Below are positions 1-33,772 of a DNA stretch of 33,772 nucleotides, one piece after another. Source of the stretch: Hyphomonadaceae bacterium (lineage in GTDB: Bacteria > Pseudomonadota > Alphaproteobacteria > Caulobacterales > Aquidulcibacteraceae); contig JAKFWO010000047.1 of assembly GCA_021731815.1 (NCBI GenBank), forward strand, positions 1 through 33,772. Reading direction: 5' to 3'. The position numbers were made by a program, and so were the translations under genes. Position 1 is the stretch's first letter. Every line of letters begins with the position of its first letter. The notes below the pieces were generated by a model that had not been told where the DNA came from, did not search any database, and worked only from the letters and a program-made list of their open reading frames with translations.

Positions 1-497
1 GGCGGAGGCGAGGGCGGCGGAGATGCCGGAGGCTCACTCCGCCTTGGCGGCGAGCGGCGGGGCCGCGCCGGAGCCGGGTCCCCTGACGGCCCAGCCACGG
101 GGGGCACCACTCCCGGTCGGGCATCAGGGCCACTTCCCGGCTGGGCGGGCTGCCCGGGCTGATCCCCTGCATCGTGATCCGACCCGCCATTGGCCCCGGC
201 GGGAGGCCGGGCGGATGGACCGTCTTCCCCCCCTTGTGGCGATGGGTCGGCAGGCCCCCCTCCCGTTGGAGGCGGTGCCTCAGGCGCGGGAATTTCGGAT
301 GCCGGGGCGTCAGGGACCGATGCTTCAGCGGATTCCGGAGCCGGGATTTCGGGCGGCAGGCTCTCAGGACCCGGTGCTTCGGCGGCGGGGCTATCCTCGC
401 GCGGGGCGTCCGATTTTCTGGCCTGACATGCCCCAAGCAGCAGCGCACACAGCATTCCGCCCGCCAGCGCGGCCCGGGACCCTTTGCGGAAATTCAT
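1..497 (-). CDS. Proline-rich lipoprotein, C-terminus beyond window
   Basis: This reading frame is open from an ATG at 497 to the left edge without a stop, so the C-terminus is missing. The first 24 residues form a lipoprotein signal: basic N-region (N-F-R-K), hydrophobic stretch, then lipobox L21-G-A-C24, which predicts signal peptidase II cleavage and lipidation of C24. The following 140 or so residues are almost entirely Pro, Ala, Gly, Glu, Ser and Asp, with repeated short motifs such as P-A-P-E and P-G-P-E. They look disordered, as in a periplasmic spacer. No catalytic domain is visible in the part present. It lies downstream of rlmJ on the same strand, 304 bp away. A weak GGGGG lies about 10 nt upstream of the start. 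The function is unknown. The lipobox and the uninterrupted frame support a real gene, but GC-rich DNA can keep spurious frames open. Confidence 0.62.
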   Translation of the reverse strand, partial: MNFRKGSRAALAGGMLCALLLGACQARKSDAPREDSPAAEAPGPESLPPEIPAPESAEASVPDAPASEIPAPEAPPPTGGGPADPSPQGGEDGPSARPPAGANGGSDHDAGDQPGQPAQPGSGPDARPGVVPPVAGPSGDPAPARPRRSPPRRSEPPASPPPSPP

Positions 498-801
498 GAT
501 GATCGACCCCCACGCCACGCGCGCCGGTTTGGATGAAGCCGTGCGCACTTCCCGAATGAAGTCCACTTTAATGCCGTCCGCTTTCCGGATTCCTCGTCTC
601 AATTCGACATATGGGCTCGCACGCACGGAATATCGGCCGCGAAAGACCGGAAACCGCCCGGCCTTTCCCGCAATCGCACATGCAACCCATCCGGAAAACA
701 AAACGATATTAGCAAGGTCCCGTTTCAGGCGCCACAAAAATCGACCCTGGTCTTCGAAAATTTTGATCCTCTTGTTTTTCCGGTCCTGCTTGACCGTTGA
801 T
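498..801. other. Intergenic stretch between lipoprotein gene and rlmJ
   Basis: These 304 bp hold no convincing gene. A plus-strand frame at 484-858 overlaps the rlmJ 3' end, lacks a ribosome-binding site and has no recognisable motif. Base composition is less GC-rich than in the flanking genes, especially at 690-800. The stretch should carry the rlmJ 3' end and the lipoprotein promoter, but I could not identify a clear -35/-10 pair or a T-tailed hairpin. Confidence 0.5.
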
Positions 802-1659
802 TTATTCCGGTGTGACTTCCACAATTTCCGACCCAAACCCTGGACCCTGCCCCAATAATTCGGACAGTGCCGGAAGTGTTTCGCCGATCCTTGCCATGAC
901 TTCGAAGGGCGGTCGCACAAGGTAGAGTGCTGCGGCTCTCAATCCCTGTCCCTCCTTGAGATGGTCGACCTGTAACGTCACCCGCCACATCGACCGGATC
1001 CCCGAGAGCCGCCACTCGGCATCGAGCGCCGCTTCCTCGCGGCGGTCTTTCACCGGTCGCCACAGGATCTGGGTCCCGCCGGGCCATTTACGGGCGATCG
1101 CACTTGCGGTAGCCAGCAGGCGTTCATCATCGCCCTTGGCCTCAAAGGGCGGGTCGATGAGCACGAGACCGCGCCGTTCCGGCGGTGGCACCATTTTGGG
1201 CCCGGCGTTCCAGCCATCCTGTTCGAGCGCATTGAGCCGGGAATCGCCACCGAAAGCGGCCTTGAGCGCGGCCATTTCTTCGGGATGGGCCTCGATCGCG
1301 GTCAGCCGGTCGCAGGGCCTGAGCATGGCCAAAGCGAGCGCCGGCGATCCCGGGTAAAAGCGCAATTGCCCGTCGGGATTGAGGCGTGCAACCGCGTCGA
1401 GATAGTCATTCATGGATTCCGCAAGCGGGTTTCCCAAACCTCCGGCGTGAAGCGCCCATAGCCGACCGATGCCGGCCCGCCATTCCGGGCTGCGGCGGGC
1501 CTCCTCGGCCGAGAAATCATAGAGCCCGCGACCGGCGAACAGATCGATCACCCGCAAGGGTGCGGGTTTCTGCGTCAGGCGTGCGATGCACAGGGTCAAA
1601 ACCCAATGCTTGACGACATCGGCAAAATTTCCGGCATGGAAGGCGTGGCGATAATTCAT
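802..1659 (-). CDS. rlmJ: 23S rRNA (adenine(2030)-N6)-methyltransferase RlmJ
   Basis: The 285-residue product matches RlmJ, which uses S-adenosylmethionine to methylate N6 of A2030 in 23S rRNA. The N-terminus M-N-Y-R-H-A-F-H-A-G-N-F-A-D-V-V-K-H is the family signature. A SAM-binding loop follows at 37-45 (V-I-D-L-F-A-G-R-G), and the catalytic D-P-P-F motif of N6-adenine methyltransferases is at 169-172. Length agrees with the E. coli protein (280 residues). The ATG at 1659 fixes the conserved N-terminus; only a weak AGG precedes it. The gene diverges from the M48 protease gene, with about 130 bp between starts. Many bacteria lacking RlmJ grow normally, so it is probably dispensable. Confidence 0.93.
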   Translation of the reverse strand: MNYRHAFHAGNFADVVKHWVLTLCIARLTQKPAPLRVIDLFAGRGLYDFSAEEARRSPEWRAGIGRLWALHAGGLGNPLAESMNDYLDAVARLNPDGQLRFYPGSPALALAMLRPCDRLTAIEAHPEEMAALKAAFGGDSRLNALEQDGWNAGPKMVPPPERRGLVLIDPPFEAKGDDERLLATASAIARKWPGGTQILWRPVKDRREEAALDAEWRLSGIRSMWRVTLQVDHLKEGQGLRAAALYLVRPPFEVMARIGETLPALSELLGQGPGFGSEIVEVTPE

Positions 1660-1789
1660 GGGACAGGCCTGACGGAAACCGGGGCCCCGCCCGGTCTGAA
1701 AATTGGAATCGCCAGCCCCTTTGGTAAATGTTAGGAATTGGGCTCTGATCGGGCCCGGATTGGGGCGGACGCAGTTTCAGGGTGGCGAC

Positions 1790-2626
1790 ATGCATATCTG
1801 TAATCACAGGATCGAGACGGATGAAACCGGGTCGATCGTCCGGATGAGCCGGCGGGACATCATTCAAGGCCTCGCGGCGGGGACGATCGCTGTCGCCACG
1901 GCTGGCTGCGTGACCAATCCCGAGACCGGACGGCTGCAATTGGCGCTGGCGAGTGATTCCCAGGTTGCCCAATTGGCCGCGGCCTCGTGGGACGAGCAGA
2001 AAAAAGCGGAGCCCATCAGCCGCGATCCCGCCGCCAATCGCCGCCTGCAAAATGTAGGGACGCGTATTGCCCAGGCCTCGGGCCGGGGCAATGAAAACTG
2101 GGAATTCGTGGTGTTCGATACGCCGGCAGTCAATGCGTTTGTTCTGCCGGGCAATCATGTCGGTTTCTACAAGGGATTGATGGATATCACGGTCGAGGAC
2201 GACCACATGGCCGCGGTTCTGGGCCATGAAGTCGGCCATGTCACTGGCGGGCATGTGCGCGAACGGGTGAGCCAGCAGATTTTTGCCTCCGGCCTCGGGA
2301 CCGCCGCCAGCCTTGGCGCGGCCATTCGCCCGGATTCCCGGACAGCCGGCCTGATCGGTGCCGCCTTTGGCATCGGTTCGCAGGTCGTGTTGCTGAAATT
2401 TTCCCGCGACCAGGAAGCCGAAGCTGACCGGCTGGGCGTGGATTACATGGTTCGCGCCGGCTACAAGGCTCCGAAATCCATCGAATTGTGGGAACGGATG
2501 GCCGCCGCCGCCGCCAAAGCCGGATCGCAAAGGCCCCCGGAATTTCTCTCGACCCATCCTTCGGAAGCCACCAGAATTGAAAATCTGCGCCGTTATATCA
2601 ACAGCAAGGGCTATGCGGTGGTCTAG
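1790..2626 (+). CDS. M48-family zinc metalloprotease, RR-type exported lipoprotein
   Basis: The 278-residue product is a periplasmic peptidase of the M48 family, related to LoiP/YggG and the BepA group, which degrade misfolded envelope proteins. Zinc ligands are visible: H146-E147-x-x-H150 in H-E-V-G-H, and E209 in E-A-E-A-D. The N-terminus holds S20-R-R-D-I-I, a hydrophobic run and A-T-A-G-C40, which reads as a twin-arginine-like signal ending in a lipobox (Thr at -3 is non-standard). I chose the ATG at 1790 because AGGGTGG sits 6-8 nt upstream; 1844 (directly before S-R-R) and 1703 are in-frame alternatives. The C-terminal half has no TPR repeats, unlike BepA. It is divergent from rlmJ and ends just before repeat A. 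Confidence 0.88.
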   Translation: MHICNHRIETDETGSIVRMSRRDIIQGLAAGTIAVATAGCVTNPETGRLQLALASDSQVAQLAAASWDEQKKAEPISRDPAANRRLQNVGTRIAQASGRGNENWEFVVFDTPAVNAFVLPGNHVGFYKGLMDITVEDDHMAAVLGHEVGHVTGGHVRERVSQQIFASGLGTAASLGAAIRPDSRTAGLIGAAFGIGSQVVLLKFSRDQEAEADRLGVDYMVRAGYKAPKSIELWERMAAAAAKAGSQRPPEFLSTHPSEATRIENLRRYINSKGYAVV

Positions 2627-2736
2627 GTCGCGTTCAGAAAAATTGGAGTCCTGGTTTTCGTCCGAACGCGCTCTAAATTAATGATTCTGAATACTTTCTA
2701 GTTTGAAATTCGCCTCGAATTTCTTTGAGAATGTTC
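2627..2736 (-). repeat. Composite intergenic palindromic repeat, copy A (inverted)
   Basis: On the minus strand this aligns without gaps to copy B (4372-4481) and copy D (33079-33188). The order is a 48-bp unit (2689-2736, arms decayed), a 16-bp spacer, then a 46-bp unit (2627-2672) with arms CGCGTTCGG and CTGAACGCG around an AAAA...TTTTT inner stem. It fills the gap between the convergent 3' ends of the M48 protease gene and thrC, where it could act as a two-way transcription stop. It is the most diverged of the three full copies. Confidence 0.8.
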
Positions 2737-2805
2737 CACAAGCATTTTGGAGCGCCGGAGATCCCGCGGGACCTGCTGATCCGGGACCCCGCGATTTCAG
2801 GATGT

Positions 2806-4230
2806 TCAGCTGCGCTCGCGGCCAACAAAAGCGCGGATGGCTGTGCGGATAGACTTCGCGTCATTGTCGACCACGATCATGTGCTCTTGCGCCCCGAGAA
2901 TGGCTGCCGCACGCGCGGGAACCGGAGGCGTCGAACCGGTAGCGCGTGCGACGGTATCCGGAAATTTCGCGGGATGTGCGGTTGCCAGCACGACCCGCGC
3001 CTCCGAAATCCGGTCGCGACCGGTTTTTTGCGCCCCAACCAGACCCGCGGCACTGTGCGGACACAGCATCATTCCGGCCGAGTGATGGATTTCCGCCATG
3101 GCGGTGAGAATTTCTTCATCCGACGCCCGCGACGCACTGAAATGCGTGCGCATCCAGTTCTGCGCCGCGGTCGGAATCCTTGCTTCCCCGGTCTGCTCAA
3201 AGGTCGAATAAAGGGAAGCCAGTTCGGCTGCATCTTCGCCCATGGCCCAATACAAGGCGCGTTCCAAATTTGACGGGACCTGGATATCCATGGCTGGCGC
3301 GAATGTCGCCCGGGATGTCTCCCGTCGCAAATATCCGGTCTCCAGCAAACGGAAGACGAAATCATTCTCGTTACAGGCGGCGACAATTTTCGTGAGTGGC
3401 GCACCCATATGTTTCGCGAGCAATGCCGACAATGCATTGCCGAAATTGCCGGTCGGGACAATCACCTCGAACGGGCGGTCCAGAACATGTCCGACCCAAT
3501 GAAAATAGGCCGCCTGCGTCGCAATCCTCAACCAATTGATTGAGTTGACCGCTGAAAACTGAACGCCTCCACCTGGGGCAGAAGCGTGTGGCCCGGCCCC
3601 TGCGGCAACATCGCTGTCCGACAACAGGGATTTGACCTGCGCCTGACAGGCATCGAAATCGGCCTCGATGGCCAGATTGAGGATATTGCCCGCACCCAGC
3701 CCGGTCATGAACCGGCGTTGGACCTCAGAAATCCGCCCCTTCGGGTGCAGGATCACCAGATCGATATTGCGCTTTCCCGCAAGTGCGGCCGCCGCCGCGC
3801 CGCCGGTATCCCCGGAAGTGGCGACAATGGCCGTCACGCGCTGAACGCGGGTTCCAAGCCATTCGTCCCAGACGGCGCCGATCATCTGGAGCGCAAAATC
3901 TTTGAACGCGAGGCTGGGGCCATGGAACAATTCGAGCAGCCAGGTCTCCGGCCCGATCTGCGTGAGCGGCGCGATCGCGGGATGGGGATACCGATCAGGC
4001 GAACAGGCCCTGTGGGCGATGGTTGTCAATGCATTTTGGCCAAACGCACTCCCCGTGAAGGGAGCGATCATTGCCGCTACCAGATCAGGAAAAGAGAATC
4101 CGGCCGGAAGCTTTCCGGGCTTCGGCATGGTTTCGGGAATCCACAGGCCGCCATCTCCCGCGAGGCCACCAAAAATCACATCGACGAATTCGCATTCGTC
4201 AGCTTTTCCGCGGGTCGAGACAAATTTCAT
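2806..4230 (-). CDS. thrC: Threonine synthase
   Basis: The 474-residue product is a long-form, PLP-dependent threonine synthase, which converts O-phosphohomoserine to threonine and phosphate. The N-terminus M-K-F-V-S-T-R-G is typical of the family. The PLP lysine is K110 in G-P-S-L-A-F-K-D-F, and the phosphate-binding S-G-D-T-G-G-A-A-A-A segment follows. The frame stays open upstream to 4383, but that 51-residue extension has no family similarity and runs into repeat B, so I placed the start at 4230. No strong Shine-Dalgarno is visible there. The gene stands alone here, without hom or thrB. It converges on the M48 gene across repeat A and diverges from the DUF2336 gene. Confidence 0.95.
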   Translation of the reverse strand: MKFVSTRGKADECEFVDVIFGGLAGDGGLWIPETMPKPGKLPAGFSFPDLVAAMIAPFTGSAFGQNALTTIAHRACSPDRYPHPAIAPLTQIGPETWLLELFHGPSLAFKDFALQMIGAVWDEWLGTRVQRVTAIVATSGDTGGAAAAALAGKRNIDLVILHPKGRISEVQRRFMTGLGAGNILNLAIEADFDACQAQVKSLLSDSDVAAGAGPHASAPGGGVQFSAVNSINWLRIATQAAYFHWVGHVLDRPFEVIVPTGNFGNALSALLAKHMGAPLTKIVAACNENDFVFRLLETGYLRRETSRATFAPAMDIQVPSNLERALYWAMGEDAAELASLYSTFEQTGEARIPTAAQNWMRTHFSASRASDEEILTAMAEIHHSAGMMLCPHSAAGLVGAQKTGRDRISEARVVLATAHPAKFPDTVARATGSTPPVPARAAAILGAQEHMIVVDNDAKSIRTAIRAFVGRERS

Positions 4231-4371
4231 TGGCGCATGGATTCCGGCTGGGAGGGGCTGAGTTCGGGACTGGTCCGCGACACTGCTTGCGCCGCGTTCC
4301 TGTGCGATGGCATTCACTCTGGAGCCCTGTAAACATTTTGCTCTCCGGTGCGAACCGGGGATGCGCGGCCA

Positions 4372-4481
4372 GAGCATTTTCAAGGAAATCCGAGCCGAAT
4401 GTCTGAATTGAAAATGCTCAGATTCAATGATTTAAAGCGCGTTCAGGCGAAAAACCGGACTCCACTTTTTCTGAACGCGCT
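4372..4481 (+). repeat. Composite intergenic palindromic repeat, copy B
   Basis: This is the best preserved copy. The left unit, 4372-4419, has perfect 12-bp arms GAGCATTTTCAA and TTGAAAATGCTC. A 16-bp AT-rich spacer follows. The right unit, 4436-4481, has perfect 11-bp arms AGCGCGTTCAG and CTGAACGCGCT around GCGAAAAA...CTTTTT. It lies in the 349-bp divergent region between thrC and the DUF2336 gene (4231-4579), so it is upstream of both. I saw nothing else clear in that region. Palindromes with an ACCGGA/TTCCACTTTT core are common between genes in Rhizobiales and related groups. Confidence 0.85.
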
Positions 4482-4579
4482 CCAGCCCCATAATGTCCCC
4501 GGATGCATTCTAATGAATGTTTAACTGCTTTGCGGGCATTCACAATGAAGGATGCGCTGACACAGGCTCGAAATTTCCC

Positions 4580-5740
4580 ATGACGGACGCCCTTTTCATT
4601 CCCGGGCCGGAATCCGGGCCGGCCGACCCACCCCCGGGACGCGATCCCCGCCTGAAGGCCCGCGGGCTTCTGGTGCGCCGTCTGATCGATATTGTCGCCA
4701 TGCCCGGGTCACGTATTTCGCCGCAGGAGCGCAATATGTGCGGCGACCTGTTGCTGGAAATGCTGGCGGAATCCGAGGATGAATTGCTGTCGCTGGCCGC
4801 ACGGCGCGTGTCAACGCTCTCGGATGCGCCCAAACCGGTCCTGCGCCGGCTCGCATGCGCCCCGATCGAAATCTCGCATGTGGTGCTCGCGGATTCGACG
4901 GCGCTGGATCAATCCGATCTGATCGCCATTGTCCGCGATGGGCAAATAGCCCATTGCCTGGTGATCGCCGAACGCAATCCCGTTCAGGAAGCGGTCGCAG
5001 ATACGCTCACCGAGCGCGACGATCCCGCGATTTCGCAAGTTCTCCTGCAGAATCCCTTTGCCCAGATTTCGCATGTCGCGATGGACCGGATCACCGCCGC
5101 GTCGCGTGTCACCCCGGAGCTGATGGCCCCCTTGCTCAAGCGCCCCGAACTCAAAACGAGCCAGGCCCTGGTGGCTTTCTGGTGGGCCCCGGCGGAAGCG
5201 CGGGCGCAGATTTTCCGCCGCTTTGCGGTGGAGCGCTCGCTGCTCCTCGAATCGGCGGCCGATATTTTCGCGCTGGCGCGAGATAATCTGCAATCGGATC
5301 GGGTGGTTGCCCGCGCGCTCAATTTCATCGAACGCCGTCAGCGCGACCGGGCTGCCGCCGAGGCGAGCCGCTATGGCAGCCTCGAACTTGCAATCGAAGC
5401 CGCAGCGGCACAGGGATTTTCGGTCGATTTCACCCGCGATCTCTCGGCTATGGCCGGCATCCGTTCTTCGACCGGGGCGCGCATTTTCAGCGATTTCGGG
5501 GGCGAACCGCTGGCCGTGTTCTGCAAGGCGGTCGGGCTGAAGCGACGCTATCTGGGGCTGTTGTGGCGCGCCATGCAGCGCCCGGTTCATGATGAGGATC
5601 CCCACTCCCATTGGGCGCGGACTTCCTATGCCTATGAAACCCTGTCGACACAAAAGGCGCAGACGGTGTTGCGCTATTGGAACTGGTCGCTCACCCAATC
5701 GGCCTCGCCGGGGCTTTTGCAGGCCTCCGACGCCGCCTGA
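4580..5740 (+). CDS. DUF2336 family protein
   Basis: The product (386 residues from this start) matches the DUF2336 family, an alpha-helical, HEAT-repeat-like group largely confined to Alphaproteobacteria, with no established biochemical role. Supporting features are the early segment with R-G-L-L-V-R-R-L-I-D, the helical repeats with D-A-P-K-P-V-L-R-R-L-A and L-L-Q-N-P-F-A-Q-I-S, and the overall length. No signal peptide or membrane segment is present, so it should be cytoplasmic. The start is uncertain: the ATG at 4517 would add 21 residues, and neither ATG has a good ribosome-binding site. I prefer 4580 because the extra residues are Cys/Gly-rich and unlike the rest. Its stop is 6 bp from that of the convergent liuD, and GCCGC/GCGGC hairpin arms at 5732-5746 span the junction. 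Confidence 0.82.
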   Translation: MTDALFIPGPESGPADPPPGRDPRLKARGLLVRRLIDIVAMPGSRISPQERNMCGDLLLEMLAESEDELLSLAARRVSTLSDAPKPVLRRLACAPIEISHVVLADSTALDQSDLIAIVRDGQIAHCLVIAERNPVQEAVADTLTERDDPAISQVLLQNPFAQISHVAMDRITAASRVTPELMAPLLKRPELKTSQALVAFWWAPAEARAQIFRRFAVERSLLLESAADIFALARDNLQSDRVVARALNFIERRQRDRAAAEASRYGSLELAIEAAAAQGFSVDFTRDLSAMAGIRSSTGARIFSDFGGEPLAVFCKAVGLKRRYLGLLWRAMQRPVHDEDPHSHWARTSYAYETLSTQKAQTVLRYWNWSLTQSASPGLLQASDAA

Positions 5741-5746
5741 TGCGGC

Positions 5747-7660
5747 TCAGGGCATCGGCAATTCGGCCAGACGCAACAGGATATCGCCTTCCTTGCGCTG
5801 AATGCCGGTTTCGACATCGAGAAATTCGACGGTCCCATCCCGTGGGGCCGAGAGCGGCAATTCCATCTTCATAGCCTCGAAGACGATCAGGACCTCGCCC
5901 TTGCGGACCTCTGCGCCCAAATGCGTGCGCAAGGCGGCAACCTTGCCCGGCATGGGGGCCTTGAGCACATCGCCGGCCAATGCGTGATCCATTTCGGCGA
6001 GCGCGCCCATGGGGCTGAAGCGAAATCCCTCGCCCTCCAGCCAGATGTCGAGAGCCCCGCCCGGAGCCATGAAAATTGGCGGGGTTTTCGGAAGGCTCAC
6101 CGCCGCGCCATCGATGAAAGCCTCGCCAAGGCGAATTTCCACGGCAATCTCGCCGGAATCGTCGACCGCGCGCCAGAGATTTTGAGCTGGCAAATTCACC
6201 CGGAAGCCCGCAGTCTCGTTGCGCATTCGCGCCCATTGATCAAGCGCACAACAGGCCGCCGCCTTGCGGCGCTTGTGCGAGCGGTCGGTGAGCACCGCGA
6301 GGCTTTCCCCGATCAGGCCGGTATGCACCGCACCACTGGTGAAGCCCGGCGATGTCAGACAATTGCGCAGGAATCCCGCCGTCGAGCCAATGCCGCTGAT
6401 CGCGGTTGAATCGAGACCTGCCAAAAGCGCCGAAATCGCGCCCGCCCGCCCCGATGGCGAAAAAGCGATCAGCTTGGCCACCAGTGAATCATAGGCCCCC
6501 GGGACCGCATCGCCCGCCTCGAAGCCGTGATCGAGCCGTAATCGCGCCCCCGGTTCCGCGGGGTTGAGATCGATGTCGAACCGCCGGATCCGCCCGATCC
6601 GCGGCCGGAAATCCGCATCCGGATCCTCGGCGCAGATGCGCGCTTCGATCGCATGGCCGCGCAAGGTGATGTCGGTCTGGAGGAAGCCGAGTGGCTCGCC
6701 CGCGGCCACGCGCAATTGCCATTCCACGAGATTGATGCCGGTTATGCATTCGGTCACCGGATGTTCGACCTGAAGCCGCGTATTCATTTCAAGAAAATAG
6801 TAGCGCTCCGGAACCGGATCGCCCGCCACCACGAATTCCACCGTGCCGGCATTCTGGTAGCCGACGGCGCGGGCAATTCTGAGTGCGGATTCGAGCAAAT
6901 TGGCGCGCAAGGCTTCGGGCAGACCAAAGGCTGGCGCTTCCTCGATCACTTTCTGGCGGCGGCGCTGGAGCGAACAATCGCGCTCGAATAAATGGACGAC
7001 ATTGCCGTGATGGTCGCCAAGGATCTGGACCTCGACATGGCGGGGCCGGACAATGCGTTTTTCGAGCAGCACACGCGCATCGCCAAAGGCCCCGCTGGCT
7101 TCGCGCTGTGCGCTGGCCAGGGCCTCGGCAAAGCCATCGGCGGATTCCACTTCGCGGATTCCCCGCCCACCGCCGCCCGCCAATGCCTTGATCAAAATGG
7201 GGAAGCCCAGTTCCTCCGCTGCTTTGGCCAGAATTTGGGGATCCTGATCGGCGCTCTGAAATCCGGGAACCACCGGCACACCGGCGCGGGTGGCAATGGC
7301 CTTGGCCTCGTCCTTCAGTCCCATGGCCCGGATCATTTCGGGGCGGGGGCCGATCCAGATCAGACCGGCTTCGATGACGGAATCGGCAAAATCCGGATTT
7401 TCCGACAGGAACCCATAGCCGGGATGGATGGCTTCCGCCCCACTTTCGCGCGCGGCGGCCAGAATGGCCTGGCCATTGAGATAGCTTTCGCGCGGGGATG
7501 CCGGTCCGATGCAGCGTGTTTCGTCGGCCATGCGGGTGAACAGCGCGCCGCGATCGGCCTCGGAACAGACCGCAATTGTCCTGATCCCGAGCTTTCGGGC
7601 GGTACGAAAGATGCGGCAGGCAATTTCACCGCGATTGGCCACCAGAACCGACGAAAACAT
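5747..7660 (-). CDS. liuD: Biotin-dependent acyl-CoA carboxylase alpha subunit, probably 3-methylcrotonyl-CoA carboxylase
   Basis: The 637-residue product has the full alpha-subunit layout. An N-terminal biotin carboxylase starts V-L-V-A-N-R-G-E-I-A-C-R-I, with the glycine loop K-A-L-A-G-G-G-G-R-G and E-M-N-T-R-L-Q-V-E-H-P-V-T-E. A linker region follows, then a C-terminal biotinyl domain with E-A-M-K-M, where K598 is the biotinylated lysine. It carboxylates biotin with ATP and bicarbonate; a separate beta subunit transfers CO2 to the acyl-CoA. The substrate cannot be read from this chain, but liuC directly upstream argues for methylcrotonyl-CoA in leucine breakdown. Propionyl- or geranyl-CoA carboxylase remain possible. 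The ATG at 7660 suits the conserved start; a GTG at 7675 would add five residues. The beta subunit is outside the window. Confidence 0.85.
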   Translation of the reverse strand: MFSSVLVANRGEIACRIFRTARKLGIRTIAVCSEADRGALFTRMADETRCIGPASPRESYLNGQAILAAARESGAEAIHPGYGFLSENPDFADSVIEAGLIWIGPRPEMIRAMGLKDEAKAIATRAGVPVVPGFQSADQDPQILAKAAEELGFPILIKALAGGGGRGIREVESADGFAEALASAQREASGAFGDARVLLEKRIVRPRHVEVQILGDHHGNVVHLFERDCSLQRRRQKVIEEAPAFGLPEALRANLLESALRIARAVGYQNAGTVEFVVAGDPVPERYYFLEMNTRLQVEHPVTECITGINLVEWQLRVAAGEPLGFLQTDITLRGHAIEARICAEDPDADFRPRIGRIRRFDIDLNPAEPGARLRLDHGFEAGDAVPGAYDSLVAKLIAFSPSGRAGAISALLAGLDSTAISGIGSTAGFLRNCLTSPGFTSGAVHTGLIGESLAVLTDRSHKRRKAAACCALDQWARMRNETAGFRVNLPAQNLWRAVDDSGEIAVEIRLGEAFIDGAAVSLPKTPPIFMAPGGALDIWLEGEGFRFSPMGALAEMDHALAGDVLKAPMPGKVAALRTHLGAEVRKGEVLIVFEAMKMELPLSAPRDGTVEFLDVETGIQRKEGDILLRLAELPMP

Positions 7661-7772
7661 GGAAGACTTTCTCACTCTGCCTGATCTTGCTCAACCAGGC
7701 GCAAATATTAGCTGAACGGGGCGCGGGCCGGAAGGCATGCAGGTTTTCCGGCGAAGGAGGGAGGGGAGATTC

Positions 7773-8630
7773 TCACCCCGTCCAATCGGGGGGGCGCTTT
7801 TCGAGAAAAGCGGCCAGTCCTTCGCGCGCTTCGGGGGAGGCCCGGATTTCCGCAATCCGGCGCGCGGTGAGCCGCGCCATGGCTTCGTCGATCGGATGCC
7901 CTGCGATTTCGCGCACGAGCCGCTTGGCGGCGGCAACCGCTTTCGGGGCCGAGGCCCGCGCAAGGGCGGAATAATGCTCGACCCAGGGATCGAAGACATC
8001 GCCGCCGCCGCTGGGTGCCGGCGCGAGCACATGGTCCACGAGGCCGAGATTCTGCGCCCGGGCGGCTTCGAAACTCTCGGCGGAAGCAAAGAGCCCACGC
8101 GCCGCGCCGGGGCCGATCTTTTCCACCACATAGGGCCCGATGACTGCGGGAATGAGGCCCAGCCGCACTTCCGAGAGTTGAAAACGCGCCGAATCGATGG
8201 CCACCGCCGCGTCGCAGGCAGCCACGAGGCCGAGGCCGCCCCCCATCGCTGCGCCATTGACCAGCGCCACAGTGAGCTTGGGCATCAGCCAGAGCGCGCG
8301 TAGCATCTGCGCAAGCGCCAGTGCATCTGCTTCATTGTCCTCAAACGGCTTTTCGGCCTGTTCGCGCATCCAGACGAGATCCCCGCCCGCCGAAAACGCC
8401 CGTCCCTCGCCGCGCAGAAATACCACACGCACGCCATCGGCAGTGGCGAGCGCCGAAAAGGCATCACTCAGCTCCAGCACCATTTGCGCATTGAACGCAT
8501 TGTGCTTTTCCGGGCGCGCCAGCATGATTTCAGCCGCACCACCTGAATCCACGAGCAGCCGGATCGTCTCATATTGTGCGGGATGAGAATTGGCCGCGGA
8601 GGGATCCTGCGGATCAATGGCTTCGAGCAT
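7773..8630 (-). CDS. liuC: Enoyl-CoA hydratase family protein, probably methylglutaconyl-CoA hydratase
   Basis: The 285-residue crotonase-fold protein most resembles LiuC-type methylglutaconyl-CoA hydratases, which hydrate 3-methylglutaconyl-CoA to HMG-CoA in leucine catabolism. Landmarks are A-R-P-E-K-H-N-A-F-N, the oxyanion-hole segments A-F-S-A-G-G-D-L-V-W-M and N-G-A-A-M-G-G-G-L-G-L-V-A-A-C-D, and S-E-V-R-L-G-L-I-P-A-V-I-G-P-Y-V, the last very close to known LiuC proteins. The second catalytic glutamate (S-E-V) is present. The position of the first holds glycine, as I recall for bacterial LiuC. GGGGAG lies 4 nt upstream of the ATG at 8630. It is 112 bp upstream of liuD on the same strand and 81 bp downstream of purH, so liuC-liuD probably form a unit. 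Confidence 0.85.
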   Translation of the reverse strand: MLEAIDPQDPSAANSHPAQYETIRLLVDSGGAAEIMLARPEKHNAFNAQMVLELSDAFSALATADGVRVVFLRGEGRAFSAGGDLVWMREQAEKPFEDNEADALALAQMLRALWLMPKLTVALVNGAAMGGGLGLVAACDAAVAIDSARFQLSEVRLGLIPAVIGPYVVEKIGPGAARGLFASAESFEAARAQNLGLVDHVLAPAPSGGGDVFDPWVEHYSALARASAPKAVAAAKRLVREIAGHPIDEAMARLTARRIAEIRASPEAREGLAAFLEKRPPDWTG

Positions 8631-8711
8631 GTGTCTCCCCGTCGGGCTGGTCCCGCAAATCTGGTCCGGTGCGCGCGGGCCCGGCTCAACATGCGCGCGC
8701 CGCCTGCTCTG

Positions 8712-10343
8712 TCAATGCCGGAAATGACGCTCGCCCGTGAAAACCATCGCCGCATCCGCCGCATCGGCAGCCGCGATGACCTCCGCATCGCGTATGGAGC
8801 CGCCAGGCTGCACGATGGTGCGGATCCCGGCTTCAATGGCCAATATCAATCCGTCGGCGAAGGGAAAGAAGGCGTCGGAGGCGAGCACGCTGCCCTCGGC
8901 CAGCCGCTCCATCTGCGAAATCGCCCTGAATTTGTCGATGGCGAGGCGGACGGAATCCACGCGGCTCATCTGGCCGGCACCAATTCCGATCGTCTGCCCG
9001 TGGCGCGCCAGCACGATCGCGTTGGATCGCACATGTTTGGCGACCTGCCAGGCGAAAGCGAGGTCGGCCAATTCCTCGTCTCGCGGTGCCCTTCGGGTCA
9101 CCACCCTCCAGGCCGAAGGCGGGGCGAGGGAGAGGTCGGGAGTCTGCACGAGCAGCCCGCCCGCGATGCTGCGAACCACCAGCCCGGAATGGGCCGGATC
9201 GGGCAATCCGTCCGTCAGCAGAACACGCAGATTGGGTTTCGCCGCGAGCAAGGCAAGGGCGTCGGGTGAGGCGCCGGGCGCGATCACCACTTCGAGGAAG
9301 CGCGCAGCCAGCGCCGCAGCGAGCGGGGCCTCGAGGGGCAGGTTGAACGCTGCCACTCCTCCAAAGGCCGAGACCGGGTCGCCGGCCAACGCCTTTTCGA
9401 AGGCCGCACAGGGACCGGGCGCGATCGCCGCCCCCGCCGGATTGGCATGTTTGACGATAACGGCGGCCGCCTCGCCAATGGTCCCGAGTTCCGCCACCAG
9501 CCCGAACGCGGCATCGGCATCCACGAGATTGTTGAAGGACAATGCCTTTCCCTGAACAAGTCGGGCCGTGGCGGCACCGGGCCGGGCAGGGCCAAGGGAA
9601 TAAAGCGCGGCGCTCTGGTGGGGGTTCTCGCCATAACGGAGATCGAGGCGCTTCTCGCCACCAATCGCCGCAATCGGGGGAAGTCGCGCGCCTGCTTGCG
9701 ACGCCATCCAGCCGGCGATGATGCCGTCATAGGCCGCAGTCCGGGCGAAGGCCTTTGCGGCGAGATGCCGACGCAGCCTCAATGTCGTGGCCCCGTCATG
9801 TGCAGCCATTTCGGCGAGCGCTTCCTCAAGATCGGCCAAATCACTGCACACGGTCACGAAATCCGCGTTCTTGGCACCCGCGCGCAAAAGCGCCGGCCCG
9901 CCAATGTCCACTTCCTCATAGATTTTTTCGGCTTCTAGCCCTTTCGCCATCGCCGCCTCGAAGGGATAGAGAGTGACATAAAGCAGGTCGATCGGCCCGA
10001 TATCCCGGGCGGCAAGGGCTTCCATATGGGCCGGGTCACTGCGCCGCGCGAGCAGAGCCCCATGGATCGCCGGATGGAGGGTTTTCACCCGTCCGTCGAG
10101 CATTTCGGGGAAGCCGGTGATCCCGGCAATATCGCGCACGGCGATTCCGCCGCGTTCGAGTTCGGCTCTCGTCCCGCCGGTCGAGAGGATCTCTGCGCCG
10201 GCATTCACCAGCGCGCGGACTGGTTCGATGATTCCTGTCTTGTCCGATACGCTGATCAGCGCCCGCCGGATGCGTGGCCCCGTGGAATTTCGGGCGGGGA
10301 GGGGGGCCGTAATCACCTTGGACACCGGAACCTTTGCAGTCAT
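8712..10343 (-). CDS. purH: Bifunctional AICAR formyltransferase / IMP cyclohydrolase
   Basis: PurH performs the last two steps of IMP synthesis: formylation of AICAR by 10-formyl-THF, then ring closure. The product (543 residues) has the MGS-like cyclohydrolase domain first (R-R-A-L-I-S-V-S-D-K-T-G, S-T-G-G-T, V-K-T-L-H-P-A-I-H-G) and the transformylase domain after it (L-R-Y-G-E-N-P-H-Q-S-A, V-K-H-A-N-P-A-G, S-N-A-I-V-L-A). It ends normally with T-G-E-R-H-F-R-H. The open frame continues to 11006 across deoA and is not coding there. I placed the start at the ATG at 10343, about 28 residues before the first conserved motif. An ATG at 10523 has AGAGG 8 nt upstream and would add 60 polar residues, but that AGAGG lies in a hairpin (10530-10557). 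The gene diverges from deoA. Confidence 0.95.
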   Translation of the reverse strand: MTAKVPVSKVITAPLPARNSTGPRIRRALISVSDKTGIIEPVRALVNAGAEILSTGGTRAELERGGIAVRDIAGITGFPEMLDGRVKTLHPAIHGALLARRSDPAHMEALAARDIGPIDLLYVTLYPFEAAMAKGLEAEKIYEEVDIGGPALLRAGAKNADFVTVCSDLADLEEALAEMAAHDGATTLRLRRHLAAKAFARTAAYDGIIAGWMASQAGARLPPIAAIGGEKRLDLRYGENPHQSAALYSLGPARPGAATARLVQGKALSFNNLVDADAAFGLVAELGTIGEAAAVIVKHANPAGAAIAPGPCAAFEKALAGDPVSAFGGVAAFNLPLEAPLAAALAARFLEVVIAPGASPDALALLAAKPNLRVLLTDGLPDPAHSGLVVRSIAGGLLVQTPDLSLAPPSAWRVVTRRAPRDEELADLAFAWQVAKHVRSNAIVLARHGQTIGIGAGQMSRVDSVRLAIDKFRAISQMERLAEGSVLASDAFFPFADGLILAIEAGIRTIVQPGGSIRDAEVIAAADAADAAMVFTGERHFRH

Positions 10344-10529
10344 CTGGGCAGGAACACCAAACCGGGCCTGGACATCGGGGACCCGCTTAGCGCCCGGCCG
10401 CGCCCGGGGCAACAGGGAATCATCGGGACCGGTGGCGGGACAGCGCTGCCGGCCCGATGCAGCAAAATCCCCGGCGCTGGCCCTGGCCTCCCGATGGGTC
10501 TGCGCCTTATATTTGACATTCATGTGATA

Positions 10530-10557
10530 AGCCTCTTGGCTCCACTCCCAAGAGGCT
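10530..10557. promoter_or_regulatory. Hairpin in the purH-deoA divergent region
   Basis: Perfect 10-bp arms AGCCTCTTGG and CCAAGAGGCT enclose an 8-nt loop. The hairpin lies directly upstream of the alternative purH start at 10523 and, on the minus strand, contains its AGAGG. If transcribed towards purH it could hide that ribosome-binding site. It has no T-run on either side, so it is not a standard terminator. Confidence 0.45.
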
Positions 10558-10612
10558 GGGCCCCGAAAAGGCTGGGCCCCGAAAAGGCTGGGCCCCGAAA
10601 AGGCTGGGGCCC
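10554..10612 (+). repeat. 16-bp tandem repeat upstream of deoA
   Basis: The unit GGCTGGGCCCCGAAAA occurs three times without a mismatch (10554-10569, 10570-10585, 10586-10601), followed by a partial fourth copy (GGCTGGGGCCC). It ends about 20 bp before the deoA start, inside the region that must hold both divergent promoters. Each unit contains the palindrome GGGCCC. Copy number could vary between strains. Confidence 0.85.
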
Positions 10613-10632
10613 GCGGGGAAGGGACAGAGACA

Positions 10633-12000
10633 TTGCTGTTCAAGGACATCATCATCGCCAAGCGCGATGGCAAAACATTGTCGCCGAAGGAGATTTCTGT
10701 CTTCGTGGACGGGCTCGCCAATGGCGACCTGCCCGCCGAGCAGATCGCTTCCCTCGCAATGGCGATTCTCTTGCGCGGTATGAGCGCCGACGAGACCGGT
10801 CTCCTCACGCGTGCAATGGCGGCATCGGGCACCATGATCGACTGGGCGGGGGTCAATCTGTCCGGCCCGACCGTGGACAAGCATTCGACCGGCGGCGTGG
10901 GCGACAAGGTGAGTTTCATCCTTGCCCCGGTTCTCGCGGCCTGCGGGGCCTTTGTCCCCATGATTTCCGGACGCGGGCTTGGCCATACGGGCGGCACGCT
11001 TGACAAGGCTTCCGCGATTCCGGGCTATGATCCGTTTCCTGGCCTCGATGTCTTCAAACGCGTGGTGCGCGAAACGGGGGCGGCCATCATCGGCCAGACC
11101 AGCGACCTTGCCCCTGCCGACCGGCGGCTTTATGCCATTCGCGACGTGACCGGGACTGTCGAATCGATTCCGCTGATTACTGCCTCGATCCTTTCGAAAA
11201 AAATCGCGGCGGGCAATCAGGGCCTCGTCATGGATGTCAAGGTCGGGTCCGGGGCTTTTATGGCGGGGCTCGCCGATGCCAAGGCGCTGGCGCTCTCGAT
11301 CATCGGGGCGGCGCAGGCCGCGGGATTACCGGTTACCGCTCTCGTCACCGACATGAATGAGGTGCTGGGTGAAACGGCCGGCAATGCGCTGGAGATTGCC
11401 GAAAGCGTCGATTATTTGCGCGGCGACCGGCGGGAGCCGCGTCTGCACGAAGTCAATCTCGCACTGGCAGCTGAAATGCTGGTCATTTCGGGGCTCGCCG
11501 CCAGCGCGACCGAAGGCCGCGAGAAGGCGGAGCGCGCGCTGTCCAGCGGGGCGGCCGCGGAATGCTTCGGCCGGATGGTCGCTGCACTCGGTGGGCCGGG
11601 GGATTTTCTGGAACGTTCGCAGGATTATCTGCCCGGGGCCCCCGTCCGTGTGCCGGTGCCCGCGCGGGAATCCGGTTTCGTCACGGCCATGAATGGCCGC
11701 GCGATCGGCGGTGCGATCATCGGCCTCAAAGGCGGGCGGGCCGCACTCGATGATGTGCTTGATCTCTCGACCGGGTTCAGCGGAATTCGGCCGATCGGCA
11801 GTGCGGTGGAAGCCGGCGCGCCGCTGGCTTTCGTCCATGCCGCCGATGATTCGGCGGCCAGCCGTGCGATTGCGGAATATCAGGCGGCGGTGACGATTGG
11901 CGGCGAAGCGTCGGCACCCGGTCCCACGGCACCCAATCCTCCGGCACCCAATCCTGTTGTTCACCCGCGGCTTGACCGCACCGATTTCGCGTCTCAATAA
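10633..12000 (+). CDS. deoA: Thymidine phosphorylase
   Basis: The 455-residue product matches DeoA, which splits thymidine and deoxyuridine with phosphate to the base and deoxyribose-1-phosphate. Visible motifs are the N-terminus M-L-F-K-D-I-I-I-A-K-R-D-G, the phosphate-binding K83-H-S-T-G-G-V-G-D, and the family signature S112-G-R-G-L-G-H-T-G-G-T-L-D-K. The start is a TTG at 10633: the N-terminus lines up with E. coli DeoA, AAGGGA lies about 9 nt upstream, and no ATG is available before conserved sequence. The last 33 residues are a Pro-rich tail that contains a 15-bp tandem repeat and exceeds the usual length (about 440). nupC follows after 36 bp, giving a nucleoside salvage operon. Confidence 0.93.
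   Translation: MLFKDIIIAKRDGKTLSPKEISVFVDGLANGDLPAEQIASLAMAILLRGMSADETGLLTRAMAASGTMIDWAGVNLSGPTVDKHSTGGVGDKVSFILAPVLAACGAFVPMISGRGLGHTGGTLDKASAIPGYDPFPGLDVFKRVVRETGAAIIGQTSDLAPADRRLYAIRDVTGTVESIPLITASILSKKIAAGNQGLVMDVKVGSGAFMAGLADAKALALSIIGAAQAAGLPVTALVTDMNEVLGETAGNALEIAESVDYLRGDRREPRLHEVNLALAAEMLVISGLAASATEGREKAERALSSGAAAECFGRMVAALGGPGDFLERSQDYLPGAPVRVPVPARESGFVTAMNGRAIGGAIIGLKGGRAALDDVLDLSTGFSGIRPIGSAVEAGAPLAFVHAADDSAASRAIAEYQAAVTIGGEASAPGPTAPNPPAPNPVVHPRLDRTDFASQ
11912..11956 (+). repeat. 15-bp tandem repeat in the 3' end of deoA
   Basis: Three 15-bp units (11912-11926, 11927-11941, 11942-11956) start with CGGCACCC. The second and third differ only in the last base, and the first is diverged. 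In frame they encode A-P-G-P-T, A-P-N-P-P and A-P-N-P-V in the tail of DeoA. Unit length is a multiple of three, so copy changes would keep the frame. Confidence 0.8.
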
Positions 12001-12036
12001 ACCAGAACCCGGCGCGCGCGCCACAGGAGTAAATAC

Positions 12037-13287
12037 ATGGATCCGCGCTTTATCGGGTTTTTCGGGATCGCCACGCTGATCCTGCTGGCGGTCGCGATCT
12101 CGAGCCACCGACGCGGCATCAATCTTCGCATCGTGATTTCCGCGCTGGCATTGCAAGTGGCGATCGCCGCCCTTGTGCTGAAAACCGATATCGGAAAAGA
12201 CGCGATCGGCACAATGTCGGCCGGTGTCGCGCAGATCATTGCCTATTCCGATGCCGGTATAAGGCTGATGTTCGGCTCGCTTGCTGACAGCAATAATTAC
12301 GGTTTGATCTTTGCGATCCATGTTCTGCCGATCATCATTTTCTTCTCGGCTTTCGTGGCGGTGCTGTATTATTTGCGGATCATGCAGGTCATTGTTGCCG
12401 GGGTCGGTTCGGTATTGCGCGTGCTGATCGGCACAAAGCCGATCGAGAGCCTGAATGCCGCCGCCAATATTTTCCTCGGCCAGACCGAGGCCCCGCTGGC
12501 GGTCAAGCCTTATCTCGACCGCCTGACCGGTCCCCAGCTTTTTGCCATCATGGTGTCGGGCCTCGCCTCGGTGGCCGGCTCGGTGCTCGCGGCCTATGCC
12601 AAGCTGGGTGTCTCGGCGGATTTCCTGCTGGCGGCGAGCTTCATGTCGGCACCCGGCGGCTTGCTGATGGCCAAGCTCATCGTGCCTGACGACCGGAGCG
12701 CTGCCCAGGACAGTCTCAGCATGTCGGTGATCCTGCGGGAGAAATCGCCCAATGCCAATCTGGTCATGTCGGCGGCGGTCGGGGCCCAGGATGGTCTCAA
12801 GCTCGCGCTCAATGTCGGGGCCATGCTGATCGCGTTTGTTGCGCTGATTTCGCTCGTCAATGGTGTTCTGGGCGGGATCGGCGATCTCACCGGCCTGACC
12901 TTGGCGGGCGAGCGGCTGAGCCTTCAGGCCATTCTGGGCTTCATCTTTGCGCCCTTGATGTATGTCATCGGTGCCCCATGGGAAGAAGCGCGCCAGGCAG
13001 GGGCAATCTTTGGCCAAAAGCTGGTGCTCAATGAATTCGTGGCTTATATCGACCTCGCCAAACTGATCGAGGCCAATGATTTGTCGCCGAAAACCGTGGC
13101 GATTCTGACCTTTGCCCTGTGCGGCTTCGCCAATCTGAGCTCGATCGCGATCCTGCTGGGGGGGCTCGGCTCACTCATGCCCGAGAGGATGAGCGAGATC
13201 GCCCGCTACGGAATGCGGGCGGTGGCGGCGGGTTCGCTGTCCAATCTCATGAGCGCGACGATCGCCGGCCTGCTGATTTCCTTCTGA
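12037..13287 (+). CDS. nupC: Concentrative nucleoside transporter, NupC family
   Basis: The 416-residue inner-membrane protein belongs to the CNT family, which imports nucleosides using a proton or sodium gradient. The family motif [13 protein letters not shown] is present, as are the [13 protein letters not shown] and [10 protein letters not shown] segments. Roughly eight or nine hydrophobic helices can be counted, and the length is normal. AGGAG at 12025-12029 is ideally placed for the ATG at 12037. Its position 36 bp after deoA suggests the pair takes up and cleaves pyrimidine nucleosides. Ion coupling and substrate range cannot be decided from the sequence. Confidence 0.92.
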
Positions 13288-13300
13288 GCCTTGCGTGCCC

Positions 13301-13762
13301 ATGAATGATTTGCCGCTACCCGAGCATCTCCCGCCTGATAATGGCCGGTTTTTCGGGCGGATGCATGCGCTGCCCATCCGGGTCTTTTACGAGGACACCG
13401 ATTTTTCGGGCATGGTCTATCACGCCAATTACGCCCGTTTTTGCGAACGGGGGCGTTCGGCCTTTCTGAGGGCGGCCGGCATCGCCCATGAGGCCCTGCT
13501 GGCACGGGAAGAGCCCGTTTTGTTTGCGCTCACAAAACTGTCGCTGGAATTTCACCGGGCTGCCCGCATCGATGACGGGCTGGTCGTTCGCACCTGGTAT
13601 GAATGCATCCGGGGTGCGCGGCTGTTCATCCGCCAGGAAGTCTGGCGAGGTAGCGAGAGACTGGTGAGCGCTGAAATCGAGGCGTGCTGCATCAATACCG
13701 CCGGTCGCGCCATCCGTCCGCCGGCCGATTGCGTACAGGTGCTTTCGCCTTTTTTCGCGTGA
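13301..13762 (+). CDS. ybgC: YbgC-type acyl-CoA thioesterase (hotdog fold)
   Basis: The 153-residue product carries the 4HBT motif V-F-Y-E-D-T-D-F-S-G-M-V-Y-H-A-N-Y. D34 and H41 match the catalytic Asp and nearby His of YbgC enzymes, which hydrolyse acyl-CoA or acyl-ACP thioesters. In most Proteobacteria this gene starts the tol-pal cluster. Here it follows nupC by 13 bp and no tol gene comes after it, so its role need not be tied to Tol-Pal. Starts at 13295 (GTG), 13301 (ATG) and 13361 (ATG, just before L-P-I-R-V-F-Y) are all possible. None has a strong ribosome-binding site, and the short spacing to nupC suggests coupled translation. Confidence 0.85.
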   Translation: MNDLPLPEHLPPDNGRFFGRMHALPIRVFYEDTDFSGMVYHANYARFCERGRSAFLRAAGIAHEALLAREEPVLFALTKLSLEFHRAARIDDGLVVRTWYECIRGARLFIRQEVWRGSERLVSAEIEACCINTAGRAIRPPADCVQVLSPFFA

Positions 13763-13823
13763 CAGACAAGGATGACACGCTGCGCGCGAAAATGTGAGCG
13801 GCGGCGCGCACAGAAATGCGCTA

Positions 13824-13912
13824 GAGCATTTTCATGGAAATCCGAGCCGGATGTCTGAATTGAATCTGAGCATTTCCAAAAGAATTCGAGCCGAATTTCT
13901 TTGAAAATGCTC
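13824..13912. repeat. Rearranged intergenic palindrome, copy C
   Basis: The outer arms GAGCATTTTCA (13824-13834) and TGAAAATGCTC (13902-13912) pair perfectly. The left 40 bp match the 48-bp unit of copy B in forward orientation. The right half, from GAGCATTTCC, matches the same unit inverted, as in copy A. Copy C is therefore two 48-bp-type units joined head to head, and it lacks the 46-bp unit. It ends 1 bp before the AGGAG of msrB, so a folded transcript would place the stem next to the ribosome-binding site. Confidence 0.8.
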
Positions 13913-13928
13913 CAGGAGAATGCCCGTC

Positions 13929-14339
13929 ATGACCGCGACCAATCGTACCAAAATCACCCGGACCACTGCCGAATGGAAGGCGTTGCTGACGCCGGAACAA
14001 TTCTACGTTGCCCGCCAGGAAGGCACCGAGCGCCCCTTCAGCCCCGGCAATTTCCATGACAACAAGAAAAAGGGCATCTACGCCTGTGTCGGATGCAACA
14101 CGCCGCTATGGAGCAGCGCCCATAAATATGATTCGGGGACTGGCTGGCCGTCATTCTGGCAACCGGTCGACGAGAAAGTCGTGGCTACGACCACCGATTT
14201 CAAATTGCTCTATCCGCGCACCGAAGTGCATTGCGCGACCTGTGGCTCCCATCAGGGCCATGTATTCAAAGACGGGCCTGCACCCACGGGTCTGCGATAT
14301 TGCATCAATGGGGTGGTCCTGAAATTCATCCCGGCCTGA
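13929..14339 (+). CDS. msrB: Peptide-methionine (R)-S-oxide reductase MsrB
   Basis: The 136-residue enzyme reduces the R epimer of methionine sulfoxide in oxidised proteins. Zinc-binding cysteines are C53/C56 (C-V-G-C) and C102/C105 (C-A-T-C). The catalytic cysteine is C125 in R-Y-C-I-N. The substrate-binding G-T-G-W-P-S-F-W segment and the closing L-K-F-I-P are intact. No signal peptide is present, so it is cytoplasmic. Of the two in-frame ATGs, 13929 is preferred because AGGAG (13914-13918) lies 10 nt away; for the ATG at 13920 the gap is only 1 nt. Repeat C ends just upstream of this AGGAG and could influence translation. Confidence 0.95.
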
Positions 14340-14434
14340 GCGGGGTTTGAAGGGATCGGGCCGGGATTGATCCGTCCGGCAGCGATGAGATTTCGGGCGA
14401 AAGCGCATTGATTAATGCGATGTTCGCGCTATGA

Positions 14435-14464
14435 CGATCGTGCCGCCTCTGGCGGCACAGATCG
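14435..14464. promoter_or_regulatory. Strong hairpin between msrB and fabD
   Basis: The stem CGATC-GTGCCGCC pairs with GGCGGCAC-a-GATCG around a 3-nt loop: 13 base pairs with one bulged A. It ends 42 bp before the fabD start. No T-run follows, so it may be a fabD leader structure or a factor-dependent stop for msrB. A second small perfect palindrome, CGCATT-gatt-AATGCG, lies at 14404-14419 and could be an operator. Confidence 0.45.
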
Positions 14465-14506
14465 CGCTGTTCCTGGCGCAAAGCTCCAAAACCAGATTCC
14501 ACCTTC

Positions 14507-15466
14507 ATGTTCGCATTGATGTTTCCCGGGCAGGGAGCGCAGGCCGTCGGTATGGCTAATTCCGTGCTCGCCGCCTTTCCGGCAGCCCGGGCGGTGATGG
14601 CCGAAGTGGACGAGGCGCTGGGCGATTCGCTCGGGATCTCCCTCAGTACTCTGATCGCCGATGGGCCGGAGGATGTGCTGCGGTTGACCTCGAACGCGCA
14701 GCCTGCCCTGATGGCGACATCGCTTGCTTTGGTTCGGGCGCTCGAGACGGAATTCGGCTTTCAGACCCGGCAGGCGGCGTTCATGGCCGGCCATTCGCTC
14801 GGTGAATATTCGGCGCTGGCCGCGGCCCGTGCGCTGGCATTGGGGGATTGCGCGCGGCTTTTGCATCTGCGTGGAAGTGCAATGCAGGCGGCGAGCCCGC
14901 CAGGCGAAGGGGCAATGGCCTCGCTGGTCGGCCCGAAGGTCGATATCGCTTTCGCCGAAGCGGCCGCAGAAGCCGGGAACGCCATCGCGCCCTGCGTGGT
15001 CGCCAATGACAATAATGTCGGCAATATCGTGATTTCGGGCGCGAAAGCCGGTGTTGGTGCCGCGATCGCCTGGGCGCAGGCACAGGGCGCACGCGCGATT
15101 CCGCTGAATGTCTCGGCACCCTTCCATTCGCCGCTGATGGTTCCGGCCGAGCGCCCCATGCAAGCGGCACTGGCTGGCGTGGCGCTACAGGCCCCCTGCG
15201 TGCCGGTCTATGCCAATGTCACCGCGGCCCCGGTGTCAGATCCGGCGATGATCCGGGAGCTCCTGGTGCGCCAGATCGCGGGCCGGGTCCGCTGGCGCGA
15301 AACCGTGCTGGCCATGGCGGCGGCCGGGATCGATGCCTTTGTCGAAATCGGCCCCGGCAAGACATTGTCGGGCATGGTCAAGCGCATCGCGCCCGAGGCC
15401 CGGACCTTCAACATCGCCGAAGCCGCCGATCTTCCGGCCTTTGCCGAAGCCTTCCTCACCCGGTAG
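14507..15466 (+). CDS. fabD: Malonyl-CoA:ACP transacylase
   Basis: The 319-residue FabD loads malonyl groups from CoA onto acyl carrier protein for fatty-acid elongation. The oxyanion loop F-P-G-Q-G-A-Q is at 6-12, the nucleophile S97 is in G-H-S-L-G-E-Y, and the catalytic His is H207 in A-P-F-H-S-P. Length is normal. The ATG at 14507 is set by the conserved M-F-A-L-M-F-P-G-Q-G start, although no Shine-Dalgarno is visible in front of it. fabG follows after 37 bp. A hairpin lies 42 bp upstream of the start. Confidence 0.95.
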   Translation: MFALMFPGQGAQAVGMANSVLAAFPAARAVMAEVDEALGDSLGISLSTLIADGPEDVLRLTSNAQPALMATSLALVRALETEFGFQTRQAAFMAGHSLGEYSALAAARALALGDCARLLHLRGSAMQAASPPGEGAMASLVGPKVDIAFAEAAAEAGNAIAPCVVANDNNVGNIVISGAKAGVGAAIAWAQAQGARAIPLNVSAPFHSPLMVPAERPMQAALAGVALQAPCVPVYANVTAAPVSDPAMIRELLVRQIAGRVRWRETVLAMAAAGIDAFVEIGPGKTLSGMVKRIAPEARTFNIAEAADLPAFAEAFLTR

Positions 15467-15503
15467 GTTTCCGGGACTTTCCAATCAATCCGGAGCCATT
15501 TGC

Positions 15504-16253
15504 ATGTTCAGTCTGATCGGCCGCAGTGCTCTGGTGACCGGGGCTTCGGGAGGCATCGGCCGGGCCATTGCCATCGGCTTTGCCAGAGCCGGCGCGCGCC
15601 TTGCCTTGTCGGGCACCCGCGCAGAGGCATTGGCCGAGACCCTTGCAGCCCTTCCGGCGGTGGAAAGCGGCGCGCATGCGGTCCTTCCCTGCGATCTTTC
15701 CGATGGTGCGGCGGTCGATGCCCTGCCAAGTGCCGCGGAAGCGGCGCTGGGCGCGCTCGACATTCTCGTGTCCAATGCCGGTCTGACGCGCGATGGGCTT
15801 ATCCTGCGCATGAAGGACGAAGACTGGGACAAGGTTCTCGCCGTCAATCTCACTGCCTGTTTTCGCCTGTCGCGGGCTGCTGCGCGAGGCATGATGAAAC
15901 GCCGTTTCGGGCGAATCATCAATATCACATCGGTGGTCGGGGTGACGGGGAATCCCGGCCAGGTCAATTATGCGGCCTCCAAGGCCGGGATGATCGGCTT
16001 TTCCAAATCCCTCGCCCAGGAACTGGCCAGCCGGAACATCAATGTGAATTGCATCGCGCCTGGCTTCATTGCCTCGCCGATGACAGACGCCCTGACGGAC
16101 GCGCAAAAATCAGCGATTCTTGAGAATATTCCGGCGGGACGCCTTGGCAGCGGGGACGACATTGCCGCCGCCGCGATCTATCTTGCAAGCGCCGCGGGCG
16201 ATTATGTCACCGGCCAGACCCTGCACGTCAATGGCGGCATGGCGATGATCTGA
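15504..16253 (+). CDS. fabG: 3-oxoacyl-ACP reductase FabG
   Basis: The 249-residue short-chain dehydrogenase reduces 3-oxoacyl-ACP with NADPH. The cofactor loop T-G-A-S-G-G-I-G-R is at 12-20, and the catalytic tetrad N115, S143, Y156 and K160 is complete. The ending G-Q-T-L-H-V-N-G-G-M-A-M-I is characteristic of FabG rather than other SDRs. GGAG sits 8 nt before the ATG at 15504; the frame is open further upstream inside fabD but is not coding there. The usual next gene, acpP, is missing: fabG instead converges on the minus-strand operon with only 19 bp between stops. Confidence 0.95.
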   Translation: MFSLIGRSALVTGASGGIGRAIAIGFARAGARLALSGTRAEALAETLAALPAVESGAHAVLPCDLSDGAAVDALPSAAEAALGALDILVSNAGLTRDGLILRMKDEDWDKVLAVNLTACFRLSRAAARGMMKRRFGRIINITSVVGVTGNPGQVNYAASKAGMIGFSKSLAQELASRNINVNCIAPGFIASPMTDALTDAQKSAILENIPAGRLGSGDDIAAAAIYLASAAGDYVTGQTLHVNGGMAMI

Positions 16254-16272
16254 TCCCGGGGCGGCGTTGGCC

Positions 16273-18405
16273 TCAGCGCCCCTCGCGCCGCCAGGCGAAC
16301 AGCAGGATCCCGATCAGCAGCACCGCCAGCAACGGGCCGGGGACGAGCGCGATGGCCTCGGTCTCGCGCACGGCAAAGGCGTTGCGTCGGGGCAGACCGA
16401 GCCAGCCATCGCCCGCCGCATTGGCCCGCGCATCCACGCGCCGGAGTTCGGGCAAAGCAGCAGCGGCGGCCGCACCCAGCGGAAAAATGCCGCCCCCGCT
16501 CGCCCGAACCGCCGGCGCGAGCGCTTCGGAATCCGGGGTGAGTGCCGCCAGTTCTCGCGGATTGGGCGGGCCCACGGCCACTTGCGTCGCGAGCGCGCCA
16601 GAACGCAGTCGCCACAGGCCGAGCTCCCCGGCCGGAATGCGGGCCTCGTAGCGCCCGTCGGCCTCGGATCCCGCCAGATCACCCTTGCCCAGGGCAATTT
16701 GGGTTTTTCGCCCCGAAGGCGATTCGGCGGTGAGCTCGGGAACGCGGTCCTCGACCGTCAAACGTTCAACGAGGATCGATTGCCCGTCCGAACTCGCGCT
16801 GAGCCGCTCGGCCTCCAGCTCGGGTTCCTTCATCAGCCAATGCGACACCCGGCGCATCAGCTCGGCATGGGGCCCCCCGCCATCATAGCCGCGCGCCCAC
16901 AGCCAGATCTGGTCCGACAGCAGGATCGCCGCCCGTCCCCGCTCCACATCGGCAAGGGCGAGCAATGGTGCCCCCTCGGGCGTTGCCAGAAGACTGCGCC
17001 CGGAGATCACTTCGGCACCGACCGACAGGTTCCATTGGCCCCAGGCCGGGGCTTCCGGTTCCGGCTCAAGGCCCCGGGTGACAGGATGTTTTCGGCCGGC
17101 GGGCGTCGTGACCGGCCGGAAGCGGGTCAGCGACACCCTGCCATTCGGCCGCGTCGGCAGAATGGCGGCGAGTGGCGTGGTCGAAAGGCTGCGTTCGCCG
17201 GCATAGCTTGGCCCCGCGACGACCAGCAATGCGCCACCTTTCTCCACATGGCGGTTGATATTCTCGAAATAGAGCGGTGAGAGCACCTCATCGCGCGTAT
17301 AGCGATCGAAAATGATCAGATCGAAGCCAGAGAGCTTTTCTTCGAATAATTCACGGGTCGGGAAGGGAATGAGCGACAATTCCTCGGTCGGTGTCGCATC
17401 CTGTTTGTCGGGCGGACGCAGAATGGTGAAATGGACAAGGTCGACTGCGGGATCCGAACGCAAAAGATTGCGCCACACCCGCCCGCCCGGATAAGGCGCA
17501 CCGGTGACCAGCAACACGCGCAGCCGGTCGCGCACGCCAGAGATCGACAGTGCCGCTTCATTATTGGCGAGCGTGAGTTCGGCAGGGCCCGGTTCTGCCG
17601 ACAGGGACAGAACATTGGGTCCGCGGCGGTCGAGGCGCAGGCTGAGGATCTGGGGCTCGCCCGTGCGGATCGTATAGACGAGGCTGCGTCCGTCATTGAT
17701 TCTCATCCGAATCCGCGCCCGGCCGGGTCGGGAATTGCTGCTTTCGGGGAGATCGTCGACCTGAACCTCCAGCCTGGTATTCTGTCCGACCAGCCCGAAT
17801 TGCGGGGCCTGCAAAATGGTCAGTCGTCGGTCACCGGCTCTGGGATCGCCGACGATCAAGCCATGAATCGGCCCGAAACGCCTGGCGGTGGCCGGCTCTT
17901 CCGGCAAATCATGCACCTGGCCGTCGGTGAGCAGGAGCGTCCCGGCAAGCCGCTGCGCGCCGATCGCCGCCGCCTCGGCTTCGGTGGCTGCAAACAGCTT
18001 CGTACCATCGGGATCGTCGGCCACCTCGACGCGCTTGACCTCGAGCCCACCCAGGGCCGCAAGCCGCGTTTCCAGCGTCTGCGCGGCCTTCAGGGTTTCG
18101 GCCTCGCGCCTCGCAAGACGCTGGCTCTGGCTGCGATCGACGACGAGGATCACCACATCCTTCAGCATCTCGCGCTTCTCGCGGACCAGAATGGGCTGGG
18201 CGAGGGCCAAAGCGACGAGGCTCAGTGCGACAGCCCGCAAAAGCCGCGCCGGACCGCGATTGCCGACATAGATCCCCCACAGGATCACCGCCGCAAGGAT
18301 CAGGGCTGCCAGGGTCCAGACCGGAACAAGCGGATCGAAGGCCAGCCGCGCTGCACCAAGGCCTCCCGTCCACCATTCCGAAACTGCCCGCAAGAGTGCC
18401 TCCAT
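16273..18405 (-). CDS. Membrane protein with VWA-like and amidotransferase-like regions, last gene of the moxR operon
   Basis: The 710-residue protein starts with two membrane helices (about 29-47 and 53-73). A VWA-like region follows, with an intact metal-site motif D90-R-S-Q-S94 and a later T160-D-G. Then come a beta-rich middle and a class-I-glutamine-amidotransferase-like fold around D-L-I-I-F-D-R-Y and G-G-A-L-L-V-V-A-G-P-S-Y. It closes with a third helix and a basic end. I see no amidotransferase Cys-His-Glu triad, so that region is probably structural. The large middle should be periplasmic. Its ATG overlaps the DUF4159 gene stop by one base (TGATG), so translation is coupled. Proteins of this layout accompany moxR-DUF58-DUF4159 in many Alphaproteobacteria; their function is not established. 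Confidence 0.75.
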   Translation of the reverse strand: MEALLRAVSEWWTGGLGAARLAFDPLVPVWTLAALILAAVILWGIYVGNRGPARLLRAVALSLVALALAQPILVREKREMLKDVVILVVDRSQSQRLARREAETLKAAQTLETRLAALGGLEVKRVEVADDPDGTKLFAATEAEAAAIGAQRLAGTLLLTDGQVHDLPEEPATARRFGPIHGLIVGDPRAGDRRLTILQAPQFGLVGQNTRLEVQVDDLPESSNSRPGRARIRMRINDGRSLVYTIRTGEPQILSLRLDRRGPNVLSLSAEPGPAELTLANNEAALSISGVRDRLRVLLVTGAPYPGGRVWRNLLRSDPAVDLVHFTILRPPDKQDATPTEELSLIPFPTRELFEEKLSGFDLIIFDRYTRDEVLSPLYFENINRHVEKGGALLVVAGPSYAGERSLSTTPLAAILPTRPNGRVSLTRFRPVTTPAGRKHPVTRGLEPEPEAPAWGQWNLSVGAEVISGRSLLATPEGAPLLALADVERGRAAILLSDQIWLWARGYDGGGPHAELMRRVSHWLMKEPELEAERLSASSDGQSILVERLTVEDRVPELTAESPSGRKTQIALGKGDLAGSEADGRYEARIPAGELGLWRLRSGALATQVAVGPPNPRELAALTPDSEALAPAVRASGGGIFPLGAAAAAALPELRRVDARANAAGDGWLGLPRRNAFAVRETEAIALVPGPLLAVLLIGILLFAWRREGR

Positions 18406-21305
18406 CAGCGGTTCAACCTCTCGATCAAGGCGGGCAGATGGACCTGGTCATCCTTGTAATTTCCGGTGAGTGCATAGACCACGAGATTGATGCCGAAACG
18501 GTATGCCAATTCGCGCGCGGGCTCCCCACCCTCCACGGGAAAAGCGGAACGGCCGCGTTCATCCACGGCCCAGGCGCTGGCCCAATCGCCCCCGCCGATG
18601 AACAAGGGCGACACGCCGTCATTGGCGCGGGCGCGACCGCGGGTTTCCGATTGCACCTCCACCCATACGGGCGAGGGAAAGCGCCCCGGCGTTTCCTTCA
18701 GCAGAAAGAAGGCGCGGTTGAGTACATGGCGCTCGGGCAGTCGTTCGAGCGGCGGCGCATCGAGCCCGGTAAGGATCGCGCCGAGCCGGCGTCCGGGCGT
18801 GCTCGACACGCCACCGCCGTCGCGCGTATCAATCAGAAGCGCCCCGCCATTGCGCATGAATTCGTTCAAATTCTGCGCCGCCCGCGGTGACAATGCGGGG
18901 GCTCCGTCCGGGATTGCCCAATAGAGCAGGGGATAGACGGAAAGATCCGCCGTTTCCGGGTCGACGCCATCGGGACTTGCGGGCTCGACCGAAGTGCGCC
19001 GCCACAATTCCCGCGACAGGCCCAGCAAACCGGCACGTGCGGCCTTGTCCACCTCCGGCGCATTGGTGCGCACGAATGCCAGACGCATCGCGACGGAGGG
19101 CTGGAGCCGGTCTACCGCCGGATCCCCCACTTCCTGGGCGCGCGCTTCACGCACGAAGGGACCGACCGTGATTGCAAAACCGGCCGCCAGCAGCGCAAAA
19201 ATCGCCCATGTCCCGCTCCGGCGATCGGGCCGGCGATCGGGCCGGCGATCGGGCCGGCGATAGGGCCGGGCACCGATACGCAGATCGCGGCCCAAATTAC
19301 GCCATTTCGTCAGGATTGCCGACCAGAACCTGTTGTGCCCCTTGCTGATAACGCTGCCCGTTCCCACGATGCGTCGCCCGCCTTTCACCAAAAGCGCGAC
19401 AAGAAGATCAAGCGCCGCAAAAACCATGGCCACGCCCAGAACCCATCCGGCGAGATCGCGTCGTGGCGGCGCGCGCAGGGAGGCGACGCTCATTTCCGGG
19501 GGGGGCTTCAAGGCGCGTGGCGGCGCATTCGGTGGTATCACATTGATCGCTGCCGTGCGCCCGCCCCGCCCATAGAGACCAGGGCTCGCCATTGGCCCGG
19601 CAGAAAGCGCTTCGAACGCGGCAGGGCGAAAAGCCGGGGCATCCGGCCGGGCGCGCGAGAGGCGTCCTTCGCCGTCGAGCGCGTAAAGCAGCGGAAAGGG
19701 CGCGACATTTTCGCGGCCGGCGCTCCCATTTTTGGCGGCGACATCCGGCGCGATCCGCAGCGCAATCACCCGGCGCAACATATCCACGAACAGTCCCGAA
19801 AGCGGCAAATCCGACCATTCGGGGCTGGCGGTGACATGAAACAACACCAGAATTCCCTTGCCGCGAGCGGCTCCCGTCACCAAAGGCGTTCCATCCTGCA
19901 AGCGGGCCCAGGAGGAGGCGGTGAGTTCCGGGCCGGGCTCGGCCAGAACCTGCTGACGCACCAGCGCATCGGGCGGCGGACGCAGCCCGAAAAACGGGCT
20001 GTCTTCGGTAAAGCGGGCAATCATTTGCGGCTTGTCCCAGGCCAGCGCCCCGCCAAGGGCCCGCTCACCCGTTCTCAGACGGGCAGGAACCAGCGAATCC
20101 GCCTGCGCGGCCAGTCGGGGGCCGGCAAAGCGGATCAGAACACCGCCTTTCTCGACAAATTCACCAAGCGCCACCCGCTCGGCTTCCGGCAGACCGCCCT
20201 CATCGGCGATGATGATGGCGGCGGGCTTCGATTTTGCGAGGGCGGCGATCCTGCCCCGTGATATCTCGGCATGGGGGTTGAGTGCGCGCTCGATGTAAAA
20301 GAAGTCTGACAAAAGCGGTTTTTCCTCGCCGCCCGAAACCGCAAGCCCGATCCGCGGACGCGCACCACTTTCGGCAAACAGACGCACCCTCCCGGCATTT
20401 TCAGGCCCTGCCAGTCGCACCAATACGGGCTTTGCACCCGGTCCGGGAATTGGCAGGTCGAGTTCCAGCCGGACTTCTCCTGATTTAAAGCGACCCTCCG
20501 CCGTGGCGAGCGGGACGCCATCCAGCCCTTCGATCTGCGCGGAGACATTCAATTCGGCGTCGGATATTGGTCGCGAAATCACAATTGCACGCCCCGCGGG
20601 TTTCTGGATGACGTCGAGCGCAAAGGCCGCGCCCGCCAGATCGGCCGACCGCAACAGGACCGGGGCAATCCGGGTCAGCCCCCGGCCAAAGGCGTCATCG
20701 TCATGGGACAGACCGTCGGACAGCCACAGGATCCGTGCCGGACGCAGCTTTCCCTGTTCGAGCGCCACGAGCGCCGCCTTGCGGTCGGGGAGCCATGGCA
20801 CCGGTGCGCGCGAGGCGAACAGGGCTCGCAGCCGGTCCACCGACAGGGCCTCGGTCACGTCGCGCTGTTCGGCGCGCAAGGCGGTGAACAGGGCATGGAC
20901 TTTGCCCCCGCGCGCAAGACTCTCCTGGGCGGCGGCGAGGGCATGAACCCGAAAACGCTCCCAGGATTCCGTGCTGGCAAAGCCGTCATCCACCACGATC
21001 AGCAGATCACCCTTTCCGTCACTCGCGCCCGGCGGATTGAGCGTCGGACGCGCCAGCCCGATGCACAAAAGCACAGCGATCGCAAGGCGCAGCAGAACCA
21101 GCCATAAGGGCGCGCGCAAGGGGGTGCGCTCGGTGCTTTCAAGACCCAGAAGCAGACGCGCGGAGGGCAGTTCGACCTGTTTCGGCGCTGGCGGCGTGGC
21201 GCGCAGCAGGAACCACAGAATTGGCAGCGCCAACAAAGGCAGCAGCGCCCAGGGGGCCCCGAAGCCCAGTCCGATGCTGCGGGCGAGATCAGCGAGCGCG
21301 CTCAT
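18405..21305 (-). CDS. BatA-like / DUF4159 membrane protein
   Basis: The 966-residue protein joins several parts. The BatA-type N-terminus (first helix about 20-34, L-P-S-A-R-L-L-L-G, second helix about 67-85) resembles the aerotolerance-regulator N-terminal domain. A VWA-like region has a degenerate metal site (D106-D-G-F-A-S111). A long middle has an amidotransferase-like stretch (A-A-I-I-I-A-D-E-G-G). Two helices flank a basic P-D-R-R repeat linker near 680-695. The C-terminal DUF4159 domain contains L-S-V-Y-P-L-L-Y-W-A-I-P-D-G and F-M-R-N-G-G-A-L-L-I-D-T-R-D. Its ATG overlaps the DUF58 gene stop (ATGA). It probably pairs in the membrane with the 710-residue protein encoded next. The function is unknown. 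Confidence 0.8.
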   Translation of the reverse strand: MSALADLARSIGLGFGAPWALLPLLALPILWFLLRATPPAPKQVELPSARLLLGLESTERTPLRAPLWLVLLRLAIAVLLCIGLARPTLNPPGASDGKGDLLIVVDDGFASTESWERFRVHALAAAQESLARGGKVHALFTALRAEQRDVTEALSVDRLRALFASRAPVPWLPDRKAALVALEQGKLRPARILWLSDGLSHDDDAFGRGLTRIAPVLLRSADLAGAAFALDVIQKPAGRAIVISRPISDAELNVSAQIEGLDGVPLATAEGRFKSGEVRLELDLPIPGPGAKPVLVRLAGPENAGRVRLFAESGARPRIGLAVSGGEEKPLLSDFFYIERALNPHAEISRGRIAALAKSKPAAIIIADEGGLPEAERVALGEFVEKGGVLIRFAGPRLAAQADSLVPARLRTGERALGGALAWDKPQMIARFTEDSPFFGLRPPPDALVRQQVLAEPGPELTASSWARLQDGTPLVTGAARGKGILVLFHVTASPEWSDLPLSGLFVDMLRRVIALRIAPDVAAKNGSAGRENVAPFPLLYALDGEGRLSRARPDAPAFRPAAFEALSAGPMASPGLYGRGGRTAAINVIPPNAPPRALKPPPEMSVASLRAPPRRDLAGWVLGVAMVFAALDLLVALLVKGGRRIVGTGSVISKGHNRFWSAILTKWRNLGRDLRIGARPYRRPDRRPDRRPDRRSGTWAIFALLAAGFAITVGPFVREARAQEVGDPAVDRLQPSVAMRLAFVRTNAPEVDKAARAGLLGLSRELWRRTSVEPASPDGVDPETADLSVYPLLYWAIPDGAPALSPRAAQNLNEFMRNGGALLIDTRDGGGVSSTPGRRLGAILTGLDAPPLERLPERHVLNRAFFLLKETPGRFPSPVWVEVQSETRGRARANDGVSPLFIGGGDWASAWAVDERGRSAFPVEGGEPARELAYRFGINLVVYALTGNYKDDQVHLPALIERLNR
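19221..19268 (-). repeat. 12-bp tandem repeat inside the DUF4159 gene
   Basis: Three exact copies of GCGATCGGGCCG (19221-19232, 19233-19244, 19245-19256) are followed by one with a single change (19257-19268). On the coding strand they give R-R-P-D repeats: a strongly basic linker of about 16 residues between two predicted membrane helices. Copy changes would lengthen or shorten the linker without shifting the frame. Confidence 0.85.
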
Positions 21306-22177
21306 CGTGGCCCCCGGACGAGCGCGGCGATCCGTGCCAAAGCCGGGGCGGCGGGCTCATCCGCCCGCATGGCGGCAAATTCAAACCCTGTCTCCCCTGC
21401 AATCGCCCGGATGGCCGCACGCCGCTCGGCAAAGGCGGCGCGATAGGCCGGAGCAAGCGTCTCGGCGCGCTCAACCAAAGGTTTTTCTCCACCGCCAGGG
21501 GCAGAAAAGCGCAAACGGCCGGCAAAGGGGAAGTCAACCTCCGTCGGATCGGCGATGGCCACGAGGATCCCCTTCCGGTTCCGGGCCTGAAAGGCTTTCA
21601 GGCGCGACCGCCACACTGAAGGATCCTCATAGAAATCGCTGACGAGAATATAGGCACCGCGTCCATTCTGCGGAAAGGGCGGCTCGGGCGGTGCCGAAAA
21701 CAGATGAATGGCCAATTGATCGAGCGCGAAGGCCCCCCCCGGCGAAGCATTGCCCGACAGGAGCGGCGTCACGCGCTCGCCACCCCGATGGAGCGCGCCG
21801 GCCAGAGCCAGCAGCAACAAGGCACCGCGTTCGCGCTTGGTAGGGAGGCCGGGGCTGGAATGCCAGTCGAAATCGGGGCGGGGGTCAAGCCAGAGAAAGA
21901 AATTCTGGGCGTTTTCCAGTTCGCGCTCGCGCACGAAAAACCGGTCGCCCCGCGCAGAGCGCCGCCAATCGATGCGCCGCGAGCCGTCCTCCGGGCGATA
22001 GGGGCGGAATTGCCAGAAATTCTCGCCCATTCCGACCCGCCGCCGGCCATGATTGCCAGGCACGAGGGCGGCCGCAGCAAACCGTGCCTGTGCGACCAAA
22101 GGCCCGAGACGCCGGGCGAGCAGACGTGCTTCACCGGCCGCCTGTGCGAGCGCTGATGTCGCCGTCGCGTGTTTCAC
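21302..22177 (-). CDS. DUF58 family protein
   Basis: The 291-residue product has the DUF58 hallmark G-M-G-E-N-F-W-Q-F-R-P-Y-R-P-E-D-G-S-R-R-I-D-W at about 49-71. A VWA-like half follows, with W-L-D-P-R-P-D and L-V-S-D-F-Y-E-D. DUF58 proteins are partners of MoxR ATPases; their activity is not known in detail. The start is a GTG at 22177 that overlaps the moxR stop as GTGA, and the stop overlaps the next ATG as ATGA, so three genes are translationally coupled. No signal peptide or membrane helix is obvious, which fits a cytoplasmic or peripheral protein. Confidence 0.88.
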   Translation of the reverse strand: MKHATATSALAQAAGEARLLARRLGPLVAQARFAAAALVPGNHGRRRVGMGENFWQFRPYRPEDGSRRIDWRRSARGDRFFVRERELENAQNFFLWLDPRPDFDWHSSPGLPTKRERGALLLLALAGALHRGGERVTPLLSGNASPGGAFALDQLAIHLFSAPPEPPFPQNGRGAYILVSDFYEDPSVWRSRLKAFQARNRKGILVAIADPTEVDFPFAGRLRFSAPGGGEKPLVERAETLAPAYRAAFAERRAAIRAIAGETGFEFAAMRADEPAAPALARIAALVRGPR

Positions 22178-23202
22178 TTGAGCCGCCCGACGAGCTCGTC
22201 AATCAGGGCCGCGATGCTGCGTCCCTCCGCCAGGCTGGCATAAGACAGGGCCATGCGATGGCCCAAAGCGGGGCGGGCGAGGGCCGCAACATCGTCGAGC
22301 GACGGTGTCAGCCGCCCGCGCAACAGTGCCCGCGCCCGCGTGGCCAGCATCAGGGCCTGCCCTGCCCGCGGGGAGGGACCCCACAGCACAGTGTCGCGGG
22401 TGATCGCGGGCGAATCGGGTTCCGGTCGCGCTGAACGGACGAGCTCGATGATCGCGCCCAGAACTTTTTCGGAGACCGGGATCCGCCGGACGAGGGTCTG
22501 GAGCCGGGCCAGCGCGCCGGGCGCGAGCACCGGTTGGGGCGCGTGTTCCGACAAGCCGGTGGTTTCGACCAGAATGCGGCGCTCGGATTCGGGATCGGGA
22601 AAGCCGACATCGATCTGCAACAGAAAGCGGTCCAATTGCGCTTCCGGGAGGGGATAGGTGCCCTCCTGTTCGATCGGGTTCTGGGTGGCCAGCACATGAA
22701 AGGGCCGGGGGAGGGCATAGGAAACCCCCGCGATGGTCGCCTGACCTTCCTGCATTGCCTGGAGCAACGCCGATTGGGTGCGGGGCGACGCGCGGTTGAT
22801 TTCGTCGGCCATCAACAGGCCGGTAAAGACCGGGCCCTTGATGAAGCGGAATGACCGGCGACCGTCGGTTCCTTCCTCCAGTACTTCGGCCCCGAGAATA
22901 TCGGTGGGCATCAGGTCCGGTGTGAACTGGACCCGCCCCCAATCCAGCCCGATGACCACGGCGAGCGCCCCGGCAAGGCGTGTCTTGGCGAGCCCGGGGG
23001 CACCCACCAGCAAAGCGTGTCCGCCCGCCAGCAAGGCCGTGAGCGCCAGTTCCACCACCCGGTCCTGACCGAAAACCACGCGGCCGATCTCCGTGCTGAC
23101 CTGCGCCAGCTCCTCGAGCGCGGCTTCGGCGTCGCGGGCGAGATCCCCGGCGGGCGCATTTGGTTCCAGTGGCCGGCTATCGGCAAGAAAATGCTCGGAC
23201 AT
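22174..23202 (-). CDS. MoxR-family AAA+ ATPase
   Basis: The 342-residue ATPase belongs to the MoxR group, chaperone-like AAA+ proteins that act with VWA-domain partners. Walker A is G67-A-P-G-L-A-K-T74 and Walker B is L-L-M-A-D133-E134. Sensor 1 lies in A-T-Q-N-P-I-E-Q-E-G-T-Y-P-L-P-E-A-Q-L-D-R-F, which is typical of MoxR. I chose the ATG at 23202 because GAGGAAA is about 7 nt upstream. The GTG at 23217 would put that site inside the gene. It is the first gene of the overlapping operon and lies 173 bp downstream of the channel gene on the same strand, so read-through from that cluster is possible. Confidence 0.93.
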   Translation of the reverse strand: MSEHFLADSRPLEPNAPAGDLARDAEAALEELAQVSTEIGRVVFGQDRVVELALTALLAGGHALLVGAPGLAKTRLAGALAVVIGLDWGRVQFTPDLMPTDILGAEVLEEGTDGRRSFRFIKGPVFTGLLMADEINRASPRTQSALLQAMQEGQATIAGVSYALPRPFHVLATQNPIEQEGTYPLPEAQLDRFLLQIDVGFPDPESERRILVETTGLSEHAPQPVLAPGALARLQTLVRRIPVSEKVLGAIIELVRSARPEPDSPAITRDTVLWGPSPRAGQALMLATRARALLRGRLTPSLDDVAALARPALGHRMALSYASLAEGRSIAALIDELVGRLK

Positions 23203-23240
23203 CGGGGCTTTCCTCACGCGTTTTCGGTGAATGCACAGCC

Positions 23241-23285
23241 CTGGCTCCCATAAGAGCCAGTGTGGCCCAGAAGAGCCGGTTTGGC
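23241..23285. promoter_or_regulatory. Hairpin and direct repeats upstream of moxR
   Basis: CTGGCTC (23241-23247) and GAGCCAG (23254-23260) form a 7-bp stem with a 6-nt loop. Overlapping it, AAGAGCCAGTGTGGC (23252-23266) recurs with two changes at 23271-23285, a spacing of 19 bp. They lie in the 173-bp gap between the channel stop and the moxR start. They could be an operator or a leader structure for the moxR operon. No T-run is present on the minus-strand side. Confidence 0.35.
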
Positions 23286-23375
23286 GGGAAAAGTTAAGGG
23301 CAAAGCATGGTGAAATCGCGGCAATGCGTGAATTTTGTCAGGCAGAGCCGCGTTCGGGGGCCAATTGGCCCGGAT

Positions 23376-24500
23376 CTACGCCTTTGTCCCGAGTGCTTCG
23401 CGCAAAGCCGCAAGTTCGAGCCGGATGGCGGCCAGTTCATCGGCCATAAGCTGCTCGCGCCGGGCCGCATTGGTCTCAGCCGCCTTCTGGGCCGATGCAA
23501 GCGATTCCATATCGGCTTCAACCGCGCCGAGTTCGGCCCCGACTTCGCGCAGATCGCCACCGACCTCCCCGATCTTTTCGGTCACGATCCTGGTTTGCGA
23601 TTGCTGCACCGCCTCCACGATCACCCCGATGAACAGGTTCATCACGGCAAAAGCCGCCAGAAAGGTGAAAATGATGAAGAATATCCACGCACTCGGCGCG
23701 CCCTTTTCGTTCATCACGGTGAAAACCACATCGCCCCAATTGTCGAACAAGGTGAGCTGGAAAAGCGTCAGGGCGCTGGAGCCGAGCGTTCCAAAGCGTT
23801 CAGGCCACAAATCGCCGTACAAGGTGGTCGCCATCACCGACCCGATGAAGAAAACCACGAACAGGACCGCGAGTGTCGCCCCGATGCCAGGGATCGCCCC
23901 GCTCAGGGATTCAATGATGCGCCGCATTTGCGGCACGACGTGAAGAAGCCGCAACACCCGCAGCACGCGCAGGACCCGCAAGGCGGACAAAGCGGGAATG
24001 GCCTGCGACCACGAGGCAGCCACGACGATCAGGTCGAAAAGATTCCATCCATTGCGCAGAAATCCACGCATCCCGAACGCGATCAGCTTGAGCCCGAGCT
24101 CCGCTGTAAAGATCAGCAGAAACAGGAGGTCGAGCATTCTCGCTGAGCCGTGAAAGGGATGGGAATCGCTCAATTGCGCGTCAAAGCCGATAATGGCGGC
24201 ATTGACGATCACGCAAAAAATGATGAAGCCCTCGAACCAGTCATTATGGACGATGCGGCGGGCGAATGCCGGCATATCCGCCATGCGCGATGCCAGTCGG
24301 GCAAGGGCTTTTTCGACACCCCATTTTCTTGTGAAAGATTCCGCTCCGGCCAGAACATCACGCACCGCTTGCGGGGCCGCTCGGGCGGAACCCTGCGCGG
24401 AACCGGGGCCTGTGCCTGAATCCTGCCCGGCAGTCAGATTCTGGTCAGGAGCCGCTGCGCCATGACCATGTGTCGATTGTCCCCGCAAATCGGCCGCCAT
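23376..24500 (-). CDS. Six-TM voltage-gated-type cation channel
   Basis: The 374-residue protein has the single-domain bacterial sodium-channel layout. A disordered N-terminus (1-80) is followed by S1 (88-106), S2 (122-141), S3 (152-168), S4 with arginines at 175, 178, 181 and 184, S5 (208-228), pore loop (243-257), S6 (271-297) and a C-terminal coiled coil (about 305-372) that would hold a tetramer together. The filter reads L251-F-D253-N-W255-G-D257. Aligned on the conserved Phe and Trp, this replaces the usual T-L-E-S-W-S-M, so aspartates stand at the high-field and outer positions, which suggests divalent permeation. AGGGGG lies 5 nt before the ATG at 24500; the frame is open to 24641 but would overlap the TerB gene. 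Confidence 0.85.
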   Translation of the reverse strand: MAADLRGQSTHGHGAAAPDQNLTAGQDSGTGPGSAQGSARAAPQAVRDVLAGAESFTRKWGVEKALARLASRMADMPAFARRIVHNDWFEGFIIFCVIVNAAIIGFDAQLSDSHPFHGSARMLDLLFLLIFTAELGLKLIAFGMRGFLRNGWNLFDLIVVAASWSQAIPALSALRVLRVLRVLRLLHVVPQMRRIIESLSGAIPGIGATLAVLFVVFFIGSVMATTLYGDLWPERFGTLGSSALTLFQLTLFDNWGDVVFTVMNEKGAPSAWIFFIIFTFLAAFAVMNLFIGVIVEAVQQSQTRIVTEKIGEVGGDLREVGAELGAVEADMESLASAQKAAETNAARREQLMADELAAIRLELAALREALGTKA

Positions 24501-24582
24501 CTGCGCCCCCTGCCCGGAGCCGCCAGCGGCGCGCGAATCTGCTGATCCGCAACGCCTGCCGGCTGCGCCCGCAGCCCTGATT

Positions 24583-25095
24583 TCAGAACAGCGCCTTGAG
24601 CAACAAGACTTCCATGACCCGCCGTGAATGGTCCTGATCAAGGTCGAGCATGGTCGCGAGGCGATCGAGGAATTCGCCCTCTGACTTCACGAGTTCCCCA
24701 TCGGCGAGCATGATATCCACGCAATGGGCAAAGAAGGGCAGGCACATATCGGAAGGCAGGGTCTCGCAGGCTTCCTTTAGGGCATTGGGATTTTGCGCAA
24801 GGCGCTGATTGACCACATCGTTGGCCTTGGCGAGATCGGCGGGCGACAGCGAACGCAACGCACGCGACCGCAAGGCCAGTTTCTGGATCAGATCGCCTTC
24901 TTCCTGCGTGAAGGAGCCGTCCGACATTGCCGACGCGACCATGACGGCGAGGATCGCCTCCGGAATGGTCCATCCGGTATTGCGGTGGCGGAACTTGTCC
25001 GACAGGCGCTCGAGATCAAAAGGCGATTTCGCCTCGACCGCGAAATTCTGGAAAACATTGACAGTTCGTTCGGTACCCGGGGGGCGCTGCATCAT
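24583..25095 (-). CDS. TerB-family (tellurite resistance-like) protein
   Basis: The 170-residue all-helical protein resembles the TerB family. It has two acidic helical repeats, each with an Asp/Glu-rich turn: M-S-D-G-S-F-T-Q-E-E-G-D and L-A-D-G-E-L-V-K-S-E-G-E. In known TerB such acidic turns bind metal ions. No signal peptide is present, so it should be cytoplasmic. GGAG is 7-8 nt upstream of the ATG at 25095. It sits 82 bp upstream of the channel gene and 39 bp downstream of the one-TM coiled-coil gene. No other canonical ter gene (terC, terD, terZ) is nearby, so tellurite resistance should not be assumed. A calcium- or metal-linked regulatory role next to the channel is a guess from context. 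Confidence 0.75.
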   Translation of the reverse strand: MMQRPPGTERTVNVFQNFAVEAKSPFDLERLSDKFRHRNTGWTIPEAILAVMVASAMSDGSFTQEEGDLIQKLALRSRALRSLSPADLAKANDVVNQRLAQNPNALKEACETLPSDMCLPFFAHCVDIMLADGELVKSEGEFLDRLATMLDLDQDHSRRVMEVLLLKALF

Positions 25096-25134
25096 GGCAA
25101 AACTCCAGTTTCGTTAAAATTTACGCGGCGATTA

Positions 25135-25761
25135 TCAGCGGGGGAACGGGCTGACGCCGGTCTCCCGCGGACGGGTGACGGGGCGCACCCAGGATTTGAC
25201 CGCCTTCTCGCCGGTTTCCAGGGCCTTGATTTCGGCCTCAAGCTGGGGAATCGCCGCACGGCTGACCTGCTCCCATTTTGGTTGCCCCAGATAGGCAGCA
25301 AGCACCCGGCGAACGCGCGGATCATTTTCGGCCCCCTTCTTGCTGTCGGTGAGCAAAGCCGCAATCCGGTCGCGTACCTCCTGAGCCTCGCGCCGACGCG
25401 TTTCCACCTCAAAATAGGCCTGGGAGACTTCGTCGCGTTCGCGCTGAACCGCAAGCATTTCCTCGGCATGGCGCTTTTGTTCAGTGGCGAGCTGGGCTTC
25501 CAGGGCCTTGGCCGCCCCGCCTGATTTTTCCAATTGCGCTTTCAGGCCCGCAGGTTCGGCCCGCAAACGGCTGTTGTCGAACAACAGAAAAATACTCACC
25601 AGTGCGGCCGCGACCAGAAGCCCGCCCAGAAAAATAGTGGTGGCGAGCAGACGCGCCGACTGGGATTTCGCGTTCTCGATCTCCGCCTGGGACGGAACAT
25701 CTGAGAAAACCTTCGGCATGATCCGTGGTGAATTCCGGTCTTCGCTGGTGACGAGTGTCAT
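25135..25761 (-). CDS. One-TM coiled-coil membrane protein
   Basis: I do not recognise this 208-residue protein. Residues 1-37 are polar and cytoplasmic-looking, and 38-61 form one membrane helix (T-T-I-F-L-G-G-L-L-V...). Residues 64-145 are rich in Glu, Ala, Arg and Gln with heptad spacing, as in a coiled coil, and the C-terminus is basic and Pro-containing. The coiled coil would project into the periplasm if the N-terminus is inside. The ATG at 25761 has GGGGA about 8 nt upstream; a GTG at 25803 would add 14 residues. It lies between the secreted TPR-like gene (62 bp) and the TerB gene (39 bp), which suggests one transcript. Confidence 0.65.
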   Translation of the reverse strand: MTLVTSEDRNSPRIMPKVFSDVPSQAEIENAKSQSARLLATTIFLGGLLVAAALVSIFLLFDNSRLRAEPAGLKAQLEKSGGAAKALEAQLATEQKRHAEEMLAVQRERDEVSQAYFEVETRRREAQEVRDRIAALLTDSKKGAENDPRVRRVLAAYLGQPKWEQVSRAAIPQLEAEIKALETGEKAVKSWVRPVTRPRETGVSPFPR

Positions 25762-25823
25762 GATGAGATTCCCCTGCCAATTTTCGATGAGTAGACGTAG
25801 CACGTTGATTCAGATGTCGTTCT

Positions 25824-27431
25824 TCAGGGTTGGGTGTCGACCGAGCATAATGGCCCCCCCGGAAGCGCACTCGGCGTTCCCCCGACCGGATCCACGGGCA
25901 CGCAGCTCGAAAGCCCCAGCCGTTCGAACAGGGATCCCTGACTCTGGTCGCTTGGTCGTTCGCCCATGCGACAATAGCCCAGCACCCATTGGGCCATCTG
26001 GCTTCCCTGCTTCAATTGTTGGCGGCGGGCGGCCCTTGCGAGCTTTTCCGACTCGGAAATGCCGGCCGGCGTTTCTTCCAGCATGTCGCGCCCACCTTCG
26101 AAGGATTGTTGGCCGATGCGTACATATTCCCGCCAGCGGACTTCCTCGGCGCTGGGATCGCGTCCGGCAACAAATTTGAAATTGGCGAAGCATTGCGCCC
26201 GCTTCAGTGAATAAAGCCCGCGCAGCAATTCGGCCTGACCCGATGTCGAGGATTTCTTCTCGCACCAATCGGCATTGACGCCATCGCGCGCATCCCGTCC
26301 GCCCAAAGCGATATGCGCAAGACATAATGGCACGTAGAAATCCGCCTGCTCCCCCCCCGCTTTCAGTGATGCGAGGGCAAGCTCGCGAACCCGCGTCCAT
26401 TCGGCGAAGTTCCGCGCTGTACGTGCCGCGAATTCCGCCAGCCGAAAGCGCACAAAAGCGAGATTATAGGTCCGGCCCGGTCCGGGACTGGCGAGATCCC
26501 CGTCATCGATGATTCCCGGTGCATTGGCCACCGCAAAGGCGCGCAAGGCGGCCTCGTCATTGCCCAGCAAATGATAGAGTTCACCAACAGCCGCATTGGC
26601 GAAGACTGATTTCGGCGCAGAGGCCTGAATCCGCGGCAAAAGCGGCAGGATTTCGCTGGCCGGGGATTTCCTCGCCTCCAGCCGGAACAGCGCCAGCCTG
26701 ACCAGCGCACGTGCGACGGCAGGATCCTGCTGGGGCAGGGCATTGATCTTTTCCTCGGCCTTGTTGTCCAGCCCGGCGGTCATATAGGCGTCGAACAAGG
26801 CGGAGTTACGCGCGTCACTCGGCGCACGGGCAATTGCAGCTTCAAGTGCCGACACCGCTTCGATCCGCAAGGTCTGGGCCTGTTCCGATTGCCCGCCAAT
26901 ATACGCACTCCATTGGGTGGCGGCAGCGGCGCGCTTGTCCTGGGCCTCGACTTCGAGCCCGACGGCCCCCGCACGAGCAGCCAGAACCCCCGCCCGTTTG
27001 AACGCGCACAAGGCCGCCGAATAATTCTTCTCGCGGGCCAGCGATCTGGCGAGCTTCAGGCTGGCCTCGCCGACACACATATAAGCAGGCACGCTCAGGG
27101 CCACCGCCGGTGTCTTCTTGCCACCGCGCTGGCCACGACCGGTGGCGGCAACCGGTGGCGCGAGGTCGGGTGCGGTCTTCCGGCATTCGGTGCGGACGAA
27201 CTCAAGAATATCATCATTGGCGGAGGGAATGACGGAGCCGCGATCGATCTTGAGCCGATCGCTGACGGTCAAATCGATCCGGGGCCCCGTGACATCTTCG
27301 CCAGGCAGAATACATTGATCGGTTGGAAGATTTTGCTGGGCGAGTGCCATGGTTCCGATGCTGGCCTCCAGCCCCCCCAAGGCTGCCAGGCCCATGACGA
27401 TGGCAATCGTCCGTCTTGGTGATCCACCCAT
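25824..27431 (-). CDS. Exported TPR-like helical-repeat protein
   Basis: The 535-residue protein begins with a cleavable signal peptide (about 1-31, P-R-R-T-I-A-I-V-M-G-L, ending A-L-A before Q-Q-N). Most of the rest consists of Ala-rich helix pairs resembling TPR or Sel1-type repeats, for example S-A-A-L-C-A-F-K-R-A-G and G-E-L-Y-H-L-L-G-N-D-E-A-A-L-R-A-F. Several cysteines could form disulfides in the periplasm. GGGAG lies 8 nt before the ATG at 27431. It is the first gene of the minus-strand cluster ending with the channel, and it diverges from the two-TM gene over 210 bp. I do not recognise a named family; a periplasmic scaffold or sensor is plausible. Confidence 0.65.
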   Translation of the reverse strand: MGGSPRRTIAIVMGLAALGGLEASIGTMALAQQNLPTDQCILPGEDVTGPRIDLTVSDRLKIDRGSVIPSANDDILEFVRTECRKTAPDLAPPVAATGRGQRGGKKTPAVALSVPAYMCVGEASLKLARSLAREKNYSAALCAFKRAGVLAARAGAVGLEVEAQDKRAAAATQWSAYIGGQSEQAQTLRIEAVSALEAAIARAPSDARNSALFDAYMTAGLDNKAEEKINALPQQDPAVARALVRLALFRLEARKSPASEILPLLPRIQASAPKSVFANAAVGELYHLLGNDEAALRAFAVANAPGIIDDGDLASPGPGRTYNLAFVRFRLAEFAARTARNFAEWTRVRELALASLKAGGEQADFYVPLCLAHIALGGRDARDGVNADWCEKKSSTSGQAELLRGLYSLKRAQCFANFKFVAGRDPSAEEVRWREYVRIGQQSFEGGRDMLEETPAGISESEKLARAARRQQLKQGSQMAQWVLGYCRMGERPSDQSQGSLFERLGLSSCVPVDPVGGTPSALPGGPLCSVDTQP

Positions 27432-27641
27432 TTCCTACTCCCCGAGATACGCGTCGTTAAAACTTCCTAATACAGAAATCCCGGGGACGGAAGCGATTTC
27501 GGAATGGGCCCCCAAACGGCCAGCCGCTCCTGAATTTGCGATTCGTGCCTTGCGCTCGTGAAACATTGTTTCCCGTGACTTTGCCAGTGTCATTTGATAG
27601 GACCCGGTGTCCCGAACCCGAGGGCCAATCCCCATCCGGAA

Positions 27642-28085
27642 ATGTCAGGCACATCCATGATCGCTGGACAGATCGAGCCGGAGGACCTCCAGACCCTGGA
27701 GGCCATCCTCGAAAGCGAATTGCGCCATCACCGCAGCAAATGCCGGCTGTGGCTTGCACTGTTCGTCGTGGCCTTTGTGAGCCTCGTGCTCGCGCTGATC
27801 TGTGTCATCGTCCAGCTGGCATTCGACATCCGTGCATCGGCTTTTACGAACTTTGGTGGCCAGTTCCAGTTGTTTCAGGTTCTGGCTCCTTTGGCCGGCG
27901 CGACCCTGTTATGCTATGGCGCATGGGGCGGCGCACAGAACTGCCTTTCCGGGATCGAGCGCAGCCTGTTTGCCGCGCGCAATGGCCGCTTCAACCTGTT
28001 CCGGGGATTTCTGGGCCAGATCCAGTGTGCGGGCAAGAACAAGACAAAGGCATGGCTCGAAATCGTCAAGGGCGTGATGGGCTGA
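27642..28085 (+). CDS. Small two-TM membrane protein
   Basis: The 147-residue protein has a polar N-terminus with D-L-Q-T-L-E-A-I-L-E-S-E-L, two membrane helices (about 35-58 and 75-97) and a basic C-terminus (F-A-A-R-N-G-R-F-N-L-F-R-G-F). Both ends are therefore likely cytoplasmic. I do not recognise the family. Start choice is uncertain among TTG 27594, ATG 27642 and ATG 27657; 27642 has CCGGA close upstream. It is the first of two plus-strand genes that diverge from the exported TPR-like gene and run to just before polA. Confidence 0.55.
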   Translation: MSGTSMIAGQIEPEDLQTLEAILESELRHHRSKCRLWLALFVVAFVSLVLALICVIVQLAFDIRASAFTNFGGQFQLFQVLAPLAGATLLCYGAWGGAQNCLSGIERSLFAARNGRFNLFRGFLGQIQCAGKNKTKAWLEIVKGVMG

Positions 28086-28170
28086 GATAACGGCAGAAGA
28101 AGTGTGCCGGTATATTGTTCTGGAATATCGGGCGATCCGCCGGCAGCGGAAAAAGGGGCGGGTAGCACGA

Positions 28171-29604
28171 ATGGCTGAGAAACGGCACGGAAGCGAAGGG
28201 CAAGGCCCTGCCGATGACGAGGCGCTGGCCGCGCTGATCATCCGCGAGCAAAAGGGCTTTCGGGGCACGATGCTGGCGGGGGTCGCCGCGTTGCTCGTCA
28301 TGACTCTCGTCACGGCGGCGCTCGGTGCCTATTTGTATACCGCCAATGACAAGCTCTCGCGTACCATCGGCGAATTGCAGGGCCAGGCCTTCACGCTCCG
28401 CCGCGCCATGGACGGCCAGCGCAACCAGATCACGATCCAGGAGCGCACTTTGCGCGGCTATTATGCCGATATCAGGGGCGATGGCGGCAACATTCCGGCT
28501 GTCGCAGGGCCGACCCAGCCCGCGGCAATTGCCACAGCCCGCATGGCAGCAAAACGCTTTCTCGAAATCGGTCGTATTCCGGATCTGGGCGAGCAGAGGC
28601 TGATCACCCGCTTGGCCGGGACAGAAATTCCGGAGACATCTCCGGCCGAGCGCGCCTTGTTTGCCGGCACCGCGGCGCTGACAGAATTTCTCTGGCGCAA
28701 TGAGCCGATTGCCCGCGATGCGACGGAATTGCCGCCATTGCTGCGCCAGGCCGAAGCCGCTTTTAATTCAACTCTCGCCGATCCGGCGATCCTGCCACTG
28801 GCGGGTGCGGGGCTGGCGCGAATCCGCTTCACGGATGCGAGTTCCGCACGCAATAATTTCGACGAACAGGCCTGCGCTTCTGTCTATGACGCCATCGATT
28901 CAGCCGGCACTCCGGCCCCCTTGCCGCTCTATTGGCGCGCCCAATGCGAGCGCAAGACCGGCCGCACCGGCGCGGCCCTGGCCGATTATGCCCGGGCGCT
29001 CGCTCAAAGCGTTGTCCTTGTCTCCGGAGATCGCCCCGAGGAGGCCGAACTGACGCTCGCCATGAATGCGTTTCATGGCCTTGGAACGACTTTGGTGGCT
29101 GGCGCGCTGCTGTCCGAAGAGACCCCCGAATTGCGTGAGGCACTGGCGGTCGCCACCGCGCAATGCGGAGCACCCGCACCATCCCATTCGCCCCGGATGG
29201 GGCTTGCGGTTGCCTGTCTCGGACGGGCGATGGAATTGCGCCAAAGGCTTGGCCAGACCGCCAACCAGATCAGCGGATCGGCCGAAAATGTCGGCTTTGC
29301 CCTGTTGCGCGACAAGGATTACGACGCGGCCTACGCCCATTCCTTGGCCATCGAGCGCACGGGTCTTTTCGCGTGGAACGAGATTTTGCGGGCGCTCTCG
29401 GCATCGGGGGCGGGCGATGCTGCGGCCCCGGCAGGCGCACGCGCGGCGATATTGCGTCAGGCGCTGCTGAATATGTCCCTGTTTTCGGTCGATGAATTCA
29501 ATCTGTGCGAACTTCGGGCCTTGCTCGGTGACCGCGATTATGCCGAAGCCCGCAAACTGATTGCCGGGACACATCCCGGCGAGCGGGTTGAATGTACGTC
29601 CTGA
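28171..29604 (+). CDS. One-TM protein with periplasmic TPR-like domain
   Basis: The 477-residue protein has a short acidic cytoplasmic N-terminus, one membrane helix (about 33-56), a short coiled-coil-like stretch (T-I-G-E-L-Q-G-Q-A-F-T-L-R-R) and a long Ala-rich helical region like TPR repeats. It includes L-Y-W-R-A-Q-C-E-R-K-T-G-R-T-G-A-A-L-A-D-Y-A-R-A-L, a good TPR unit. The last part has paired cysteines. The ATG at 28171 is preferred over the open extension to 28102; its ribosome-binding site is weak. It follows the two-TM gene by 85 bp. Its architecture mirrors the divergent exported TPR-like protein, so the two may work together, but no family assignment is made. Confidence 0.62.
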   Translation: MAEKRHGSEGQGPADDEALAALIIREQKGFRGTMLAGVAALLVMTLVTAALGAYLYTANDKLSRTIGELQGQAFTLRRAMDGQRNQITIQERTLRGYYADIRGDGGNIPAVAGPTQPAAIATARMAAKRFLEIGRIPDLGEQRLITRLAGTEIPETSPAERALFAGTAALTEFLWRNEPIARDATELPPLLRQAEAAFNSTLADPAILPLAGAGLARIRFTDASSARNNFDEQACASVYDAIDSAGTPAPLPLYWRAQCERKTGRTGAALADYARALAQSVVLVSGDRPEEAELTLAMNAFHGLGTTLVAGALLSEETPELREALAVATAQCGAPAPSHSPRMGLAVACLGRAMELRQRLGQTANQISGSAENVGFALLRDKDYDAAYAHSLAIERTGLFAWNEILRALSASGAGDAAAPAGARAAILRQALLNMSLFSVDEFNLCELRALLGDRDYAEARKLIAGTHPGERVECTS

Positions 29605-29735
29605 ACCGGTCCCTTTTGCTTTCGGGGGATCGGGCCGGGATTCAGCAGGATATCCGGGTTTCGGGGGGCGGCGGATCCGGAACCCCAATTCCCTTGTCCA
29701 GCGTTCCAGCCCCAGCTTTGGCGGAGTGAGAGCCC

Positions 29736-32639
29736 ATGTCCGTTCAGATGTCCGATCCCGGTACAGAATCGTCCAACATCTTTATCCCCGATCCCTCCAC
29801 CGGCACGCCGCCACCGGTTCCGGTTCCGATTGATTCGGGATCGCATCTCTATCTCATCGACGGGTCAGGCTATATTTTCCGCGCCTATCATGCGCTGCCC
29901 GGCTTCAGTCGCCCGAAGGATGGCCTGCCACTCGGGGCGGTATTCGGCTTTTCCTCCATGCTGTGGAAGCTGTTGTCGGACGCGCGTGACGGCGACCGCC
30001 CCACCCATCTTGCCGTCATCCTTGATCATTCGGGAAAGACCTTTCGCAATGATCTTTACCCCCTCTACAAGGCCCAGCGTCCGCCGGCCCCTGAGGACCT
30101 GATCCCGCAATTCCCGCTGATCCGGGTGGCAGCACGCGCGTTCGGGGCACCGGCGATCGAGAAGCCCGGATTCGAGGCCGACGACCTGATCGCCACCTAT
30201 GCCCGCCTCGCGGCGGAACAAGGGGCAAAAGTCACGATCATTTCGTCCGACAAGGATCTGATGCAATTGGTCACTGACCGGATCGAATTATTCGACGGGA
30301 TGAAGAACAAGCCGATCCGCACGCCCGAAGTGATCGAGAAATTTGGTGTCGGCCCGGAGCGGGTGGTTGATGTCCAGGCGCTCATGGGCGATTCCAGCGA
30401 CAATGTGCCCGGGGTTCCCGGGATCGGCCAAAAGACGGCGGCGAGCCTCATCCTCGAATTCGGCGATCTCGACAGTTTGCTGGCCGGGGCGTCGACCATC
30501 AAACAGGACAAAAGGCGGCAAAGCCTGATCGATTTCGCCGATCAGGCGCGATTGTCGCGGGATCTCGTGCGCCTGCGTGATGACGTGCCGCTCGATGTGC
30601 CGATCGAACATCTCGGCGTGCGATTGCCCGATCCGGCGATTCTAAAGGAATTTCTCGAGGATATGGAATTTCGTTCGCTGTTGCGCCGGGTGGCCGACAG
30701 TGCCGGCAGTCCGCTGAAGGTATCCGAAAAGCCGGATTCTGTCTACGGCCCAGGGGGCAATGGCGTTGAACATTCGCGCTATCGCATGATTACGGAAGCG
30801 GACGCGCTCCGGGACTTTGTCGCCCGGGCGATTGACCAGGGCTTTGTGGCTTTCGACACCGAAACCGATGCGCTGTCGGCCCATAGAGCGGGGCTGGTCG
30901 GCTTTTCGCTGGCCCTTGCCCCCAATGAGGCATGTTATGTGCCGATCGGGCATCGCAGCAAGCCAAAGCCGGGCGCGGGGGACCTGTTCGGTGCAGCGCC
31001 GGATGCAAGCGATCTCCTGCCCGGCCAGATGGAGATGGCCGAGGCGCTCGCCATTCTCCGCCCGCTTCTCAGTGATGAAAGCGTGCTCAAGATCGGGCAG
31101 AATATCAAATATGACATGGGCGTGATGGCCCGGCACGGGGTGGAAATCACCCCGATCGATGATGTGATGCTGATCTCTTATGCGCTCGATGTCGGCCGAC
31201 ACAATCACGGCATGGATGAATTATCGGAACGCCATCTCGGCCACCGCCCGATCGCCTTCAGCGCTGTGGCGGGCTCGGGCAAGGCGCAGATCAGCTTTGC
31301 CGAAGTCGGCCTTGCCGAGGCGACGCGCTACGCCGCCGAGGATGCTGACATCACCCTGCGGCTCTGGCTGAAACTCAAGCCCCGCCTCGTTGCCGAGAAG
31401 CAACTCGCCGTCTATGAGCGGCTGGAACGATCGATGCCTTCCGTCCTGTGCGCCATGGAGCGCAGCGGGATCAGGATCGACCCCGATCTGCTCACGCAGC
31501 TTTCGGCGAACTTTTCGGGAGAGATGGCCCGGCTCGAAGCCGAGGCCCAGGCGGTTGCCGGTCAGTCCTTCAATGTCGGCAGCCCGAAGCAATTGGGCGA
31601 AATCCTGTTCGACCGCATGAAATTGCCGGGCGGCAAGCGCACAAAGACCGGGGCGTGGTCGACGGATGCCGATGCGCTCGAGGATCTTGCCAATGCCGGC
31701 CATGAATTGCCCCGCATCCTCCTGCAATGGCGCACGGTGCAGAAACTGAAAAGCACCTATACCGAGGCCCTGCGCGAGGCGATGGATCCGCTGACCCACC
31801 GGGTTCATACCTCGTTTTCGCTGGCCTCGACGACGACAGGGCGGTTGTCTTCCTCCGAGCCCAATCTGCAGAATATTCCGATCCGGACCAAAGAAGGCCG
31901 GCGGATCCGCGAGGCCTTTATCGCCGAACCGGGCTCGGTGCTCATTTCGGCCGATTATTCCCAGATTGAATTGCGGCTGCTTGCCCATGTCGCCAATATT
32001 CCGGCCTTGCGTGAGGCGTTCCGGAACGGGCTCGACATCCACGCCATGACGGCGTCGGAAATGTTCGGGGTGCCCGTCGAGGGCATGCCGGCAGAAACCC
32101 GCCGCCGCGCCAAGGCCATCAATTTCGGCATTATTTACGGCATCTCGGCCTTCGGTCTCGCCAATCAATTGTCGATCCCTCAAAGCGAGGCACGCGTCTA
32201 TATCGCCCAATATTTCGAGCGGTTCCCCGGCATTCGCCGCTATATGGACGACACCATCGCCTTCGCCCGCGAAAATGGCTTTGTGCAATCCATTTTCGGG
32301 CGGCGAATGTGGATCCGTGATATCGGCTCGAAAACCCCGGCCAGCCGCAGCTTTGCGGAGCGTCAGGCCATCAACGCGCCTTTACAGGGCTCGGCCGCCG
32401 ACATCATCCGCCGCGCCATGATGCGCATGCCCGCGGCTTTGGCGGGTGCCGGGCTGACCGCCAGAATGTTGTTGCAGGTGCATGACGAACTGGTGTTCGA
32501 GGCCCCGGAAGCGGAGGCCCCTTCCGTGATCGCGCTGGCCAAAAAGGTGATGGCCGAGGCCACCATGCCCTGCCTTGCGCTCGAAATCCCTCTGGTGGTC
32601 GAGGCGCATGCCGCGCGCAATTGGGCGCTCGCCCATTGA
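29736..32639 (+). CDS. polA: DNA polymerase I
   Basis: The 967-residue enzyme fills gaps and removes RNA primers. All three activities look intact. The 5' nuclease domain begins near residue 38 (L-Y-L-I-D42-G-S-G-Y). The 3'-5' exonuclease has D374 and E376 in D-T-E-T-D, then G-Q-N-I-K-Y-D and Y-A-A-E-D. The polymerase has motif A D740 (S-A-D-Y-S-Q-I-E-L), motif B K793 and Y801 (R-R-R-A-K-A-I-N-F-G-I-I-Y-G) and motif C H-D917-E918. It is about 40 residues longer than the E. coli enzyme because of a Pro-rich N-terminal extension. GGAG lies about 12 nt before the ATG at 29736. Other in-frame starts would cut into the nuclease domain. Confidence 0.97.
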   Translation: MSVQMSDPGTESSNIFIPDPSTGTPPPVPVPIDSGSHLYLIDGSGYIFRAYHALPGFSRPKDGLPLGAVFGFSSMLWKLLSDARDGDRPTHLAVILDHSGKTFRNDLYPLYKAQRPPAPEDLIPQFPLIRVAARAFGAPAIEKPGFEADDLIATYARLAAEQGAKVTIISSDKDLMQLVTDRIELFDGMKNKPIRTPEVIEKFGVGPERVVDVQALMGDSSDNVPGVPGIGQKTAASLILEFGDLDSLLAGASTIKQDKRRQSLIDFADQARLSRDLVRLRDDVPLDVPIEHLGVRLPDPAILKEFLEDMEFRSLLRRVADSAGSPLKVSEKPDSVYGPGGNGVEHSRYRMITEADALRDFVARAIDQGFVAFDTETDALSAHRAGLVGFSLALAPNEACYVPIGHRSKPKPGAGDLFGAAPDASDLLPGQMEMAEALAILRPLLSDESVLKIGQNIKYDMGVMARHGVEITPIDDVMLISYALDVGRHNHGMDELSERHLGHRPIAFSAVAGSGKAQISFAEVGLAEATRYAAEDADITLRLWLKLKPRLVAEKQLAVYERLERSMPSVLCAMERSGIRIDPDLLTQLSANFSGEMARLEAEAQAVAGQSFNVGSPKQLGEILFDRMKLPGGKRTKTGAWSTDADALEDLANAGHELPRILLQWRTVQKLKSTYTEALREAMDPLTHRVHTSFSLASTTTGRLSSSEPNLQNIPIRTKEGRRIREAFIAEPGSVLISADYSQIELRLLAHVANIPALREAFRNGLDIHAMTASEMFGVPVEGMPAETRRRAKAINFGIIYGISAFGLANQLSIPQSEARVYIAQYFERFPGIRRYMDDTIAFARENGFVQSIFGRRMWIRDIGSKTPASRSFAERQAINAPLQGSAADIIRRAMMRMPAALAGAGLTARMLLQVHDELVFEAPEAEAPSVIALAKKVMAEATMPCLALEIPLVVEAHAARNWALAH

Positions 32640-32712
32640 TGGATCCCGTTCGGGATGGACTGGTTGGCCGGCTGTCCAAATCCGGAAACGCCGCGCGCCG
32701 CTGATCCTTTAC

Positions 32713-32781
32713 GATCCGACAGGGCAAATCGATCCGACAGGGCAAATCGATCCGGCAGGGCAAATCGATCCGGCAGGGCAG
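32713..32781. repeat. 18-bp tandem repeat downstream of polA
   Basis: The unit GATCCGACAGGGCAAATC occurs twice exactly (32713-32730, 32731-32748). A third copy has one change (GATCCGGC..., 32749-32766), and a partial fourth (32767-32781) shares that change. The pattern suggests stepwise duplication. It starts 73 bp after the polA stop and lies outside any gene I can support. It is a candidate variable-number locus. Confidence 0.88.
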
Positions 32782-33078
32782 TTATTTGTCCCATGCCCGG
32801 ATTCCGGCCGCTCTGCACCGGGTGCCCGAGAATCATTGGTGGTCGTCAGCGTTTGTCGTCAGCGCGAGAATTTGGCGTGACGCTGTGAAATCAATCGCGC
32901 GGCTCCACCAGCGCGCGCCCGGAGCCAAACGGCTCAGCCCGCACTCTCCGGCATCCGCGATTCACGCGATCGATTCTCCCGGTGCCAGGGCCCGGCTGGA
33001 AAGGATCTGCCTGCATGACAAAGAACAGCATGTCCGGTTGATCAAACAAGATCGAATCGTCGAAAATACAGATTACTG

Positions 33079-33188
33079 GAACATTTTCAAAGAAAACGAA
33101 GTCGATTTCTGATTTAAAAAGTGTTCTGGTTCAATAATTGAAAGCGCATTCAGGCGAAAAACCGGACTCCACTTTTTCTGAATGCGCT
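33079..33188 (+). repeat. Composite intergenic palindromic repeat, copy D
   Basis: It has the same order and spacing as copy B: a 48-bp unit (33079-33126, arms decayed), a 16-bp spacer and a 46-bp unit (33143-33188). The right unit differs from that of copy B at only two of 46 positions. These two pair with each other in the stem: AGCGCATTCAG/CTGAATGCGCT here against AGCGCGTTCAG/CTGAACGCGCT in B. Confidence 0.87.
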
Positions 33189-33494
33189 CCAGGCTCCGCT
33201 ATTAAGCGCGTGCCTGACGGAGTGCCCATCTCCGGTCGGCGGAATTTTCGCAGGCAGCGACAGGATGCCTTAAAACCCTCGCAATCGGGCATGTGCGGAC
33301 CCGGCAGCTGCGGCGGTTTAGGGGCGCACGCCGGAAATCCGGGCAGCCGACGCGTTCCCGCCTGGCCTATGACGCAGCGTGCAACGCGCAGCGTTCTCGT
33401 CGGTTCGTCCGGATCGATGTAGCGATTTGGGTCGCAATCGACCAATGGCTGATTGGCAATTGCCCTGTTTTTTCGCGACATGAGTGGCGGATCG

Positions 33495-33500
33495 TATTAT
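33495..33500 (+). promoter_or_regulatory. Possible -10 element of the last gene
   Basis: TATTAT matches five of six bases of the sigma-70 -10 consensus and lies 33 bp before the start codon. The -35 position holds only a poor match (TTCGCG at 33472-33477, 17-bp spacing), so this is tentative. Confidence 0.25.
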
Positions 33501-33522
33501 GTCCGGAAAACAGAAGCACGAG

Positions 33523-33527
33523 GGAGG
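33523..33527 (+). promoter_or_regulatory. Strong ribosome-binding site (GGAGG)
   Basis: GGAGG within AGGGAGGATC sits 6 nt before the ATG at 33534. It is the strongest Shine-Dalgarno sequence in the window and fixes the start of the last gene, whose frame runs off the edge. Confidence 0.8.
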
Positions 33528-33533
33528 ATCGGA

Positions 33534-33772
33534 ATGCGCAGCAGATTATTTGCCGTGGCAGCTATCACTGCTTTGCTGTCATCCGCCCCGATGGTCGCTT
33601 CGGGTCAGGCTGCGGACAAGAACACGGATGACGGCGCTGCCGACAAGACCACACAGAACCTCGAAGCCCGGATCAGGCTGCTCGAAGCCGCATTGCAGGA
33701 GCTGAAAGCCGAACTATCGGAAATCAAGGCCGCCGACCGTCTGGTCACCATCCCCGCCACCGCCTCCGCCAC
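33534..33772 (+). CDS. Exported coiled-coil protein, probable porin N-terminus (partial)
   Basis: Only the first 79 residues are present and the frame is open at the window edge. A signal peptide (M-R-S-R-L-F-A-V-A-A-I-T-A-L-L-S-S-A..., likely cleaved after A-S-G-Q-A near residue 26) is followed by a polar linker. Residues 42-66 (L-E-A-R-I-R-L-L-E-A-A-L-Q-E-L-K) form a clear heptad coiled coil. This arrangement is typical of trimeric outer-membrane porins of the DcaP or phosphate-selective (OprO/P) type, whose short N-terminal coiled coil precedes the barrel. The barrel itself is out of view, so the porin call is an inference. The strong ribosome-binding site suggests high expression, as expected for a porin. 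Confidence 0.68.
   Translation, partial: MRSRLFAVAAITALLSSAPMVASGQAADKNTDDGAADKTTQNLEARIRLLEAALQELKAELSEIKAADRLVTIPATASA

Follow-up and report, generated by a model that had tools for sequence, protein, structure and literature searches.

TerB domains are, to our knowledge, poorly understood. They occur in the Ter systems and in DjlA, and one is carried by the stand-alone protein (TERB) encoded at the locus described here, which differs from Ter systems in that TerD was found in none of the 36 genomes searched and in that the fixed partners of TERB are coiled-coil membrane and TPR-like proteins. It differs likewise from DjlA, since TERB gives no DnaJ match in Pfam and the genome carries a separate djlA, a gene which, in this order of bacteria, often follows a voltage-gated-type channel gene. 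Such a channel gene (CHAN) also adjoins TERB, and its product has the Ion_trans domain in common with the BacNav channels, including ancestor-like BacNavs such as CavMr, whose filter is TLEGWVD and in which the glycine at position 4 is a calcium-selectivity determinant (PMC7041947, in excerpt). The channel studied here has asparagine at this position, whereas many of its relatives have glycine (e.g., FDGWGD). Finally, caspase-FGE fusions are already known (PMC3501461, in excerpt); none of these prokaryotic proteins was found in the module of the window, and in 11 of 20 loci they precede a distant version of one of its parts (TM2'-TPRp').

The module is composed of known domain families, and the set itself is undescribed within the searches made. 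Among the literature matches listed, with subscription journals thinly covered, neither the gene set nor the channel-DjlA pair is described, and a text search of PMC11237479 gave no mention of TerB. The locus represents a conserved gene set without described function in relatives of Hyphomonas and Caulobacter, and a TerB protein with fixed membrane partners offers a direct route to asking what TerB binds.

Genes of the window and their products

The window, i.e., the whole stretch of DNA analysed (33,772 nucleotides), is the entire contig 31 of a 2.53 Mb host genome. The six genes considered here (Table 1) have on their left a MoxR/DUF58/DUF4159 cluster, annotated with Pfam, and on their right polA. 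A sequence-only reading of the window had placed six open reading frames here, with gaps of 62, 39 and 82 bp between those of the minus strand; with the starts as taken, these frames and gaps (TPRm-CC, CC-TERB and TERB-CHAN, respectively) were confirmed, the start of CHAN being set at an ATG, with later starts possible. Because they are conserved, the five non-channel genes can be regarded as real. Scans returned four promoter-like sites for a shuffle mean of 1.3 and eight terminator-like sites for a mean of 7.2, neither of which informs on co-transcription.

Table 1. The six genes, with positions numbered along the window
Gene	Product	Position	Strand	Remarks
TPRm	exported TPR-like protein, 535 aa	25824-27431	minus	cassette gene 1
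CC	one-TM coiled-coil protein	25135-25761	minus	cassette gene 2; short N-terminal tail with motif VFSDVPS
TERB	stand-alone TerB-domain protein, 170 aa	24583-25095	minus	cassette gene 3; two invariant acidic turns
CHAN	voltage-gated-type channel (Ion_trans)	23376-24500	minus	filter LFDNWGD; judged to lie outside the module
TM2	two-TM protein	27642-28085	plus	pair gene 1
TPRp	one-TM coiled-coil/TPR-like protein	28171-29604	plus	pair gene 2; six conserved Cys

Regarding TERB, the family assignment and the acidic turns put forward from the sequence both held. The Pfam TerB domain (PF05099) is matched at E 1.6e-9 (38.5 bits versus a cut-off of 24.4) and in all of 30 homologues, with D59, E66, D132 and E139 of the acidic turns invariant (30/30); Pfam gives TerB and DUF533 only, and DnaJ is absent. 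For a model built from three sequences (pLDDT 74.7), the best structures are 2h5n (Z 9.2) and 2ou3, a COG3793 structure (Z 7.4), the next one reaching 4.0. Foldseek gave weak matches with this model (E 0.046 and 0.061), the TERB profile reached 2ou3 at E 0.016 and a PDB search with the single TERB sequence returned no match. As TerD was found in 0 of the 36 genomes that carry the TPRm-CC-TERB cassette (2 of 14 control genomes were positive), we judge on its absence that the module is not a Ter system. PADLOC recognized no known anti-phage system and returned weak matches only, the best being PDC-S48 (E 0.00086) and LmuB (E 0.0018).

The TPR-like assignments stood in part. In the window, both proteins fall below the Pfam cut-offs (TPR_19 at 15.4 bits versus 25 for TPRm, TPR_12 at 22.2 bits versus 30.1 for TPRp), but TPRm homologues from three loci (L106, L138 and L033, the last a diverged cassette outside the 45-genome count given below) pass the TPR cut-off, so that a TPR-like nature is still likely. 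Profile comparison gave no homology between TPRm and TPRp. Naming the TPRp family by structure was dropped, its model having a pLDDT of 62.2 and its PDB matches being helical repeats, none at E ≤ 0.001. The N-terminus of TPRm is hydrophobic in 32 of 35 proteins, and a lipobox-like site, absent from the window protein, is present in 23 of the 35. Moreover, eight cysteine columns are conserved in TPRm (each in at least 29/35) and six are kept in every TPRp (10/10), which fits the expectation for oxidised exported domains.

A crude hydropathy scan called one transmembrane segment in each of 36 CC proteins, with the excess of K+R before the segment in 29 and after it in 3, and one in each of 10 TPRp proteins, nine of them with the excess before it. 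As the same scan called a transmembrane segment in 20 of 44 TerB proteins and a single one in 4 of 9 TM2 proteins, the topology of the module is only tentative. The tail of CC contains a recurrent short motif, in the forms VFSDVPS, VFQSVPT, VFQPVPT and TLFPxP, which is possibly a docking site.

Linkage of the cassette and of the TM2-TPRp pair

Among the 398 genomes of the order, TerB is present at E < 1e-50 in 47, a patchy distribution; 45 of them were taken in, G286 and G291 being left out. The order is meant here as a grouping of the genome collection used, NCBI assigning Terricaulis to Caulobacterales and Hyphomonadaceae to Hyphomonadales. In 36 of these 45 genomes, examined for window-type TerB, the genes TPRm, CC and TERB lie on the same strand and in the same order, with script-called gaps of 7 to 110 bp between TPRm and CC; CC and TERB overlap by up to 112 bp or are separated by up to 169 bp. 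One genome (G272) has CC-TERB without TPRm, TerB occurs without the cassette in eight genomes, and G246 carries a ninth stand-alone TerB locus in addition to its cassette. In a control set of 29 channel loci, the window excluded, neither CC nor TPRm gave a match.

The flanks of the cassette, as seen by domain annotation, fall into several unrelated groups. Nine loci lie between MlaA/MlaC and an amidase, five are flanked by a VWA protein with a hydrolase, four by acetate kinase with phosphotransacetylase and three by a pentapeptide-repeat protein, the other loci being singletons. Loci within one group share one inherited site, and the number of independent cases is therefore smaller than 36. 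Since the cassette stays intact while its surroundings change, a functional unit would be the simplest reading.

Repeated co-occurrence in distant genera had been proposed as a mark of a system, and the cassette genomes do span seven genera, but all within one order. Strong matches are confined to two of its families, and the closest TerB proteins in named records belong to two Hyphomonadaceae and one Terricaulis MAG. In class-wide samples of 385 genomes, TerB (E 1e-15) and TPRp (E 1e-10) were limited to G037 and the genome of the window, both members of the order. Of note, the first labelling relied on four module-protein profiles, whose alignments comprised 2 to 10 sequences, run on 54 sequences; as some of the loci labelled by the CC, TPRm, TPRp and TM2 profiles had also supplied their seeds, the late E-values lack independence, and some loci are short or ended by a contig end (e.g., L121, L143 and L022).

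TPRp has 10 strong loci (E ≤ 1.8e-49) among the order genomes, with any match in 34 genomes, and TM2 adjoins it in all 10. In seven of the 10 strong-pair genomes, representing at most four lineages, pair and cassette are contiguous, in four gene orders: divergent in the window, convergent in L020 and tandem in two different orders, one in L137 and L138, the other in L141, L142 and L143. In L137 and L138, the pair is bordered by additional TerB copies. By eye, an integrase-like gene adjoins the module in L020.

The channel, djlA and the distant pair

The channel call made from the sequence is borne out by Pfam (Ion_trans, E 6.4e-46, 156.9 bits versus a cut-off of 25), and the PDB matches of CHAN are Nav and Cav channels. 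In relatives, its filter (Table 1) takes forms such as QFDGWGD, TMDGWRFE, TLDGWSGE and TLESWSM, and the canonical BacNav filter TLESW is not found in the window protein.

Among 49 module loci, CHAN is present in one, namely the window, and 41 of 61 genomes have a channel homologue, counting that of the window and one weak match. The sequence-only reading had described the six genes as a new set and had named independent scatter of their homologues as evidence against it: the TerB, coiled-coil, TPR-like and divergent membrane partners stay together, but the channel is scattered. Its proposal that the ion signal of the channel is read by this TerB is not supported by such a distribution. CHAN is most likely, on this comparison of loci, a neighbour outside the module, either unrelated or recently acquired.

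The channel has another recurrent neighbour. In 19 of the 40 genomes with a strong channel match, djlA follows the channel in the same orientation at a distance of no more than 3 kb, 16 of these 19 cases falling inside the 1.5 kb flanks of 29 loci examined. The djlA product combines TerB and DnaJ domains, as annotated in L149. The 21 channel loci of the class sample contain no channel-djlA pair; in two of these loci the sequence stops immediately behind the channel. The djlA gene of the window's genome is located on contig 12, with no channel within the 12 kb taken, and the two genes are apart in G002 too.

A diverged TM2'-TPRp' pair exists at separate loci, TM2' being present in 19 of 20 (L076-L095). 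In 11 of these 20 loci, the pair is immediately preceded, in the same orientation, by a gene for a caspase-FGE protein. The caspase-FGE protein of L146 has a hydrophobic N-terminus followed by Peptidase_C14 and FGE-sulfatase domains with the motifs GHG and DACR, and this arrangement suggests that pairs of this type may hold exported effectors. No caspase-FGE gene was found in the module of the window, and the cassette loci gave one weak caspase match (L120). In L149, a channel is located about 1.4 kb from the distant pair, which counts against a clean separation of channel and module.

Readings of the locus

Linkage is read directly from the genomes, and function would have to be deduced from it. 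TPRm-CC-TERB and TM2-TPRp together very probably form one functional unit, for which a trans-envelope layout is likely, with TerB inside, exported TPR-like proteins, rich in disulfides, outside, and a transmembrane coiled coil. How such a unit would work can be proposed only tentatively, as a scaffold or a sensor. TerB, in the cytosol, would bind the short tails of CC and/or of TPRp and TM2, in a binding mode that might depend, via the acidic turns, on a divalent metal. The coiled coils would extend into the periplasm, where the disulfide-stabilised TPR-like domains, often lipoproteins, would hold a periplasmic or outer-membrane client, and the complex would thereby scaffold, or report on, an envelope process. 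Taken as a whole, the best explanation, which we regard as evenly poised, is that Hyphomonadaceae- and Terricaulis-like alphaproteobacteria have one inner-membrane/periplasm complex with this scaffolding or reporting role, and that the channel is unrelated or recent.

The cassette and the pair might instead be two separate units with different jobs, neighbours only sometimes. Indeed, the pair is not adjacent in 29 of the 36 cassette loci, it lies without a cassette beside it in three genomes and its distant version has its own caspase-FGE operon. This reading is nonetheless rather unlikely, as it has to accommodate contiguity maintained through four gene orders in most strong-pair genomes as well as the extra TerB copies beside the pair. 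Much less probable is a Ter-like or caspase-FGE-like island for stress or defence, to which the module genes would contribute accessory membrane parts: a TerB domain, the patchy distribution in the order, the caspase-FGE genes beside the distant pair and the integrase-like gene seen next to the module in L020 would all be in keeping with it, but no cassette genome has TerD, PADLOC gave weak matches only and caspase is limited in the cassette loci to the weak match of L120.

Compared with the single five-gene complex, we consider just as improbable as the island a unit made of all six genes, in which the channel would admit ions, the acidic turns of TerB would read them and their state would be passed to the periplasmic TPR scaffolds. 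The tight same-strand spacing in the window, the invariance of the acidic turns, the position of the channel just upstream of djlA, itself a TerB-DnaJ gene, and the L149 channel all speak in its favour. Against it stand the near-absence of the channel from module loci, the persistence of djlA elsewhere in the window's genome with no channel near it, the lack of the channel-djlA pair in the class sample and the fact that CHAN is equally well placed for transcription with MoxR, 158 bp further on. In a broader form of the idea, which we hold to be a long shot, TerB domains would serve this order as cytosolic readers of its voltage-gated channels, which would probably admit divalent ions, with DjlA as the usual reader, and the channel of the window would have been re-paired with the stand-alone TerB of the five-gene scaffold, so that ion entry would be coupled to the organisation of the envelope. 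In any case, the channel-djlA pair recurs and offers a separate lead on the role of prokaryotic voltage-gated channels, and it is this pair, along with the proximity of channel and TM2'-TPRp' in L149, that keeps the link between channel and TerB alive.

Flanks of the cassette and the plus-strand pair

In nine loci, all belonging to one context group, the gene of the exported TPR-like protein (TPRm) is adjoined by MlaA and MlaC genes. In three loci (L029, L118, L120), the TerB gene is followed directly downstream by a gene for a pentapeptide-repeat protein carrying membrane segments at its C-terminal end. Regarding the TM2-TPRp pair (two-TM and one-TM TPR-like proteins), it is adjoined by polA in the window, and polA likewise lies within ~6 kb of the pair in two other genomes (L123, L124). 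In Terricaulis, the module is adjoined by an integrase-like gene, assigned by eye, and the C-terminal part of TM2 is without alignment in the chosen reading frame, for which a frame change is a possible source.

Caspase-FGE runs

An exported caspase-FGE gene, a small TM gene and a TM-coiled-coil TPR-like gene form an operon-like run, the latter two being distantly related to the TM2-TPRp pair of the window.

Channel genes beside djlA

In 19 of 40 related genomes, djlA (TerB plus DnaJ) lies a short way 3' of a voltage-gated-type channel gene on the same strand; the selectivity filters of these djlA-linked channels are not TLESW.

Features in the comparison loci
Feature	Position	Loci	Remark
TM2, Terricaulis	L020:10020-10469		
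Integrase-like gene	L020:10749-12014		
MlaA/MlaC next to TPRm		L024, L128-L133, L135, L136	
Pentapeptide-repeat protein	L029:6445-8466	L118, L120	similar genes in the latter two
Caspase-FGE run	L146:8028-11544	L080, L083-L085, L088-L090, L092-L095, L151	further loci with the run
Channel just upstream of djlA		L036-L041, L043, L045, L046, L049-L051, L054-L057, L149	same strand
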